A stretch of DNA of 64,000 nt from Oceanibaculum nanhaiense (GTDB lineage Bacteria; Pseudomonadota; Alphaproteobacteria; Oceanibaculales; Oceanibaculaceae): assembly GCF_002148795.1 (NCBI RefSeq), contig NZ_MPOB01000001.1, forward strand, positions 310,001 through 374,000, written 5' to 3'. The notes below the pieces were generated by a model. The model had not been told where the DNA came from and searched no databases. It saw only the letters and a program-made list of their open reading frames with translations. Made by a program: the position numbers and the translations under genes. How positions within the stretch are numbered: the first letter of the stretch is position 1; each line of letters begins with the position of its first letter. This document shows, in pieces, positions 1 to 64,000 of this stretch.

Positions 1-380
1 ACGCCGGCCAGCTTCGCCTCCGGCACGCGCGCCTCGGCGATGACCTGCCAGCGCTCCAGCCCGGCCGAATCCATCTGGCGGGAGAAGCGGGTGGTGCGCC
101 AATCGACGCCGGCGACCAGCCCGTCCAGCGTCTGGGTCACCTGCGCGCGGGCATCGGCCATCTCGCCGCCCTGCAAGGCCATGTCGATGGCGACGATCAG
201 CTTCGCGGTCTGGGTCTCGACCCAGCCCTCGGCTTCGAGGCGCAGCACGATCTCGTCATCGGCGGGGCCGGTCCGGCCCATCGTCTGGGCCTGGGCGGCG
301 GGCACGGATGCTGTCAGCAGAAAGCCGGCCAGCACGGGCAGAAGGGCGTGGCGGGCAATGGATGGCGCAATGAGGCGCAT
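1..380 (-). CDS. Exported protein of unknown function (C-terminus beyond window)
   Basis: The frame starts with ATG at 380, just after a GGGAGAG ribosome site, and runs open to base 1, so about 126 residues are visible and the end is missing. Residues 1-31 form a Sec-type signal peptide (RHALLPVLAGFLLTASVP core, likely cleavage after AQA), so the product should be periplasmic or outer-envelope. The mature part alternates strand-like and helical stretches and loosely recalls SIMPL-type periplasmic proteins, but no diagnostic motif is visible and I do not assign a family. It follows the cobT-like gene on the same strand after 84 bases and could be cotranscribed with it. Confidence 0.75.
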   Translation of the reverse strand, partial: MRLIAPSIARHALLPVLAGFLLTASVPAAQAQTMGRTGPADDEIVLRLEAEGWVETQTAKLIVAIDMALQGGEMADARAQVTQTLDGLVAGVDWRTTRFSRQMDSAGLERWQVIAEARVPEAKLAG

Positions 381-464
381 GGAGCTCTCCCTTGGCGAAA
401 TGATCCCCCTCTCAAGGGGATATTTGTTCAACTACGCCGCGACCATGGCAAGAGTGGGGCCGCG

Positions 465-1442
465 CTAATGCACCGCTGCCGCCTGACAGGCGCAGGCGGC
501 GCGCAGGATGGCGAGCGCGGTTGCCGAGGCGACGCCATCACCGGTCGAAATGCCGAGATCGAGCAGCGGCTCGAAGCCCAGCGCCCGGCCGAGCGCTGCC
601 GCCAGCGGATCAGCGCTGGCATGGGCCAGCAGGCAGTGCTGGATCGCCGTCGGCTCCAGCGCGCGCAGCACCAGCGCTGCCGCCAGACCGTCGCGGCCGT
701 CGATCAGTACCGGCGTGCGGGCGAAACGGCAGGCCAGGATGGCGCCGGCCATCGCCGCGATGTCCAGCCCGCCCAGGCAGCGCAGCGCTTCCAGCGGATC
801 GGCCCGGGTGCCGGCATGCAGCGAGACCGCCTTATCGATGAGCGCCAGTCGCGCCGGATCGGCGGAGGGCCCGCACCAGTCGGCCGCCATGCCGCCCAGC
901 AGCAGGGTTGCCAGCGCCGCCGCCGGGAGGTCGGATTCGGCCGAGATGCTGGCCAGCGCCAGCACATCGATACCGGGTTCGACGGCGATCATGCCATAGG
1001 TCATGGCGCGCGCGCAGTCGGCCTCTTCCAGCGCCGGGCCGGCCGAGAAATCGGCGCTCGCCAGCTCAACCGACAATTCATAGACGCGCAGGTCGGAATC
1101 CAGCGATTCCGCCAGACGGTTCAGCGGCGTCACGCCATCGAGAAACCGCTGCACCGCCGCTTCGCTGACCGCCACCGGATCGATGCCGAGCGCGGCTGCG
1201 GCGCCATGGCTGGCGGCGAACAGGGTCAGGCGCGGATGGGTCATCTGCGGCGTCGGGCGCCCCTGCCAGCCGGCAAGGAAGCGCGCCAGCGCCGCCAGCC
1301 GCCCGCTGCCGGGCAAGATGGCATGGCCGGCGGTATGGGCGGCGTCGCGGTCGATCTCCGGCAGATCATCCAGCATCCGTCGGATTTCGCCGAAATGCGG
1401 CTCGTCGGCCTGGCCCGCCCCGGCGTTGGTTTCCTCGGCCAT
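465..1442 (-). CDS. cobT: CobT-family protein (nicotinate-nucleotide-dimethylbenzimidazole phosphoribosyltransferase-like), divergent active site
   Basis: The 325-residue product follows the CobT fold over its length: LFAASHGA near residue 74 (family: IFAGNHGV), ADCARAMTYGM near 141, then DPLEALRCLGGLDIAAMAGAI near 215-235 and PVLIDG near 244. CobT normally makes alpha-ribazole phosphate for the lower ligand of cobalamin. Two hallmark motifs are absent here: GEMGIGNTT reads SISAESDLP (165-173), and LGEGTGA, with the catalytic glutamate, reads STGDGVAS (299-306), so Asp replaces Glu. It may be a paralogue with altered or lost activity. The start at 1442 is set by AGGAGAATATCCCC. A CobC-type phosphatase gene diverges from it, which fits the cobalamin context. 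Confidence 0.75.
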   Translation of the reverse strand: MAEETNAGAGQADEPHFGEIRRMLDDLPEIDRDAAHTAGHAILPGSGRLAALARFLAGWQGRPTPQMTHPRLTLFAASHGAAAALGIDPVAVSEAAVQRFLDGVTPLNRLAESLDSDLRVYELSVELASADFSAGPALEEADCARAMTYGMIAVEPGIDVLALASISAESDLPAAALATLLLGGMAADWCGPSADPARLALIDKAVSLHAGTRADPLEALRCLGGLDIAAMAGAILACRFARTPVLIDGRDGLAAALVLRALEPTAIQHCLLAHASADPLAAALGRALGFEPLLDLGISTGDGVASATALAILRAACACQAAAVH

Positions 1443-1550
1443 GGGGATATTCTCCTGTCTTTGATCGTGGCATGCCATATCGCGATGCCGGGTTCTGTCC
1501 TATATCCTTCGGCGGTGAAGAGAAAGTCCGATGAAGGGGAAGCAGACAGG

Positions 1551-2198
1551 ATGAGCCAGGAAGCCGCAACAACGACACGCTGGTGGTGGGTGCGCCACGC
1601 CCCGGTGACCAGCGAAGGCGGGCGGATCTACGGTGCCGGCGATCCGCCGGCGGACGTGTCCGATGTGGAGAGCTTCAGCGGGCTGGCCCGGCTGCTGCCG
1701 CGCGATGCGGTGTGGGTGACCTCGCATCTGCAGCGCACCCATCAGACGATGGCGGCGGTCGGCGCGGCCGGTTACCCGCTGCCGGAGGTGGGCACGCAGG
1801 GCGTCGAGATCGATCTGGGCGAGCAAAGCTTCGGTGAATTGCAGGGCCGGCCCCGGCACGAGATCTTCGCCACCGTCGAGTTTCAGCGCCATCGCTTCTG
1901 GCTGACCGCGCCGGAGGTTGCCCCGCCGGGCGGCGAGAGCTTCCAGGACCTGCTGGGCCGGGTGACACCGGTGGTCGAGCGGCTGACGCATGAATATGCG
2001 CGGCGCGACGTGATCTGCGTCGCTCATGGCGGGACGATCCGCGCGGCGCTGGCGCATGCGCTGGACATTCCGGCGGCGAAGGCGCTGCATTTCCAGATCG
2101 ACAATCTGTCGGTCACCCGCATCGACCATCATCCGGCGGAGGAGAACTGGCCTGATCCGGCCTGGCAGGTGGTGATGGTGAACCGGCGGCCGCGCTGA
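1551..2198 (+). CDS. cobC: Histidine phosphatase family protein, likely alpha-ribazole phosphatase (CobC type)
   Basis: This 215-residue protein has the histidine phosphatase signature: VRHAP (phospho-acceptor His near residue 15), TSHLQRTHQTM (second Arg near 62), a GEQSFGELQGR segment, a PPGGES segment, and the late catalytic VAHGGTIRAALAHAL. GEQSFGELQGR and the WWWVRHAPV start resemble alpha-ribazole-5'-phosphate phosphatases, which act after CobT in nucleotide loop assembly. It diverges from the cobT-like gene, which supports that role, although this superfamily also holds phosphoglycerate mutases and sugar phosphatases. The ATG at 1551 follows GACAGG; an in-frame GTG at 1515 would add 12 residues but has no better site. 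Confidence 0.75.
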   Translation: MSQEAATTTRWWWVRHAPVTSEGGRIYGAGDPPADVSDVESFSGLARLLPRDAVWVTSHLQRTHQTMAAVGAAGYPLPEVGTQGVEIDLGEQSFGELQGRPRHEIFATVEFQRHRFWLTAPEVAPPGGESFQDLLGRVTPVVERLTHEYARRDVICVAHGGTIRAALAHALDIPAAKALHFQIDNLSVTRIDHHPAEENWPDPAWQVVMVNRRPR

Positions 2199-2332
2199 CG
2201 GTGCAGCCACGGGCCCCGGGGCGCGGCACACGGGTCGTTGCGGAACGGATGCACGACCTTCTCGTTTCTATCGCCAGGAAGCAGCCCATCATTTGGGTGC
2301 TGCTGCTGGTTTGAAATTGAAGGAGATTGGCC

Positions 2333-3019
2333 ATGCGCCGATTGAAATATGCACTTTCCCTGGCCCTTGGCCTGTTCCTCGCCGCCCCGGCGGTAAGCGC
2401 CCCGGCCTTCGCCGATGACACCCCGCAGTTGCTGGTCGATAAGTCGCTCGGCTCGCTGCGCGCCGTGCTGAGCGAAAAGGGGCTGGAGCCGGCCCGCGGC
2501 TATCTGAAGCAGGCCAAGGGCGTGCTGATCGTGCCGGACCTCGTCAAAGCCGGCTTCATCCTGGGCGGCCAGGCCGGTGACGGCGTGCTGCTGACCAAGG
2601 CGGCTGACGGCAGCTGGAACGGCCCGGCCTTCTATCAGGTGATCGCCGGCAGCATTGGCCTGCAGGCGGGCGTCGAATCGCGCGAGGCGCTGTTCCTGGT
2701 GATGAGCGATTCCGGGCTGCAGAAACTAATGCAGAACGAGATGAAGCTCGGCGCCGACGCCAGCGTCGCCATCGGCACGGTGGGTGCCGGCGTGGGCGCA
2801 TCCAGCACCGGCAATCCGGAGGCCGACATTCTGGTCTATTCCAAGTCGAAGGGCCTGTTCGGCGGCGGTTCCATCGAAGGCGGCGTGGTGAAGCCGAAGC
2901 CGGAGATGAACAGCGCCTATTACGGTGGCGCGGTTACGCCGGATGCCATCCTGATGAAGGGCACCCGAAATGCCGCGGGTGCCGCCGAGCTGCGCAAGGA
3001 ACTCGCCCAGTACGATTGA
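2333..3019 (+). CDS. SYLF (Ysc84) domain lipid-binding protein, exported
   Basis: The 228-residue product has a clear signal peptide (LSLALGLFLAAPAVSAPAFA) and then a SYLF/Ysc84 domain filling the mature protein: KGVLIVPDLVKAGFILGGQAGDGVL, then FYQVIAGSIGLQAGVESREALFLVM, DASVAIGTVGAGVGAS and KSKGLFGGGSIEGG. SYLF domains bind phospholipids, and bacterial secreted forms are of unclear role. The ATG at 2333 lies seven bases after AGGAG; a TTG six bases earlier is in frame but less likely. The gene stands alone between the phosphatase and a convergent pentapeptide-repeat gene. Confidence 0.85.
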   Translation: MRRLKYALSLALGLFLAAPAVSAPAFADDTPQLLVDKSLGSLRAVLSEKGLEPARGYLKQAKGVLIVPDLVKAGFILGGQAGDGVLLTKAADGSWNGPAFYQVIAGSIGLQAGVESREALFLVMSDSGLQKLMQNEMKLGADASVAIGTVGAGVGASSTGNPEADILVYSKSKGLFGGGSIEGGVVKPKPEMNSAYYGGAVTPDAILMKGTRNAAGAAELRKELAQYD

Positions 3020-3064
3020 GGCGCTACGCAGTAACAGAGAGGCTTCAGATCGGCGTCTGTCGCG

Positions 3065-3574
3065 TTAGCGGCAGGCGCCGACCGAGTCTTCGCCGCAGCG
3101 TTTCTTGCCATCGATCCAGAGCGCACCGCTGAGATCGGCCCGGAAGAAATCTGCATCCCGTATGTCCGCGCCGGTTAAATCGGCTTCGCGCAGGATGGCG
3201 TTGTGGAAACGGGCGCGCGACAGGTTGGCGTCCTTCAGCGAGGCGCCGGTCAGATCGGCGCGGGAGAAATCGGCATAGGTAAAGCGGCCGCCATCGAGCG
3301 TGGCGCCGGCCATCTTGGTTTCCAGGAACATCGACCGGTTGGCGTCGGCCTCGCTGAGATTGGCGTCCGTCAGGGTGCTGCGGTTGAAGCTGGTCCGCCA
3401 CAAGGTCGCCTTTGTCAGGTCAGCCTTGGACATTTCCTGCCGGCTCAGATTGCAGTTGCGCCAGTCCACGCCTGGGCCGGGCGGATCGCCGCAGCCCGCC
3501 AATACGGGAGAGGTCGCCAGCGGCATCAGGAACAGCGTCGCCAGCAGGAGGGTAAGGCCGGTGGTTTTTTTCAT
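3065..3574 (-). CDS. Exported pentapeptide-repeat protein
   Basis: From the ATG at 3574 the product is 169 residues: a signal peptide (TGLTLLLATLFLMPLATSPVLAG), then a run of A(D/N)LXX repeats from about residue 50 to 155 (KADLTKATL, LTDANLSEADANRS, YADFSRADLTGASLKDANLSRARF, ADLTGADIRDADFFRADLSGAL). Such repeats fold into a right-handed quadrilateral beta helix; no enzymatic role follows. A cysteine near each end of the mature chain (GCGDPPGPGVDWRNCN and KKRCGEDSVGAC) suggests disulfides. A frame-open extension to 3712 lacks a signal-like start and is rejected. It converges with the SYLF gene. Confidence 0.75.
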   Translation of the reverse strand: MKKTTGLTLLLATLFLMPLATSPVLAGCGDPPGPGVDWRNCNLSRQEMSKADLTKATLWRTSFNRSTLTDANLSEADANRSMFLETKMAGATLDGGRFTYADFSRADLTGASLKDANLSRARFHNAILREADLTGADIRDADFFRADLSGALWIDGKKRCGEDSVGACR

Positions 3575-3727
3575 TGTAAGCCAATGTAGCGCCTCCCGCC
3601 TTTCATGCAATGACCAGGGTGGTATTTGCGCGAACTCAACGCCGTGACACGCTGTCCCACACCCTCTCGCGCGGCCCACTCCATGGAGGGCTGAAAGGCG
3701 TTTGGGTATCAAGGGTGCTCGGGGATT

Positions 3728-3930
3728 AAAAAAGCAGAGGCGCCGAGGATGCAGGCGGTGATCGCCCTGCCCGGGAAGGCATTTCCTCGGCGCCTCTTAT
3801 TCGGGGCCGGAGGCGGGCCGCAAGCGGCCGCCGGAGCCCCAGGCGCGAAAGCGCCAGGATCATCGGCGCTGTCTGGCGCAAGGCACCTGGCAGGGCAGCA
3901 GCTTGGCACGGAGCCGCCCGGCCGACAGCG
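3728..3930 (-). ncRNA. Possible structured small RNA ending in a terminator-like hairpin
   Basis: This stretch has no plausible protein but unusual folding potential. Read on the minus strand it has a long-range stem (GACAGCG at 3924-3930 with CGCTGTC at 3867-3873), a tetraloop hairpin (3842-3855), a nearly continuous 38-nt hairpin (3803-3840) and a final 14-bp stem (3784-3797 with 3736-3749, GAGGCGCCGAGG core) followed by GC and six T. The last element looks like an intrinsic terminator. I looked for hallmarks of RNase P RNA, tmRNA, 6S and SRP RNA and did not find them, so the class is unknown. The 5' end may lie further right, up to about 4000. Confidence 0.35.
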
Positions 3931-4239
3931 ATACGAAGCCCTTACCCGCAAGCCATGTCCGCCCCGTCATCGCCACGCTGGGCCGCTTTAGGACCCGGGT
4001 CGGCGCGACTGCTGACATGTCCCGTCCGCATGATTCCGGCTCGCCTGATCGGCTGAACCGGGCCGGGCGGTCCCGCTATCCACCATCATCGCCGGAGCGG
4101 TGCGGTTTCCAAACAGGCGGGTGGCGGGGCGATGCGTTCCGGGGCCGGACCCATTTGTCAGAGCCGGGCCGGAAAAACCGGCTGTCGCCAGCGTGGCTTT
4201 CGCATTGCCACCGCCATGACGCTTACGACGCAGAAGGGA

Positions 4240-4460
4240 AGCGTGCCGGATTTTGATTGCTTCGGCAATGAAGAAATTGTATTAATCAGCCGATTTTTTA
4301 TCAATAAATATAATTATATTTCATTCACAGATTTTCCACAGAGCTCACTCCGCGCCAAACCCTGACGGGAAATCGAAAAAGTCTGTGGCTAATGCGCGTT
4401 ACGTGCCGCCGCGCCAGGACCGGTGCCCTTTATCCACCGTTGTGGATAATACTCAGGAAA
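4240..4460. other. Candidate chromosomal replication origin (AT-rich unwinding region plus DnaA boxes)
   Basis: In an otherwise GC-rich window, 4252-4335 is very AT-rich and includes a nearly pure A/T run (4295-4325). Directly beside it is a DnaA-box cluster: TTTTCCACA at 4332-4340 (fits TTWTNCACA), one-mismatch boxes at 4321-4329 and on the minus strand at 4384-4392, and an inverted pair of TTATCCACC (4430-4438) and perfect TTATCCACA on the minus strand (4441-4449). AT-rich DNA next to clustered, facing DnaA boxes in a gene-free stretch is the usual architecture of oriC. The rest of the 3575-4688 gap holds the possible RNA gene and, from 4461, only the sdhC upstream region. Confidence 0.55.
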
Positions 4461-4688
4461 CTGCTCACAGCTTCAGCCCTGCTCTCGCATCTTCCCGGTG
4501 TTCGCTGCCGGTGTTCCCTGATAGCGTCTCTAATGCGCGATAAGGGGATCGCTGTGTCAGAGGCAGGGCAGCGCTGCGTTGACTTGAACCCGGGCGCGGT
4601 CTAAATCAACAGCGTTCCTGAGAAGCGGGCGGCAACCCGCTCTTGTGTAATTGAAATTCGTTCTCACCGCTTTGGCGAAGGGGGCACT

Positions 4689-5087
4689 ATGCAGTCCGGC
4701 GGGAAGGCGGCACGGCCGCTATCACCCCATTTGCAGATTTACCGTCCGCAGATCACCTCGATCCTGTCGATCCTGCACCGCATCACCGGTGTCGCGCTGT
4801 CAGTGGGTACGCTGATGCTGACCTGGTGGCTGCTGGCCGCCGCGGCAGGGCCCGATCATTTCGCGACGGCGCACGGCTTCATCACCTCCTGGTTCGGCTA
4901 TCTGCTGCTGCTGGGCTGGTCGGTGGCGCTGTTCTACCACCTCGCGAACGGTATCCGGCATCTGGCCTGGGACGCCGGCTGGGGCTTCGAGCTGCCGCAG
5001 GTCTATAAAAGCGGCTATGCGGTGCTCGCCGCGACCGTGATCCTGACGGCCATCGCCTGGGGCGTTGGCCTCACGATGGGGAGCTGA
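4689..5087 (+). CDS. sdhC: Succinate dehydrogenase cytochrome b556 subunit
   Basis: The product has 132 residues and three membrane spans (about 30-52, 64-88, 108-130). The SdhC signature is present: RPLSPHLQIYRPQ at the N-terminus, SILHRITGVALS around residue 30, and GIRHLAWDAG near 90, where His is the expected haem b ligand. It anchors the SdhAB catalytic dimer to the inner membrane and helps form the ubiquinone site of complex II. It is first in sdhCDAB; the ATG at 4689 follows GAAGGGGGCAC, and sdhD begins three bases after its stop. Confidence 0.95.
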   Translation: MQSGGKAARPLSPHLQIYRPQITSILSILHRITGVALSVGTLMLTWWLLAAAAGPDHFATAHGFITSWFGYLLLLGWSVALFYHLANGIRHLAWDAGWGFELPQVYKSGYAVLAATVILTAIAWGVGLTMGS

Positions 5088-5090
5088 GCG

Positions 5091-5471
5091 ATGGGTATGC
5101 AATCCAATCTCGCCCGCGTGCGCGGCATGGGCTCCGCCAAGGAAGGCGTGCATCACTGGTGGATGCAGCGCCTGACCGCTGTCGCCTTGGTGCCGCTGAT
5201 TCTGTGGCTGGTGATCTCGATCGTCGCCCATGCCGGTGCCGGCCATGCCGCTGTCACCGCCTGGATGGGACAGCCCATCCCCGCCATCCTGATGATCCTG
5301 CTGATTGTCGGCGGCTATTATCACGCCAAGCTCGGCGTGCAGGTGGTGATCGAGGATTATGTGCATAACGAGGGCGTGAAGTTTGCGGCCCTCATTGGCT
5401 TGAAGTTGCTCACCGTGGTGCTAGGTGTCGCTTCCGTGTTCGCCATTTCGAAACTGGCTTTCGGAGCTTAA
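5091..5471 (+). CDS. sdhD: Succinate dehydrogenase hydrophobic membrane anchor subunit
   Basis: This 126-residue protein begins with a short basic leader ([21 protein letters not shown]) and has three membrane helices (about 28-50, 58-80, 98-122). The [14 protein letters not shown] pattern and the [15 protein letters not shown] segment, with its haem-binding His, are typical of SdhD. With SdhC it binds haem b and ubiquinone in complex II. The gene lies three bases after sdhC and five bases before the sdhA start, so the four subunits are expected to be cotranslated. Confidence 0.95.
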
Positions 5472-5475
5472 CCCC

Positions 5476-7272
5476 ATGCAGTCCTACAAGATCGTCGATC
5501 ATGCCTATGACGTAGTGGTGGTGGGCGCCGGCGGCGCCGGCCTGCGCGCGACCATGGGCGCCACCATGGCCGGGCTGAAGACCGCCTGCGTGACCAAGGT
5601 GTTCCCGACCCGCAGCCATACGGTGGCGGCTCAGGGCGGCATCGGCGCCGCGCTGAACAACATGAATGACGGCGATAACTGGCAGTACCACATGTACGAC
5701 ACCGTGAAGGGGTCGGACTGGTTGGGTGACCAGGACGCCATCGAATATATGTGCCGCAACGCGATCCCGGCGATCATCGAGCTGGAGCATTTCGGCATGC
5801 CGTTCAGCCGCACCGAGGAGGGCAAGATCTACCAGCGCCCGTTCGGCGGCCACACCACCAACTACGGCGAGGGCATGGCCAAGCGCGCCTGCGCCGCCGC
5901 CGACCGTACCGGCCATGCGCTGCTGCACACGCTCTACCAGCAGTGCCTGAAGCACAAGGCCGAGTTCTTCATCGAATATTTCGCCCTCGACCTGATCATC
6001 GACGAGGAAGGTGAGTGCCGCGGCGTCATGGCGCTGTGCCTCGAGGATGGCAGCATCCACCGCTTCCGCGGGCACCAAGTAGTGCTGGCGACCGGCGGTT
6101 ATGGCCGCGCCTATTTCTCCTGTACCTCGGCGCATACCTGCACCGGCGATGGCGGGGCGATGGTGCTGCGCGCCGGCCTGCCGCTGCAGGACATGGAGTT
6201 CGTGCAGTTCCACCCGACCGGCATCTATGGTGCGGGCTGCCTGATCACCGAGGGCGCGCGCGGCGAGGGCGGCTACCTCACCAATTCCGAGGGCGAGCGC
6301 TTCATGGAGCGCTATGCCCCGAACGCCAAGGACCTGGCCAGCCGCGACGTGGTCAGCCGGGCGATGACGGTGGAGATCAACGAGGGCCGCGGCGTCGGCC
6401 CGAAGAAGGATCATATCCATCTGCATCTGGAGCATCTGGATCCGGCGGTGCTGCATATGCGCCTGCCCGGCATTTCCGAGACCGCCAAGGTGTTCGCCGG
6501 CGTCGATGTGACCAAGGAGCCGATCCCGGTGGTGCCGACCGTGCACTACAATATGGGCGGCATCCCGACCAACTATCACGGCGAGGTGTTCCGGCCGACC
6601 AAGGACGATCCGGATGCCACCATCCCCGGCCTGATGGCGGCCGGCGAGGCGGCCTGCGTGTCGGTGCATGGTGCCAACCGCCTCGGTACCAACTCGCTGC
6701 TCGACCTGGTGGTGTTCGGCCGGGCCTGCGCCAACCGCTGCGGCGAGACGCTGAAGCCGGGCTCCCCGCACAAGCCGCTGCCCGACAGCGCCGGCGAGAA
6801 CGCCATCGCGCGGCTCGACTCGGTGCGCTTCAACAAGGGCGGCACCAAGACCGGTGATGTGCGGCTGAAGATGCAGCATGTGATGCAGCGCCATGCCGCC
6901 GTGTTCCGCGACCAGAATATTCTGGAGACCGGCGTGAAGAACATTCACGAGGTCGCCAGCGGGCTGGTCGATGTGGTGGTGACCGACAAGTCGCTGATCT
7001 GGAACACCGATCTGGTCGAGACGCTGGAGCTTCATAACCTTCTTGGCCAGGCCATCGTCACGCTGGAATCCGGCGAGGCGCGCAAGGAAAGCCGTGGCGC
7101 GCATGCCCGCGACGACTTCACCGAGCGTGACGACGAGAACTGGATGAAGCACACGGTCGCCTGGTGCGATGTCGATAACGGCTTCAAGGTCGATCTGGGC
7201 TATCGCCCGGTGCATCTGAACACCATGTCGAACGAGATCAAGACGATCCCGCCGAAGGCCCGCGTCTACTAA
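5476..7272 (+). CDS. sdhA: Succinate dehydrogenase flavoprotein subunit
   Basis: The 598-residue length is normal for SdhA. The FAD dinucleotide-binding motif [13 protein letters not shown] lies at 13-25, and [10 protein letters not shown] near residue 44 carries the His that binds FAD covalently. [31 protein letters not shown], the substrate-site TEGARGEGG and [19 protein letters not shown] follow in order. It oxidises succinate to fumarate and passes electrons to SdhB. The ATG at 5476 was chosen because it starts the conserved N-terminus and sits just after the sdhD stop; an in-frame start at 5425 lies inside sdhD. Confidence 0.97.
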
Positions 7273-7314
7273 GCCCGGCCATTCCTTCAGGAGCCCAGGA
7301 CAAGGACACCCCCC

Positions 7315-8094
7315 ATGGCTCAGTTCACGCTGCCCGCCAATTCCAAGGTTACCGACGGCCAGACCTACAAGGCGCCGGAAGGGGCAAAGCGGGTCAAGAA
7401 GTTCAAGATCTACCGCTACGATCCCGACAGCGGCAAGACACCCCGCGTCGATACCTACGAGATCGACCTGGACGATTGCGCGCCGATGGTTCTGGACGCG
7501 CTGATCAAGATCAAGAACGAGGTCGATACCACGCTGACCTTCCGCCGCTCCTGCCGCGAGGGCATCTGCGGTTCCTGTTCGATGAACATCGACGGCACCA
7601 ACACGCTGGCCTGCCTGAAGCCGATCGACGAGGTCGAGGGCGAGGTGAAGATCTATCCGTTGCCGCACATGCCGGTGATCAAGGATCTGGTGCCCGACCT
7701 GTCCACGCCCTATGCGCAGCTGGCCTCCATCGAGCCCTGGCTGCAGACCGAATCGGCCCCGCCGCCGGACACCGAGCGCCGGCAGAGCCCGGAGGAGCGC
7801 GAGAAGCTCGACGGGCTGTGGGAGTGCGTGCTGTGCTTCTGCTGTTCGACCTCCTGCCCCAGCTACTGGTGGAATGGCGACCGCTATCTGGGCCCGGCCG
7901 TGCTGCTGCAGGCCTATCGTTGGATCGCCGACAGCCGCGACGAGATGACCGGTGAGCGGCTGGATGCGCTGGAGGATCCGTTCCGCCTCTATCGCTGCCA
8001 CACCATCATGAACTGCACCAAGACCTGCCCCAAGCATCTGAATCCGGCGAAGGCCATCGCCGAGATCAAGAAGATGATGGTGATGCGCCGCTGA
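7315..8094 (+). CDS. sdhB: Succinate dehydrogenase iron-sulfur subunit
   Basis: The 259-residue product carries the three iron-sulfur centres of complex II: the plant-type [2Fe-2S] motif [10 protein letters not shown] with a later Cys (NTLAC) at about 80-100, then [17 protein letters not shown] (about 170-185) and [17 protein letters not shown] (about 228-244) for the [4Fe-4S] and [3Fe-4S] clusters. It moves electrons from the SdhA flavin to ubiquinone. It closes the operon 42 bases after sdhA, with a strong intrinsic terminator following. Confidence 0.97.
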
Positions 8095-8126
8095 TTGCGG
8101 GCACCGTATCGCAGGTAATTCTTCAG

Positions 8127-8155
8127 CCCCGCCGGTCCTGCCGGCGGGGTTTTTG
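8127..8155 (+). terminator. Intrinsic terminator of the sdhCDAB operon
   Basis: A stem of CCCCGCCGG paired with CCGGCGGGG around a short loop is followed at once by TTTTTG. It lies 32 bases after the sdhB stop and just before the end of the converging cobD-like gene. Confidence 0.85.
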
Positions 8156-8157
8156 TT

Positions 8158-9144
8158 TCAGAGCCGCAAACTCACCACGATGGTGGCCGCCAGAAGTCCG
8201 GCCAGCACCACCCCGGAAACCGCGTAGAGCATCAGCGCGCGGCGCACATCGTCGGGCTGCAGCCGGGCGCGGCCGCTGCCGATCCACTCGCCCGGCACGG
8301 TCAGTGCGGCATAGAGGCGCGGCCCGCCGAGCGACAGATCCAGCGCGCCGGCCATTGCCCCCAGCGCCCGCCCGTCCGGGCGCGCTGCCTTGCCGCCGTC
8401 GCGCAGCAGCATGCGCAGGGCCGCAAGGGGCTTCGCGGTTGGCACGGCGATGGCGGCGATGGCGAAGGCGAGGCCCGCCAGCCAGGCGGCTGGCGTCTGG
8501 AACAGCCGGTCGGCCAGGGTGAAGGCACGGCCATACAGCGCCTGGTCGCCGCGCCGCAGGATATGCGCACCGGCATGGGCCGCCGCCTGCACCAGCAGGC
8601 CGGGCAGGCCGAACAGCGCCGTCCACAGCAACGGTGCGGCGACCCAGGCGACAAAGCGTTCGATCAGCGCCTCCACGGCGACACGGGCGACGGCATGCTC
8701 GTCCAGCCGGAAGATGTCGCGGTCGGTCAGCGCATCGACCGACAGCCGGGCCTCCGCCAGCGTGCCGCCCTGCAGCAGGCGGCGGGCATTCTCCGCCAGA
8801 TCATAGCTCCGGCGCAGCGTCGCGAAGGCGACCATCAGCCACAGCGCCAGCGCCCAGCCGAAGCCGCTGGTCATTGCCAGCCCATGCACTGCCAGCGCGG
8901 CGGGAATCGTGACCGCCAGCAGCGCCAGCAGGACGACCCAGCCACGGAGGCGCAGCGAGCGCGGCGTGCGTTCCGGCCGGTTCAGCCGGTCATCGAACCA
9001 GCGCGCCAGCCGGCCCAGAAGATGGGCCGGATTCAGCCGCGACAGGCTGCGCGGCCAGACGAAGCCGCCGGCATAGGCGTCAATCGCCAGTGCGGCGATC
9101 AGCAGGATCAGGATTTCCGTCGATTGGCCGAGGAACAGGAGCAT
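8158..9144 (-). CDS. cobD: CobD/CbiB-family membrane protein, divergent
   Basis: The 328-residue protein has several membrane helices and the overall CobD/CbiB layout: a start like LLIAALAIDAYAGG, NPAHLLGRLARWFD near 38, RDIFRLDEHAVARVAVEALIE near 142-162, APLLWTALFGLPGLL, and MAGALDLSLGGPRLY near 270. CobD makes cobinamide by attaching aminopropanol to adenosylcobyric acid. Here family-typical polar residues are lost: the ENF.DG segment reads ERFVAWV, the NT.D.M.G segment reads AHAGAHIL, and the SPNAG segment reads RPDGR. It may be a non-catalytic paralogue or an AmpE-like relative. It lies 43 bases after the phosphatase gene; its ribosome site is weak. Confidence 0.65.
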   Translation of the reverse strand: MLLFLGQSTEILILLIAALAIDAYAGGFVWPRSLSRLNPAHLLGRLARWFDDRLNRPERTPRSLRLRGWVVLLALLAVTIPAALAVHGLAMTSGFGWALALWLMVAFATLRRSYDLAENARRLLQGGTLAEARLSVDALTDRDIFRLDEHAVARVAVEALIERFVAWVAAPLLWTALFGLPGLLVQAAAHAGAHILRRGDQALYGRAFTLADRLFQTPAAWLAGLAFAIAAIAVPTAKPLAALRMLLRDGGKAARPDGRALGAMAGALDLSLGGPRLYAALTVPGEWIGSGRARLQPDDVRRALMLYAVSGVVLAGLLAATIVVSLRL

Positions 9145-9187
9145 GCGCTACAATGCCCGCTGCCCCGCGCGAGCGTCAATCGGCGCT

Positions 9188-10621
9188 TCAAATCTCCACC
9201 TCGGGCGTGCGGCCGGAATGCTCCAGCTCCCAGCTGGCGGTCCAGCCGGCGCCTCTGCGCTCCAGCACCAGATAGTTGCGTTCCGCCGTGTAGGTGCCGG
9301 GCTGGCCGGGCAGGCCCTGCAGGCGGATCGGATGGCCGGGCAGCGGCGAGCTGCCGAACCGCGCCAGCAGGCCGAGGCCGATGGCGTAGGCTTTCGACGG
9401 CGCTGGATGCGCAATGCCGGAGGCGACGAGCTGGTGCAGCGGCTTCGGCGGCACGTCCAGCGTGCCGTGGGTCGCCAGGTGAATCTCGCCCGAGACGCAG
9501 GTGACCGGCGTCGCCGGATTGGCGTGGATCGCGGCCAGACGTTCCAGGAAAGCCCGCCATTCCTTCCGGTGGGCGCGGCTCTGCCACTGGTCGCGCAGAT
9601 CGTCCTCGTATTTCTCCAGCCTCGGCGTCAGATGCATCAGCGCCTCGACCCAGGACAGGCGCGGTCCCAGTGCCGGCACGCTGGACAGCAGCAGCACGCG
9701 CCCGCCACCCTCAGCCGACCGGATACGCTCCAGCATGGTGTCGAAGGACTGCCAGCCCGCCGGCCCCATCACGCGGTTCGGCCGCCGTTCGGAGCGCAGA
9801 TCAGGGGCCAGCACATGCAGGCCGGGCAAGGCAACATGCCAGCCCAGGCTGGTGCCGCTGCGATCCGGGCAGAAACCGGGCAGCTCGTCCGGCCGGGCGC
9901 CATACTGGAAAAGCAGGAAATGCTCGCGGGCGGCGGCGAACAGGGTGCGGCCTTCCGGCGCATCCAGCTTGGCCGGGCGCAGCGAGCCCCAGCCGTCGCA
10001 GATATCGTGATCGTCCCACATGGCGAGCGAGGGCACGTGCGCCATCATGCCGGAGATCGCCGGCTGGCCCAGTATGTCGAGATACAGCTCGAAGAAGCCG
10101 TCGCGCAGCGTCTCCGCGAGATCGGGCTCCGCCGTGGCATCCGCCTGCCGCACCCGGCCACCGCGCGCCCAGCGCTTCAGCGCCGGATGGCAGTTCAGCA
10201 GCTCGTCGGCATAGATCTGGTCGCCGCCCTGCAGCAGCAGCTGGAAGGGGGCTGCGTCATGCTCGGACTGCAGCCGCTGCCACATCGCATTGCGCTCTTC
10301 CAGCGGGCGCTTGCGGTCGTTCTTTTCTTGCCCGTTGCAGGAGACGAAGGCGATGCGCAGGTCGCCGGTGAAATCGGCATTCACCGGGTAGTGTGTGCCA
10401 CCCAGGCTGTATCCGGTGTCGCGCCGCATCGGCAGGGAGAAATCGAAGCGCCAGGCCGTTTTTCCCCGCCGCGTCAGAAGCCGGGTTGCGGCGACGCTGT
10501 TGCCCTCTGCATCGAGTTGCGGCGGCTCCTTCCCGTCCGGCAGCACCAGCAGGGCGGCGAGGTTGATGCGCCCTTCTGATGCGTTGCGCAGATAGAGCAG
10601 GGGGCCGATGGCCTCTGTCAC
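9188..10621 (-). CDS. PhoD-like alkaline phosphatase/phosphodiesterase family protein
   Basis: The 477-residue product has the PhoD-type metallophosphatase motifs: RIAFVSCNGQE, FQLLLQGGDQIYADE (about 125-140), LAMWDDHDICDGWG (about 205-220), and a late VTCVSGEIHLATHGT segment giving metal-binding His residues. PhoD enzymes hydrolyse phosphomonoesters or diesters using Fe and Ca. No signal peptide or Tat motif is seen, so this looks like the cytoplasmic PhoD-like branch. The GTG at 10621 was chosen because it comes four bases after the upstream permease stop and is preceded by AGGGGGAA. It is third in an ABC ATPase-permease-phosphatase run. Confidence 0.8.
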   Translation of the reverse strand: MTEAIGPLLYLRNASEGRINLAALLVLPDGKEPPQLDAEGNSVAATRLLTRRGKTAWRFDFSLPMRRDTGYSLGGTHYPVNADFTGDLRIAFVSCNGQEKNDRKRPLEERNAMWQRLQSEHDAAPFQLLLQGGDQIYADELLNCHPALKRWARGGRVRQADATAEPDLAETLRDGFFELYLDILGQPAISGMMAHVPSLAMWDDHDICDGWGSLRPAKLDAPEGRTLFAAAREHFLLFQYGARPDELPGFCPDRSGTSLGWHVALPGLHVLAPDLRSERRPNRVMGPAGWQSFDTMLERIRSAEGGGRVLLLSSVPALGPRLSWVEALMHLTPRLEKYEDDLRDQWQSRAHRKEWRAFLERLAAIHANPATPVTCVSGEIHLATHGTLDVPPKPLHQLVASGIAHPAPSKAYAIGLGLLARFGSSPLPGHPIRLQGLPGQPGTYTAERNYLVLERRGAGWTASWELEHSGRTPEVEI

Positions 10622-10625
10622 GCGC

Positions 10626-11423
10626 CTATTCCCCCTGCTGCAGCAGCAGGCCGCGCTGGCGGGCACTGCGGAAGGCGAGCAGGAAGAATCCGGCGGCCAG
10701 TATCAGATAGACGGCGTTTACCGCCATCGCCCCGGCCCACAAATCCCAGCGGAACACGCCCTCGAACATGACGGCGCGCATGCCCTCGAACACATAGGCC
10801 GAGGGCGTCGCCCAGGCGATGGGCTGCAGCCAGAAGGGCAATGTGGCAATCGGATAATAGATGCCGCTGACCGGCGCGAAGGCGAAGATGGTGATCCAGG
10901 CCAGGCTTTCCGCGCCCAGCCCCATGCGCATGATGAGGCCGGTGATGGCGATCCCCAGCGACCAGCCCATGATCATCAGCGCGCCGAAGAAGGCGATCAG
11001 CGGCAGGCCCAGCGAGAAGATCGAGTAATGATAGAGCGGGATCGCCAGCAGCATTGCCGGCACGATGCCGATCAGCGTGCGGATGAAGGCCATGCTCACC
11101 AGCGCCGCGGCGAATTCCTGCGGCCTCAGCGGGCTGACGAAGAGATGGCCCAGATTGCGCGACCACATTTCCTCCAGGAAGGAGATGGAAACGCCGAGCT
11201 GGCTGCGGAACACCACGTCCCACAGCAGCACGGCGGCCAGCAGGACGCCGACGGCCTCCGCCACCCAGGAGGAATGGCCGAGGAAGAACTGGGTTATGAA
11301 ACCCCAGATAATCATCTGAACGGTCGGCCAGTAGGCAAGTTCCAGCAGGCGCGGCCAGGACCCGCGCAGCAAATAGAGATAGCGCAGCACCATCGCCGCG
11401 ATACGGTTTGCCGAAGCGATCAT
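10626..11423 (-). CDS. ABC-2 type transporter permease
   Basis: This 265-residue protein has six predicted membrane helices (first near 28-50, last near 235-255) and the ABC-2 exporter pattern, including the LEEMWSRNLGHLFVSPLRPQE coupling segment and AFAPVSGIYYPIATLPFWLQPIAWATP, close to the conserved re-entrant region. It is the membrane part of an exporter of unknown substrate. Its start overlaps the ATPase stop by four bases (ATGA), so the two are translationally coupled and surely form one transporter. Confidence 0.88.
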   Translation of the reverse strand: MIASANRIAAMVLRYLYLLRGSWPRLLELAYWPTVQMIIWGFITQFFLGHSSWVAEAVGVLLAAVLLWDVVFRSQLGVSISFLEEMWSRNLGHLFVSPLRPQEFAAALVSMAFIRTLIGIVPAMLLAIPLYHYSIFSLGLPLIAFFGALMIMGWSLGIAITGLIMRMGLGAESLAWITIFAFAPVSGIYYPIATLPFWLQPIAWATPSAYVFEGMRAVMFEGVFRWDLWAGAMAVNAVYLILAAGFFLLAFRSARQRGLLLQQGE

Positions 11424-12187
11424 GCGGATACCGCCTCTGGCGCGGTGTCGGACCGGCGGGCGATGTCGAGGAACACTTCCTCCAGATTGTGCCGGCCATA
11501 GCGCGCGGTCAGCTCAGCCGGCGCGCCCCGGTCAACGATGCGCCCGGCGCGCATCATCAGCACGTCATCGCACAGCCGCTCGACCTCCTGCATGTTGTGC
11601 GAGGCGAGCAGGATGGTGGCGCCGCTGTCCTGCTGATAGCGCCTCAGATACTGCCGCACCCAGTCCGCCGTGTCGGGATCCAGGCTCGCCGTCGGCTCGT
11701 CCAGCAGCAGCACGTCCGGCCGGTTCAGCAGCGCCTTGGCCAGCGCCACCCGTGTCTTCTGCCCGGCGGACAGCTTGCCGGCGGGCCGGTCCAGCAGGGC
11801 CTCGATATCCATGTCGGCGGCGATCTCCGCAATCCGCATCTTGCGGTCGCGCACGCCGTAGAGCCGGGCGTAGATGCCCAGATTCTGCGCGACGGTCAGC
11901 CGGTGCGGCAGCTCGACATAGGGCGAGGAGAAATTCATTCGCGGCAGCACGCGGTAGCGGTGGCGTACCATGTCCTCGCCCAGAATGCGGATGGACCCGG
12001 ATGTCGGGATCAGCAGCCCCAGCAGCATGGAGAGCGTTGTGGTCTTGCCGGCACCATTGCCGCCCAGCAGCGCCACGGTCTTGCCGGCCGCGATGGCGAA
12101 ATCGATCCCGTCCACGGCGGTGACGGTGCGCTCGCGGCTGCGGTATTCCTTGCGCAGGGATTGGACTTCGAGGACGGCATGCGGCAT
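11420..12187 (-). CDS. ABC transporter ATP-binding protein (ABC-2 exporter)
   Basis: The 255-residue ATPase has Walker A GGNGAGKTT (42-50), a signature LSAGQKTR (139-146, Ala where Gly is usual), Walker B VLLLDEPTASLDP (159-171) and the H-loop ASHNM. It energises the permease encoded next. The start at 12187 is the first ATG giving the conserved LEVQSLRKEYR beginning; the frame stays open far upstream only because it runs opposite regB. It diverges from regB with about 50 bases between, so the two promoters may share regulation. Confidence 0.9.
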   Translation of the reverse strand: MPHAVLEVQSLRKEYRSRERTVTAVDGIDFAIAAGKTVALLGGNGAGKTTTLSMLLGLLIPTSGSIRILGEDMVRHRYRVLPRMNFSSPYVELPHRLTVAQNLGIYARLYGVRDRKMRIAEIAADMDIEALLDRPAGKLSAGQKTRVALAKALLNRPDVLLLDEPTASLDPDTADWVRQYLRRYQQDSGATILLASHNMQEVERLCDDVLMMRAGRIVDRGAPAELTARYGRHNLEEVFLDIARRSDTAPEAVSA

Positions 12188-12238
12188 AGCGTCTATATAG
12201 GACGATGCGATCCGTTGCGTACAGAAGCGATATCCAAG

Positions 12239-13543
12239 ATGAGCCCGTCCCCGCCCGACCGTCCGATGACGCCTTATGAGCTGACCCATCCGGTCCGGCT
12301 GCACACGCTGGTCATGCTGCGCTGGGTGGCTGTCAGCGGGCAGGCCGGGACGCTGCTTGTCACCTATTTCTGGCTCGGATTCGACCTGCCGATCGAGCTT
12401 GGCTTCACCATCGTCGGCCTGCTGGCGCTGCTGAACCTCTCGACCGCACTGCGCCAGCCTTCCTCGGCCCGGCTGACCGACCGCGAGGCGGCGGGATCGA
12501 TGGCCTTCGACATATTGCAGCTCTCGGGCCTGCTGTTCATCACCGGCGGGCTCACCAACCCCTTCGCCATCCTGATCCTGGCGCCGGTGACGGTGGCGGC
12601 GACCATCCTGTCGGCGCGCTCCACCATCGCGCTGTGCGTGCTGTCGCTGGCCTGCCTCAGCCTGCTGGCCTTCTTCCATCTGCCGTTGCCCTGGATGACC
12701 CGCACCCTGTTCGACCTGCCGCAGACCTATGTGCTGGGTATCTGGGCCGGCTTGTGGGTTTCGACGATCTTCATGGCGACTTTTGGCTGGCTGGTGGCGG
12801 AAGAGGCGCGGCGTATGCGCGATGCGCTGGCGGCAACGCAGATGGCGCTGGCCCGCGAGCAGCGCCTGTCCGCGCTGGGCGGGCTGGCGGCGGCGGCGGC
12901 GCACGAGCTGGGCAGCCCGCTTTCCACCATCGCCGTGGTCGCCAAGGAGCTGTCGCGTGAGGTGCCGCCCGGAACCGAGTTCTCGGACGATCTGAAACTG
13001 CTGCAAAGCGAGACCGAGCGCTGCCGCAAGATCCTGGCGCAGCTCAGCGCGCGGCCGGAGGCTGACGGCAATGCCCCGTTCAGCCGGATCGGCCTGTCCA
13101 GCGCCATCGAGGCAGCGGCCGCCGCCTATCGCCGCGATGCGGTGATGCTGGTGCTGGAAGCGGCGGATATCGAGGGCAATCCGCCCGGCGGGGAGGAACC
13201 CACCCTGCCGCATACGCCGGAGCTGATGCACGGGCTGGCCAACATCCTGCAGAATGCCATCCAGTTCGCCCGCGAGACGGTGGAGGTGCGGCTTTTCTGG
13301 GACAATGAGGCGGTGGTCGCGGAAATTCAGGATGACGGGCCGGGTTTTCCGCCGGCATTGCTGGACAGTCTGGGCGAACCCTACCTGTCCGGCCGCACGC
13401 AGCGGGACGGGCATATGGGCCTCGGTATCTTCATCGCCAAGACGCTGCTGGGGCGCACCGGCGCCATGGTGGATTTCAGCAATGCCGGAGAAGGCGGCGG
13501 CGCGCGGGTGACGCTGCGCTGGCCGCGCATGCATATCGGCTAG
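12239..13543 (+). CDS. regB: Redox-sensing histidine kinase RegB/PrrB type
   Basis: The 434-residue protein has six membrane helices (about 25-185), then a kinase core. GGLTNPF at 103-109 is the ubiquinone-sensing heptad of RegB. The H-box ALGGLAAAAAHELGSPLSTIAVVAKEL gives phospho-acceptor His222. Cys262 in ETERCRKIL matches the redox-active cysteine of RegB. N, G1 and G2 boxes follow (NILQNAIQFA, DDGPGFP, GHMGLGIFIA). In alphaproteobacteria RegB controls respiration, carbon and energy genes according to redox state. It is followed by regA 89 bases later and lies near sdhCDAB, a plausible target. Confidence 0.93.
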   Translation: MSPSPPDRPMTPYELTHPVRLHTLVMLRWVAVSGQAGTLLVTYFWLGFDLPIELGFTIVGLLALLNLSTALRQPSSARLTDREAAGSMAFDILQLSGLLFITGGLTNPFAILILAPVTVAATILSARSTIALCVLSLACLSLLAFFHLPLPWMTRTLFDLPQTYVLGIWAGLWVSTIFMATFGWLVAEEARRMRDALAATQMALAREQRLSALGGLAAAAAHELGSPLSTIAVVAKELSREVPPGTEFSDDLKLLQSETERCRKILAQLSARPEADGNAPFSRIGLSSAIEAAAAAYRRDAVMLVLEAADIEGNPPGGEEPTLPHTPELMHGLANILQNAIQFARETVEVRLFWDNEAVVAEIQDDGPGFPPALLDSLGEPYLSGRTQRDGHMGLGIFIAKTLLGRTGAMVDFSNAGEGGGARVTLRWPRMHIG

Positions 13544-13632
13544 TCTGCGATGGCATAAAGCTGGCCTTGTGGCGCGGAATCACCAGATAATGAGGGCGCG
13601 CTATCCGAGTAAGCGAAGGAGACGACCGCACG

Positions 13633-14211
13633 ATGGCGGAAGACATCTCTCACAGAAATCCCGATGCGGTCCAGGCGCCGGGAAAAATGACCCTGCTGCT
13701 GGTCGATGACGATTCGCCGTTCCGGCAGCGTCTGGCGCGGGCGATGGAGCGGCGCGGCTTCGAGGTCGTCGATGTCGAAAGCGTCGCCGAAGGGCTTGAG
13801 AATGCCCGTGGCCCGAAACCGCCAGCCTATGCGGTGGTCGATCTCCGGCTTGCCGATGGCAGCGGCCTGGACGTGGTGGAGGCCTTGCGCGCAGCCCGAC
13901 CGGACATGCGGATCATCATGCTGACCGGCTATGGCAACATCGCCACCGCCGTTGCCGCGATCAAGGCCGGCGCGGTCGATTACCTGCCGAAGCCGGCGGA
14001 TGCCGACGCGGTGGAGGCGGCCTTGCTGGACCATAAGGAGGCGCTGCCGCCACCGCCCGACGATCCGATGTCGGCCGACCGCGTGCGCTGGGAGCATATC
14101 CAGCGTGTGTTCCAGCAATGCGACCGCAATGTCTCGGAGACGGCGCGACGGCTGAAGATGCACCGGCGCACCCTGCAGCGCATTTTGAACAAGCGCGCGC
14201 CCAGGCCTTAG
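13633..14211 (+). CDS. regA: Response regulator RegA/PrrA/ActR type
   Basis: The 192-residue protein has a receiver domain (VDDD at 24-27, phospho-acceptor Asp70 in AVVDLRLADGSGLD, MLTGYGN near 94, Lys in YLPKPAD near 118) and a short C-terminal Fis-like helix-turn-helix, NVSETARRLKMHRRTLQRIL, nearly invariant in RegA/PrrA. Phosphorylated by RegB, it acts as a global redox regulator. The ATG at 13633 follows CGAAGGAGACGACCGCACG, a clear ribosome site. The family length of about 180-190 fits. Confidence 0.95.
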   Translation: MAEDISHRNPDAVQAPGKMTLLLVDDDSPFRQRLARAMERRGFEVVDVESVAEGLENARGPKPPAYAVVDLRLADGSGLDVVEALRAARPDMRIIMLTGYGNIATAVAAIKAGAVDYLPKPADADAVEAALLDHKEALPPPPDDPMSADRVRWEHIQRVFQQCDRNVSETARRLKMHRRTLQRILNKRAPRP

Positions 14212-14231
14212 GGTTTACCAGACCTTAGGGA

Positions 14232-14696
14232 TTAGTTATCGGCGGCGGGAACCCAGGGCACGACGGCGATGTCGATGCCTTCCTCCTGCAGTGCCTTCAC
14301 ATCCTCGCCGGATGTCTCGCCATAGATATTGCGCGGGTCGGTTTCGCCATAGTGAATCTTCCGCGCCTCCTCCGCGAAGGCGGGGCCAACATAGTCGGCA
14401 TTCGCCTCGATCTGGCGCCGCAGTTCGCGCAGCTGGCGCAACCGCTCGCCGGCGATGGCCATCGCCTGTGCGGGATCGCCGCCCTGATCGCCTCCCCTGG
14501 CAGGGGTGGATTTAGGGGGGGCGGTTTCCGACGGTTTCGCGATGGCGGGCGCCATCAGCTGCTTTTCGACCCTGGTGCTGCCACAGACCGGGCAGGCGAC
14601 CTCGCCGGCTGCCGCCAGCGCGTCATAGGCGGCGCTGTCGCGGAACCAGGATTCGAAGCCATGCGCCTTGTCGCAGCGAAGCTGGTATCGGATCAT
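14232..14696 (-). CDS. DUF1178 family protein
   Basis: The 154-residue product begins MIRYQLRCDKAHGFESWF, followed by CPVCGSTRVEKQLMAPAI: four cysteine/histidine positions that look like a small zinc-ribbon start. The C-terminal half holds RQIEANADYVGPAFAEEARKIHYGE and IYGETSGEDVKALQEEGIDIAVVPW. This pattern is the DUF1178 family, common in alphaproteobacteria and of unknown function. The gene converges with regA and is divergent from the methyltransferase gene. Confidence 0.85.
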   Translation of the reverse strand: MIRYQLRCDKAHGFESWFRDSAAYDALAAAGEVACPVCGSTRVEKQLMAPAIAKPSETAPPKSTPARGGDQGGDPAQAMAIAGERLRQLRELRRQIEANADYVGPAFAEEARKIHYGETDPRNIYGETSGEDVKALQEEGIDIAVVPWVPAADN

Positions 14697-14784
14697 GATC
14701 TTACATGCATGCCTGACAAAGGCCCCGCCAGGGGCCGGGGGTCCTAATTTGGCGTGTCATGCGTTTGAAACAAGAGGAATCGGC

Positions 14785-15315
14785 ATGCACGGCAGCACTC
14801 GGCCCTCGGACTGGATCGCGCGGTACGCCTCCCTGGTGCCGGCCTTGCCGCCCGCTGGCGGCACGGTGCTGGATGTCGCGGCGGGCAGCGGGCGGCACAC
14901 AAGGCTGTTCCGGCGGCTCGGTCATCCGGTCGTCGCCATCGATATCGACACGGGCGGGCTGGCCGATCTCGCCGGCGATCCGGCTGTCGAGATTCTGCGG
15001 CATGATCTTGAGGATGGATCGCCCTGGCCGTTTGCCGGCCGGCACTTCGCCGGCGTGGTCGTGACCAATTACCTGTGGCGGCCGATCCTGCCGGACATTG
15101 TGGCCTCGGTGGCGCCGGGCGGGGCGCTGCTGTACGAGACTTTTGCCGCCGGGAACGAGCGCTTCGGCAAGCCCAGCAATCCGGACTTCCTGCTCAGGCC
15201 AGGCGAGCTTCTGGAGGCGGTGCGCGGGGCGTTCAGGGTCGTTGCCTACGAGGATATCGAACAGTCGGAACCAAGACCGGCGATGGTGCAGCGGATTGCC
15301 GCCGTCCGGGACTGA
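14785..15315 (+). CDS. Class I SAM-dependent methyltransferase
   Basis: The 176-residue protein has motif I VLDVAAGSGRHTRLF (about 28-42), an acidic end of strand two (VVAIDID), a HDLEDGSPWPF segment, and VVVTNYLWRPILPDIVASVAPGGALLYETF, typical of the SAM-binding Rossmann fold in small TehB-like methyltransferases. The substrate is unknown. The ATG at 14785 begins the conserved SDWIARYASL segment; an open frame back to 14668 overlaps the DUF1178 start and is not supported. It converges with a small membrane-protein gene. Confidence 0.82.
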   Translation: MHGSTRPSDWIARYASLVPALPPAGGTVLDVAAGSGRHTRLFRRLGHPVVAIDIDTGGLADLAGDPAVEILRHDLEDGSPWPFAGRHFAGVVVTNYLWRPILPDIVASVAPGGALLYETFAAGNERFGKPSNPDFLLRPGELLEAVRGAFRVVAYEDIEQSEPRPAMVQRIAAVRD

Positions 15316-15327
15316 CCGGCAAGATTG

Positions 15328-15765
15328 TCAGCGCATGATTCCGGCGCCGGCCAGGAAGTCGGTGAAGGCGAACAGCAGCCAGATGATGGTGATGCCGGCG
15401 CCCAGGATGACCAGCAGCCAGATCACCGACCGCAGGAAGACCGAAACCTCCGCCTTCGCGCCGGCCTTGTGCTTGCGGTGCTTGAAATCGACCTCCGCCT
15501 TTCCGTCCGTTGGCGGCGCTGCCTTCGGGGTCTCTTTCACCAGCGTTCGTCGTTCGGTGGTCGGTTTGCTGGTGTCGTAGATGACGATCTCACGGCCCTG
15601 ATTGGCGTCGGAATCATAGTCATCCTTGATGACTTTCACGCCTTCGAAGCGTTTTTCGGCATAGAGCTGCTTCGCCGTATCGACCGCCTTGTCCCTGTCG
15701 GAATAGGTCGAATCGATCATCCAGTTTCCGCCTTTCAGCGTGTGAACCTCATAGAGAATCGGCAT
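15328..15765 (-). CDS. Small protein of unknown function with a C-terminal membrane anchor
   Basis: The 145-residue product has a soluble N-terminal part (MPILYEVHTLKGGNWMIDST, then DKAVDTAKQLYAEKRFEGVKVIKDDYD), a basic linker (FKHRKHKAGAKAE) and one membrane helix near the end (residues 115-138, SVIWLLVILGAGITIIWLLF). I do not recognise a characterised family. The N-terminal strand-helix layout resembles a small alpha/beta fold anchored in the inner membrane. The ATG at 15765 is preferred because the earlier frame is poor. It lies between the methyltransferase and malonyl-CoA decarboxylase genes. Confidence 0.7.
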   Translation of the reverse strand: MPILYEVHTLKGGNWMIDSTYSDRDKAVDTAKQLYAEKRFEGVKVIKDDYDSDANQGREIVIYDTSKPTTERRTLVKETPKAAPPTDGKAEVDFKHRKHKAGAKAEVSVFLRSVIWLLVILGAGITIIWLLFAFTDFLAGAGIMR

Positions 15766-15926
15766 CAGGCGTCCCGTTGCTGGATTGCGGATGGCTGGCC
15801 GGCAGGGTTTGCGGCCCCATGGCGCAGTCAATATCTCGCATTGTCTTTATTTGTGCAGTTCGATCAAGCATCTTGCGGCAAGCGTATGATGACGGTGGAT
15901 ATTGCCAGGACGCCTGCAATGCCCAC

Positions 15927-17498
15927 ATGCTGAAGAAACCGTTTCATCGACTGCCGCTGCGAGGTTCCGTCTTGTCTGCTGCCAATCCAGTCCCGGAGAC
16001 AGTCCCGTCCAGTGCCGCGCCCCAATCCAGTGCCGCGCCGGCGCCCGGCCTGCTTGACCGTGCATTGCTGAACCTGAAATCCGCCTGGCGGGACATCGCC
16101 GGCGGCAAGGAGCAGGAGCCGCAGGCGCTGGACGACGGCGCGGTGCAGAAACTGCGCGCCCGCATCGCCGAATGCATCGAGGCGCGGGGCGGCGAGGTCT
16201 CGGCCCGCGCCCGGGCCGCCGGCATCGGGCAGCTCTATCTCGGGCTGAACCGGGAGGGGCGGGAGCGGTTCCTGACCGTCCTGGCCGAGGCCTTCGATGT
16301 GGATGACGCAGCGCTCGATAAAGCGCTTGCCACCTGCCGGGAGGCACAGGATCTGGCCGGAAGGCTGGCCGCCGAGGAGCGTCTGCGCCGTGTGCTGGTG
16401 GCGCCGCGCGTGAAGCTGCTGACCCAGTTCAACGCGCTGCCGCAGGGGGTGAAATTCCTGGTCGATATGCGCGCCGATCTGCTGCGCATGGATTTGCAGA
16501 TCCCGCATCTCGCCAGCCTCGACCGTGACCTGAAGAATCTTCTGGCCGCCTGGTTCGATGTCGGCTTCCTCGACATGCGGACGATCAGCTGGGACTCCTC
16601 GGCGGCCCTGCTGGAAAAGCTGATCGCCTATGAGGCGGTGCACGAAATCCGTTCCTGGGCCGATCTGCGCAACCGGCTGGACCGCGACCGGCGCTGCTAT
16701 GGCTTCTTCCATCCGCGCATGCCGGATGAGCCGCTGATCTTCGTCGAGGTGGCGCTGGTGCAGGGGCTGTCCGGCTCGGTGCAGGCGCTGCTCGACGAAA
16801 ACGCGCCGGTCGCCGATCCGAAGGCAGCGGATACCGCGATCTTCTATTCGATCTCCAACACCCAGGCCGGGCTGCGCGGCATCAGCTTCGGCAGCTTCCT
16901 CATCAAGCGCGTGGTCGATGCGCTGGCCGCCGACCTGCCGCAGTTGAAGATTTTCTCCACCCTGTCACCGGTTCCCGGTTTCCGGCGCTGGCTGGAGGGC
17001 GCGCTGGCCGCCGATCCGGATCTGTTGCCCGATACCGACCGCGCCGCCATCGCGGAGCGCGATGCGGCCTTCGCCGATCCGGCTGAATTGCCGAAGCTGC
17101 TGGCCGTGCCCGGCTGGCAGCAGGACAAGGCGCTGGCGGAAGCGCTGCGCGAACCGCTGGCGCGGCTGTGCGCGCGGTACCTGACGATCCAGCCGAAAGG
17201 CCGGTTGCTCGACCCGGTGGCGCGCTTCCATCTTGGCAATGGCGCGCGCATCGAGCGGCTGAACTGGCTGGGCGACGTGTCGGCCAAGGGATTGCAGGAA
17301 TCCGCCGGCCTCATGGTCAACTACCTCTATCGCCGCGAGGATATCGAGGATAATCACGAGGCCTATGCCCGCGACGGCACGGTCGCCGTCTCTGCGGAAA
17401 TCGCCGACCGCCTGTCGGTCTGGCGCGGCGACAAGCAGAATGCGCCACGCTTGCGCGTGCGCGGCAGCCGCAATCCGTTGCGCCGTATCGCCGGCTAG
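15927..17498 (+). CDS. Malonyl-CoA decarboxylase
   Basis: The 523-residue protein has the two-domain malonyl-CoA decarboxylase layout: a helical N-terminal part (about 60-170), then a GNAT-like catalytic part with PLIFVEVALVQGLSGSV, ISNTQAGLRGISFGSFLIKRVV (about 305-330), KIFSTLSPVPGFRRWL and, near the end, FHLGNGARIERLNWLGD and GLMVNYLY. It converts malonyl-CoA to acetyl-CoA and CO2, used in malonate breakdown or malonyl-CoA control. No malonyl-CoA synthetase gene is adjacent. The start at 15927 is uncertain; the first 50 residues are low-complexity. Confidence 0.9.
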   Translation: MLKKPFHRLPLRGSVLSAANPVPETVPSSAAPQSSAAPAPGLLDRALLNLKSAWRDIAGGKEQEPQALDDGAVQKLRARIAECIEARGGEVSARARAAGIGQLYLGLNREGRERFLTVLAEAFDVDDAALDKALATCREAQDLAGRLAAEERLRRVLVAPRVKLLTQFNALPQGVKFLVDMRADLLRMDLQIPHLASLDRDLKNLLAAWFDVGFLDMRTISWDSSAALLEKLIAYEAVHEIRSWADLRNRLDRDRRCYGFFHPRMPDEPLIFVEVALVQGLSGSVQALLDENAPVADPKAADTAIFYSISNTQAGLRGISFGSFLIKRVVDALAADLPQLKIFSTLSPVPGFRRWLEGALAADPDLLPDTDRAAIAERDAAFADPAELPKLLAVPGWQQDKALAEALREPLARLCARYLTIQPKGRLLDPVARFHLGNGARIERLNWLGDVSAKGLQESAGLMVNYLYRREDIEDNHEAYARDGTVAVSAEIADRLSVWRGDKQNAPRLRVRGSRNPLRRIAG

Positions 17499-17509
17499 TG
17501 AAGTGAAAA

Positions 17510-17527
17510 TTTACATCATCGTGTAAA
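17510..17527. promoter_or_regulatory. Palindrome TTTACA-N6-TGTAAA at the end of the ScfR-type regulator gene
   Basis: TTTACATCATCGTGTAAA is a 6-bp inverted repeat overlapping the regulator stop codon (17511-17513) in the gap to malonyl-CoA decarboxylase. The same TTTACA half-site recurs four times in the promoter region of that regulator. It may be an extra binding site or chance. Confidence 0.3.
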
Positions 17528-18923
17528 GGCTTTCCGGCCGCATCGCCTCGTCCAGGCGGAAGCGATGATTGGCCGGCGGATGTGCGCGCTGGCCGCATTC
17601 CATGCGCGGGCAGATGCGGCAGCCCACGCCGATGGGCACGACATGGGTGCTGTTGGTCAAATCGAACCCGTCGGAATAGACCATCTCGCGGGCATGGATC
17701 ATGGCGCAGCCGATGCCGATGGCGAAATGCCGGCGCGGCGCGTTGTGGCGGTAATCGCCCTTGGTGATGGTGCGGGCAATGCAGAAATACTGCTCGCCGC
17801 TCGGCATCTCGGAAATCTGGATGTTGATGCGGTCCGGCTGCAGGAAGGCGGCATAGACGTTCCAGCGTGGGCAGGCGCCGGAATGCCGCGGGATCTGGAT
17901 GCCGGACAGTGAGAAACGCTTGGAGATGTTGCCGGCGATATCGGTGCGCACCAGATGCATCGGAATGCCCTGGTGGCCAGGGCGCTGCAGCGTGGTCAGC
18001 CGGTGGCACACCTGCTCGAAGCTGGCGCCGAAGCGGCGCGCCAGCCGTTCGATGTCGTAGCGATAGTCGCGCGCCATACGGCAGAACGGGTCGTAGGGCA
18101 TGATCAGCGCCGCCGCGAAATAGGCGGCCAGCGCGTTGCGCGCGAGGTCCGGCGCGTCACCCTCGGGCAGGCTGGCCTCGGCGATGATGGCGTCGATCTC
18201 GCGCACCGCCGCCAGCAATCCCAGCTGGTGCGCCGCCGCGAAAATTGCCGATTCCGGCGGCAATATGTCGGAGACCAGCAGTTTGCCGCTGGCGGGTTCC
18301 AGCTTGCGGGCGATGCCGGACGGCAGCGAGGCCAGCCGCCAGTCGATGCCGAAGACATTGGAGAGGTAGCTTTTCAGCCCGCCCTCGAACTCCTCCGCGG
18401 CATGGTCGATATCGGTGCGAACCCGTTCCGCCGCAGCCTCCAGCGTCGGGAAATAATTCGCATTTTCCTGGATGAAATCGGAAATCCGGTCGGTCGCCAG
18501 ATGGAAGGGTGGGCCGTCCCCGGCCAGCATCTCGGGTTCCGTCTGGCTGTGCGATTCCAGCGCGCGGTAGCGGTCATAGAGATGCAGGATGGCGCGCGCC
18601 ACGGCCGGGTTGCTGTGCGCGAAATCACGGATGTCGTGGTTGGTCAGGTCGGATTCCGCGAACAGCTCCTCGCCGAACATTTCCATCAGGTCACCGACGA
18701 TGCGGGCCTCGTCGCCATCGACCAGATCGGCCGGTTCCACGCCGAAATATCCAGCCAGCTTGAACAGCAGCGGCACGGTGATCTTGCGGCGGTTGTGCTC
18801 GATCAGGTTCAGATAGCTGATCGAGATGCCGAGCGCCGCCGCCAGGTCGGTCTGGCTCAGCCGGCGCTGCAGGCGCAGCTTGCGGATGCGCGCGCCGATC
18901 TGCGGATCTGATTTTCCAGCCAT
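17511..18923 (-). CDS. XRE-family regulator of the ScfR/RamB (short-chain acyl metabolism) type
   Basis: The 470-residue protein has an N-terminal XRE helix-turn-helix (IGARIRKLRLQRRLSQTDLAAALGISISYLNLIEHNRRKIT, residues 9-48 or so), a central M78/ImmA-like domain in which the metal motif is degenerate (AAAHQLGL instead of HExxH), and a C-terminal domain with conserved Cys (SGACPRWN, EQYFCIARTI, GVGCRICPRMECGQR). This is the ScfR/RamB family; RamB represses glyoxylate-cycle genes in actinobacteria. It diverges from the isocitrate lyase locus, so it most likely controls aceA. The start has GAGAGATCGAC upstream. Confidence 0.85.
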   Translation of the reverse strand: MAGKSDPQIGARIRKLRLQRRLSQTDLAAALGISISYLNLIEHNRRKITVPLLFKLAGYFGVEPADLVDGDEARIVGDLMEMFGEELFAESDLTNHDIRDFAHSNPAVARAILHLYDRYRALESHSQTEPEMLAGDGPPFHLATDRISDFIQENANYFPTLEAAAERVRTDIDHAAEEFEGGLKSYLSNVFGIDWRLASLPSGIARKLEPASGKLLVSDILPPESAIFAAAHQLGLLAAVREIDAIIAEASLPEGDAPDLARNALAAYFAAALIMPYDPFCRMARDYRYDIERLARRFGASFEQVCHRLTTLQRPGHQGIPMHLVRTDIAGNISKRFSLSGIQIPRHSGACPRWNVYAAFLQPDRINIQISEMPSGEQYFCIARTITKGDYRHNAPRRHFAIGIGCAMIHAREMVYSDGFDLTNSTHVVPIGVGCRICPRMECGQRAHPPANHRFRLDEAMRPESLYTMM

Positions 18924-18937
18924 GTCGATCTCTCGGG

Positions 18938-19046
18938 TTTACAAGTTTTTACAAAATGGCCGTTTTCTTTGACCTGAACTTTGCAGGTTTACACAGCTAA
19001 CTATCGATATTTGTTGCGTTAATTCCCTGAATGTCAAACCTTTACA
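18938..19046. promoter_or_regulatory. Four TTTACA repeats in the regulator-aceA intergenic region
   Basis: TTTACA occurs at 18938, 18948, 18988 and 19041, all in the same orientation. The first two are exactly 10 bases apart and the third 40 further, so three lie on one face of the helix. The region is also AT-richer than its surroundings. It is the likely operator/promoter region for the divergent regulator and aceA transcripts. Confidence 0.4.
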
Positions 19047-19091
19047 TCAACAGCCCGCGCTGATGCAGGGCAGAGATTGAGGAGATTGACC

Positions 19092-19340
19092 ATGCAGGAC
19101 CAGAACAATCGGACCCAGCCTCCGCAGGAGGACTACTGCACCATCATCGCCCCTTCGATGGCGGAGGCGATGCGCCAGTTCACCGCCCGTGGCCTCGACC
19201 GCGAGGGCTACAGCATCGCCGGCCGCGTCGGCCGCCACGCGCTGCTGCTGGCCGATGGCGACGCCGCCACGGAACTGTTCTCCGGCGAGAAGATGTTCGC
19301 CGCCACCTTCGTGCGCCGCCGCGCCGCCGCGACTGTCTGA
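19092..19340 (+). CDS. Small conserved-looking protein upstream of isocitrate lyase
   Basis: The 82-residue product ([20 protein letters not shown] start; [51 protein letters not shown]) is preceded by GAGGAGATTGACC, an excellent ribosome site, which argues that it is translated. It looks like a compact alpha/beta protein without signal peptide or membrane span; I do not recognise the family. It is first in the likely aceA operon, 109 bases before aceA, so it may modulate isocitrate lyase or respond to the same carbon sources. Confidence 0.7.
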
Positions 19341-19449
19341 CATTCTCTCGGCGGCGATCCGGCCAAGGCAGAAAGACCGAAGGCTGCGCCGCTCTTTTAT
19401 TCCGACACGAGACCGGGTCGCCACCAGGCCCAGCAGATTGGAGACTACA

Positions 19450-20766
19450 ATGCTCGACCAGCCGATGAATTTCCCGCCCTCCGGCGGCGCACCGGATGAC
19501 GCTTTTCCCGCACCGGAATGGGCGCCCGACCGCTGGCGTAACGTCGCCCGCACCTACACGATGGCGGATGTCCGTCGGTTGTCGGGGTCGCTGCCGATCC
19601 ATCATACGCTGGCCGAAAATGGTGCGCGCAAGCTCTGGCAGCTGCTGCATCAGGAGGATTTCGTCCCGACGCTGGGCACCTTCACCGGCAACCAGGCGGT
19701 GCAGCAGATAAAGGCCGGGCTGAAGGCGATCTACCTGTCGGGCTGGCAGGTTGCGGCGGACGCCAACACCAGCGGCAACATGTATCCCGATCAGAGCCTC
19801 TATCCGGTCGATAGCGTGCCGTCCATCGTGCGCCGCATCAACAAGGCGCTGCAGCGCGCCGACCAGATCCAGACCATGGAGCGGCATGATGGCCAGACCA
19901 CGACCGAGCATGATTTCTTCGCGCCGATCATCGCCGACGCCGAGGCCGGTTTCGGCGGCCCGCTGAATGTCTTCGAGCTGATGAAGGCGATGATCGAGGC
20001 GGGGGCCGCGGCCGTGCATTTCGAGGATCAGCTGGCCTCGGAGAAGAAGTGCGGCCATATGGGCGGCAAGGTGCTGGTGCCGACCAGCCAGTTCGTCCGC
20101 ACGCTGAACGCGGCGCGCCTCGCCGCCGACGTGATGGGCGTGCCCAGCATCATCATGGCCCGCACCGATGCGGAGGCCGCGCGGCTCATCACCTCCGACG
20201 TGGACGAGTATGATGCGCCCTTCATTACCGGCGAGCGCACGGCCGAGGGCTTCTTCCGGCTGAAGGGCGGCTTCGATTGCGCCATCGCGCGCGGCCTGGC
20301 CTATGCACCCTATGCCGACCTGATCTGGTGCGAGACCTCGACGCCCAATCTTGAGGACGCCAAGCGCTTTGCCGAGGCGATCCGCAAGCAGTATCCCGAC
20401 CAGATGCTGGCCTATAACTGCTCGCCCTCCTTCAACTGGGCAAAGCATCTGGACGAGGCGCAGATGAAGCTGTTCCAGCGCGAACTGGGGGCGATGGGCT
20501 ACAAGTATCAGTTCATCACCCTGGCCGGGTTCCACAATCTCTCCTACACGACCTTCGACCTGGCCCGGCGCTACAAGACCGATGGCATGGCCGCCTACAG
20601 CCAGCTGCAGCAGGCCGAGTTCGCGGCGGAGAAGGATGGCTTCACGGCGACCCGCCACCAGCGCGAGGTCGGCACCTCCTACTTCGATGCGGTGTCGATG
20701 GCGGTGAGTTCGGGTCAGAGCGCCACCACGGCGATGGCCGATTCGACGGAGAAGGCGCAGTTCTAG
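19450..20766 (+). CDS. aceA: Isocitrate lyase
   Basis: The 438-residue protein has all main features of isocitrate lyase: [33 protein letters not shown] (metal/substrate site), [23 protein letters not shown] with the catalytic Cys in KKCGH (near residue 203), [18 protein letters not shown] and YNCSPSFNW. It splits isocitrate to glyoxylate and succinate, the first glyoxylate-bypass step, needed on acetate, fatty acids or PHB. The succinate feeds SDH encoded nearby. No malate synthase gene is adjacent. The ATG at 19450 begins the conserved N-terminus. Confidence 0.97.
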
Positions 20767-20890
20767 GGAGGCCGTTCCCGGAGGCAAGCGTCAGAAGATT
20801 TCGCGGGTCGTCAGGTGCCTGGGCGAGTTTATTGCTGGCCCAGGGCAAAAGGGGCCACCGGCGACCTGCGAAGCTTTTTTCAGCGACAGA

Positions 20891-20920
20891 AACCCCGGCA
20901 GGAAAACCGCCGGGGTTTTC
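20891..20920. terminator. Bidirectional intrinsic terminator between aceA and a TetR-family gene
   Basis: CCCCGGC (20893-20899) pairs with GCCGGGG (20909-20915), with TTTT after it on the plus strand and TTT after it on the minus strand. It can end both the aceA transcript and the converging TetR-family transcript. Confidence 0.75.
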
Positions 20921-20923
20921 CTG

Positions 20924-21574
20924 TTATGGGGCAGACAAGCGACGCAGCACCTCGGCCAGAATCCTCTGCCGAAACTCAGGCGGCTTGCCTTGCAGATATT
21001 TCAGCCGGCCGGAATTCATCAGATCGGCCATGCCATGCACAACCGACCAGATGCCCGCCACCTCGGCCATCAGTGATTCGTCCTGCAGCAGACCGGCGAG
21101 GGAAGCCGCGCCGGTGTCTCCGCGCAGCCGGCGCACGCCCTCCACCAGATGCAGGAAGGAAGCGGAAGCGGCCTTGTCCAGCGCAGGATCGGCGAAGTCC
21201 GGCCGGTCGGACGAGAAGATCAGCCGGAACAGCGCCGGGCTGCGCGCGGCGAAATCCAGATAGCCCTGGCCGGCGGCGTTCATCTGGGCCGCCGGGTCCG
21301 GCGCGGCGGTGCGTTGGGCCGCCCGCATGCTTTCCAGGAAGCGCGTGAATCCTTCCGCCGCCAGCGCCGTCAGCAGGCCGCGCGCATCGCCGAAATGATG
21401 GGTGGGTGCTGCGTGGCTCACGCCGGCGCGCTTGGCCACACCCCGCAGCGAGAAAGCTTCCACGCCCTTTTCCGTCAGCTCTGCCTCGGCCGCCTCGATC
21501 AGCGCCGCGCGCAGATTGCCGTGATGATAGTGCCGGCCCGATGCCGGTGCGGCGGGTTTCGCGTCTTCCTGCAT
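20924..21574 (-). CDS. TetR/AcrR-family transcriptional regulator
   Basis: The 216-residue protein has a TetR-type DNA-binding start: YHHGNLRAALIEAAEAELTEKGVEAFSLRGVAKRAGVSHAAPTHHFGDARGLLTAL (about 15-70), with the THHF recognition-helix end, then a helical ligand-binding part resembling the TetR_C_33 type (AGQGYLDFAARSPALFRLIFSSDRPDF). The inducer is unknown. The ATG at 21574 is preceded by GGGAAGAGCC. It diverges from two membrane-protein genes and a 19-bp palindrome lies between them, so it likely represses that pair and itself. Confidence 0.88.
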   Translation of the reverse strand: MQEDAKPAAPASGRHYHHGNLRAALIEAAEAELTEKGVEAFSLRGVAKRAGVSHAAPTHHFGDARGLLTALAAEGFTRFLESMRAAQRTAAPDPAAQMNAAGQGYLDFAARSPALFRLIFSSDRPDFADPALDKAASASFLHLVEGVRRLRGDTGAASLAGLLQDESLMAEVAGIWSVVHGMADLMNSGRLKYLQGKPPEFRQRILAEVLRRLSAP

Positions 21575-21635
21575 GGCTCTTCCCGGTTGCGGCCCTGACT
21601 CCTGAATAGCGCCTCTTGGCGGCCCGGTCAAAATA

Positions 21636-21654
21636 ATCTTGACAGTATCAAGAT
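21636..21654. promoter_or_regulatory. Likely TetR-family operator, palindrome ATCTTGA-N5-TCAAGAT
   Basis: ATCTTGACAGTATCAAGAT is a perfect 7-bp inverted repeat with a five-base centre, midway between the divergent TetR-family gene and the ABA4-like gene. It contains a TTGACA that could be a -35 element for the rightward promoter, so binding would block transcription. The position, size and symmetry fit a TetR dimer site. Confidence 0.6.
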
Positions 21655-21698
21655 TGCCGTTCATTCGTATCTTTACATCGTCAAGTTAGGAGGTTGTC

Positions 21699-22145
21699 AT
21701 GTCCCCCGATGCATTGTTCCAACTGGCCAATACGGCTGCCCTGCTGGGCTGGGCCGGGCTTTTGGCCACCCCTCTGGCGCCGCGCCTGTTGCCGCGCCTG
21801 TCCGCCCTGCTGGTGCCGGGCCTGCTGTCGCTGGCCTATACCGGCCTGATCCTGGCCTTCTGGTCCGGCGCCGAGGGCGGGTTCGACTCCCTGGAAAATG
21901 TGATGATCCTGTTCACCCAGCCGGAAATTGTGCTGGCCGGCTGGCTGCATTACCTGGCCTTCGACCTGTTTGTCGGGGCATGGGAAGTGCGGGCGGGACA
22001 GCGCGCCGGCATGCCGTTCTGGCTGGTCCTGCCCTGCCTGCCGCTGACCTTCCTGTTCGGTCCCGCCGGCTTCGTTGCGTTCCTCATCCTGCGGGCCGCC
22101 CACCAGATTTTCCGTCCGGCCATGGCGGGGGAGGCGGTGCAATGA
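21699..22145 (+). CDS. ABA4-like family membrane protein
   Basis: The 148-residue protein has four membrane helices (about 5-25, 32-52, 74-92, 108-130) and the ABA4-like (DUF4281) pattern with AGWLHYLAFDLFVGAWEV and LPCLPLTFLFGPAGFVAFLILR. Plant ABA4 is linked to neoxanthin synthesis; bacterial members have no known activity. A ribosome site TTAGGAGGTTGTC precedes the ATG at 21699. Its stop overlaps the next start (ATGA), so the two membrane proteins are made together and are probably regulated by the divergent TetR-family protein. Confidence 0.82.
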   Translation: MSPDALFQLANTAALLGWAGLLATPLAPRLLPRLSALLVPGLLSLAYTGLILAFWSGAEGGFDSLENVMILFTQPEIVLAGWLHYLAFDLFVGAWEVRAGQRAGMPFWLVLPCLPLTFLFGPAGFVAFLILRAAHQIFRPAMAGEAVQ

Positions 22146-22951
22146 GCACGCTGGCAATGGATGGGGCCGGCTTCCGGTCCGCCCACCCGCTGAGCCGTCT
22201 GTTCCTTGGCCTGTTCGGCGCGGAAAGACTGTTTGCCGCAACGGCGCTGGTGCTGCTGCTGATGATACCGCCGACGCTGCTGGCGATGGCATTCGATGGG
22301 CGCATGCTGCTGGGCGAAAATCTCTGGATCAAGCCGCTGAAGTTCGAGATTTCCCTGACGGTCTATTTCCTCACGCTGGCCTTCTTTGCGCGCTGGCTGC
22401 CGGCCGGCATGACGGAAACCCGATGGTACCGGCTGTTCGCGGGCGGGGTGGTGCTGAGCACGGCGCTGGAAATGGTGTGGATCGGCGCGGCCGCTGCACA
22501 CGGCGTCCCGTCGCATTTCAACCAGGATATCCCCGTCATGGCGGCGATCTATCCGCTGATGGGAGTGCTGGCGACCTACCTGACCTCGTCGAGCCTGATC
22601 TACGGTCTGGCGATCAGGCGGGCTGGTGGGTTGGGCCTCGACCCTGCCTTCCGATTCTCGGTGATCTGGGGGCTGATCCTGACCTTCGCGCTGACCGTGC
22701 CGGTGGCCGGGGGTATGGCGGCCGGGTTTCCCGGTCATGCGGTTGGCGCCGGCGATCTCCGGGTGCCGCATTTCCTGGCGACCCACGCGATGCATTTCCT
22801 GCCGGCGGCGGGCTTTGTGGTGGGCCGGCTGCTGCCCGCGCGGCTTGCGCTGCCGGCGGTGCGGCTCTTCACCCTGGGCTTCGTATTGTTCGTGGCCTAT
22901 AGCTTCGTCGAGGCGGCGACAGGCAATGCCTTCCTGGCGCTGCTGTTCTAA
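22142..22951 (+). CDS. Polytopic membrane protein of unknown function
   Basis: The 269-residue product has about seven or eight membrane helices (first at 30-52, last at 245-268) and few charged residues except for EISLTVYF near 70, ALEMVWIGAAAAHG near 120 and the loop with HFLATHAMHFLPAAGFVVG near 220. Conserved-looking His and Glu inside helices could hint at a cofactor or proton path; this is inference. No characterised family recognised. It is coupled to the ABA4-like gene by a four-base overlap and converges with the EAL gene, sharing four bases at the stops. Confidence 0.72.
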   Translation: MSTLAMDGAGFRSAHPLSRLFLGLFGAERLFAATALVLLLMIPPTLLAMAFDGRMLLGENLWIKPLKFEISLTVYFLTLAFFARWLPAGMTETRWYRLFAGGVVLSTALEMVWIGAAAAHGVPSHFNQDIPVMAAIYPLMGVLATYLTSSSLIYGLAIRRAGGLGLDPAFRFSVIWGLILTFALTVPVAGGMAAGFPGHAVGAGDLRVPHFLATHAMHFLPAAGFVVGRLLPARLALPAVRLFTLGFVLFVAYSFVEAATGNAFLALLF

Positions 22952-24792
22952 CTGCCGGCCGGTTGGAGAAGCTGAATGGCCATGCCGTCCTTCGCCGCCT
23001 TGGCCTGCTTCTTCAGCTTGGCGACGGTATCCATCATGGTGTCGGGCGAACAGGGGCGCCGGCCAGCCGGCACATGCAGCAGCGCCGCGCTGCAGGTCAG
23101 CAGCCGGTAGCGGTGCGGAAGGCCATCCCTGTCGGTGGCGTCGATATAGCCTTGTGCCCGCGCCTCGGCATCATAGAAGCTGGCGATGTCCTCGGCGAAG
23201 GTGCCGCACAGCTCCCTTACCTGTTCGGTCGCGGTCTCCGGCGTGACGCTCTCCAACGCCAGGAAGAAATCGTCGCCGCCGACATGGCCGATCAGCCCCT
23301 GGCGGTTTACGAAACGCTTCTGCAGCAGCTCGGCAAACAGCAGGATCGCCCGGTCACCCTGCCGGAAACCGTAGGTATCGTTGAATGGCTTGAAATTATC
23401 GAAGTCGAAATAGACCAGCGTGACCGCAAGCTCGGGATCGGTCGCCGCCGTCGCCACATAGGCGTGGATCGAATTGTTTCCCGGCAGCTTGGTCAGCGGG
23501 TTCTGGTCGCGCGCGGTGGCGACGTTCTTCTCGTTGATCAGCCGCAACAGCGAGGTGGTGGATAGGAAGCCGACATAGCGCTGGTCGGAGACGATGAGGA
23601 TGCCCTCGGCATTTTCCGCGTGCGCGAAGATCTCCAGGATCTTGCCGGTATCGTCATGGATGTCGGCGACCGGGCAGTGGGTGATGAAATCCTTCAGCGC
23701 CTTGCCATAGGCTTTGTTATGGATCAGGTCGCGGCCATAGGGCGAGTAGATATAGTCCTTCAGCGCTTCCTCGCGCACGATGCCGATCGGCTCTCCCTGC
23801 CGGTCGATCACCGGGAAGAAGGTACGCTGCTTGTTCAGCCGGAAGGTCTCGAACACATCCTTCATGTCGGTGTCGACGGTCAGTGGCTGGATGAACTCCA
23901 TGGCCAGCCGGTCCCCGGCATTCTCATCGCGCGATGCCCGGCGGTCGCGCAGGGTGAGCTGCGCAACATGATCGTACTGTTCCAGAATCTGCGACAAATC
24001 CGTGGTCGGCCGGGCAATGAAATAGCCCTGCGCCAGATCGCAGCCGATATCCCGGCAGGTAATCAGCTCGGCCTCGGTCTCCACCCCTTCGGCGACCACA
24101 ATGATGCCCAGCACATGCGCCAGATCGACGATGGTCGAGACGAACAGCTTCTTCTTCGGGTCGCGTTCGATGCCGGTGATGAAGAAACGGTCAATCTTCA
24201 CCTTGTCGGGCTGATAGTCGTAGAGCAGCTTCAGCCCGGAAAAGCCGGTGCCGAAATCATCGATCGCCAGCAGATAGGACTGCGTGCGGTAAGTCTGCAG
24301 CATCCGCATCGAATCGGCGATGTTGCTGGTGTCATGGCGTTCCGTCAGCTCGAAGCAGACCGAGCGCGGATCGATGCCATAGCGCTCGATGATCGGCAGC
24401 GTCTGATTGGGCTGATAATCCGGCGATTCCAGCAGGCGTGGATCGAGGTTGAAGAACAGCTTGCTGTCGGTGCTGCGTGGCAGCAGCGCGAATTTGGCGA
24501 TGGCCTTTTCGCGCAGCAGGATGTCCGCCTTATGCAGCAGATTCTCGGTATAGGCGTGATCGAAAAGCTGCTGGATGCTGGTGAAACCAATTGTTTCCGC
24601 GCCGCGCAGCAAGGCTTCGTAGCCGTAGCAGGTGCCGCTGCGGATATTAACGATCGGCTGGAAGGCATAGTCGATCTTGTCCTGCAGGGACGCCAGGAAC
24701 CTGGCATTGGCATCGGTGCTGCGGCGGCCAATGGTGATGGCTGGCAAAATACCGCCGCCGCTGTCGCTGTGATCGTCCCGGTTCAAAGACAT
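22948..24792 (-). CDS. Cyclic-di-GMP phosphodiesterase, EAL-CBS-GGDEF architecture
   Basis: The 614-residue cytoplasmic protein starts with an EAL domain (about 35-285) with full catalytic set: YEALLRG (59-64 region), FFNLDP, FELTER, IDDFGTGFSG, KIDRFF, VAEGVET and QGYFIARP, so it should hydrolyse c-di-GMP. A pair of CBS repeats follows (about 300-430; FFPVIDRQGEPIGIV and GILIVSDQRYVGFLS), suggesting adenine-nucleotide sensing. The C-terminal GGDEF domain has GHVGGDDFFLAL, a GGDDF variant that may be weak or only bind GTP. This order is YfiN-unlike but known in c-di-GMP enzymes. The ribosome site is AAAGAGAAA. Confidence 0.9.
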   Translation of the reverse strand: MSLNRDDHSDSGGGILPAITIGRRSTDANARFLASLQDKIDYAFQPIVNIRSGTCYGYEALLRGAETIGFTSIQQLFDHAYTENLLHKADILLREKAIAKFALLPRSTDSKLFFNLDPRLLESPDYQPNQTLPIIERYGIDPRSVCFELTERHDTSNIADSMRMLQTYRTQSYLLAIDDFGTGFSGLKLLYDYQPDKVKIDRFFITGIERDPKKKLFVSTIVDLAHVLGIIVVAEGVETEAELITCRDIGCDLAQGYFIARPTTDLSQILEQYDHVAQLTLRDRRASRDENAGDRLAMEFIQPLTVDTDMKDVFETFRLNKQRTFFPVIDRQGEPIGIVREEALKDYIYSPYGRDLIHNKAYGKALKDFITHCPVADIHDDTGKILEIFAHAENAEGILIVSDQRYVGFLSTTSLLRLINEKNVATARDQNPLTKLPGNNSIHAYVATAATDPELAVTLVYFDFDNFKPFNDTYGFRQGDRAILLFAELLQKRFVNRQGLIGHVGGDDFFLALESVTPETATEQVRELCGTFAEDIASFYDAEARAQGYIDATDRDGLPHRYRLLTCSAALLHVPAGRRPCSPDTMMDTVAKLKKQAKAAKDGMAIQLLQPAGS

Positions 24793-25009
24793 TTTCTCTT
24801 TCTATACAGCCGGTTGCCGGCAGTGCTTCGGAACAAATGCATTCGACTTTTAGCGCAGTGTCAGCGATCTGGAAATCCATCCATAGGCGATGAAACAGAA
24901 AATTCATTTAAATATGGTAAACAAAACAAAGGATTTTATGAAATCGAATGCCGGTTTCGATAATGAATCCGGAATGTATTTAATCCTTGAACAAGAGAAT
25001 TCGGGGGTT

Positions 25010-26299
25010 TCAATTGCCTTTCTTAAGTGAAGCGAGGGCACGCCAGCCAATATCCTGACGGCAGAAGCCTTCCGGCCAGTCAATCTGGGCGATGGCGTCA
25101 TAGGCATTCTTCTGTGCCACCGCCAGATCGGCGCCCAGGGCGGTCACGCCCAGCACCCGGCCCCCGTTCGCCAACAACCGGCCTGCATCGTCGCGGGCGG
25201 TGCCGGCATGAAAGACGACGAGCCTGGTATTGTCCGCCAGCGCGTCCAGCCCCCGGATCTCCGTACCCTTCTTGTAGCTGCCGGGATAGCCGTTGCTGGC
25301 CATCACCACGCACAATGCGGCGCTGTCGTGCCAGATCGGGTCGTACCTGTCGAGGCGCCCTTCGCCCGTCGCCATCAGGGCCGGCAGGATGTCGCTTTTC
25401 AGGCGCATCATCAGGACCTGGCATTCGGGGTCGCCGAAGCGGGCGTTGTATTCGATGAGGCGTGGCCCGGTTTCGGTGATCATCAGCCCGGCATAGAGCA
25501 CGCCGGTAAAGGGCGTGCCTTCCGCCTTCATGCCGGCGACGGTGGGACGGATGATCTCCGCCATGATGCGCTCGGCCATCGCCTTATTGACGATGGGGGC
25601 GGGCGAATAGGCGCCCATGCCGCCGGTGTTCGGGCCGGTATCGCCGTCGCCGACGCGCTTATGATCCTGCGCATTGCCGAAGGGGATCGCCGTCACGCCG
25701 TCGGACAGGGCGAAGAAGCTGGCCTCCTCGCCCTGCATGAATTCCTCAATGACGAGTTCCGCGCCGGCGCTGCCGAAGGCCTTGTCGGCCATCATCATGT
25801 CGATGGCGTCCAGCGCCTCCTGCTCGCTCATCGCGACCACCACGCCCTTGCCGGCGGCCAGCCCATCGGCCTTCACCACGATGGGCGCGCCCTGGGCGGT
25901 CACGAAGGCCCTGGCGGCGGCGATATCGGTGAAGCGGCCATAGGCGGCGGTCGGAATGTTATGGCGGGCGCAGAAATCCTTCATGAAGCCCTTGGAGCCT
26001 TCCAGCGCGGCGGCGGCCCGGCGCGGGCCGAAGGATTTGATCCCGGCCGCGTCCAGCGCATCGACCAGACCGGCGACCAGCGGCGCCTCCGGCCCGACCA
26101 CCACGAAGTCGATGGCATTCTCCGTGGCGAAGCGGACCAGCCCCCCGATATCCTCGGCGGCGATGGGCACGCATTCGGCAAGCTGCGCAATACCGGCATT
26201 GCCGGGAGCGCAATACAGCGTGTCGCACAGCGGCGAGGCGGCGAGCGCCCAGGCCAGCGCATGTTCCCGACCGCCCGAACCGACCAGAAGAAGCTTCAT
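25010..26299 (-). CDS. purD: Phosphoribosylamine-glycine ligase
   Basis: The 429-residue length is typical of PurD. It begins [19 protein letters not shown] and holds [34 protein letters not shown], the ATP-grasp [17 protein letters not shown] and [31 protein letters not shown] and [14 protein letters not shown]. It joins glycine to 5-phosphoribosylamine in purine synthesis. The ATG at 26299 follows ATGGAGAAAACGCC. Downstream (24793-25009) is an AT-rich spacer without a gene. The gene diverges from xseA. Confidence 0.97.
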
Positions 26300-26359
26300 G
26301 GCGTTTTCTCCATCACCGCCGAATTCCTTTCGCGTGGCGGGTCTTGTATCATACCGCGC

Positions 26360-27967
26360 ATGACATTCGACACTGTTCAGAACGCACCCAGTCCGGCCCC
26401 CGGTTCGCCTCCCGGCCCGACTCCCGGAAACGTCCCCGTCTTTTCCGTCGGCGAGCTGTCGCAGGCGGTGAAGCGCACTATCGAAGGCACCTTCGAGCGG
26501 GTGCGCGTGCGCGGCGAGATTTCCGGCTTCAAGCGCCACTCCTCCGGCCATCTCTATCTGTCGCTGAAGGATGATCAGGCGGTGCTGGCCGCCGTGTGCT
26601 GGCGCGGCCAGGCCGGCCGCCTGTCGATCCAGCCGGAAGACGGGATGGAGGTGATCTGCGTCGGCAAGCTCACCACCTATCCCGGCCAGTCGAAATATCA
26701 GCTGGTCATCGAGCAGATGGAGCTAGCCGGCGAAGGCGCGCTGCTGAAGCTGCTGGAGGAGCGCAAGCGCAAGCTGGCGGCCGAAGGCCTGTTCGCCGCC
26801 GAACGCAAGCGCGCGATTCCCTATCTGCCGCGCGTGATCGGTGTCGTGACCTCGCCGACCGGGGCGGTGATCCGCGATATCCTGCATCGGCTTGCCGACC
26901 GCTTTCCGCGCCATGTGCTGGTCTGGCCGGTGGCGGTGCAGGGCGAGGCCTCGGCGGCGCAGGTCGCGGCGGCCATACGCGGTTTCAACGCCTTGCCGGA
27001 GGACGGGCCTGTCCCGCGCCCCAACGTGCTGATTGTCGCGCGCGGCGGCGGTAGCCTGGAGGATCTCTGGGGCTTCAATGAGGAGATCGTGGTGCGCGCC
27101 GTGGTGGAGAGCGCGATCCCGGTGATCTCCGCCGTTGGACATGAGACGGACACGACGCTGATCGATTTCGCCGCTGACCGCCGCGCGCCGACGCCGAGCG
27201 CCGCCGCCGAGATGGCGGTGCCGGTCCGCGCCGATCTGGAAACCAGTATCCGCACCGCCGATCTGCGGCTGTTCCAGGCGATGGCGCGCGGTCTTGCCGA
27301 CCGGCGCAAATATCTCGACGCCATGGCGCGCGCGCTGGGCGATCCGCAGACCTTGCTGGGCACGGCGACACAGCGCCTCGATGTGGCTGCGGAACGGCTG
27401 GGCAACGGCCTTGCCGCCGGGCTGCGCCAGCGCCGGTCCGACGTTGCCGCGCGGGCCGCCCGCCTCGTCCATCCGCGCCAGCTGCTGGCCACCAAGGGGC
27501 AGGCGCTGGCCGCCGATGCGCGGGCGCTGGACCAGGCGATGGCCGGTCTGCTGGACCGACAGGCGGCGCGGCGCGACCGGGTGGCCGGACGGCTGCATCC
27601 GCGATTGTTCGAAGGCGAGCTGCGCGCCGCGGGCCAGAAGCTGACGCGTGCCGCCGATGGGCTGGAGCGTGCCGCCGCCCTGAAGCTGCGCGATGCCGCC
27701 ACGCCCTTGCGGATGTGGGCGGAGCGGCTGGAGAATGTGTCGTTCGAACGGGTGCTGCAGCGCGGCTATGTCATTGTGCGCGATACCGCCGGCCATGTCG
27801 TCGGGACTGCCGCCGCGACAACGGACGGGCAGGCGGTTCGTCTGCATTTCGCCGACGGCAAGGCGGATGCCGTCATTGGCGGCGCGGGCGAATCGCGAAA
27901 ACCCACCCGCCCGGCGGCGGCGAAACCCTCCTCTCCACCGCCTTTGAAACAGGGAACATTGCTGTGA
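26360..27967 (+). CDS. xseA: Exodeoxyribonuclease VII large subunit
   Basis: The 535-residue protein has the XseA OB-fold start ([46 protein letters not shown] region, about 25-70), then the catalytic core with [73 protein letters not shown], a helical coiled region and the C-terminal [15 protein letters not shown]. With XseB it degrades single-stranded DNA in repair. A Pro/Ser-rich tail of about 30 residues follows the core. Its stop overlaps the next start (GTGA). Confidence 0.96.
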
Positions 27968-28881
27968 TCCGTCTGCTGCTTGCCCTGTTGATCCTGTGTG
28001 CGCCTACCGTCCCGGCCTTCGCCCAGAACGCCCAGCTCTCGCTGGAGGGAAAACCCGTCCAGGGCGGGTTGATGCGCGGCAAGACCGTGCCGGGCGCCAG
28101 CGTGCTGTTCGACGGTAAGACCATGCGGGTCGCCGAGGATGGACTCTTCCTGATCGGCTTCGGCCGTGAGGCGCCACCAGAAATGCAGGTTGAGGTCACG
28201 CTGCCCTCCGGCCGTACCGTCAGCCGCACGCTGCAGGTGGAACAGCGCAGCTACGACATCCAGCGCATCGACGGGCTGCCGCAGACCATGGTCACGCCGC
28301 CGCCGGAGCTGCTGGCGCGCATCCGGGCGGAGAATGCGGAGATCAAGCGGGCGCGGGAACTGGATACCAGCGTGCCGTTCTTCCGCAGCGGCTTCATCTG
28401 GCCGGCGCTGGGGCGCATCAGCGGGATTTATGGCTCGCAGCGCATCCTGAACGGACAGCCGCGCCAGCCGCATTTCGGCATCGACATCGCCGCCCCCAGG
28501 GGCACCCGCGTCGTGGCTCCGGCCGATGGTGTGGTGGCGCTGGTCCATCCCGATATGTATTACACCGGCGCCACCATCGTGATCGATCATGGCCACGGCC
28601 TCAGCTCCGCCTTCCTGCATCTCGACGAGACCTATGTCGAGGTCGGCGAGATCGTGCGTCAGGGCCAGCGCATCGCCACGGTGGGGTCCAGCGGCCGCTC
28701 CACCGGCGCGCATCTCGACTGGCGGGTTAATCTGTTCGACATAAGGCTGGACCCTGCCTTGCTCACCGGGCCGATGCCGAGGGCGGGCAATGGGGCACCG
28801 GGTGCGGGCGATTCTAGTCCGGCCAGCGGCGGTGCAGCCAAAGCCACTGCCCCGGGCGCTGCCGCACCCAGGACTCAATAA
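27964..28881 (+). CDS. M23 family metallopeptidase, exported
   Basis: The 305-residue product starts with a signal peptide (LLLALLILCAPTVPAFA) from a GTG that overlaps the xseA stop. An Ig-like N-terminal domain (about 25-100) is followed by a complete M23/LytM peptidase: QPHFGIDIAAPRGTRVVAPADG with the zinc His and Asp, SAFLHLDETYVEVGE and GAHLDWRVN with the HxD/W zinc site. It should cut cell-wall peptide bonds in the periplasm. The C-terminal 25 residues are Ala/Gly/Pro-rich and overlap, by 68 bases, the convergent acyltransferase gene. Confidence 0.9.
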   Translation: MIRLLLALLILCAPTVPAFAQNAQLSLEGKPVQGGLMRGKTVPGASVLFDGKTMRVAEDGLFLIGFGREAPPEMQVEVTLPSGRTVSRTLQVEQRSYDIQRIDGLPQTMVTPPPELLARIRAENAEIKRARELDTSVPFFRSGFIWPALGRISGIYGSQRILNGQPRQPHFGIDIAAPRGTRVVAPADGVVALVHPDMYYTGATIVIDHGHGLSSAFLHLDETYVEVGEIVRQGQRIATVGSSGRSTGAHLDWRVNLFDIRLDPALLTGPMPRAGNGAPGAGDSSPASGGAAKATAPGAAAPRTQ

Positions 28882-29707
28882 GCGCGGTACAGGCCGCGGT
28901 CAGTGTCGCGATGTCGGTCTTGCGGTCGCCGCTGTCCGGCAGGTCCATCGGCGGATAGGCGGTGATGCGGAAGCGGCACCCCTCCAGCCGCTCGATGCGT
29001 GCCGGAATCAGCGGGCAGCGGTAGCGCAGCGCGAAGCTGGCGAGCGCCGTGCCGGTCATTGCGTCATGGCCGAAGAAGGGCACCGGGATGCCCTCGTTCA
29101 TCTTCTGGTCGATCAGCAGGCCGACATGGCCGTTCGCGCGCATGGTGCGGAGAATCGCCTCCGCCCCGTCGCGCCCCTTCTGCACCAGCTCGCCGTCTAT
29201 GCTGTGCCGGCCCCACAGGATGATGCGGTTGATCAGCGGGTTGTTGGCGGCGCGGTATATCCGTGTCAGCGGCAGGCCAAGCTGGCTGGCGGCCAGGCTG
29301 ACCAGCTCCCAATTGCCGATATGGGCGGAGAAGAACAGGCCGGGCAGGCTATCGTCGCGGGCCTTATGGATATGTTCCGCGCCGACGATCTCGATGCGCG
29401 GATCGTTCAGCAGGTCAAGGCGCGGCAGATGCGGGTATTCGCCGAGCAGCCGCCCGAGATTGTCCCACATGTCGCGGACGATGCCTTCGATCTCGGCGGC
29501 GGATTTTTCCGGAAAGGCCCGGCGCAGATTGTGCCGGGCGCGCCGTGAGACGCCGAGCCTGGGCCCCACTGTGCGGCCGATGGCGCCGCCCAGCGCCGAG
29601 GCCCAGCCCATCGGCAGCGCGGCCATTAGCCCGACAAAGGGCAGCAGAAATGCCGCTTGCAGCGGATAACGGATATAGCGGTTGAAGGGGCTGTAGCGGT
29701 CAGGCAT
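28814..29707 (-). CDS. LpxL/HtrB-type lipid A acyltransferase
   Basis: The 297-residue protein has an N-terminal membrane segment (about 14-45) and the LpxL/LpxM acyltransferase pattern: LRRAFPEKSAAEIEGIVRDMWDNLGR, GLFFSAHIGNWELVSLAA with the catalytic H-X4-E, TRIYRAANNPLIN, GHVGLLIDQKMNEGIPVPFFG and PLIPARIERL. It should transfer a secondary acyl chain to lipid A at the inner membrane. It is last in the msbA-DUF374-waaA-lpxK block and overlaps lpxK by eight bases. Whether it adds laurate, myristate or another acyl chain cannot be read from sequence. Confidence 0.88.
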   Translation of the reverse strand: MPDRYSPFNRYIRYPLQAAFLLPFVGLMAALPMGWASALGGAIGRTVGPRLGVSRRARHNLRRAFPEKSAAEIEGIVRDMWDNLGRLLGEYPHLPRLDLLNDPRIEIVGAEHIHKARDDSLPGLFFSAHIGNWELVSLAASQLGLPLTRIYRAANNPLINRIILWGRHSIDGELVQKGRDGAEAILRTMRANGHVGLLIDQKMNEGIPVPFFGHDAMTGTALASFALRYRCPLIPARIERLEGCRFRITAYPPMDLPDSGDRKTDIATLTAACTALIESWVRQRPGQWLWLHRRWPD

Positions 29708-30701
29708 CGCCCTGCTCTGCTGTGAACAGGCCGGTCAGCAGCGCTGTCAGCGCAGCCTCGTCCTGCCAGGTCAGCGCAATGTCCAGAACCGCGATGCCGT
29801 CCCGCCGGCCGGGCGGCAGACGGACCCAGTCCTTGCGGGTGGTCACCGGCAACAGCCCGGCATCGCGCGCCTGTTGCAGGATCGCATCGATTTCTGCCGC
29901 GCCATAGGGATGGTGGTCGGGGAAGGGCTTGCTCTCCGCGATCTCGGCGCCCGCCTCGCGCAGACTCTCGAAGAATTTCTCCGGCCGGCCAATGCCGGCG
30001 AACGCCAGCACGCGGCGGCCGGAGAGATCGGTCCCGCCGGGATCGCTTTCAGGGGCGGGTGTCAGCCGGGCGCGCAGGATCGGCAGCGCATTGCCGACCT
30101 GGGCGGCGGCCCCGGTGCGGTCCTCGCCGATCAGCACGACCGCCTGAGCATGCGCGAGGCCTTCGGCCACCGTCTCCCGCAGCGGCCCGGCAGGCAGCAG
30201 CAACCCGTTGCCGAAGCCATAGCCGCCATCGACCACGATCAGCGACAGGTTCTTGGCGAGCGACGGATTCTGGAACCCGTCATCCATGATAATGGCCTTG
30301 GCACCGGCAGCGATTGCGGCTCTGGCACCCGCCACCCGGTCGCCCGCCACCCAGGTCGGGGCGGCCTCGGCCAGCAGCAGCGGTTCGTCGCCGACATCGG
30401 CGGCACCATGCGCGCCGGGATCGACACGCACCGGGCCAGTCAGCTTGCCGCCATGCCCGCGCGTCAGGAAATGCGCCGCGATACCCTGGCGCTGAAGCAT
30501 CGCCATGATGGAGAGGGCGACCGGCGTCTTGCCGGCGCCGCCAGCGACCAGATTGCCGATGCAGATCACCGGCACCGTCGCCGTCCAGGGCTGTGCCGTG
30601 CGTGCCCGGCAGCGCGCCGCCCAGCCATAGGCGGTGGCGGCGGGTGACAGCAGCAGGCTGCGCCAGTCCCTGCGGCGTTGCCAGAAATCGGGTGCGCGCA
30701 T
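29700..30701 (-). CDS. lpxK: Tetraacyldisaccharide 4'-kinase
   Basis: The 333-residue length is typical. The Walker A GNLVAGGAGKTPVA is at about 50-63, followed by HFLTRGHGGKL, DVGDEPLLLAE, IIMDDGFQNPSL (Walker B/DGFQ motif), IVVDGGYGFGNGLLLPAGPLRE and PEKFFESLREAGAE. LpxK phosphorylates the lipid A precursor at the 4' position using ATP at the inner membrane. It lies 14 bases after waaA and overlaps the LpxL-like gene, inside the lipid A operon. Confidence 0.96.
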   Translation of the reverse strand: MRAPDFWQRRRDWRSLLLSPAATAYGWAARCRARTAQPWTATVPVICIGNLVAGGAGKTPVALSIMAMLQRQGIAAHFLTRGHGGKLTGPVRVDPGAHGAADVGDEPLLLAEAAPTWVAGDRVAGARAAIAAGAKAIIMDDGFQNPSLAKNLSLIVVDGGYGFGNGLLLPAGPLRETVAEGLAHAQAVVLIGEDRTGAAAQVGNALPILRARLTPAPESDPGGTDLSGRRVLAFAGIGRPEKFFESLREAGAEIAESKPFPDHHPYGAAEIDAILQQARDAGLLPVTTRKDWVRLPPGRRDGIAVLDIALTWQDEAALTALLTGLFTAEQGDA

Positions 30702-30715
30702 GATCCCTTCCCCCC

Positions 30716-32014
30716 TCAGGCTGGCAGCCGGGCGAGGACCGGCGCCAGTGCGGTCATTGCCCGGTCCAGCACGCCGGCATGCGCGTGCGCCACCCGACTG
30801 GCGGCGTCGGCGAGGCGATGCCGCTCGGCTGGCGCGGTGAACAAATTTTCCACCGTTTCGGCCAAGGCCTCGGGCGTGGCGACAATGCGTGCCGCGTCAG
30901 CCTCGGCCAGCGCCTCGGCCATCTCCAGATTATTGCGCATGTCCGGCCCGTGCAGGATGGCGCAGCCGAAATGCGCCGGCTCCAGCGGATTATGACCACC
31001 GCGCCGTGTCAGCGAACCGCCGACGAAAACAATGCCGGCGCCGCCATCGGCCTGCTCGCCCGCGAGGGTGAAGAAAAGTCCCATCTCGCCCAGCGTATCA
31101 GCGACATACACGGCGCAGGCCGGTGTCGGCAGCGTGTCCAGCGACCGCCGCGCGGTGGGCAGGCCGCCCTGTTCCGCCAGCGCCGCGATCTCCGCCCCCC
31201 GCTGGGGATGGCGCGGCACGATGATGGTGAGCAGATCGGGCCGATGCACGGCCAGCCGGCGATGCGTGTCGAGCGCTGCCTGTTCCTCCCCCTCATGCGT
31301 ACTGGCAGCCAGCCAGAAGGGCCGGCCGGCGACGGCCGCGCGCAGCGCGTCGCGTGCCTCGGGTGCCGCAGGCAGCGGGGCGGCGGCGAATTTCAGATTG
31401 CCGGTGACCTCCACCACCCGGGCGCCCAGCGCGCGGAAGCGGTTGGCCTGTTCCGCGTTGCGGGCGAGGCACAGATCGAAGCGCCCCAGCACCGCGCGGG
31501 CCAGTCCCGGCAGGATTCCCCAGCGCCGCGCCGAGCGGTCGGACATCCGGGCATTCACCAGCACCATCGGGATACCGCGCGCCGCGGTGGCGGCGATTAG
31601 CGCCGGCCACAGCTCCGATTCGACCCAGAGGGCGAGGTCGGGCCGCCAGTGATCAAGGAAGGCGGCGACCCAGCCCGGCCGGTCCACCGGCACGAACTGG
31701 TGGCGTGCCGCGGGAGGCAGCCGGTCACGCAGCAGTGCGGCCGAGGTCACCGTTCCGGTGGTGACAAGCACCTGCAGGCCGGGGCGGGTGGCCAGCAGCC
31801 GGTCGATCAGGATCAGCGCCGAGGCGGCCTCGCCGACGCTTGCGGCATGCAGCCAGACCAGCGCCCCGTCCGGGCGGGGCAGGGAGGCCTGGCCGCGGCG
31901 CTCCGGCAGCCGTTCCGCATCCTCCTTGCCCTGCCGCAGCCGGCGGCCGAGATAAGTCTCGATCAGCGGCCCGGCGGCGGTGCCAATACAGCGATAGGCG
32001 GCCAGAAAACTCAT
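30716..32014 (-). CDS. waaA: 3-deoxy-D-manno-octulosonic acid transferase
   Basis: The 432-residue protein has the GT30 KdtA/WaaA pattern: an N-terminal membrane segment, LVWLHAASVGEAASALILIDRL (about 52-73), LVTTGTVTSAALL, LALWVESELWPALIAATAARGIPMVLVNARMSDRS, VTGNLKF, WLAASTHEGEE, IIVPRHPQRG, LGEMGLFFTLA and FVGGSLTRRGGHNPLEPA. It adds Kdo to lipid A precursor; one or two residues cannot be decided here. Its start overlaps the DUF374 acyltransferase stop by four bases, and lpxK follows. Confidence 0.96.
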   Translation of the reverse strand: MSFLAAYRCIGTAAGPLIETYLGRRLRQGKEDAERLPERRGQASLPRPDGALVWLHAASVGEAASALILIDRLLATRPGLQVLVTTGTVTSAALLRDRLPPAARHQFVPVDRPGWVAAFLDHWRPDLALWVESELWPALIAATAARGIPMVLVNARMSDRSARRWGILPGLARAVLGRFDLCLARNAEQANRFRALGARVVEVTGNLKFAAAPLPAAPEARDALRAAVAGRPFWLAASTHEGEEQAALDTHRRLAVHRPDLLTIIVPRHPQRGAEIAALAEQGGLPTARRSLDTLPTPACAVYVADTLGEMGLFFTLAGEQADGGAGIVFVGGSLTRRGGHNPLEPAHFGCAILHGPDMRNNLEMAEALAEADAARIVATPEALAETVENLFTAPAERHRLADAASRVAHAHAGVLDRAMTALAPVLARLPA

Positions 32015-32742
32015 GGTGCCGGCTCCAGCTCCGGCGCCTTGTGCGGCAGCGGCGCCGGCTCGATGGGTGTGTGGCCCATGCGCCGGTCGGCCTCGGCGCT
32101 CAGCCGGTTCAGCGCTGTCTCGATGGCCAGCCGGCCGGTCTCGAGGGTGTCATGGTCGGTACTGGACGGCAGCAGGATCGGCTCGCCCCAGACGATGACG
32201 CCGCGCCCGAAGGGCAGGGGCAGGATGAAACGGTCCCAGCTGCGAAGAACCTGGCAATGGCTGATGGCGGCGGACACCGGAATGACGGGAACCCGGGCCA
32301 CTGCGGCCGCCAGCACCAGCCCGCCGGCGGCGCGCATGCGCGGCCCGCGCGGTCCGTCCGGGGTGATCGCCACGATACGGCCCGACCGCAACGTACGGAT
32401 CACGCCACGCAGCGCCGTGACCGCGCCGCGCGAAGTGGAGCCCTCGATGGTCCCCATGCCGAGATGGCTGATGACCGTCGAGATGAACCGGCCGTCGCCA
32501 TGCCGGGAAATCAGCACCTCGACCGGAATCTCGCGTGGCCAGGTCGGGGCGACCAGCATCATCCGCCCATGCCAGAAGCAGCCGAGAAAGGGCTGGCCAT
32601 TGTCCCAGTGGCGGCGGGGATGCTCTTCGCCGACGATCTCCCAGCGCGTGGTCCAGGAGGCGAACCGCATGTAGCAGGAGGCCAGCCGGCATATGAGGGA
32701 CCGCACCGCCGTGCTGCGCAGCATCTTCTTGAGCAGGCGCAT
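32011..32742 (-). CDS. DUF374 family lysophospholipid-acyltransferase-like protein
   Basis: The 243-residue product has PFLGCFWHGRMMLVAP (about 52-66, the H-G-R form of the acyltransferase block), VLISRHGDGRFISTVISHLGMGTIEGSTSRGAV and IAITPDGPRGPRMRA, the DUF374 signature. DUF374 genes sit almost always in Kdo/lipid A operons, and a role in modifying LPS lipids is assumed but unproven. It overlaps waaA by four bases and follows msbA by six, so it is well embedded in the operon. Confidence 0.9.
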   Translation of the reverse strand: MRLLKKMLRSTAVRSLICRLASCYMRFASWTTRWEIVGEEHPRRHWDNGQPFLGCFWHGRMMLVAPTWPREIPVEVLISRHGDGRFISTVISHLGMGTIEGSTSRGAVTALRGVIRTLRSGRIVAITPDGPRGPRMRAAGGLVLAAAVARVPVIPVSAAISHCQVLRSWDRFILPLPFGRGVIVWGEPILLPSSTDHDTLETGRLAIETALNRLSAEADRRMGHTPIEPAPLPHKAPELEPAP

Positions 32743-32748
32743 CGCGGC

Positions 32749-34617
32749 TTACGCCTTGGCCCGTCGCGCCGTCCGTGGCGGCGCGGCCGCGTGCGGGGGG
32801 GCGTCACTGAGCGGGGAAGTGGGCCCGGGGATAGGGTTGGCTTCCGGCGTGAACTGCAGGGCGTGAAGCCGGGCGTAAATCCCGTTCTTCGCCAGCAATT
32901 CGGCGTGGCTGCCCTGCTCGACGACCCGCCCCTGATCCATCACGAAGATGATGTCGGCATCGACGATGGTGGAGAGGCGATGCGCGATGACGATGCTGGT
33001 ACGCCCTGCCATCAGCTGTTTCAGCGCCGCCTGCACCAGCCGCTCGGACTGGGTGTCGAGCGCGGATGTCGCCTCGTCCAGCAGCAGGATCGGGGCGTTC
33101 TTCAGCATGGCGCGGGCAATCGCGATGCGCTGGCGCTGGCCGCCGGACAGTTTCACGCCGCGCTCGCCGACCATGGTGTCGTAGCCCTGCGGCAGATCGC
33201 GGATAAACTCGTCGGCCGCCGCGTTGCGGGCGGCGGTCATGATCGCCTCCTCGCTGGCATCCGGGCTGCCATAGGCGATGTTGGCGCGGATCGTGTCGTC
33301 GAACAGCATCACCTCCTGGCTGACCAGGGCGATGTTCCGGCGCAGCGAGGACAAGGTGACATCGCGGATATCGGTGCCATCGATGGTCACGCGGCCGGCC
33401 GTCACGTCATAGAAGCGCGGAATCAGGTTCAGCACCGTCGATTTGCCGGCCCCGGACAGGCCGACCAGGGCGGCCATCCTGCCGGCGGGCACGGCGAGGC
33501 TGACCTGGCGCAGCGCCGGGATACCGCCGTCATAGCTGAAATCGACCTGCTCCAGCCGTACCTCGCCGGCGGCGACGGCAAGCGGCTGCGCGTCCGGCCG
33601 GTCGACAATGCCCGGCTTCGTGTCCAGCACGTCGAAGATGCGGTGCGCGGCGGCCAGCCCTTCCTGCAGGTTGGCGTTCAGCGAGACCAGCCGCTTCAGC
33701 GGCTCATAGGCCAGCATCAGGGCTACGACGAAGGAGAAGAAGGAGCCGGTGGTGCGCGCACCCTCGATCACCTGCCAGCCGCCATAACCGATGACGACGA
33801 CGATGGCGATGCCGCCCAGCGTTTCCATAATCGGGTGCGATAGGCCGCGCGTGCGCGCCGCCTTGATGCCCAGCCTTGCCACGATATCCACCAGACGGCC
33901 GCCGCGCTCCGCCTCATAGGCTTCGGTCGTGTAGGCCTTCACATGGCGGATGCCCTGGAAGGTCTCGTCGAGATGGCTGGTCAGGCGCGACATTTCCGCC
34001 TGGGAATTGCCCGACACCTTGCGCATGCGCTTGCCGATGCGCGCAATCGGCAGGATCGCGGTCGGGAAGGCGAAGAAGGAGGCCAGCGCCAGCGCCCAGT
34101 CCTGATAGAACATGACGCCGATCAGCGCCAGCAGCGTCAGCAGATCCTTGCCGAAGCCGGTCAGCGTCTTGCCGACCGCCATATGCAGCAATGCGACATC
34201 GTTCATCATCCGGCTGATGAGCGCGCCGCTGGAGGTGGCGTGGAAGAAGGCGAGGTCGGCGTTCAGCAGATGCGAGAACAGGCGTTTGCGCACATCGGCG
34301 ACGATGCGCTGGGTCACCCCTTCCATCACCACCTGCTGGCCGAAATTGGCCAGCCCCTTCACCACGAAGGTGGCGAGCACGAAGCCGGCGACGAGGATGA
34401 GCTTGTCGCGGTCCTTGGCGGTGAACACCTCGTCCAGCACCGGCTCCATCAGCTTTGCCAGGGCGGCGGTGGAGCCGGCGACAAGCACCATCAGCACCAG
34501 CGCCAGGGCAAAGCGCGGCGCATAGCGCTTCACATGCTCGCGCAGCAGCCTCCCGACCAGCGCTTTGGTGGACGGGTTGAGAACCTTCTCCAGCGATGTG
34601 CCGGCAATCAACGTCAT
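32749..34617 (-). CDS. msbA: MsbA-type lipid A ABC transporter (permease-ATPase fusion)
   Basis: The 622-residue half transporter has six membrane helices (about 35-320) and a C-terminal ATPase with Walker A GLSGAGKST (about 395-403), Q-loop SQEVMLFDDTIRANIAYG, signature LSGGQRQR, Walker B ILLLDEATSALD and H-loop AHRLST. As first gene of the lipid A block it most likely flips lipid A-core across the inner membrane. A proline/alanine-rich tail of about 35 residues (PIPGPTSPLSDAPPHAAAPP) ends the protein and is unusual for MsbA. The ATG at 34617 gives the conserved start. Confidence 0.93.
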   Translation of the reverse strand: MTLIAGTSLEKVLNPSTKALVGRLLREHVKRYAPRFALALVLMVLVAGSTAALAKLMEPVLDEVFTAKDRDKLILVAGFVLATFVVKGLANFGQQVVMEGVTQRIVADVRKRLFSHLLNADLAFFHATSSGALISRMMNDVALLHMAVGKTLTGFGKDLLTLLALIGVMFYQDWALALASFFAFPTAILPIARIGKRMRKVSGNSQAEMSRLTSHLDETFQGIRHVKAYTTEAYEAERGGRLVDIVARLGIKAARTRGLSHPIMETLGGIAIVVVIGYGGWQVIEGARTTGSFFSFVVALMLAYEPLKRLVSLNANLQEGLAAAHRIFDVLDTKPGIVDRPDAQPLAVAAGEVRLEQVDFSYDGGIPALRQVSLAVPAGRMAALVGLSGAGKSTVLNLIPRFYDVTAGRVTIDGTDIRDVTLSSLRRNIALVSQEVMLFDDTIRANIAYGSPDASEEAIMTAARNAAADEFIRDLPQGYDTMVGERGVKLSGGQRQRIAIARAMLKNAPILLLDEATSALDTQSERLVQAALKQLMAGRTSIVIAHRLSTIVDADIIFVMDQGRVVEQGSHAELLAKNGIYARLHALQFTPEANPIPGPTSPLSDAPPHAAAPPRTARRAKA

Positions 34618-34672
34618 CGCATCTGCGACGCCTGTGCGGCGCCGTCCATCCTGTTGGCTGTGTGAATGTCGA

Positions 34673-35530
34673 TCAAACGCCGGGCGCCTCTACCGCGCCC
34701 GCACCCCCGCCTGCGGCCATGACCGTGGCCGGCGCTCTTTCCATATAGACTACATTCTTCCGACTGCGAGAGAAATGCAGCAGGAACCCGGCTCCCATGA
34801 GGCCCGCCACCACGCCTGAGATCGCTGCGTCGCCAACGATTTCCGGATGCACCTCCAGGCAGATCTTGCGCACGCAAGACAGGTTGGCGCCGGGCAGCAG
34901 GTCGATCTCGCCGCCCTCGATGTCCATGATCAGGTAGCTGGGGGAGTACCGGTCCAGCAGTTCCTGGAAGCCGGCGGCCGGCAGGCGCACCCGCTCCACC
35001 GTCTCGGACGGACGGCCATGCAGGCCGGAGGAAGTGTAGGAGCGGTCGAGCGCGAACTCGACCTCGCCGGTCTCCTTCGCCGCCGCCATGCTGTGAAAAT
35101 CCGGGCGTACGCCATTCAGCTGGAAATTCCGTTCCAGTACCGGAACGAGCGCCGGATTGGCTTCCAGCGCATGTACTTTCGCGCCGTCGCCAATACGCTT
35201 GGCGCAGAAAATCGAGGTCAGGCCGATGCCCGCCCCCAGTTCCAGCACGCTGTCCTCTGGCGTCAGGGTGGCGTCGAGGATCGACAGTTCGGCTTCCTCA
35301 TACTGATGGCGGATAATCTGCCGCCGGTGCCCCTTGCGCAGCACGGGGGCGGCCAGCCACAGCTTCACGCCATGGGTCTCGGCAATTTCCGGGCGGCGGA
35401 ATTTCAGCGTTGCCACCTGAAGCTCGCGGACAAGGCAGTCCAGCATGCGGCGCAGCTTGCGGGGCTTTTGGCGCGCCGTTCCGGCGTCGCGGGCGTTCTG
35501 GGTGCCGGTTTGGGAGGAAATCTGGTTCAC
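34673..35530 (-). CDS. FkbM family methyltransferase
   Basis: The 285-residue protein has a basic N-terminus, then a SAM-binding fold: DSVLELGAGIGLTSIFCAKRIG (about 92-113), VHALEANPALVPVLERNFQLNG, and a YLIMDIEGGEIDLLPGANLSCVRKICLEVHPE segment, the FkbM hallmark. FkbM enzymes O-methylate sugars or polyketides; in an LPS-gene block a sugar target is most likely. It overlaps the DUF5672 gene by four bases and lies 55 bases before msbA, so it could join that operon. Confidence 0.88.
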   Translation of the reverse strand: MNQISSQTGTQNARDAGTARQKPRKLRRMLDCLVRELQVATLKFRRPEIAETHGVKLWLAAPVLRKGHRRQIIRHQYEEAELSILDATLTPEDSVLELGAGIGLTSIFCAKRIGDGAKVHALEANPALVPVLERNFQLNGVRPDFHSMAAAKETGEVEFALDRSYTSSGLHGRPSETVERVRLPAAGFQELLDRYSPSYLIMDIEGGEIDLLPGANLSCVRKICLEVHPEIVGDAAISGVVAGLMGAGFLLHFSRSRKNVVYMERAPATVMAAGGGAGAVEAPGV

Positions 35531-36384
35531 GCGGCGGCATCCTTGGTTGGCGCGGCCTGCAGCAGGGCCGCGTCGTCAGCATCGATAAAGGCCAGCCAGC
35601 GTTCGGTGTCAATCTTGTGCCAGCCATGGGCGCCGAAAGGCAGGTCGGCGCGGGTTTTCGGGAAGTCGCCCTCGGCCGAGCGCTCGCGCGCGAAACGCAG
35701 CGCCGTCTCCACCGGGGCGACCGTATAATTCTCATCCAGCAGCGGCGCGTAATAGGCCCAGAACATGTCTTCCGCCTGGTCGAAATACCGGCGGACAATG
35801 TGCGCCGCAGGGCGGCGGCTGCAGCGGCTGCGCAGCCAGTGGGCCAACAGGCGCTTGCCCTGGCGCCAGCTGTGGAAGAAAAGCCGGGACTGGTCGCTCT
35901 TGCCGGTCAGCTGCAGGCGCATCGCCTGCAGCACGCGCAGATGGTCGCCGACATGGCGCAGCGACAGCCCGCCATTGCCGACCGCCAGGTAGCGCCGGCG
36001 TTTCCTGTCTCGGTCCTTGCGCAGCCAGGGCGCGCCGATATAGGAGAAGCCGGACTCGCACCAGCCGGCCAGCGTGTCGTGAAATACCAGGCAGTCGGTC
36101 TGGTAGATCAGGACATAGCGGTAGTCGCTGAAGCGCCGGTAGAAATCCGGGCTCATCAGCATCGCGCTGTAGGCGCCGATGTCGCGGAAACGGCGCGGCG
36201 AGAGCGGCAGGGTGGCCATCCCGTCCAGCTCCGGCGGCAATGTCAGGCCGATTGGATGGACGACGAAGCGGTCATAATGGCCCAGATGCCGGTCCAGCGC
36301 GCGCAGAGCCACCTTTTCCGTCGCGTCCAGTTCGGTGCGATAGATCGGAACGACGATGGCAACCAGCTTCGATGGGCCCGGCAC
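35527..36384 (-). CDS. DUF5672 family protein, probable glycosyltransferase
   Basis: The 285-residue product starts VAIVVPIYRTELDATEKVALRALDRHLGHYD, has YVLIYQTDCLVFHDTLAGWCESGFSYIGAPWL (about 88-120), a VGNGGLSLRHVGDHL segment (about 135-150) and EDMFWAYYAP (about 215). This is the DUF5672 pattern; the D-x-D-like TDC and GNGGLSLR features resemble GT-A glycosyltransferases. A sugar-adding role in surface polysaccharide is inferred from the neighbours. It is translationally coupled to the FkbM gene. Confidence 0.82.
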   Translation of the reverse strand: MPGPSKLVAIVVPIYRTELDATEKVALRALDRHLGHYDRFVVHPIGLTLPPELDGMATLPLSPRRFRDIGAYSAMLMSPDFYRRFSDYRYVLIYQTDCLVFHDTLAGWCESGFSYIGAPWLRKDRDRKRRRYLAVGNGGLSLRHVGDHLRVLQAMRLQLTGKSDQSRLFFHSWRQGKRLLAHWLRSRCSRRPAAHIVRRYFDQAEDMFWAYYAPLLDENYTVAPVETALRFARERSAEGDFPKTRADLPFGAHGWHKIDTERWLAFIDADDAALLQAAPTKDAAA

Positions 36385-36484
36385 ACTGTCTCCTGCTCTG
36401 CGGTCAGTCGGCGGCGCTACCTAATACCGCATGGCGCAGGCGGTGGCAAAAGCCGATATGCCCGAGGGGCGTCAGGAACGGGTG

Positions 36485-37567
36485 TCAGGAACCGGTGACG
36501 GTCACCAGGCTGTCGAGCAATTGCCGGGCGCAGGCGTCCCAGCCATTTTCCAGCGCATGGGCGCGGCAGGCCTCGCGCGGGATATCGAGGGCGGCCTGCA
36601 CGGCGGCGCGCAGATCCTCGTCCATGCGCCCGACCGCCGGCGTCAGCACGTCGAGCGGCCCGGTGACCGGGTAGGCCGCGACCGGCAGGCCGCTGGCCAG
36701 CGCTTCCAGCATGACCAGGCCGAACGTGTCGGTGCGGCTGGGGAAGACGAAGACATCGGCGGCGGCGTAGTGCCGTGCCAGCTCCTCGCCATGCTTGGCG
36801 CCGACGAAGACGACATCGGGGTAGCGGCGCTTCAGCTCCGGCAATTGCGGGCCGTCGCCGACCACCACCTTGGTGCCGGGCAGATCGAGATCGAGAAAGG
36901 CGCCGATATTCTTCTCCACCGCCGCCCGGCCGACGCAGACCGCGATCGGGCGCGGCAGGTCGCGCATCGATTCCGCCTGCTCCTCATAGGGGCGCGGGCG
37001 GAACAGCGCCGTATCGACGCCGCGGGTCCAGCGCCGGACATGGCGGAACCCGCGGGAATCGAGGTCGCGGCGCAATGTCTCGGTCGCCACCAGCATGCCC
37101 TGGCCGCCATTGTGGAACCAGCGCATGCCGGCATAGCTCCAGGCCAGCGGCACCGGCAGGCGGGCGTGCAGATATTCCGGGAATTTGGTGTGGTAGGAGG
37201 TGGTGAAGGGCAGGCCCTTGCGCCCGCAATGAATGCGCGCGGCCAGCCCGATCGGCCCTTCGGTGGCGATGTGGATGGCGTCCGGCCGGCTGTCGCGGAT
37301 CATCCCTGCCACCTTGTGCAGCGGATACCAGGCCAGCGGAATTTCGGGATAGCCGGGGCAGGGGAAGGTGCGGAACCGTTCCGGCGCGATCACCGTGACC
37401 GTGTGGCCGCTGGATTCCAGCATGGCGATGATGGTGGTCCAGGTGCGCACCACGCCGTTCACCTGCGGCGTCCAGGCATCGGTCACCAGGGTGATGCGCA
37501 TCGGGGGCCGGCCAAGGCTGAATTCCGGCACGGCGTCGGCGTATTTTGGGGCGGTACTATCGGGCAT
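36485..37567 (-). CDS. Glycosyltransferase family 4-type mannosyltransferase-like protein
   Basis: The 360-residue GT-B protein has MRITLVTDAWTPQVNGVVRT (from 23), PDAIHIATEGPIGLAAR, PFTTSYHTKFPEYLHAR, WTRGVDTALFRP, ICVCVGR-like AVCVGRAAVEKNIGAFL and the donor-site VFVFPSRTDTFGLVMLEALASGLPVAAYPVTGP. This pattern is close to GDP-mannose-dependent alpha-mannosyltransferases that glycosylate diacylglycerol-type lipids. The true acceptor is unknown. The start at 37567 has GTGAGG upstream and lies six bases after the LpxH-like gene, with which it is likely cotranscribed. Confidence 0.88.
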   Translation of the reverse strand: MPDSTAPKYADAVPEFSLGRPPMRITLVTDAWTPQVNGVVRTWTTIIAMLESSGHTVTVIAPERFRTFPCPGYPEIPLAWYPLHKVAGMIRDSRPDAIHIATEGPIGLAARIHCGRKGLPFTTSYHTKFPEYLHARLPVPLAWSYAGMRWFHNGGQGMLVATETLRRDLDSRGFRHVRRWTRGVDTALFRPRPYEEQAESMRDLPRPIAVCVGRAAVEKNIGAFLDLDLPGTKVVVGDGPQLPELKRRYPDVVFVGAKHGEELARHYAAADVFVFPSRTDTFGLVMLEALASGLPVAAYPVTGPLDVLTPAVGRMDEDLRAAVQAALDIPREACRAHALENGWDACARQLLDSLVTVTGS

Positions 37568-37573
37568 GCCGCC

Positions 37574-38347
37574 TCACGCTGCCGGGGTCATCTGGCGCGC
37601 CTCGACCCAGTTCAGGATCTCCAGGCGCCCGTCCATATGCTCGACCAGGGCGGTGCAGCTTTCCACCCAGTCGCCGTCATTGCAGTAGGTGATGCCGTCG
37701 ATCTCGCGGATTTCGGCATGGTGGATATGGCCGCAGATCACGCCATCCACGCCGCGCTGGCGGGCCTCGTCGGCGACCGCCTCCTCGAACCGGCTGATAT
37801 ATTCCACCGCGTTCTTCACGCGCAGCTTCACATAGGCCGAGAGCGACCAGTAGGGATAGCCCAGCTTGCGCCGCACCATGTTGAAGCCGACATTCAGCCG
37901 CAGCATCATGTTGTAGCCCCAGTCGCCGATCAGGGCGAGCCAGCGCGCATATTTCACCACGCCGTCGAAGCGGTCGCCATGCAGCACCAGGTAGGTCCTG
38001 CCGTCGGCGGCCTTGTGGATCACCTCGTCCTCGATCTCGATCTCGCCGAAGGTGAGGCCGATATACTCGCGGAAAATCTCGTCGTGGTTGCCGGGCACGA
38101 AGACCACGCGGGTGCCCTTGCGGGCCTTGCGCAGCAGCTTCTGCACCACGTCATTGTGGCTCTGCACCCAGTACCAGGACCGGCGCAGCCGCCAGATGTC
38201 GAGAATGTCGCCGACCAGATAGAGATGGTCGCTCTCGGTGTGTCTGAGGAAGTCCAGCAGCAGGTCGGCGTTGCAGCCGCGCGTGCCCAGATGCACGTCG
38301 GAAATCCAGATTGACCGGTAATGGCTGACGCCACGCTGCGCGTTCAT
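37574..38347 (-). CDS. LpxH-like metallophosphoesterase (UDP-2,3-diacylglucosamine diphosphatase type)
   Basis: The 257-residue protein shows all calcineurin-like motifs: SDVHLGT (16-22), GDILDIW (about 46), GNHDEIF (about 85), LHGDRFD (about 120) and ICGHIHHAEI (about 203). The DVHLGTRGCNADLLLDFL start and the C-terminal GDWVESCTALVE are typical of the LpxH-like group. LpxH cleaves UDP-diacylglucosamine in lipid A synthesis, but close relatives act on other lipids or nucleotides, and the glycosyltransferase next door leaves room for a related role. The ribosome site is GAGGATGGCGCG. Confidence 0.85.
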   Translation of the reverse strand: MNAQRGVSHYRSIWISDVHLGTRGCNADLLLDFLRHTESDHLYLVGDILDIWRLRRSWYWVQSHNDVVQKLLRKARKGTRVVFVPGNHDEIFREYIGLTFGEIEIEDEVIHKAADGRTYLVLHGDRFDGVVKYARWLALIGDWGYNMMLRLNVGFNMVRRKLGYPYWSLSAYVKLRVKNAVEYISRFEEAVADEARQRGVDGVICGHIHHAEIREIDGITYCNDGDWVESCTALVEHMDGRLEILNWVEARQMTPAA

Positions 38348-38555
38348 CGCGCCATCCTCATCTGACTACCAGATGATCGGAGATCGTATCGCAGGACCGC
38401 TATATCTGGTTTTCCGATCATGAGGCACTACATGCCTCAGCTTCGGTTACCGGCGCGCGACGGAAATATGACAATTGACTGAAATTTCGTCGTCTCTGTA
38501 GGGTCGCGGCGTTTTCGCCCTATCTGTGGGGCATTTGTGTTTTGAGGAACAAGGT

Positions 38556-39452
38556 TTGGCCGAGTCCCGCCGTCTGCTGGTGATCCACAACCCGACCGCG
38601 GGGCGTCGCCGGCGCCGGCGGCTCGACGCCGTGCTGCATCTGCTGGCCGAGGCCGGCTGCACCATCACGCTGGTGCCAACCGCGAAACGCGGCGATGCCG
38701 AGGATTTCGCCGCCACCGCCATCGCCGACGATGTCGATCTGCTGGTCGCGGCGGGGGGCGATGGCACGCTGAACGAGGTCGCGAACGGGCTGGTTCGCCG
38801 GCGGGAACTGGGGTTACCGCCGCTGCCGCTGGCCATCGTCCCGCTGGGCACGGCGAATGTGCTGGCCGCCGAGATCGGCCTGCCCGAGGATGCTGAGGCC
38901 ATCGCACGCACCATCCTCACGGGCGCACCGCGCCGGATTTATCCCGGCATCGCCAATGGCCGGCGCTTCCTGTGCATGGCGGGCAGCGGGCTGGATGCCT
39001 TCGTGGTGCAGGATGTGAACCACCGGCTGAAGCGGCTGCTGGGCAAGGGCGCCTATGCGCTGGAGACGCTGCGCCGGCTGTGGCTGGGGCCGCCCGAACC
39101 CTATCGGCTGCTGATCGACGACAAGGAAGAAAAGGCAGCCCAGATCATCCTGGCGAAGGGGCATTTCTACGGCGGCACTTTCGTCATCGCACCGGCCGCG
39201 CGGCTGGATGAGCCGCTGCTCTGGGCCTGCCTGTTCCGCCGGGGCGGGCGCTGGGCGGCGCTGCGCTACATCCTGGCAGTGATGCTGGGCGTGCCGCACC
39301 GGCTTGAGGATATCGACATAATGCCGGTCCGCCGCGTCTCCATTGAGGGGCGGGCCGCCGATCCGGTACAGGGCGATGGCGATATCGTCACCCGGCTGCC
39401 GGTTGATATCCGTATTGACGAGGACGGGATGGAACTGGTGTTTCCGGCGTGA
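38556..39452 (+). CDS. Diacylglycerol/lipid kinase family protein
   Basis: The 298-residue protein has the lipid kinase fold: RLLVIHNPTAGRRRRRRLDAVL (about 5-26), LVAAGGDGTLNEVANGL (nucleotide-binding GGDGT, about 65), LPLAIVPLGTANVLAAEIGLP and FLCMAGSGLDAFVV. It should phosphorylate diacylglycerol or a related lipid, but YegS-like proteins differ in substrate. A TTG at 38556 is chosen because GAGGAAC lies eight bases before it; a GTG at 38526 in the same frame is possible. It diverges from the LpxH-like gene. Confidence 0.87.
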   Translation: MAESRRLLVIHNPTAGRRRRRRLDAVLHLLAEAGCTITLVPTAKRGDAEDFAATAIADDVDLLVAAGGDGTLNEVANGLVRRRELGLPPLPLAIVPLGTANVLAAEIGLPEDAEAIARTILTGAPRRIYPGIANGRRFLCMAGSGLDAFVVQDVNHRLKRLLGKGAYALETLRRLWLGPPEPYRLLIDDKEEKAAQIILAKGHFYGGTFVIAPAARLDEPLLWACLFRRGGRWAALRYILAVMLGVPHRLEDIDIMPVRRVSIEGRAADPVQGDGDIVTRLPVDIRIDEDGMELVFPA

Positions 39453-39471
39453 ACCTAGCGGAAAACAAGGA

Positions 39472-39963
39472 TCATTTCGGCGGCGGATTGGCTTTCCAGA
39501 TGGCCACGATCTCGTCCTCCAGCACCGGGCCGATGACCGGCACCGGCTTGTTGCTGGCGGCCACCACCTCGGCGCAGCGGATCGACAGCCGGGTGCGCGT
39601 CGGCGCATTGTCGAATTCCTGCTGCTGGCGCGGGATTGACAGGCCATAGACGACACGGCCGATGCCGCTCCACACGATGGCGGCGGAGCACATGGTGCAG
39701 GGCTCGCCGCTGGCGTACATGGTGGCGCCGGCCAGTTGTTCGGGCGTCAGGTGCCGGCCGATGCCGCGCAGGATGTTCAGCTCGGCATGGCCGGTCGGAT
39801 CCTGCGTCGAATAGACATTGTTCATGCCCTCGAAAACCGGCTTGCCGTCGGATGTCACGATGAGTGCGCCGAACGGGCGGTCGCCGTTCAGCCGGGCCTG
39901 GCGCGCCAGCTCGAAACTCTGGCGCAGCCAGTGATGATCCTGTTCGCTGACGGTATCGTGCAT
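39472..39963 (-). CDS. Nucleoside/nucleobase deaminase (CDA superfamily)
   Basis: The 163-residue protein has the zinc-deaminase signature: TGHAELNIL (HAE near residue 60) and SGEPCTMCSAAIVWSGI (PCxxC near 90), with RPFGALIV and VYGLSI. Guanine deaminases and TadA-like enzymes share this pattern. The start LRQSFELARQARLNGDRPFGA and the CAEVVAASN segment fit guanine/cytosine-type deaminases of nucleotide salvage better than tRNA-editing TadA, but the substrate cannot be fixed. It converges with the lipid kinase gene. Confidence 0.85.
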   Translation of the reverse strand: MHDTVSEQDHHWLRQSFELARQARLNGDRPFGALIVTSDGKPVFEGMNNVYSTQDPTGHAELNILRGIGRHLTPEQLAGATMYASGEPCTMCSAAIVWSGIGRVVYGLSIPRQQQEFDNAPTRTRLSIRCAEVVAASNKPVPVIGPVLEDEIVAIWKANPPPK

Positions 39964-40030
39964 GACCGGGCCCCCTTTTGGCTTGAGGGGCCCAGTGTAG
40001 GGAAAAGGGACGGCCTCCCGCCAGCGCGAA

Positions 40031-40339
40031 TCAGACTTCGCGGATGCGGTAGCGCTGGACGCGGGTGGCGCGCAGGCCTTTCATGCCGTGGCGTTCGACC
40101 AGCTTGGTCCAGCCTTCCAGCTCTTCCTCGGAGAGGCTGTAGCGGGTGCAGGCCTGCTCCGCGGTCAAAAGGCCGCTCTTCACGCCGGCCACAACCAGCG
40201 CCTTGCGCCGGATGACCCAGCGCTTGGTTTCGGGCGGCGGCAGATCGTCGAGCGTCAAGCTCGAGAGGTCGATGCCGTCCAGCGTCTCCCGCGAAGAATC
40301 TTGTACAGTCGCCCGCAGGGCGAGGCTTCGAGAGTGCAT
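40031..40339 (-). CDS. sciP: SciP-type CtrA inhibitor (DUF1153)
   Basis: The 102-residue protein has the DUF1153/SciP core at about 30-100: LPPPETKRWVIRRKALVVAG, SGLLTAEQACTRYSLSEEELEGW and a late HGMKGLRATRVQRYR helix-turn-helix. SciP binds DNA and CtrA to block CtrA-activated transcription early in the cell cycle; it occurs only in alphaproteobacteria. Its presence implies a CtrA cell-cycle network in this organism. The gene is alone, with an ilvE terminator upstream in the same direction. Confidence 0.93.
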   Translation of the reverse strand: MHSRSLALRATVQDSSRETLDGIDLSSLTLDDLPPPETKRWVIRRKALVVAGVKSGLLTAEQACTRYSLSEEELEGWTKLVERHGMKGLRATRVQRYRIREV

Positions 40340-40442
40340 GGGATAAGACCTGTCGCAAAAGTAATAATTGGTCTTAACCTAGCCGCCACTTGTTAAAAAA
40401 AGCCTAAGCATGCGAAGCATTTTCGACTCATTGACGCGTATA

Positions 40443-40475
40443 AGAAAACCCCCGCCATCGTGAAATGGCGGGGGT
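40443..40475 (-). terminator. Intrinsic terminator after ilvE
   Basis: On the minus strand AACCCCCGCCAT pairs with ATGGCGGGGG and is followed by TTTTCTT. It lies 26-58 bases past the ilvE stop and separates it from sciP. Confidence 0.85.
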
Positions 40476-40500
40476 TCCGGCAGCCGATCGGAATTGGCTT

Positions 40501-41397
40501 TTATTCGGCGGCCTTCGCAGCCGGCTCGCGCCGCACCTCGGTGCTGTAATCGTCCATCAGCGTCCGCACCATGTCGCCGACGGTGAAGCGGTAGGGGCCG
40601 ATCTCGCCGACCGGCGTCACTTCCGCCGCGGTGCCGCACAGGAAGCACTGCTCGGCCTGCTCCAGTTCTTCCGGCCGGATCGCCCGCTCGACGACCTTGA
40701 TGCCGCGCCGCTTGGCGAGGTCGATCACCGTGCGCCGGGTGATGCCGTCCAGGAAGCAGTCCGGTGTCGGCGTGTGCAGTTCATTCCCGAAGGCGAAGAA
40801 GATGTTCGCCCCCGTCGCTTCCGCGACCTGGCCGCGATAATCCAGCATCAGCGCGTCCTGATAGCCCTCGCGCTCCGCCTTATGCTTGGAGAGCGTGCAG
40901 ATCATGTACAACCCCGCCGCCTTGGCTGCCGTCGGTGCCGTGTCCGGTGCCGGGCGGCGCCAGTCGGAGATTGCCAGACGGATGCCCTTCTGCCGCAGTT
41001 CCGGGTCGAAATAGGACGGCCAGACCCAAGTGGCGATGGCCAGATGAATCTTGTTGTGCTGCGCCGAGACGCCCATCATCTCGCTGCCGCGCCAGGCGAC
41101 CGGGCGGACATAGCCATCGACAATGCCGTTCGCGGCGACCGTCTCCATCTTGAAACGGTCGATTTCCTCGACGGAATAGGGAATCTTGAAATCCATCAGT
41201 TCGGCTGAGCGAACCAGCCGGGCCGAATGTTCGGAGGATTTGAAGATACGCTCGTCATATACACGTTCGCCCTCGAACACGGCGCTGGCATAATGCAGGC
41301 CGTGGCTGAGGATGTGGAGCTTGGCGTCGCGCCAGGGGGTGAGCTGACCATCGAACCAGATGGTGCCGTCACGGTCGTCGAAAGGAAGGAGTGTCAT
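40501..41397 (-). CDS. ilvE: Branched-chain amino acid aminotransferase
   Basis: The 298-residue fold-type IV aminotransferase has HGLHYASAVFEGERVY (about 33-48), YVRPVAWRGSEMMG, the PLP-Lys segment PTAAKAAGLYM (about 158), GYQDALMLDYRGQVAEATGANIFF, DGITRRTVIDLA and FLCGTAAEVTPVGEIG. It interconverts branched-chain amino acids and their keto acids with glutamate. It diverges from the MarR-family gene; the 113-base gap carries palindromes that may serve that regulator. Confidence 0.96.
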   Translation of the reverse strand: MTLLPFDDRDGTIWFDGQLTPWRDAKLHILSHGLHYASAVFEGERVYDERIFKSSEHSARLVRSAELMDFKIPYSVEEIDRFKMETVAANGIVDGYVRPVAWRGSEMMGVSAQHNKIHLAIATWVWPSYFDPELRQKGIRLAISDWRRPAPDTAPTAAKAAGLYMICTLSKHKAEREGYQDALMLDYRGQVAEATGANIFFAFGNELHTPTPDCFLDGITRRTVIDLAKRRGIKVVERAIRPEELEQAEQCFLCGTAAEVTPVGEIGPYRFTVGDMVRTLMDDYSTEVRREPAAKAAE

Positions 41398-41460
41398 ATC
41401 TATGCGATTCCTGCCCAGGGGTTACAAGATATTTGATTTGGCGTTTCTAGGGTTAGATAA

Positions 41461-41484
41461 TTACCCAAATCATGAGTCGGGTAA
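41461..41484. promoter_or_regulatory. Inverted repeat TTACCC-N12-GGGTAA between ilvE and the MarR-family gene
   Basis: TTACCC (41461-41466) and GGGTAA (41479-41484) mirror each other across 12 bases in the divergent promoter region. The spacing allows a dimer on one helix face. Possible operator for the adjacent MarR protein or its downstream response regulator. Confidence 0.35.
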
Positions 41485-41504
41485 TAACATTCTGTTCGAT
41501 ATAC

Positions 41505-41519
41505 GTCAACATGGTTGAC
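41505..41519. promoter_or_regulatory. Perfect palindrome GTCAAC-ATG-GTTGAC over the MarR start codon
   Basis: GTCAACATGGTTGAC has six-base arms exactly around the proposed ATG start at 41511. A protein bound here would block initiation at its own start region, which suggests autoregulation of the MarR-type gene. Confidence 0.4.
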
Positions 41520-42065
41520 ATAAAAACCCGCGCAAACCCCCTGTTCCTTCGCGAGGAGGAACTGCGCCAGGGGATCGAGCTGCTGTTCTTCGCCTATCGC
41601 GACTTCACCGCCGAGCCGGACAGCATGCTCGCCGAGCTCGGCATGGGCCGGGCGCATCACCGCGTCATCTATTTCGTCGGGCGGCATCCGGGCATCACCG
41701 TCACCGACCTGCTGCGCATCCTGAAAATCACCAAGCAAAGCCTCAGCCGGGTGTTGAGCCAGCTCATCCGCGAAGCCTATATCGAACAGCGCCAGGGCCG
41801 AACCGACCGGCGGCAGAAGCCGCTGCACCTGACCGTGAAGGGCGTGGCGCTGGAACAGGCGCTGACCGCCAACCAGCTGACCCGGATCGCCGGCGCCTAC
41901 AAGGCGGCCAGCGCCGAGGCGGTGGAGGGGTTCTGCAAGGTGCTGCTCGGCATGATCGACGAAAGCGACCAGCGCCGCTTCATCCGGCCGGGCCGCCCGG
42001 AGGACCAGACGGCAGCCGGGCGCGTTACCGCCGGCCAGGCCGTGCGCGGGCGTGACGGAAGATGA
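41511..42065 (+). CDS. MarR-family transcriptional regulator
   Basis: The 184-residue protein has a winged-helix MarR core: LAELGMGRAHHRVIYFVGRHPGITVTDLLRILKITKQSLSRVLSQLIREAYIEQRQGRTDRRQKPLHLT (about 40-105), with the DRR wing. The effector is unknown. An in-frame ATG at 41472 lies inside a palindrome and has no ribosome site; the ATG at 41511 is preferred, although its site is also weak. Its stop overlaps the response-regulator start by four bases (ATGA), so it belongs to a MarR-OmpR-EnvZ-like operon divergent from ilvE. Confidence 0.85.
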   Translation: MVDIKTRANPLFLREEELRQGIELLFFAYRDFTAEPDSMLAELGMGRAHHRVIYFVGRHPGITVTDLLRILKITKQSLSRVLSQLIREAYIEQRQGRTDRRQKPLHLTVKGVALEQALTANQLTRIAGAYKAASAEAVEGFCKVLLGMIDESDQRRFIRPGRPEDQTAAGRVTAGQAVRGRDGR

Positions 42066-42754
42066 GCGCCGCGCCGCCGCATATTCTTGTGGTGGATGAT
42101 GACGGGCGGCTGCGTGACCTGCTGCGCCGTTACCTGACGGAGAATGGCTTTCGCGTCAGCACCGCCGCCGATGCGGCCGAGGCGCGGGCCAAGCTGGAAA
42201 GCCTCGCCTTCGACCTGCTCGTCCTCGATGTGATGATGCCGGGCGAGAGCGGGCTGGACCTCACCCAGGATCTGCGGCGCACAGGAGTGGTGCCGATTCT
42301 GCTGCTGACCGCGATGGCCGAAACCGAGGACCGCATCAACGGGCTGGAGCGCGGCGCCGACGATTATCTGAGCAAGCCGTTCGAGCCGCGTGAGCTGCTG
42401 CTGCGCATCCGCACCATCCTGCGCCGAATCAATGGCGCCGCGCCGGCCCGTGCGGCGGGGGCGCCGGTCCTGCTGGGCGGGCTGCTGTTCGATGCCGAGC
42501 GGCTGGAGCTGCGCGGCCCGGACCGTACCGTGCGGCTGACCGAGGCCGAGGCGGCGCTGCTGCGCGCGCTGGCGCAAAATCCCGGCGCCACGCTCAGCCG
42601 CGACGATCTGGCCCAGCGCCTCGACCTGACCGGCAATCCGCGTACGGTGGATGTGCAGGTCACCCGGCTGCGCCGCAAGATAGAACCCGATCCGCGCTTT
42701 CCGCGCTACCTGCAGACGGTGCGCGGCAAGGGCTACGCGCTGCTGCCGGACTGA
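42062..42754 (+). CDS. OmpR-type response regulator
   Basis: The 230-residue protein has a receiver domain (VVDDDGRLRDLL at about 10-21, phospho-acceptor Asp in LLVLDVMMPGESGLD near 58, LLTAMAE, Lys in LSKPFEP near 108) and a winged-helix output domain (RTVDVQVTRLRRKIEPDPRFPRYLQTVRGKGY, about 190-225). It is the partner of the histidine kinase seven bases downstream and is coupled to the MarR gene. Targets are unknown; envelope or osmotic control is typical of OmpR/EnvZ pairs. Confidence 0.93.
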   Translation: MSAAPPHILVVDDDGRLRDLLRRYLTENGFRVSTAADAAEARAKLESLAFDLLVLDVMMPGESGLDLTQDLRRTGVVPILLLTAMAETEDRINGLERGADDYLSKPFEPRELLLRIRTILRRINGAAPARAAGAPVLLGGLLFDAERLELRGPDRTVRLTEAEAALLRALAQNPGATLSRDDLAQRLDLTGNPRTVDVQVTRLRRKIEPDPRFPRYLQTVRGKGYALLPD

Positions 42755-42761
42755 CGGCGCG

Positions 42762-44084
42762 ATGGCTGGCCTGACCCCTTTCATCAAGCGTTTCCTGCCG
42801 CGCAGCCTGTTTGGCCGGTCGCTGATGATCATCGTCACGCCGATGATCCTGGTGCAGGTGATCTCGACCTATGTGTTCTATGACCGGCACTGGGATCTGA
42901 TCACAAGGCGGCTGTCCGGCGCGGTGGCCGGCGAACTCGCCTTCGTGGTCGAGCTGCTGGCCGAGGAGGCGAGCATCGAGGGCGACGAGCCGATCTTCGA
43001 TATGTCGCGGCGGCATTTCTGGGCCGAACTGACCTACCGGCCGGGCGACATCCTGCCGAACGAGACCCTTGTGCCGAGCGGGCTGCTGGAGGAGAAGCTG
43101 ACGCGCGAGCTGAACCAGCGCCTGTCTTTTCCGCACCGGCTGGATGCGCGCTCGATCGAGCGTCATGTGAAGATCAGCGTGCAGCTGCCCAACGGCGTGC
43201 TGGATTTCGTGACCACGCGCGACCGGCTGTTCAGCTCCACCACCTATGTCTTCCTCATGTGGATGGTGGGCAGCTCGCTGATCCTGTTCGCCGTCGCCGT
43301 CGTCTTCATGCGCAACCAGATCCGCCCGATCCGCCGGCTGGCCGCCGCCGCCGACAGTTTCGGCAAGGGCAGCGACGCGCCCGGCTTCAAGCCGGAGGGC
43401 GCGGCCGAGGTGCGGCTGGCCGCCAGCGCCTTCATCCGCATGCGCGACCGCATCCAGCGCCAGATCAGCCAGCGCACCGAGATGCTGGCCGGGGTGTCGC
43501 ACGATCTGCGCACGCCGCTGACCCGGATGCGGCTGCAACTCGCCATGATGGCGGGCGGCGAGGATGCCGAGGCGTTGCGCCAGGACATTGCCGAGATGGA
43601 ACAGATGCTGGAAGGCTATCTCGCCTTCGCGCGCGGCGAGGGCACGGAGCAGGCCCAGCCCATAGATCTCGCCCGGCTGCTGCGCGAGGTGACCAACGAT
43701 GCGCGCCACAGCGGCCGGCGCATCGTGTTGCGGGCCGAGGAACCGCTGACCGTGACGCTCCGCCCCAACGCCTTCAAGCGGGCGCTGACCAACCTGGTGC
43801 AGAATGCCTGCCGCTATGGCAAGTCGGTCGAGGTAGCGGCGCGGCTGGCGCATGGCCAGCTTGAGGTCACGATTGACGATGACGGGCCCGGCATTCCGCC
43901 GGAAAAGCGGGCGGATGTGTTCAAGCCCTTCTTCCGGCTGGAAGCTTCGCGCAACCCGATGACCGGCGGCGTCGGCCTTGGCCTCACAATTGCCCGCGAT
44001 ATCGTGCTCGGCCATGGCGGCGAGCTGGTGCTGGGCGACGCCCCGCAGGGTGGCCTGCGCGCCACGGTGCTGATCCCGGTGTGA
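42762..44084 (+). CDS. EnvZ-like membrane sensor histidine kinase
   Basis: The 440-residue kinase has two membrane helices (about 18-40 and 158-180) framing a periplasmic sensor of about 115 residues, a HAMP-like linker (RNQIRPIRRLAAAADSFGKG), the H-box EMLAGVSHDLRTPLTRMRLQL (phospho-His near 248), and N, G1 and G2 boxes (NLVQNACRYG, DDDGPGIPPE, GVGLGLTIARDIV). It should phosphorylate the upstream OmpR-type regulator. It is the last gene of the operon. Confidence 0.93.
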   Translation: MAGLTPFIKRFLPRSLFGRSLMIIVTPMILVQVISTYVFYDRHWDLITRRLSGAVAGELAFVVELLAEEASIEGDEPIFDMSRRHFWAELTYRPGDILPNETLVPSGLLEEKLTRELNQRLSFPHRLDARSIERHVKISVQLPNGVLDFVTTRDRLFSSTTYVFLMWMVGSSLILFAVAVVFMRNQIRPIRRLAAAADSFGKGSDAPGFKPEGAAEVRLAASAFIRMRDRIQRQISQRTEMLAGVSHDLRTPLTRMRLQLAMMAGGEDAEALRQDIAEMEQMLEGYLAFARGEGTEQAQPIDLARLLREVTNDARHSGRRIVLRAEEPLTVTLRPNAFKRALTNLVQNACRYGKSVEVAARLAHGQLEVTIDDDGPGIPPEKRADVFKPFFRLEASRNPMTGGVGLGLTIARDIVLGHGGELVLGDAPQGGLRATVLIPV

Positions 44085-44181
44085 TCAACCCTGTAGGATC
44101 GGCCCTGTAAAAACATAAAAAGCGATGTATTTTTGCCTTTGAGTACAGGCGGCATCACAACGGCTCGGGATATATCACGGC

Positions 44182-45351
44182 ATGGCCTTTTCACAGGTTA
44201 CAAACACCAGCCTTGCCCCCTGGAGCAGCGTGGTCTTCATCCGTTCCACCTTCGATGATGGCAATGGGGGAACCATTCGCTTCGGCGGCAGCGGCGTGGT
44301 CACGGGCCGCAATGATGTGCTGACCGCCGGCCATGTCGTCTATAGCGGCAATTATGGCGAAGCGCTGAGGGTAGAGGTGTTTCCGGCACTGAGCGGATCG
44401 CAGGAGCCTTTCGGCAGTTATCTCGCGGACAGCTTCTCTTTCAACCGGGTCGATGAGGATGGCGACCGCGGTATCACAGAGGAGGAATCCGGTCGGGATG
44501 TGGCGCTGCTGAATTTTTCGGTTCCGCTTGGCGAGACGACAGGCTGGATGAGTCTCGATCCTGATTTCTTCAACGGTCAGGCATCAGTGACCGGCTATCC
44601 GGGGACCGCCGACGGTTTCATGGTTACCGAGACGGCCTTTGCCCAGATAGATCCAACCTATGACACGGTTTATGTCGGAAATTTCGACATAGACAGCGGC
44701 CATAGCGGCAGTCCCGTCTGGTATCAGCAGGCCGGCACCTCCTATGTCGTCGGGCTGGTGTCCACGGCGACCTGGGCCTTCCAGATCGGCGGGGCCTACT
44801 ACGATCAGCTGCTCAATCTGATGGCGGCGAATGAGACGCTGTTGGCGGCGTATGGCGGGATCGACGTGACCAGCGGCGGTCTCGATGACGCCTTGTCCGG
44901 GACCGATGCCGGCGACCGCATTGATGGTGCCGGCGGCAGCGATACGCTTCAGGGGATGCGCGGCGGCGATACGCTGATCGGCGGTGCCGGCGACGATTTA
45001 TTGCGCGGCGGCAAGGGCTTCGATTCGCTGATTGGCGGGGCGGGTGATGACACGCTCTATGCCGGGCTGGGACAGGATACGCTGACCGGCGGCGCGGGGG
45101 CCGATCTGTTCGTGCTGCGCGGCTACGATCCGAATTTTCCGGGCGCGCTGCTCACGCCCACCATCACCGATTTCGTGCGCGGCACCGACCTCATCGGGCT
45201 GGAAGGCATCGATCAGCCGGCGGTCGAGGCAGCGCTTCTGCTCCAAGAGAGTGTTGCGGGCGGCGTGGTCTTCAATACGGACGGCGCCACGGTCACGGTA
45301 CTGGGTGTTGCGGCCCTCGACATCGGCGATTTCGTGTTCACCGGGTTCTGA
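44182..45351 (+). CDS. V8-like serine protease with RTX (hemolysin-type) calcium-binding repeats
   Basis: The 389-residue protein combines a trypsin-like protease (catalytic His51 in TAGHVV, Asp106 in RDVALL, Ser175 in SGHSGSPVW) with RTX nonapeptide repeats at about 230-300 (GGLDDALSGTDAGDRID, GGAGDDLLRGGKGFDSL, GGAGDDTLYAG). No N-terminal signal peptide is seen, and the C-terminal RTX block with the DFVRGTDLIGL and final hydrophobic stretch is typical of type I secretion. It is thus a likely secreted calcium-stabilised protease. No type I transporter gene is near. The AT-rich upstream region holds its promoter. Confidence 0.87.
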   Translation: MAFSQVTNTSLAPWSSVVFIRSTFDDGNGGTIRFGGSGVVTGRNDVLTAGHVVYSGNYGEALRVEVFPALSGSQEPFGSYLADSFSFNRVDEDGDRGITEEESGRDVALLNFSVPLGETTGWMSLDPDFFNGQASVTGYPGTADGFMVTETAFAQIDPTYDTVYVGNFDIDSGHSGSPVWYQQAGTSYVVGLVSTATWAFQIGGAYYDQLLNLMAANETLLAAYGGIDVTSGGLDDALSGTDAGDRIDGAGGSDTLQGMRGGDTLIGGAGDDLLRGGKGFDSLIGGAGDDTLYAGLGQDTLTGGAGADLFVLRGYDPNFPGALLTPTITDFVRGTDLIGLEGIDQPAVEAALLLQESVAGGVVFNTDGATVTVLGVAALDIGDFVFTGF

Positions 45352-45368
45352 CGCGGGTTCGAGGGCGC

Positions 45369-45893
45369 TTACTTCCCGGAAAAACCCTCCCGGTCCAGCG
45401 CCTCATAGATGATGATGCTGATGATGTGATCGACCGTCCGGCCATCGCCGGCGAGCGGGAAATGGCAGACCTCGATGCTGGAGAAATCCAGCCGGAATTT
45501 CAGCCTCGGCTTGCCGCGCCGGAACACCAGACAGCCGGTCTCGACCACCTGTTGCCGGTCGGCAATGGGATAGCGCACGGACTGGTCGCCTTCCGTGACG
45601 AACTCGTCCAGGTGGCGGCCTATCATCGGCCGGTCCACCGATTTTACGACCCGCTCGCCGGCTACTTTCACCAGGAACCGATGCTTCATATCCGGTGCGG
45701 CGCCGGGTACGACCCTGGTCAGCACGATGTCGGGCAGCAGGCGCGGCAGCTCGATCGGGTCGAAGGCATCGCGCCCCGGCAGCCGATCCTGCGGGTGTAG
45801 TTTCCGGAAATAGCTCAGAAACTCGCGCACATTCTGTGCCTGCGACTGGGCGAGCGCTTCATCGAGCGCCTGAAGGTTCGGGTGTATCCCCAT
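45369..45893 (-). CDS. PAS_5-type domain protein of unknown function
   Basis: The 174-residue protein has the alphaproteobacterial PAS_5 pattern: REFLSYFRKLHPQDRLPGRDAFDPIELPRLLPDIVLTRVV (about 22-62), RFLVKVAGERVVKSVDRPMIGRHLDEF and a C-terminal strand set (SSIEVCHFPLAGDGRTVDHIISIIIYE). It is a single PAS-like sensory domain without an output module. Such proteins are abundant in Rhodospirillales; their role is not known. It stands alone between the protease and CsaA genes. Confidence 0.8.
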   Translation of the reverse strand: MGIHPNLQALDEALAQSQAQNVREFLSYFRKLHPQDRLPGRDAFDPIELPRLLPDIVLTRVVPGAAPDMKHRFLVKVAGERVVKSVDRPMIGRHLDEFVTEGDQSVRYPIADRQQVVETGCLVFRRGKPRLKFRLDFSSIEVCHFPLAGDGRTVDHIISIIIYEALDREGFSGK

Positions 45894-46014
45894 ACCGATT
45901 TCCCTTGGGGGCTAAGCGGGTATCTTTCGCCCTATTGTCGGGCGGATATATTGAATTTTAGTTAAATAGACCGTGCGTGTTGGCGGTAAAGGAATCAGGG
46001 CTGTTGACGCGCGC

Positions 46015-46353
46015 TCAATGCAGCCGCCCGCCATTCGGAACGCGGCGATCCACGTCAACCAGCACGACCGCGCCCTTGTCGTCCGGGAAGCCCAGCACCA
46101 GACACTCGGACAGGAAGGGGCCGATCTGCTTGGCCGGGAAGTTCACCACGGCGGCCACCTTGCGCCCCAGCAGCTCGTCCATCGTGTAGCGCACCGTCAC
46201 CTGCGCGGAGGTTTTGCGCACACCGATTTCCGGGCCGAAATCGATCTTAATCTTGAAGGCTGGTTTGCGCGCTTCCGGAAAAGGCAAAACCTCGATCACC
46301 GTGCCGATGCGAATATCGACTTTAAGGAAATCGTCGAAGGAAATCGTGTCCAT
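46015..46353 (-). CDS. csaA: tRNA-binding protein, CsaA type
   Basis: The 112-residue length is normal for CsaA. It has ISFDDFLKVDIRIGTVIEVLPFPEARKPAFKIKIDFGPEIGVRKTSAQVT, with the OB-fold DIR.G.V motif, and VVNFPAKQIGPFLSECLVLGF near 80-100, the signature of the free-standing EMAP/tRNA-binding domain. CsaA is linked to protein export as a chaperone-like factor in Bacillus; its tRNA-binding role is also proposed. The ATG at 46353 has GGGAGCAGACAG upstream. Confidence 0.92.
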   Translation of the reverse strand: MDTISFDDFLKVDIRIGTVIEVLPFPEARKPAFKIKIDFGPEIGVRKTSAQVTVRYTMDELLGRKVAAVVNFPAKQIGPFLSECLVLGFPDDKGAVVLVDVDRRVPNGGRLH

Positions 46354-46414
46354 GAATTCTGTCTGCTCCCTGGCCGCTGTCGCAAAAAGAGGCATAGTAT
46401 CAGCGGCGGGGTAT

Positions 46415-46456
46415 AAAAAGAGAAGGGCCGGCCTACGCCTCTGCGCAAGCCGGCCT
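46415..46456 (-). terminator. Probable terminator after the phasin gene
   Basis: Reading on the minus strand, GGCCGGC (46449-46455) pairs with GCCGGCC (46426-46432) across a loop, followed by CTTCTCTTTTT. The loop is long but the T-rich tail supports a terminator for the phasin transcript. Confidence 0.5.
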
Positions 46457-46487
46457 CGGTCTCGTAAGTCAGAAGGATCAGGCGAGG

Positions 46488-46928
46488 TTACTTCTTCGCC
46501 GCGGCATCAATGGCCTTCTTCACCTCGTCCAGGCTTTCGGTCATGCGCTGGTTGATGAGGTTGACCGCCTCGCCGTTCGACTTCGCCATCATCTCCGACA
46601 GTTCGCGCATGTTGGCGAGCGCCTTTTCCATGGCGATCTTCGCGATCTCGGTCTGCTTGGCGATGCGCTGCTCGGGCGTGCCGTTGGTCATCAGGTCGGA
46701 GGCAACCTTGGTCGCCTCTTCCATCGACTGGCGCAGGATTTCCGCCTGGCGCTGGGCAACCGCCTGCATGCCCTCGAAGGCCACGCGGTTGGCGTTGGTC
46801 AGCGCCTCCATGTTGCGGCGCTGGGCCGAAATCAGGGTGTTCACGTCAACACCCGGCATGCGGAAGTCGGCGAAGAGCTTGGTGAAGTCCATCTCGGGGA
46901 AGGACGAAAACGCGCTTTTGGCGGCCAT
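46488..46928 (-). CDS. Phasin family protein
   Basis: The 146-residue, almost fully helical protein has the phasin signature: VDVNTLISAQRRNMEALTNANRVAFEGMQAVAQRQAEILRQSMEEA (about 27-72) and KQTEIAKIAMEKALANMRELSEMMAKSNGEAVNLINQRMTESLDEVKKAI. Phasins coat polyhydroxyalkanoate granules. This suggests PHA storage, which fits the acetate genes here. A palindrome TTGC-N6-GCAA lies upstream at 46965-46978, where a PhaR-like repressor might bind. No PHA synthase gene is in the window. Confidence 0.9.
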   Translation of the reverse strand: MAAKSAFSSFPEMDFTKLFADFRMPGVDVNTLISAQRRNMEALTNANRVAFEGMQAVAQRQAEILRQSMEEATKVASDLMTNGTPEQRIAKQTEIAKIAMEKALANMRELSEMMAKSNGEAVNLINQRMTESLDEVKKAIDAAAKK

Positions 46929-46964
46929 GTTGCATTCTCCGTTTGCTTGTTGGTGTTCAGCGGA

Positions 46965-46978
46965 TTGCTGCAGTGCAA
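46965..46978. promoter_or_regulatory. Possible PhaR-type operator upstream of the phasin gene
   Basis: TTGCTGCAGTGCAA is an inverted repeat of TTGC arms around TGCAGT, 36 bases before the phasin start. PhaR in other alphaproteobacteria binds CTGC-N3/4-GCAG-like sites; the match here is close but not exact. Confidence 0.3.
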
Positions 46979-47069
46979 GATGCGCGGAAGCTACAGTTAA
47001 CGCTTATTCACGTCAATATTATGTGTGCATTGCAACATACACGAAACAAGATCGCGCCATCGCCCGCTT

Positions 47070-47642
47070 CTAGCGACCGATTCCGCCAGTCCAGCCCTCC
47101 AGCCGGCTAAGATTCTTGTCCAGGCTGGCCGTGGTCTTGCCAAGGTCGGGGCTGTCGTCGTTCAGCCAGACCCGCAGGGAGAGCGCATAGATTCCGGCCA
47201 GTGCCCGCACGCGGACCATGCCCTTCAGCCCGTGATCGTCCAGCCCGGCCGCGCGCAGCATCCAGCGCATGGAGGTCGTCGCCTGTTGGGCGAGGCAGGC
47301 CGCGGTCACAGGGTCGCGCGGCAAATCCTTCACGATGGCGGCGATGGCCTCGCGCTGCGGGCGCAGCGCCTCGAAGCGGCGCAGCAGCACATCCAGCAGC
47401 CGGTCGCGCACCGGTTCTTCCGCGTCTTCCGGGTCGGTGCCGGCCAGCACCTTCTCGTCGATCCGTCGGGAAAAGGCGGTGAGAATGGCGGTCTTGGACG
47501 AGAAGACGGGATAAAGCTCGGCAATCTTCAGCCCGGCCTTCGCCGCGATATCGGCATAGCTGATCTTGTCCCAGCCCTGCTCCGCCGCCAGCGCCAGTGC
47601 CGCTTCGATCGCCCGGCCTTCAATGTCTGTCTTGCGTGCCAT
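47070..47642 (-). CDS. TetR-family transcriptional regulator
   Basis: The 190-residue protein has a TetR DNA-binding start: IEGRAIEAALALAAEQGWDKISYADIAAKAGLKIAELYPVFSSKTAILTAFSRRIDEKVL (about 7-65). In RpsU/Coq9-like TetR proteins the C-terminal part is of the kind EEPVRDRLLDVLLRRFEALRPQREAIAAIVKDLPRDP, seen here at about 76-112, so it is probably a COQ9-like TetR member. No ligand or target is visible. It follows the phasin gene region and shares direction with the LysR gene upstream. Confidence 0.85.
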   Translation of the reverse strand: MARKTDIEGRAIEAALALAAEQGWDKISYADIAAKAGLKIAELYPVFSSKTAILTAFSRRIDEKVLAGTDPEDAEEPVRDRLLDVLLRRFEALRPQREAIAAIVKDLPRDPVTAACLAQQATTSMRWMLRAAGLDDHGLKGMVRVRALAGIYALSLRVWLNDDSPDLGKTTASLDKNLSRLEGWTGGIGR

Positions 47643-47728
47643 GGAAAGCCTTTCCGTTGCTTTCCCTCATATAGGTGCGGTCTCCGGCCATTCCAGCCGA
47701 ATCCGCATTGTCCCGGCGTTCGGCCCGG

Positions 47729-48658
47729 CTATTCCGCCGCCAGCGGGCGGGAGGATGGCGCCGACTGCGGTGCGCCGGCCAGTGCAGGGGCGCAGCGCCG
47801 GAATTCCTTCTGTAGCCAGTCGATGACGGTGCGGATGCGTGGCACATGCCGCAGGTCGGGATGCACCAGCAGCCACAGATCGGCGGCAAGCGCCGGCACC
47901 GGCGCGGGCGCGACACGCACCAGCCGCTCGTCGATATCGCCCAGGAAGCAGGGCAGGATGCCGATTCCTGCCCCGGCGCGGATCGCGGCATGTTGCAGAT
48001 GAATGCGCGAGGCGCGCACCTGCGCGCTGCGCTCGCCCAGCTTGCCGGTCAGCCAGGCCATGGTGCTGAAATATTCGTGCGGCGCGTCGAAGGAGACAAA
48101 ATTGCAGGCCTTCCAGCGCCGTTCGTCCAGCGATTCCGGGGTGGCGTCGGCATAGTCGCGCGCGGCATAGAGCGTGCCCTGCATGGTGCCAAGGCCAACC
48201 GCCAGCAGGTCGCCGCGTTCGGGCAGACCGTGCCGCACCATCAGGTCGGCCTCGCGCCGGGCAAGGTCAGGGTCGCTGTGGGTTTCCGACAGTTCCAGGA
48301 TGATCGCCGGGTTGTTGCGGGCGAAATCGCCCATGCGCTCGGCCAGGAAGGCAGCGCCCCATTCGCCGGCATAGATCTTCACGACGCCCGCGGTGTCCTC
48401 GGCATAGGCGGCGCGGCGGCGGTCGATGGCGGCGGCGGTCTCCGCCATGCTCTCGGCCAGCGGCATCAGGTCGCGGCCGGCATCGGTCAGACGGTGGCCG
48501 TCGGGCGTGCGCTCGAACAGCAGCACGTCGAGCGCGGCCTCCAGCGTGCGCAGCCGGCGCAGCACGGTCGGCTGGGTCAGCGCCAGCTCGCGCGCCGCCG
48601 CGCGCAGGCTACCGCCCCGCGCTACCGCCAGAAACACCCTGATGTCATTCCATTCCAT
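47729..48658 (-). CDS. LysR-family transcriptional regulator
   Basis: The 309-residue protein has a LysR helix-turn-helix (WNDIRVFLAVARGGSLRAAARELALTQPTVLRRLRTLEAALDVLLFERTPDGHRLTDAG, 3-62) and a PBP2-type effector domain (about 90-295; AGEWGAAFLAERMGDFARNNPAIILELSETHSDPD; IRAGAGIGILPCFLGD). The ATG at 48658 fits the family start. It diverges from modABC, which suggests, but does not prove, that it senses molybdate or a related signal; ModE is not seen. A GATAC/GTATC repeat lies between the two genes. Confidence 0.9.
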   Translation of the reverse strand: MEWNDIRVFLAVARGGSLRAAARELALTQPTVLRRLRTLEAALDVLLFERTPDGHRLTDAGRDLMPLAESMAETAAAIDRRRAAYAEDTAGVVKIYAGEWGAAFLAERMGDFARNNPAIILELSETHSDPDLARREADLMVRHGLPERGDLLAVGLGTMQGTLYAARDYADATPESLDERRWKACNFVSFDAPHEYFSTMAWLTGKLGERSAQVRASRIHLQHAAIRAGAGIGILPCFLGDIDERLVRVAPAPVPALAADLWLLVHPDLRHVPRIRTVIDWLQKEFRRCAPALAGAPQSAPSSRPLAAE

Positions 48659-48693
48659 GCGGATTAGAATAATACGAAATACAATGTTGGGGC

Positions 48694-48709
48694 GATACGA
48701 ATCTGTATC
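48694..48709. promoter_or_regulatory. Possible LysR operator GATAC-N6-GTATC before modA
   Basis: GATAC (48694-48698) and GTATC (48705-48709) are inverted and contain the T-N11-A frame expected for LysR sites. They lie 36 bases before the LysR gene start and 83 bases before modA, so both genes could be affected. Confidence 0.4.
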
Positions 48710-48791
48710 ACTGCAGCAAATTTCGTGATCATGAAGGGGGCAGGTGTATGGTTGCCCGGCTATTTCGATCTGGTGGAATGAGTTGCACACG

Positions 48792-49580
48792 ATGTTCGAT
48801 GGAATCAGGCCTGTCCTCCTTGCGGCCCTGCTCGCGCTGGCGCCGGCTTCGGCAATGGCCCAGAGCGCGAGGGCGCCTGTGGTCGCCGCGGCAAACAATT
48901 TGCAATTCGCCATCGAGGAACTGGCCGAGGCCTTCCGTCAGGAGACCGGCCAGGCGGTCCGGCTGGCGATGGGATCGTCCGGCAATGCCTCCCGGCAGAT
49001 TCGCCAGGGCGCGCCGTTTGAACTGTTCTTGTCAGCCGACGAGGATTATGTGCTCGATCTCGCCCGCGACGGCTTTACCCGCGACGAGGGCATCGTTTAC
49101 GCCATCGGGCGCCTGGCCATCGTCACACCGAAGAACTCGCCGCTGACAGCCGACGGCACGCTGGAAGACCTCGCCGCCGCCCTGGCGGACGGCAGGCTGT
49201 CGCGCTTCGCCATCGCCAATCCGGAGCATGCGCCCTATGGCCAGCGGGCCGTGGAGGCGCTGCGACACAAGGGGCTGTGGCAGGCCATCGAGCCGAAGCT
49301 GGTCTATGGCGAGAATGTCTCCCAGGCCGCGCAGTTCGCCTTGTCGGGCAATGCGCAGGGCGGCCTTATCGCCTACGCGCTGGCGCTGACGCCGCAGGCC
49401 CGGCAGGCCGGGGCGTATGCGCTGGTGCCGCAGGACTATCACTCTCCGCTGCGCCAGCGCATGGCGCTGACGAAGAAGGCCGGCCCGGCGGCCGAGCGGT
49501 TCTATGCCTATCTGCAAACGCCAGCGGCGCGCGCCATCTTCCGCAAATACGGGTTCCTGCTGCCGGGCGAATCGGGCTAA
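48792..49580 (+). CDS. modA: Molybdate ABC transporter substrate-binding protein
   Basis: The 262-residue product begins with a signal peptide (RPVLLAALLALAPASAMAQ) and continues VVAAANNLQFAIEELAEAFRQETGQAVRLAMGSSGNASRQIRQGAPFELFLSAD, the ModA start with the NL and SSGN oxyanion-binding motifs. FAIANPEHAPYGQRAVEAL, YGENVSQAAQFALSG and QGGLIAYALAL complete it. It binds molybdate (possibly tungstate) in the periplasm and hands it to ModBC. The ATG at 48792 begins the signal peptide; the ribosome site is weak. Confidence 0.92.
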   Translation: MFDGIRPVLLAALLALAPASAMAQSARAPVVAAANNLQFAIEELAEAFRQETGQAVRLAMGSSGNASRQIRQGAPFELFLSADEDYVLDLARDGFTRDEGIVYAIGRLAIVTPKNSPLTADGTLEDLAAALADGRLSRFAIANPEHAPYGQRAVEALRHKGLWQAIEPKLVYGENVSQAAQFALSGNAQGGLIAYALALTPQARQAGAYALVPQDYHSPLRQRMALTKKAGPAAERFYAYLQTPAARAIFRKYGFLLPGESG

Positions 49581-49616
49581 GACGGGCGGACCGGTAAACC
49601 GAAAGCGGGGCTAAGC

Positions 49617-50285
49617 ATGGACTGGACCGCCCTATGGCTGTCGCTGCGGCTGGCGGCGATCACGGTGCTGTTCCTGTTGCCCATCGGCATCGCGCTGGGC
49701 CGGTTGCTGGCCTACCGGGATTTCGCCGGCAAGGGGCTGGTCGAGGCGCTGGTGGCGCTGCCGCTGGTGCTGCCGCCGACCGTGTTCGGCTATTACCTGC
49801 TGGTCGCCTTCGGCGCCGCCTCGCCGCTGGGCCAGCTGTGGGAAAGCCTGTTCGGCAGCCAGCTCGTCTTCACCTTCGAGGGGCTGCTGGTCGCCTCCAT
49901 CATCTTTAACCTGCCCTTCGCCATCCAGCCGATGCAGCGCGGCTTCGAGGCGATCCCGCCGGAAGTGCGCGAGGCCGCCGCCTGCTGCGGCATGACGCCG
50001 TGGCAGGCGCTGTCGCGGGTCGAATTGCCGCTGGCCTGGCCGGGCATCCTGACGGCGATGGTGCTAAGCTTCGCGCATACGCTGGGCGAATTTGGCATCG
50101 TGCTTATGGTCGGCGGCTCGATTCCCGGCGAGACCAAAACCATCGCAATCTCGATCTATGACCGGGTACAGGCGTTCGACGATGCCGCCGCCGGGCAGAT
50201 GTCGGCGATGCTGCTGGCGCTGTCGCTGGTGGTGATCGCGCTGACCTTCGCCTTCTCGCGCCGCATCGGCCGGAGGCTGGGATGA
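49617..50285 (+). CDS. modB: Molybdate ABC transporter permease
   Basis: The 222-residue membrane protein has about five helices and the ModB pattern: VEALVALPLVLPPTVFGYYLLVAFG (about 40-64), FEGLLVASIIFNLPFAIQPM, EAAACCGMTPWQALSRVELPLAWPGILTAMVLSFAHTLGEFGIVLMVGG, the EAA loop that contacts ModC. It is the membrane channel for molybdate. It lies 36 bases after modA, and its stop overlaps the modC start (ATGA). Confidence 0.94.
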   Translation: MDWTALWLSLRLAAITVLFLLPIGIALGRLLAYRDFAGKGLVEALVALPLVLPPTVFGYYLLVAFGAASPLGQLWESLFGSQLVFTFEGLLVASIIFNLPFAIQPMQRGFEAIPPEVREAAACCGMTPWQALSRVELPLAWPGILTAMVLSFAHTLGEFGIVLMVGGSIPGETKTIAISIYDRVQAFDDAAAGQMSAMLLALSLVVIALTFAFSRRIGRRLG

Positions 50286-51400
50286 ACGCGGGGATGAGCG
50301 CCGTGGCGGGGCTGGATGTTTCGCTGCACCAGCTGGGGCCGATTCCGCTGGCGGCCGAGTTCCAGTGCGCGCCGGGCGAACTGCTGGCGCTGGTCGGTCC
50401 GTCCGGCAGCGGCAAATCCACCCTGCTGCGCGCCATCGCCGGGGTCTATCGCCCGCAGGCGGGGCAGGTGGCGGTGAATGGCGCGCGCTGGTTCGACGGC
50501 GCATCCGGCCTGTGCCTGCCGCCGCACCGCCGCGCCGCCGGCATGGTGTTCCAGAGCTACGCGCTGTTTCCGCACATGAACGCGCAGGAGAATGTGATGG
50601 CGGCGATGGGCCACCGCGCGCCGGGGGAGCGCGCGGAGAAGGCGGCCGCCCTGCTGGAGCTGGTGCATCTGGGCGGGCTGGAACATCGCCGACCGGCGGA
50701 ACTGTCGGGCGGGCAGCAGCAGCGCGTCGCGGTCGCCCGCGCGCTGGCCCGCGATCCGCAGGTGCTGCTGCTCGACGAGCCATTCTCCGCCGTGGACAAG
50801 GCGACCCGGCAGCGGCTCTACCGTGAGATCGCGGAGCTGCGGCGCAGCCTGTCCATGCCGATCGTGCTGGTCACCCACGATCTCGACGAGGCGATCATGC
50901 TGGCCGACCGCATGGCGGTGCTGTATCGCGGGCGCACGCTGCAGACCGGCACGCCCTTGCAGATCACGACACGGCCGGCCTCGGCGGAGGTCGCCCGGCT
51001 GGTCGATCTGCGCAACCTGTTTGCCGCCATTGTGCTGGGGCACGAGCCCGAGAAGGGCTTCACCCTGCTGGACTGGAACGGCATGCGGCTGGAGGCGGCG
51101 CACAATCCGGCCGTCGCGCCGGGAACTTCAGTGTCGTGGGTGGTGCCGGACGGTTTCGTGGTGCCGCACCGGCGCGACCGCCCGTCGCGCGGTGAGCACG
51201 AAAATCCGGTGGCCGGCACGCTGGAAACCTGTCTCGATGTCGGGCCGCTGACCTATCTGACGCTGCGCCCGGATATCGACAGCCCGCATCCGCTGCATTT
51301 CTCCGTGCCCTCGCATGTGGCGCGGCGCAACGGTTTCGCGCCGGGCGAGCCGGTTACGGTCAGCCTGCTGGCCGAGGGCATTCATCTGATGCCGGCGTGA
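50282..51400 (+). CDS. modC: Molybdate ABC transporter ATP-binding protein
   Basis: The 372-residue ATPase has Walker A GPSGSGKS (39-46), VFQSYALFPHMNAQENV, signature LSGGQQQR (about 141), Walker B VLLLDEPFSAVDKATR (about 161) and H-loop THDLDEA. A C-terminal TOBE/MOP-like domain (about 300-372; GTLETCLDVGPLTYLTLRPD, GEPVTVSLLAEGIHLMPA) could bind oxyanion. It powers ModAB. It shares the last base of its stop codon with the following gene. Confidence 0.93.
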   Translation: MNAGMSAVAGLDVSLHQLGPIPLAAEFQCAPGELLALVGPSGSGKSTLLRAIAGVYRPQAGQVAVNGARWFDGASGLCLPPHRRAAGMVFQSYALFPHMNAQENVMAAMGHRAPGERAEKAAALLELVHLGGLEHRRPAELSGGQQQRVAVARALARDPQVLLLDEPFSAVDKATRQRLYREIAELRRSLSMPIVLVTHDLDEAIMLADRMAVLYRGRTLQTGTPLQITTRPASAEVARLVDLRNLFAAIVLGHEPEKGFTLLDWNGMRLEAAHNPAVAPGTSVSWVVPDGFVVPHRRDRPSRGEHENPVAGTLETCLDVGPLTYLTLRPDIDSPHPLHFSVPSHVARRNGFAPGEPVTVSLLAEGIHLMPA

Positions 51401-52008
51401 TGGATAATGTCGTTGCCCTGATGCTGGCCAATCCGGTGAACCGGGCGATTCTGGACCGGCTGCCGGATCTTGGCCTGCCGGAAGCCTGCCTGGTCGCCGG
51501 TGCGCTGGCGCAGAGCGTGTGGAATGGCCTCGACCGGCGCGCGCCGCAGGCCGGCATCAAGGATTACGACATTTTCTATTTCGATGCCGCCGATATCGGC
51601 TGGGAAGCTGAGGATGCGGCGATCCGCAAGGTACGGACGGCGCTGGCCGATCTTGCCGTCGAGATCGATGTGAAGAATCAGGCGCGGGTGCATCTCTGGT
51701 ACGAGGCGCGCTTCGGCGTGCCCGTAGCACCGCTGCGCAGCGCGCTCGACGGTGTGGCGATGTTCCCCGTGCGCGGTACCTGTCTGGCGCTACAGCACGG
51801 CGCGGACGGTCCTGTCCTGCATGCGCCCTATGGAACGGCGGCGCTGGAGGCGGGGTTGCTGGCGGACAATCCGAACTGCCCGGACCGCAGCGCCTTCCGC
51901 GGCAAGGCGGAAAGCTACCGGGCGCGCTGGCCCTGGCTGCGGATTGTGGAAGACAGCATCGTGGAAGACGGGGGCGGTCAGCCCTCTTCCAGCTCGGTAT
52001 CCCAGTAG
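51400..52008 (+). CDS. Nucleotidyltransferase family protein (DUF925/NTP_transf_6 type)
   Basis: The 202-residue protein has ACLVAGALAQSVWNGLDRRAPQAGIKDYDIFYFD (about 27-60), with the G-A-L-x-Q and DYDIFYFD acidic motif, then EIDVKNQARVHLWYEARFG, FPVRGTCLALQ and APYGTAALEAGLLADNPN. This is the DUF925-type nucleotidyltransferase pattern; substrate unknown. The ATG at 51400 shares a base with the modC stop. Its last 31 bases overlap the convergent HNH gene. Confidence 0.85.
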   Translation: MDNVVALMLANPVNRAILDRLPDLGLPEACLVAGALAQSVWNGLDRRAPQAGIKDYDIFYFDAADIGWEAEDAAIRKVRTALADLAVEIDVKNQARVHLWYEARFGVPVAPLRSALDGVAMFPVRGTCLALQHGADGPVLHAPYGTAALEAGLLADNPNCPDRSAFRGKAESYRARWPWLRIVEDSIVEDGGGQPSSSSVSQ

Positions 52009-52541
52009 AGGTAATCCTGCCAGCTGCGGTGCAGATGGTTCGGCGGGAAGCCGCGGCCATTCTGTTGCAGCTCGAAGCTGGTCGGCTGGCGCGGCGGTTC
52101 CAGCGGCAGCATGCCGATATCGCGCGGCATGCGGTTGCCCTTGAACAGATTGCACGGCCCGCAGGCGGTGACGACATTGTCCCAGCTGGTGCGCCCGCCG
52201 CGCGAGCGCGGGATCACATGGTCGAAGGTCAGTTCCTGGGTGGAGAACAGATCGCCGCAATATTGGCAGGTGAAGCTGTCGCGCAGGAACACGTTGAAGC
52301 GGGTAAAGGCCGGGCGGCGGGCGGCGGGCACATATTGCTTCAGCGAAATCACGCTGGGCAGCCGCATCTCGAAGGTTGGGGAGCGCACGAGCTGGTCGTA
52401 ATGGGCGAGGATGTTGACCCGGTCGAGGAACACCGCCTTCACCGTGTCCTGCCAGTTCCACAGCGACAGCGGGTAATAGCTGAGCGGCCGGCAATCGGCG
52501 TTCAGCACCAAGGCAGGCCAGTCGTTCGCAAGCGACGTCAC
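51978..52541 (-). CDS. HNH endonuclease family protein
   Basis: The 187-residue protein begins with a conserved ALVLNADCRPLSYYPLSLWNWQDTVKAVFLDRVNIL segment (10-45) and has an HNH domain: FTCQYCGD (zinc Cys pair near 89), LTFDHVIPRSRGGRTSWDNVVTACGPCNLFKGNRMP (about 104-138; DHxxP, N and CxxC motifs). Such bacterial HNH proteins are common, single-copy and of unclear function; a nicking or repair role is possible. It is divergent from nothing; the 170-base gap to the esterase gene holds no clear element. Confidence 0.88.
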   Translation of the reverse strand: MTSLANDWPALVLNADCRPLSYYPLSLWNWQDTVKAVFLDRVNILAHYDQLVRSPTFEMRLPSVISLKQYVPAARRPAFTRFNVFLRDSFTCQYCGDLFSTQELTFDHVIPRSRGGRTSWDNVVTACGPCNLFKGNRMPRDIGMLPLEPPRQPTSFELQQNGRGFPPNHLHRSWQDYLYWDTELEEG

Positions 52542-52714
52542 GGCAACCCTCCCGTTCGGTTCCTGCGATCCTGACGCACCGCAGCAATCAGAGAAGTGTA
52601 ATTTAGATAGCCTGCCGCAAGGGGAAACACAACAACTAGGTGCTGCGTTTCATATGCCTACCGAATTTTGTAACACAATGACAATAAACAGCGAATCCTG
52701 ATGTGTCTGGCGGA

Positions 52715-53365
52715 TCAGGCCGGCAGCACACGCTGCAGGAAGGCGCCGCCAGCCTCCAGGCCGGCCGGATCGATGCCATGGCCGAGGCCGGGGCAGCTCA
52801 GCGTCTCTACCGGCACCTGCAGCGCTTCCAGCCCCTCGCGGGACAGATCGAGGCTCTCGTAGGGGACGATCGCATCCTCCGTGCCGTGCACCAGCAGCAT
52901 TGGCGGGCGCGAGGCGATCTCGCCTTCCATCGTGCCATCGTCGACCAGCCGGCCGGAATAGCCGACCACGCCGGCCACCGCGCGCTGGCGGCGCGGGGCG
53001 GTAAACAGGCTCATCATGCAGCCCTGGCTGAAACCGACCAGCGCCAGCCTGTCCTCGGACAGATCATACGCGGCCAGTTGCTCATCAATGAAAGCGTCGA
53101 GGATTGGCCAGGCGGCGCGCACGCCGGCCACCACCCGCGCCGGGGTGCGGTCCTGCAGGCTGAACCATTGATAGCCGTAGGGCGCCATATCGCAGGGGAA
53201 GGGCGCGTTCGGCGAGACGAAGGCGACATGCGGCAGCAACTGCGCCCAGTGCGGGGCGAGGCCGATCAGATCGTTGCCGTCCGCCCCCAGCCCGTGCAGC
53301 AGGATGACGAGGCCGCGCGCGGGTTTGCCGTCGGCGGGCGGAAGCGAGGGGCCGGAAAGCTGCAT
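52715..53365 (-). CDS. Alpha/beta-hydrolase, carboxylesterase/lysophospholipase type
   Basis: The 216-residue protein has an oxyanion-side LVILLHGLGADGNDLIGLAPHW (about 20-40), the nucleophile elbow LVGFSQGCMMSLF (Ser near 114), PPMLLVHGTEDAIVPYES (Asp near 167) and PGLGHGIDP (His near 197). This is the predicted esterase/phospholipase family (YpfH-like). The substrate is unknown, although short acyl esters are usual. It diverges from gluQ. Confidence 0.88.
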   Translation of the reverse strand: MQLSGPSLPPADGKPARGLVILLHGLGADGNDLIGLAPHWAQLLPHVAFVSPNAPFPCDMAPYGYQWFSLQDRTPARVVAGVRAAWPILDAFIDEQLAAYDLSEDRLALVGFSQGCMMSLFTAPRRQRAVAGVVGYSGRLVDDGTMEGEIASRPPMLLVHGTEDAIVPYESLDLSREGLEALQVPVETLSCPGLGHGIDPAGLEAGGAFLQRVLPA

Positions 53366-53454
53366 CGGGCGTCTCTCATGCTGTCTTCATTGGCGATGCC
53401 CCCTCCTAGCACAAAGCGCTTCGGCGCTGAAATCGTTCCGGCTAGTTTTGTCGG

Positions 53455-54330
53455 ATGATTGTCACCCGCTTTGCCCCCAGCCCGACCGGCCTGTTGCATC
53501 TGGGCTCCGCCTATTCCGCCCTGGTGGGGTGGCGCCGTGCGCGGGAAGCGGGCGGGCGTTTCCTGCTGCGCATCGAGGATATCGACCCGACGCGCTGTCG
53601 GCCGGAACATGAGGCGGCGATCCTCGACGATCTCGCCTGGCTGGGTATCGACTGGGATGGCGATGTCCGTCGGCAGTCCGACCATCTGGAGGAGTACCGC
53701 GCGGCGCTGGGCCGGCTGGAAGGCATGGGTCTGCTCTATCCCTGCTTCTGCACGCGCAGCGACATCGAAGCGGAAATCGCCCGCTCAGGACATGCACCGC
53801 ATGGGCCTGTCCATGGGCCTGAGGGCCCGGTCTATCCCGGCATCTGCCGCGCCATTCCGGCGTCGGAACGAGAGGCCCGCATCGGCGCTGGGGAAGCGCA
53901 CGCGCTGCGCCTCGACATGACAAAGGCGGTTGCCCTGGCAGGCCCGCTGGACTGGCAGGACGAGGAGAAGGGTGTCATCCGCGCCACGCCGGAAGCGTTT
54001 GGCGATGTGGTGCTGGCGCGCAAGGAGACGCCGACCTCCTATCACCTGTCGGTGACGCTGGACGATGCGCTGCAGGGGGTGACGCTGGTGACGCGCGGCA
54101 TGGATCTGTTCGAGGCAACGCATATCCACCGGCTGCTGCAAGCGCTGTTCGGCCTGCCGGTGCCGCTCTACGCCCACCATCGGCTGCTGACCGGGCCAGA
54201 CGGGCGACGCTATGCCAAGCGCGACCGCTCGCTGACCATCGCCGCCCTGCGCGAGGCCGGTCACTCGCCAGCCGATATCCGCGCGATGGTGGAACGGGGT
54301 GCTGCGCCTACCGGTGCAGGCCCGAAATGA
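53455..54330 (+). CDS. gluQ: Glutamyl-Q tRNA(Asp) synthetase
   Basis: The 291-residue truncated GluRS-like protein lacks an anticodon-binding domain. It has FAPSPTGLLHLGSAYSALVGWRRARE (HLGS version of HIGH, about 6-30), RIEDIDPTRCRPEHEAAILDDLAWLGIDWDG, and a KMSKS-like YAKRDRSLTI near 256. It attaches glutamate to queuosine in tRNA(Asp). The zinc-binding Cys region is partly present (YPCFCTRSDIEAE). It overlaps the convergent Nudix gene by 23 bases at the 3' end. Confidence 0.93.
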   Translation: MIVTRFAPSPTGLLHLGSAYSALVGWRRAREAGGRFLLRIEDIDPTRCRPEHEAAILDDLAWLGIDWDGDVRRQSDHLEEYRAALGRLEGMGLLYPCFCTRSDIEAEIARSGHAPHGPVHGPEGPVYPGICRAIPASEREARIGAGEAHALRLDMTKAVALAGPLDWQDEEKGVIRATPEAFGDVVLARKETPTSYHLSVTLDDALQGVTLVTRGMDLFEATHIHRLLQALFGLPVPLYAHHRLLTGPDGRRYAKRDRSLTIAALREAGHSPADIRAMVERGAAPTGAGPK

Positions 54331-55192
54331 GGTCCAGATAGTCCGGATGGTCCGGCCCGATGAGGCCGTGGCGGATCAGGAAGTCGATGATGACGAGGTG
54401 GCAGTTGAATTTGAAGTCGTCGCCGCTATCGACGATGCGCATCACCTCGGCGATGGGCAGCAGGCGGAATTCCTCGATCTCGCCATCCTGGCAGACCGGG
54501 GTGAAATCGGCTGGCAGTTCGAGATCGAAACAATAGAGCACGTCACGCCTGAGCCCGTCCTGTCCGATATCGGCGGCGCTGCCGTGGGCCGTGCCGGATC
54601 CCACCTCCATCATGTAGGTGATGGCGCCCACCGGATGCGCCTTGCGGGCGAGGGCTTCCGGCAGGCCTGCCTCTTCGCCGCATTCCTTCACCAGGGTTTC
54701 GACCGGGCCGTAGCCATCGCCCATGCCGCCGGCCACCATATTGTCCAGCTTGCCGGGGGCGACGCTCTTGTCGCGGGCGCGCCGGCCAATCCAGAGATGG
54801 ATGCCGTCGGGCTTGCGGACATAGCCGTTCAGATGCACGCCAAAGGACAGGATGCCGAAATGGGCGGCGGCGGCGCGGTTGAGCCACATCAGTGCCGGCC
54901 CGCCCGGCCGTTCCAGTACCGGATATTGCTCGAAGCGGATTTTCGCGACCGCGCCTTCTTCCACAAGCTTCCGCACCGCCCGGTCCACCGCCTCGGTGCG
55001 CGCGTCCGGGTCGGAAAAGGCCGGTAACAGACGGACCGTGTGCGCATCGACCGCGAACACATCGGCCTGCGCCTTCAGCCGCTCGGCCAGTGCGTGGCGC
55101 AGATAGCCGGCATGGGCGTCGCCGATCAGGAAGCGGCGAAAGCCGGAGAGATCGTGGCGGTTCACCCGTTTTATATGATCGAGAAAGCTCAT
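54308..55192 (-). CDS. DUF4743/Nudix hydrolase family protein
   Basis: The 294-residue protein has an N-terminal DUF4743 domain (about 1-115; HDLSGFRRFLIGDAHAGYL, FGILSFGVHLNGYVRKPDG) and a Nudix hydrolase domain (about 118-280) with Nudix box KLDNMVAGGMGDGYGPVETLVKECGEEAGLP (about 150-175). This arrangement resembles the Nudix part of yeast thiamine pyrophosphokinase-type proteins acting on thiamine diphosphate-like substrates; the substrate here is unproven. It lies upstream of gluQ in convergent orientation. Confidence 0.85.
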   Translation of the reverse strand: MSFLDHIKRVNRHDLSGFRRFLIGDAHAGYLRHALAERLKAQADVFAVDAHTVRLLPAFSDPDARTEAVDRAVRKLVEEGAVAKIRFEQYPVLERPGGPALMWLNRAAAAHFGILSFGVHLNGYVRKPDGIHLWIGRRARDKSVAPGKLDNMVAGGMGDGYGPVETLVKECGEEAGLPEALARKAHPVGAITYMMEVGSGTAHGSAADIGQDGLRRDVLYCFDLELPADFTPVCQDGEIEEFRLLPIAEVMRIVDSGDDFKFNCHLVIIDFLIRHGLIGPDHPDYLDLISGLHR

Positions 55193-55209
55193 CTCGGCTC
55201 CGTGACGGT

Positions 55210-55887
55210 TTATAGCCTGAGCAGATCGCGGGCGGCGTTCAGCTGGCCCATGCGCAGCGTATCGCCCTGCGGCGAATCCGGGTGGAAGATCATCGCCAGC
55301 ATGCGATAGCGCGCCTTCAGCGCCCTTGGGTCCGGTTGCGTATCGGCCGGGAAACCCAGCACATAGAGCGCTTCCATGCGGGTGCGCACGCCTTCCTTCA
55401 GCGGCTCGAAGGCGACGGCGGAGAGCATGAGGCGCAGCCGCTCCATCTCCTCCTCCAGCACCTTGATCCGTTCGGCCTGCTTGCCCTTGGCGGCCGGCGC
55501 TTCCAGCGCCACCACATGGTCGCCGCGCGCCATGGCAACGGCAAGCCCGAGCGCCCGGCGCAGCTGCACCACCGACAGGCCGGGCTGCAGCCGTACCTGC
55601 AGGCGCGGCTTGCGGCGCAGCACCCGGCCCTTGGAGGCGCCGGACAGCAGGGTCACCTCCTCACGTTCATGGGCTGCCGGTTCGCCCGGATCCGGGGCGG
55701 CGCTTACGGTCGCTTCCGGAACGGTCAGCAGAATGGCGCGCGCCAGGTCGGCGATGCTGACGTCGCGGCGCTGCGCCAGCGCCGTCACCTGGTCGCGGAA
55801 GGCGGCGCTGCAGGGAATGGCATAGGTCCGGCTGCGCGCGCCGGATGTGCGCGTGGCTTTATGGTCGGGCATCGCGCTGTCGGGCAT
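55210..55887 (-). CDS. C-terminal J-domain protein with N-terminal RHH-like segment
   Basis: The 225-residue protein ends with a J-domain-like helix set (RMEALYVLGFPADTQPDPRALKARYRMLAMIFHPDS, HPD at about 202-204, then NAARDLL). Its N-terminal 20-58 (SRTYAIPCSAAFRDQVTALAQRRDVSIADLARAIL) looks like a ribbon-helix-helix-type motif, and a coiled-coil-like stretch (KQAERIKVLEEEMERLRLM) lies between. It may recruit DnaK to a DNA-bound partner, which is inference. The start is uncertain: an in-frame GTG at 55938 would add 17 residues. Its upstream region is unusually rich in palindromes. Confidence 0.65.
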   Translation of the reverse strand: MPDSAMPDHKATRTSGARSRTYAIPCSAAFRDQVTALAQRRDVSIADLARAILLTVPEATVSAAPDPGEPAAHEREEVTLLSGASKGRVLRRKPRLQVRLQPGLSVVQLRRALGLAVAMARGDHVVALEAPAAKGKQAERIKVLEEEMERLRLMLSAVAFEPLKEGVRTRMEALYVLGFPADTQPDPRALKARYRMLAMIFHPDSPQGDTLRMGQLNAARDLLRL

Positions 55888-55948
55888 TCTGTCTGTCTCG
55901 AAATCGCGGCTCTGATCAAAATATTGAGGGCGATTCACGCTTTAAACG

Positions 55949-55964
55949 GATCACTCGGGTGATC
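55949..55964. promoter_or_regulatory. Inverted repeat GATCAC-TCGG-GTGATC upstream of the J-domain gene
   Basis: Six-base arms around TCGG form a dyad 62 bases before the chosen J-domain start. It is close enough to be an operator but its binding protein is unknown. Confidence 0.35.
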
Positions 55965-55989
55965 GCCTTTAACGCGGTCGCACTCTAAC

Positions 55990-56029
55990 GAATCGGAAGC
56001 GATTCGGTCCGCCGGCCATCGATGGCCGG
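55990..56029. repeat. Two adjacent palindromes, GAATCG-GAAG-CGATTC and an 18-bp perfect palindrome
   Basis: GAATCGGAAGCGATTC spans 55990-56005. CCGGCCATCGATGGCCGG, perfectly symmetric, spans 56012-56029. They could be regulatory sites or a compact hairpin; no T-tract follows, so they are not a clear terminator. Confidence 0.4.
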
Positions 56030-56097
56030 AAACTGCAAATCGCCATCACAAGGCCAGCCTTATCGGCCTCCGGCGAGGGCGTCAACTGCAATCGAAG

Positions 56098-56112
56098 TTA
56101 ACGAACCGTTAA
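56098..56112. promoter_or_regulatory. CtrA-type binding site TTAA-N7-TTAA
   Basis: TTAACGAACCGTTAA matches the CtrA consensus TTAA-N7-TTAA exactly and is followed by CC. It sits between the mutT 3' end and the J-domain gene, which reads away from it on the minus strand. Presence of sciP in the same window supports an active CtrA system. Confidence 0.55.
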
Positions 56113-56139
56113 CCACGCGCCTGAAACTGCAAGCTGCGG

Positions 56140-56610
56140 CTACAGGAGGTCGCGCAACATCGCGACCAGCGGCACATCGGCCGGCGGCATCGGGTATTCG
56201 GCCATGCGAATGGGCCGTACCCATTTGATTTCACTGTGTTCTTTCGCCACGACGCGACCCTTCCAGCGGCGGCAGACATAGAGCGGCATCAGCAGGTGGA
56301 ACTCGTCATATTCATGCGAGGCGAAGGTGAGGGGGGCAAGGCAACTGCCCGAGGTATCGATGCCCAGCTCCTCATGCAGCTCGCGCACAAGTGCTGCTTC
56401 CGGCGTCTCGCCGGATTCCACCTTGCCGCCGGGAAACTCCCACAACCCGGCCATCTTCTTGCCTTCCGGGCGTCTGGCGATCAGCACCCGCCCGTCGATA
56501 TCGACTAATGCTGCCGCAACCACCAGCACAATCGGCTTCGGCCCCGCGGCAACGGATGCGGCGGGGCCGGACGGGCAGAGATCGTCGAGATCAGCTTCGA
56601 TAGGAGCCAT
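56140..56610 (-). CDS. mutT: MutT-type (8-oxo-dGTP diphosphatase) Nudix hydrolase
   Basis: The 156-residue protein has a full Nudix box, [24 protein letters not shown] split across about 61-84, after [27 protein letters not shown], the MutT-typical lead. It removes oxidised guanine nucleotides from the pool. It starts 20 bases before the argJ stop, so the two genes overlap and are read as an operon with the upstream PpiC isomerase gene. Confidence 0.92.
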
Positions 56611-57823
56611 TGATGTCGATATAGGCGTGCGTCAGATCGCAGGTCCACACCCGGGCGCGGCCCTTGCCGAGGCCGATATCGACCTCGATGTGGATTTCCT
56701 GGCCCTTCATGTGGGCGACCACCGGGGTTTCGTCATAGCCCTCGACGGCGGCCCCTTCCTTTGCCACCACGACACCGCCAATGCTGATGGCCAGCCGGTC
56801 GCGGTCGGCCCATTCGCCGGACTTGCCGACCGCCATGACGATACGGCCCCAGTTGGCGTCCTCGCCGGCAATGGCGGTCTTTACCAGCGGCGAATTGGCG
56901 ATGGCGAGGCCGATGCGCTTGGCCGCCTTGGCCGAGGCGGCCCCCGCCACATCAATGGTCACCAGCTTGCTGGCCCCCTCGCCGTCACGCACGATCTGGA
57001 TCGCGAGATCGGTCAGCAGATCTTCCAGCGCCGCGCGGAACTCCTTCAGATGCGCATCCCTGGCGCTTTCCACCGGCGGGTGCTTCGCCTGGCCGGTGGC
57101 GAAAAGCAGCACCGTGTCGCTGGTCGAGGTGTCGCTGTCCACGGTGATGCAGTTGAAGGATTTGTCGGTGCCGCGCGACAGCATCTCCTGCAGCACCGGG
57201 GCGGGGATCGCCGCGTCGGTGAAGACGAAGCCCAGCATGGTCGCCATGTCCGGCGCGATCATGCCCGAACCCTTGCAGATGCCGTTGATCGTGACCTTGG
57301 TGTCGCCGATACGCGCCGTCCGCGTCGCCCCCTTCGGGAAGGTGTCGGTGGTCATGATCGCCTTGGCCGATTCATGCCAGGTTCCCGGCTTCAGGTTGGC
57401 GCGCAGCGTGCCGATGGCCGCCACCACCTTGTCGGCCGGCAGCGGCTCGCCGATCACGCCGGTGGAGGCCAGGAACACTTCCGACGGCTTGCAGCCGATG
57501 GCCTTCGCCGCCGCCTCGGCGGTGGCGACCGCGCCGTCATAGCCCTTCTTGCCGGTGAAGGCGTTGGCATTGCCGGAATTCACCAGTACCGCGCGGCCCT
57601 TGCCGTCCGCCAGGTTGGCGCGGCACCACTCGACCGGGGCGGAGGCGGTCAGCGACTTGGTCAGCGTGCCGGCCGCCGTGGTGCCGGGCACCAACTCCGC
57701 CAGGAACACGTCGGTGCGGCCCTTGTAGCGTACCCCCGCCTCGGCGGAGGCAAGCGTGACGCCGGCGATTGGTGGCATATCCGGAAACCGGGCCGGGGCC
57801 AGGGGGGAAAGCTTCAGGGCCAC
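56591..57823 (-). CDS. argJ: Bifunctional ornithine acetyltransferase/N-acetylglutamate synthase
   Basis: The 410-residue length matches ArgJ. It begins [32 protein letters not shown] and has the autocleavage site segment [10 protein letters not shown] ([16 protein letters not shown], about 187-200), where Thr becomes the nucleophile of the mature beta chain, then [14 protein letters not shown] and [13 protein letters not shown]. It recycles the acetyl group in arginine synthesis. It is between the isomerase and mutT genes. Confidence 0.96.
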
Positions 57824-57853
57824 GATAATCCTCTCCCTACTCTATAAGGATAT

Positions 57854-58741
57854 TTACTTCGGCTGGGTCTGCTGCGGCGGCAGCGGCTGGCCATCCATGC
57901 TGAACCGTTCGATGGTCGCCTTGGCGCGCAGCTCCGCCAAGATGCGGCGGGCCTCCTGCTCGGCCAGCTCGGCGCGAATCTGTTCGCGTGCCTCGTCCAG
58001 GCTGGGCGGGGCGACGTCGCGGCGGTCGGCAACCTTGATCACATGCCAGCCGAACTGCGACTTCACCGGCTCCTTGCTGTAGGCGCCGGGCGCCAGTTCA
58101 AAGGCGGCTGCGGAGAATTCGGGGACCATCTGTTCGGCGGTGAAATAGCCGAGATCGCCGCCATTGGCGGCACCGGGATCGATCGACTTCTCGGTGGCCA
58201 GCGCGGCGAAGTCGGCACCCTTGTCGAGTTCGCGCACGATGTCCTTCGCCGTCGCCTCGTCCGAGACCAGAATATGGCTGGCGCGGATTTCCTCGGCCTT
58301 GGGCGCCTGCTCCCGCAGTTTCTCGTATTCGGCCTTCACCTTGTCTTCGCTGACCGCCGCTTCCAGCTGGTCGGTCAGGTACTGCTCCTGGATCAGCTGG
58401 TCGCGGTAGCGTTCGACCCGGCGCTTCACCTCGGGGTTCTCGGCGACGCCGGTGGCCTTGGCCTCGCGCTGCAGCAGCTCGCCGTCGATGGCGCGCTCCA
58501 GCAATGCGGGAAACAGCATCTGCATCGGGATGTCGCGGTACTGCTGCGGCAGCGTCGAGATCAGCGCGGCGATATCGCTTTGCCGGATAGTCGTGCCATC
58601 GACGCTGGCGACAATCGGGTCCGCATCGCCGGCGGGGGCGGGCTGCTGCGCCATGGCCGGAATCGCAAGAGCTCCCATGAAGAAGGCACCCACAAAGGCC
58701 CTCACAAAGGCTGGGGCGAAGGATCGAAGGGAATGGCGCAT
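57854..58741 (-). CDS. Parvulin-type peptidyl-prolyl cis-trans isomerase, exported
   Basis: The 295-residue protein has a signal peptide (FVRAFVGAFFMGALAIPAMA), an N-terminal helical chaperone-like part (about 40-150) and a PpiC rotamase domain (about 152-255; IRASHILVSDEATAKDIV, DFAALATEKSIDPGAANGGDLGYF, GAYSKEPVKSQFGWHVIKV). It should assist folding in the periplasm, in the PrsA/SurA manner. The start at 58741 matches the signal peptide. The operon continues with argJ and mutT; on the other side, secA is the original neighbour but a cassette now lies between. Confidence 0.92.
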   Translation of the reverse strand: MRHSLRSFAPAFVRAFVGAFFMGALAIPAMAQQPAPAGDADPIVASVDGTTIRQSDIAALISTLPQQYRDIPMQMLFPALLERAIDGELLQREAKATGVAENPEVKRRVERYRDQLIQEQYLTDQLEAAVSEDKVKAEYEKLREQAPKAEEIRASHILVSDEATAKDIVRELDKGADFAALATEKSIDPGAANGGDLGYFTAEQMVPEFSAAAFELAPGAYSKEPVKSQFGWHVIKVADRRDVAPPSLDEAREQIRAELAEQEARRILAELRAKATIERFSMDGQPLPPQQTQPK

Positions 58742-58899
58742 GGGCTGTCTCGTTTCCTGTTTCTGGCCTGTGGCGTGTGCGGTATTCGGGCGCGGCATTG
58801 TGCCGCCAGCCGGCGGCACGGGGACAGTAGCGCAGCCCGCCGGGCGGCGGAAGGCGCTTTACCGGGCTACTATATGTGGCCCTGCATACCAGAATGGAA

Positions 58900-58921
58900 G
58901 CCGGTCCGCGACCGTGCGCCG
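58900..58921. repeat. Left 22-bp direct repeat flanking the DUF488 cassette
   Basis: A 22-bp sequence with core CGGTCCGCGACCG (itself a CGGTC/GACCG dyad around CGC) occurs here and is repeated perfectly at 60333-60354 in the same orientation. It bounds the cassette on the side of the isomerase operon. Confidence 0.9.
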
Positions 58922-58971
58922 GATACCCTGATCTTATGTTGGAAGAGTGCGTTTTCAGAATGCAGTTATGA

Positions 58972-59751
58972 TTAAAACAGACTGCCCTGAGCCTTTGCGC
59001 TTTCGGATAGTTTGTCGAGACGCAACACGCCGAGAAGTTGCCAGACTTGTGGGCGCTTGGCTTGGTTGCCAATAGCGAAGGCCATCCCGTTCTTGGGGTA
59101 TTCTACGTTAAAAGTGTGGTCCATCCAGTCAAGCACCTCCTTCTCTGGTTGACCCCGGACAAGGCCGTTATAAAACATCGCGTGGGCTTCCCAGTCACCG
59201 TTTGTATAAGTGTGCTCAGCTTCATCATCTCGGAAGTGAAATTTGAACTCGTAGGGAGTGGGTTCGAGTGCCTCAAGTTCCTTATCAAGAAAGGACCACT
59301 GCTTTGCAGCCATGGCATAGGCTGCGCGTTCATCAGCTAAGGCTTCTGATGTCTTGCGCTTATAGAAAAACCGTGGATTGCAAGGTCGGATTAAAGCCAA
59401 AGATTGACCACGGCGTACAGCATCGCCAACGGATAGTAGGATTAGTGGGTTAAGAAGACGCGCTCTTTCTCTCACAGGCATTTTGCCAACAATCTCAATG
59501 CTGTCCTCTTCAACGCTGCAGCTTTCGAGACGTTTATCCTGTTTGGGGCGCCTATATTTGAATCTCACGACATCCCATCGTGAGAAGGCGGTTTCCCCTG
59601 CTAGATGGCGGTATCGTACAGGATATAGACGCTTCCACTGACCATCTAAGGTAATGCCGGCGCAGCAAACAGTTTCGCCATGCTTCTTGCTAGGCTGTGG
59701 CAGTGCCTTGACGAGGACTGTAACTTGGCAGTCGATGGGCGTTACGGACAT
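58972..59751 (-). CDS. Unrecognised protein of the DUF488 cassette
   Basis: The 259-residue product has no membrane helix or signal peptide. Patterned stretches are CQVTVLVKALPQPSKKHGE (8-26), ETVCCAGI (26-33), WKRLYPVRYRHL (39-50), FSRWDVVRFKYRRPKQDKR (56-74), NPRFFYKRK and a C-terminal AMFYNGLV...WQLLGVLRLD. Many basic and aromatic residues with strand-like spacing suggest nucleic-acid binding, perhaps OB-like; this is inference and I cannot place the family. The ATG at 59751 has GGAGA upstream and overlaps the DUF488 gene by 62 bases, so the two are coupled. Confidence 0.7.
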   Translation of the reverse strand: MSVTPIDCQVTVLVKALPQPSKKHGETVCCAGITLDGQWKRLYPVRYRHLAGETAFSRWDVVRFKYRRPKQDKRLESCSVEEDSIEIVGKMPVRERARLLNPLILLSVGDAVRRGQSLALIRPCNPRFFYKRKTSEALADERAAYAMAAKQWSFLDKELEALEPTPYEFKFHFRDDEAEHTYTNGDWEAHAMFYNGLVRGQPEKEVLDWMDHTFNVEYPKNGMAFAIGNQAKRPQVWQLLGVLRLDKLSESAKAQGSLF

Positions 59752-60202
59752 ATCTCTCCGGGGCATCGCCAAAGAGGTTCAGTACCTCAAAGCCGCAGGA
59801 TTTCAGTTCCTCTGCAATGATAGACCGATGGCAATTCACCGGATCTCGTTCAAAGCATAATAGGCAAGTCGGCTGTTGTTCAGCTACTGCCGTTAGCTCC
59901 TTGAGGGATGACTGAGCGCCTTCAGAGTTGAGGTGTGTAGTATAAATAGCACGGAATACATCCTGTTGTCCCGCACGGGCAGCATCTCTACCGGGTTTGG
60001 GGTCGCCGAGAGGTTGAAAAGTTAAATATTCGATCCCTTCGGCTTCTAGGTGGGCTGCCAATGATTTTTTAGAAAAGCCCCTTTTTCGTGAATGGAGCAC
60101 GGCTCTCACATCAGCGAGCCGTTGAATACCAACCGCTTTCAGAGTGGCGACAAATCGCTCAATGTCTGTTCCCTCGTAGCCGATGGTATACAGGATTTGC
60201 AT
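59690..60202 (-). CDS. DUF488 domain protein
   Basis: The 170-residue protein shows the DUF488 pattern: TIGYEG (6-11), LADVRAVLHSRKRGFSKKSL (29-48), GIEYLTFQPLGDPKPGRD, and a Cys/His-rich CLLCFERDPVNCHRSIIAEEL (113-133). DUF488 members are of unknown biochemical function; the conserved arginine, Cys and His suggest catalysis or nucleotide binding. It opens the two-gene cassette, with a palindromic promoter region upstream. The start at 60202 was preferred over 60238 because the conserved domain begins there. Confidence 0.85.
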   Translation of the reverse strand: MQILYTIGYEGTDIERFVATLKAVGIQRLADVRAVLHSRKRGFSKKSLAAHLEAEGIEYLTFQPLGDPKPGRDAARAGQQDVFRAIYTTHLNSEGAQSSLKELTAVAEQQPTCLLCFERDPVNCHRSIIAEELKSCGFEVLNLFGDAPERYVRNAHRLPSYSPRQGTATA

Positions 60203-60265
60203 GTCTTTCCCCCTCTGTTCGCCTGGGCATACACGCATTCGTGGCTTGCGTCATCCCTGCTAGGC

Positions 60266-60281
60266 CACACAATTTTGTGTG
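60266..60281. promoter_or_regulatory. Palindrome CACACAA-TT-TTGTGTG upstream of the DUF488 gene
   Basis: CACACAATTTTGTGTG is a near-perfect 7-bp dyad 64 bases before the DUF488 start, followed by further GTGCA/TGCAC repeats. It could be the operator of the cassette promoter; no regulator gene is inside the cassette. Confidence 0.4.
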
Positions 60282-60332
60282 CATGCTGTGCACATTAGTG
60301 GCGGGTAAAGTTTTTCTGGAGCGGTGCCAACT

Positions 60333-60354
60333 GCCGGTCCGCGACCGTGCGCCG
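60333..60354. repeat. Right 22-bp direct repeat flanking the DUF488 cassette
   Basis: Perfect copy of the repeat at 58900-58921, same orientation, containing the CGGTCCGCGACCG dyad. It lies 24 bases before the -35 element of the secA promoter. Confidence 0.9.
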
Positions 60355-60377
60355 CTGCGCTTCGGGGGTGCCCGGCG

Positions 60378-60406
60378 TTGACAGTATTTGACGATGCCCC
60401 TATCTG
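60378..60406 (+). promoter_or_regulatory. Likely secA promoter (TTGACA-17-TATCTG)
   Basis: TTGACA (60378-60383), a 17-base spacer and TATCTG (60401-60406) form a good sigma-70-type promoter 50 bases before the secA ATG. It lies entirely to the right of the cassette repeat. Confidence 0.6.
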
Positions 60407-60455
60407 TCAGCCACGCAGGCTCCCTTCTTTCTTCATGTACACCCCGAGGTCTCCC

Positions 60456-63188
60456 ATGTTCGGCGCCATCGCCAGAAACTTGTTCGGCTCATCGAACGAC
60501 CGCGTGGTCAAGCGCCTGCGGAAAAGGGTCGATGCGATCAACGTCCTGGAAGCGGAGCATCAGGCGCTGTCCGACGAAGCGCTGCGCGCCCGCACCGGCG
60601 AGTTCCGCAAGCGGCTGAGCGACGGCGAGACGCTGGACGACATCCTGCCGGAAGCCTTTGCCACGGTGCGCGAGGCATCCCGGCGCACGCTGGGCCTGCG
60701 CCCCTTCGACGTGCAGCTGATGGGCGGCATGGTGCTGCATGAGGGCATGATCAGCGAGATGAAGACCGGCGAGGGCAAGACCCTGGTCGCCACGCTGCCG
60801 GTCTATCTGAACGCGCTGTCGGGCAAGGGTGTGCATGTCGTCACGGTGAATGATTATCTGGCCAGCCGCGATGCCGCCTGGATGGGCCGGGTCTATAATT
60901 TCCTGGGCCTGTCGGTCGGGGTCATCAAGCATGGCATCGAGGAGGATGACCGCCGCGCCGCCTATGCCGCCGACGTGACCTACGGCACCAATAACGAGTT
61001 CGGCTTCGACTATCTGCGCGACAATATGAAGTTCCGGCTGGAGGACATGGTCCAGCGGGATTTCAACTATGCCATCGTCGATGAGGTCGACTCGATTCTG
61101 GTCGATGAGGCGCGCACGCCGCTCATCATCTCCGGCCCGGCCGAGGATTCCTCCGAGCTATACCGGGCGATGAACGTGCTGATCCCGAATCTGGCGCCTG
61201 AGGATTACGAGAAGGACGAGAAGCAGCGCGCCGTGTCGCTGACCGAGGCCGGCACCGAGAAGATTGAGCAGCTGCTGCGCGAGGCGGGCATGCTGACCCA
61301 GGGCGATCTTTACGACATCCACAATGTCTCGCTGGTTCATCACATGAACCAGGCGCTGCGTGCCCACAAGCTGTTCCAGCGCGATGTCGATTACATCGTG
61401 AAGAACGACAAGCTGGTCATCATCGACGAGTTCACCGGCCGCATGATGGAGGGCCGCCGCTATTCCGAAGGGCTGCATCAGGCGCTGGAAGCCAAGGAAG
61501 GCGTGACCATCCAGCAGGAAAACCAGACGCTGGCCTCGATCACCTTCCAGAATTATTTCCGGCTCTATCCGAAGCTGGCCGGCATGACCGGCACGGCGAT
61601 GACCGAGGCGGCGGAGTTCGCGGAGATCTATGGGCTGGAAGTGGTCGAGATGCCGACCAACGTGCCGATGGCCCGCAAGGATGCCGACGACGAGGTCTAT
61701 CGCAGCCAGCGCGAGAAGTTCGACGGCATCATCGAGCTGGTGCGCGACTGCCAGGAGCGCAAGCAGCCGGTGCTGGTCGGCACCGTTTCCATCGAGAAGT
61801 CGGAAATGCTGGCCGAGGCGCTGAAGGCCAAGGGCATCACGCATGAGGTGCTGAACGCGCGCTATCACGAGCAGGAAGCCTTCATCATCTCGCAGGCCGG
61901 CCGGCCGGGCGCTGTCACCATCGCCACCAACATGGCCGGTCGCGGCACCGATATTCAGCTCGGCGGCAATCTGGAAATGGCCTTGGCCGCCCGCCTGCAG
62001 GGGGTCGAGGACGAGGCGGAGATCGCCCGCATCACCGCGGCGGTGACGGCGGAGGTCGAGGAAGGCCAGCGCATCGTAAAGGAGGCCGGCGGTCTCTATG
62101 TGGTCGGCACCGAGCGGCATGAGAGCCGCCGCATCGACAACCAGCTGCGCGGCCGTTCCGGCCGTCAGGGCGATCCTGGCGCGTCCAAGTTCTTCCTGGC
62201 GCTCGACGACGATCTGATGCGCATCTTCGGCTCCGAGCGGATGGAAGGCATGCTGCAGAAGCTGGGGCTGAAGGAAGGCGAGGCCATCGTCCATCCCTGG
62301 ATCAACAAGGCGCTGGAGAAGGCGCAGCAGAAGGTCGAGGCGCGCAACTTCGAGATTCGCAAGCAGCTGCTGAAATACGACGATGTGATGAATGACCAGC
62401 GCAAGGTCATCTACGAGCAGCGCAAGGAGATCATGCGCGCCAAGGAGGTGCAGCAGATCATCCTCGATATGCGCCACGAGGTGGTGGAGGATCTGGTCGC
62501 TTCCTGCATTCCCGCCAACGCCTATGCCGAGCAGTGGGAAGTGGATCGGCTGCATCAGGAGGTCGCCCGCCTGTTCAACCTCGACCTGCCGGTCCAGGAC
62601 TGGGCGAAGGAAGAGGGCATCGCCGACCAGGAGATCCGCGAGCGCATCATCAGCGCCGTGGACCGCAAGATGGCGGAGAAGGTGGCGAATTACGGCGCCG
62701 ACATCATGCGCATGGCGGAAAAGAGCCTGCTGCTGCAGATCCTCGACCAGTGCTGGAAGGATCATCTGCTGCAGCTCGATCATCTGCGCCAGGGCGTATC
62801 TCTGCGCGCCTATGCCCAGAAGGACCCGCTGAACGAGTACAAGCGCGAGGCCTTCCTGCTGTTCGACGGGCTGTTGAGCCGCCTGCGCGAGACCGTGGTG
62901 TCGGTGCTGGCCCATGTCGAGATGCGGGTGAACCGGCCGGAGGATATGCAGCCCCAGCCGCAGGAAATGCACGAGACGCGCCACGATCCGGCGATGGACG
63001 AGCTGGTTGGCGCCGATGGCGAGCCTGCCCCCGCTGGATTCTCGGGCGGTGCCGATCTGCCGGCCCGGCGTATGGCGGCGGCCATCGATCCGAACGATCC
63101 GTCCAGCTGGGGCAAGGTGCAGCGCAATGCGCTCTGCCCCTGCGGTTCAGGCAAGAAGTTCAAGCATTGTCATGGGCAGATCGCGTAG
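60456..63188 (+). CDS. secA: Preprotein translocase subunit SecA
   Basis: The 910-residue protein has all SecA features: Walker [15 protein letters not shown] (about 102-115), [30 protein letters not shown], Walker [19 protein letters not shown] (about 207-224), the preprotein cross-linking domain, [27 protein letters not shown], and the C-terminal zinc tail [17 protein letters not shown]. It drives Sec export with SecYEG and binds SecB through its tail. The ATG at 60456 ([11 protein letters not shown]) has GAGGT upstream. Confidence 0.98.
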
Positions 63189-63319
63189 GCGGGGTATTCT
63201 GATACAGTACAATTTGCGCAGAATCAGAATCGCGTGAGTCCGTCAAGTTTTTTCTTGATTATGTTTAAGGGAAAATTAATACTGATTTGTCGATAGGCAA
63301 CCCAGAATGGGGACGCAAC

Positions 63320-63790
63320 GTGTTGGTACCGTCAGTAGCGACGTTGGAAAACATCTCTCCGGCCGGATTTTCCGGGCGGGGCGATAGCGATTCCAGCCCC
63401 GCTACCTATCAGCCGGAACCTTTGCCGACACAGATCGCCTACAGTTCCACGCGGCTGTCCTACGATTCTGAAATCCGGCGTCTGTTCTTCCAGTATCGCG
63501 ATACCGAGACCGGCGAAATCCAGCGCGAGATTCCGTCGCGCGAAGCCATGAAGGTCTATGAGCAGCGCGAACAGCGCCGGGAAGAGGCACGCCAGGTCGA
63601 TACGACCGACGAAGCCGCCGCCACTGGTGCTGGCACTGGCAGCCGTCAGCTGGAGGTGCGGGTCATCAGTGGTGAACCGGCAAGTCAGCAGCGTGCCGCG
63701 ACGCCGGCGACCGGGGCTGAGTCCGAGGGCGAAGGCCCGTCTGCCGACACCGGATCTTCCCGCGGCATCACGACCGACCAGCTCGTCTAA
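63320..63790 (+). CDS. FlaG-like protein of unknown function
   Basis: The 156-residue protein has one recognisable stretch: LSYDSEIRRLFFQYRDTETGEIQREIPSREAMKVYEQREQRRE (about 46-90), like the FlaG domain, in which a flagellar-associated strand pair ends with IPSxE. The rest is low-complexity (Ala/Thr/Gly/Ser). No flagellar genes are near, so a flagellar role is only a guess. The GTG at 63320 is chosen because GGGGA precedes it by six bases; a TTG at 63287 has no ribosome site. Confidence 0.6.
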   Translation: MLVPSVATLENISPAGFSGRGDSDSSPATYQPEPLPTQIAYSSTRLSYDSEIRRLFFQYRDTETGEIQREIPSREAMKVYEQREQRREEARQVDTTDEAAATGAGTGSRQLEVRVISGEPASQQRAATPATGAESEGEGPSADTGSSRGITTDQLV

Positions 63791-63805
63791 CTTTTTTCCG
63801 CTCTT

Positions 63806-64000
63806 CTACTCCACCCGGAACGGCAGATTGCCGGCCGCTGCCGCGCCCTTGCCGTCGCGCACGGTGACATAGAGCCTGTAGGCGCCGGGGGCGAGGCCAC
63901 CCAGCGTGACCGCATTGTTGGCCGCTGCACGTATCGCTTGCGGGAAGCGTCGCAATTCCGGCTCGGCGTCCCCGGCTTTCAGCAGCGTTTGCTGCTCCTC
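63806..64000 (-). CDS. C-terminal end of an unidentified protein
   Basis: The frame enters from the right edge and ends at TAG (63808-63806), giving 65 visible residues. The end reads NAVTLGGLAPGAYRLYVTVRDGKGAAAAGNLPFRV, a beta-sandwich-like fibronectin/bacterial Ig type end domain often attached to secreted carbohydrate-active or surface proteins. The main domain is outside the window, so no function is assigned. It converges on the FlaG-like gene with 15 bases between. Confidence 0.65.
   Translation of the reverse strand, partial: EEQQTLLKAGDAEPELRRFPQAIRAAANNAVTLGGLAPGAYRLYVTVRDGKGAAAAGNLPFRVE

Follow-up and report, generated by a model that had tools for sequence, protein, structure and literature searches.

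A recent insertion of the candidate defence pair PDC-M19 between two housekeeping genes of Oceanibaculum nanhaiense, with flanking repeats that are probably a target-site duplication

How single defence operons enter chromosomes when they bring no mobility genes is poorly understood. In Oceanibaculum nanhaiense, a stretch of 64,000 nucleotides (hereafter the window) raises this question in a simple form, i.e., two small genes stand between a peptidyl-prolyl isomerase gene and the divergently transcribed secA, and are enclosed by two long direct repeats (Table 1). An earlier note, made from the letters alone, had seen there a mobile cassette devoid of its own recombinase that had entered the isomerase-secA interval, and had compared each repeat to a recombinase crossover site. 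Did such an entry take place, and what are the repeats? We show here that the cassette is a recent arrival, and we argue that this foreign PDC-M19 cassette probably owes its flanking repeats to the duplication of its target site.

Table 1. Coordinates of the features of the locus (positions of the window)
Feature	Position	Strand	Basis
Left neighbour, PpiC/SurA-type peptidyl-prolyl isomerase, host gene	57857..58819	-	Pfam Rotamase_3 E 3.5e-23
Left repeat copy, probable target-site duplication	58900..58921	+	Exact match; the G003 empty site has one aligned copy
Inserted cassette, 1,411 bp, 50% GC, without terminal inverted repeats	58922..60332	.	Composition; absent from the G003 interval
Dual-OB-fold protein (predicted), 259 aa, PADLOC PDC-M19B	58972..59751	-	PDLC04508 E 3.2e-30
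DUF488 protein, 171 aa, PADLOC PDC-M19A	59690..60205	-	PDLC04505 E 2.6e-27; Pfam
Upstream region of the gene pair, 127 bp, inside the insert	60206..60332	-	DNA homology of the insert with L040, the closest of the related loci, ends at 60242
Right repeat copy	60333..60354	+	Exact match
Right neighbour, secA, host gene	60456..63188	+	Pfam SecA_DEAD E 6.7e-133

The two copies of the repeat, GCCGGTCCGCGACCGTGCGCCG, are found at the positions where they had been noticed, in the same orientation and identical at 22 of 22 positions, and they form the longest exact repeat of the window. Given the dinucleotide composition of the window, 0.002 matches of 22 bp are expected by chance over all pairs of positions, and 0.0002 within 3 kb. 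The DNA that they enclose corresponds well to the 1.4 kb of lower-GC sequence with only two genes described in the earlier note: it measures 1,411 bp, has a GC content of 50% (versus 65% for the genome), and holds only two credible genes, which overlap and are both carried by the minus strand. The GC3 of these genes is 0.46 and 0.51, against 0.83 for the isomerase gene and 0.86 for secA. The edges of the insert lie around 50 bp past the stop codon of one gene and 127 bp ahead of the start codon of the other, and this 127-bp upstream region has no second copy in the genome. Neither of the two genes encodes a recombinase or an integrase, and we saw no remnant gene of a larger element in the insert. 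Its terminal inverted repeats are not significant, 12.7% of random pairs doing as well as the best end-to-end match. Just outside the right repeat, where a good secA promoter had been proposed, a TTGACA-containing block is indeed present upstream of secA and conserved in three congeners, but it escaped a simple sigma-70 scan.

These three congeners (G001, G002, and G003) were compared with the source genome (G000, 3.84 Mb in 40 contigs). The closest of them, G003, presents a clean empty site, with no cassette and a single copy of the repeat that matches at 16 of the 22 positions. When the flanks of the window are joined with one copy of the repeat, they align with G003 without interruption (86.6% identity over 366 columns). 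The DNA identity with this congener reaches 88% in the isomerase flank and 92% in the secA flank, the N-terminal third of secA being 94% identical; the isomerase-side flank is common to G000 and the three congeners. In G001 and G002, the intergenic region is too diverged for the exact site to be placed and carries no cassette. The gene pair was not detected anywhere in the three congeners, and it is present in only 5 of the 190 other relatives searched. The two copies of G000 are identical to each other, and each shows 6 differences from the G003 copy over its 22 positions; the duplication is therefore most likely younger than the split between G000 and G003. The cassette is a recent insertion on the G000 lineage, and the polarity and the recency of the event are established along with the event itself. 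The comparison of the isomerase-secA interval between relatives, proposed in the earlier note, thus bears out the entry of a cassette without its own recombinase; neither of the two outcomes that it had listed as contrary was found, i.e., relatives all carrying the two genes, or a repeat belonging to a family present at many loci.

What did this insertion bring into the chromosome? Both models of PDC-M19, a computational candidate anti-phage system, are strongly matched by the adjacent and overlapping genes, which fit its two components, with the difference that the M19A models, of 234-294 positions, exceed the protein in length and align with it only by their C-terminal part. Judged by these matches, the genes belong to this known candidate defence pair, on which our literature search found no paper. 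The first protein matches DUF488 (PF04343, E 7.6e-29, 101.2 bits for a gathering cut-off of 22.2) and, above the gathering cut-off, the “active” subclade DUF488-N3a (PF22751, E 3.6e-09), this latter match spanning only the C-terminal half. Its C-x-E-x5-C-H-R motif is intact, and C117, E119, C125, H126, and R127 are invariant in 49 relatives. DUF488 has been assigned to the rhodanese-phosphatase superfamily. The best structural matches of the AlphaFold2 model of this first protein (pLDDT 93.9) are the N-domains of tetrapyrrole and diphthine methylases and, slightly lower, PRL phosphatases, with Z scores of 8.4-9.6, a level that may reflect only a common arrangement. The model of the second protein (pLDDT 91.4) gives OB matches at Z around 8 over residues 1-103 and an RMI1-type OB match at Z 7.5 in its second half; its matches, weak but consistent, include RPA, SSB, RecO, telomere-binding proteins, and HIN-200 DNA sensors. 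Its predicted fold may, like that of DuOB (PF22557), be a dual OB, but its Pfam score of 15.4 bits stays below the 27-bit gathering cut-off. Neither protein has a significant relative in a sequence search of the PDB. From these models, it is reasonable to regard the 259-aa protein as a predicted nucleic-acid-binding partner, and the pair as a putative partnership between a protein that recognises nucleic acids and an enzyme.

The pair is widespread. By scanning 84,980 species genomes, we confirmed 151 relatives, and the best 80 of the 151, which were kept, come mostly from Alphaproteobacteria, to judge from the titles of their records. The viral scan yielded 34 relatives, and 25 plasmid records carry weaker ones, all below 60% identity. 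Among the 111 loci with known gene positions, both genes are present in 110 and adjacent in 108, where they usually overlap, and the nearest neighbours that we sampled are varied (DNA methylases, PmbA/TldD, thiC, transporters, integrases, and resolvases, with Phage_integrase and Resolvase genes among them). The pair is therefore a conserved two-gene unit found at many unrelated places. It is often lower in GC than its flanks, and it is also found in prophage-like and integrase-bearing contigs. In a group of loci (L047, L050, and L060-L065), the related pairs have conserved flanks, among whose genes are a methyltransferase-like one and, in L064, a large serine recombinase; these pairs probably travel as cargo on a mobile element that bears defence genes.

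We then have to consider what the repeats are. Perfect repeats of around 20 bp at both ends of an insert that has no transposase are typical of the att cores of integrases. The repeats could thus be the attL and attR cores of a site-specific integration carried out in trans by a tyrosine or serine recombinase, all the more because some of the related pairs lie on integrase-bearing elements. Several observations make this reading unlikely. The repeat was not seen to recur: at up to 3 mismatches, the G000 genome gave no further copy; a search of 2.9 million viral contigs gave no 20-mer match; and, in 384 other genomes of the class, matches with up to 2 mismatches were no commoner than those of a reversed control pattern. 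The search near other small gene pairs, which had also been suggested, retrieved no copy near 110 related cassettes, even with 5 mismatches allowed. Moreover, the putative core has not been kept in the G003 empty site, and the target lies between genes, in DNA that differs among the congeners, rather than in a conserved gene. The CGGTC-CGC-GACCG dyad, on which the crossover-site reading had been founded, is really present in the repeat, but it is broken in the G003 copy and carries no weight as a sign of a recombinase site, because the window contains 117 perfect dyads of this 5-3-5 type, i.e., one per 547 bp. Finally, the GC content of the repeat (86%) is host-like, unlike that of the insert. 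As the repeat is non-recurrent and host-like in composition, a target-site duplication fits better than a recombinase site. The cassette could also be what is left of a larger integrated element that lost its integrase and other genes by deletion and kept only its att repeats and two cargo genes, as the related pairs of prophage-like and integrase-bearing contigs might suggest; the compactness of the insert, the lack of any visible remnant gene in it, and the same want of a conserved site render this origin quite improbable.

Long duplications are known from transposition. The insertion sequences of the IS1202 family can generate target duplications of 16-28 bp (PMC10132070), a length that resembles the 22 bp observed here, and a transposase of this kind, for instance from the IS1202 subgroup, might have moved the cassette in trans. 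However, the Acinetobacter members of this family have terminal inverted repeats of 24-26 bp with TGT/ACA ends, other members being similar, and the insert has neither such repeats nor a transposase gene. In addition, neither G000 nor G003 contains a match to the transpos_ISNCY_2 model (NF033594), which we take to cover the IS1202 group, so that we consider this route very improbable. The chances are slimmer still that the cassette is ancestral and was lost from the relatives: recombination between the direct repeats would likewise leave one copy, but losses would be needed in G001, G002, and G003, and the two copies of G000 should, like the G003 copy, have diverged. Ku-dependent end joining was considered as a means of insertion and rejected, Ku being detected in neither G000 nor G003. 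G001 and G002 have two Ku genes each; end joining would thus seem to have been lost or gained inside a single genus.

Target-site duplication is thus the better reading of the 22-bp repeats, drawn from a single event. The target DNA would have been cut with a stagger of 22 bp, the cassette joined into the staggered break, and the filling of the gaps would have produced the two copies. The agent of cutting and joining would have acted in trans or have left the cell since; with no transposase and no terminal inverted repeats in the insert, no known agent accounts for a 22-bp stagger.

Do such repeats accompany the pair elsewhere? In an exact scan of the related loci, flanking repeats were without obvious excess over shifted windows, as judged by inspection only. 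In a scan tolerating mismatches, 7 of 98 loci reached a score of at least 12, versus 9 of 290 shuffled pairs. Long flanking repeats are hence not a trait of the pair at other loci, where the excess is at most marginal. A close empty site was available for comparison with only one other insertion (G012 versus G193). This insertion lies beside thiC; it has no such repeat, and some intergenic DNA has been replaced there. In the comparison of G038 with G196, no homology was found beyond the mreB side. At a Nitrosospira locus (L099), a direct repeat of 14 bp, TGTGACCCCATAGA, stands close to the pair on both sides (4469-4482 and 5796-5809), and the same motif is also repeated locally upstream.

We also surveyed the source genome for comparable islands, by reading around 2.35 Mb of it in stretches. 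No other low-GC segment combining an exact boundary repeat of at least 17 bp with a comparable drop in GC was found in this part, and the other isolated low-GC islands that it holds lack long flanking repeats. Several of these islands deserve mention in their own right. One consists of a single gene matching PADLOC PDC-S39 (E 4e-101; DUF7380/DUF4209; L260, 8141-10030, G000 C6:57001+), for which no empty site could be made out in G003, as the right flank failed to align there. An HNH endonuclease gene (L226, 5235-6191, G000 C4:171001+) forms an isolated low-GC island at the edge of which the homology of G001 and G002 stops; it occupies the same place in G003 and is therefore an older insertion. 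Another island contains an ORF of 496 aa without any Pfam or PADLOC match, adjoining a uracil-DNA-glycosylase-like ORF (L191, 17243-18733, G000 C2:247001+). Lastly, a low-GC cytosine methyltransferase gene with weakly restriction-like neighbours (L274, 4970-9128, G000 C6:323001+) probably marks a restriction-modification locus.

As for the function of the cassette, the predicted dual-OB protein may recognise the nucleic acid of an invader, or an altered one, and the DUF488 enzyme would then act on the recognised nucleic acid or on a small molecule. The pair is in any case a common candidate defence system with a clear anatomy, i.e., a predicted enzyme and a predicted dual-OB nucleic-acid binder. 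Its insertion beside secA is clean and recent, the empty site is precise and the boundaries are exact, so that the junction can be used for testing mechanisms of joining. We regard the interest of the finding as moderate; it lies in a long, probable target duplication without a visible agent. It is conceivable, though we hold it to be rather improbable, that small recombinase-free defence cassettes are moved by a DNA-joining activity of the host or of an invader, which would make long staggered cuts and leave duplications of around 20 bp and no terminal repeats. If this were true, such a DNA-joining route would be an undescribed way for single defence operons to spread between chromosomes.
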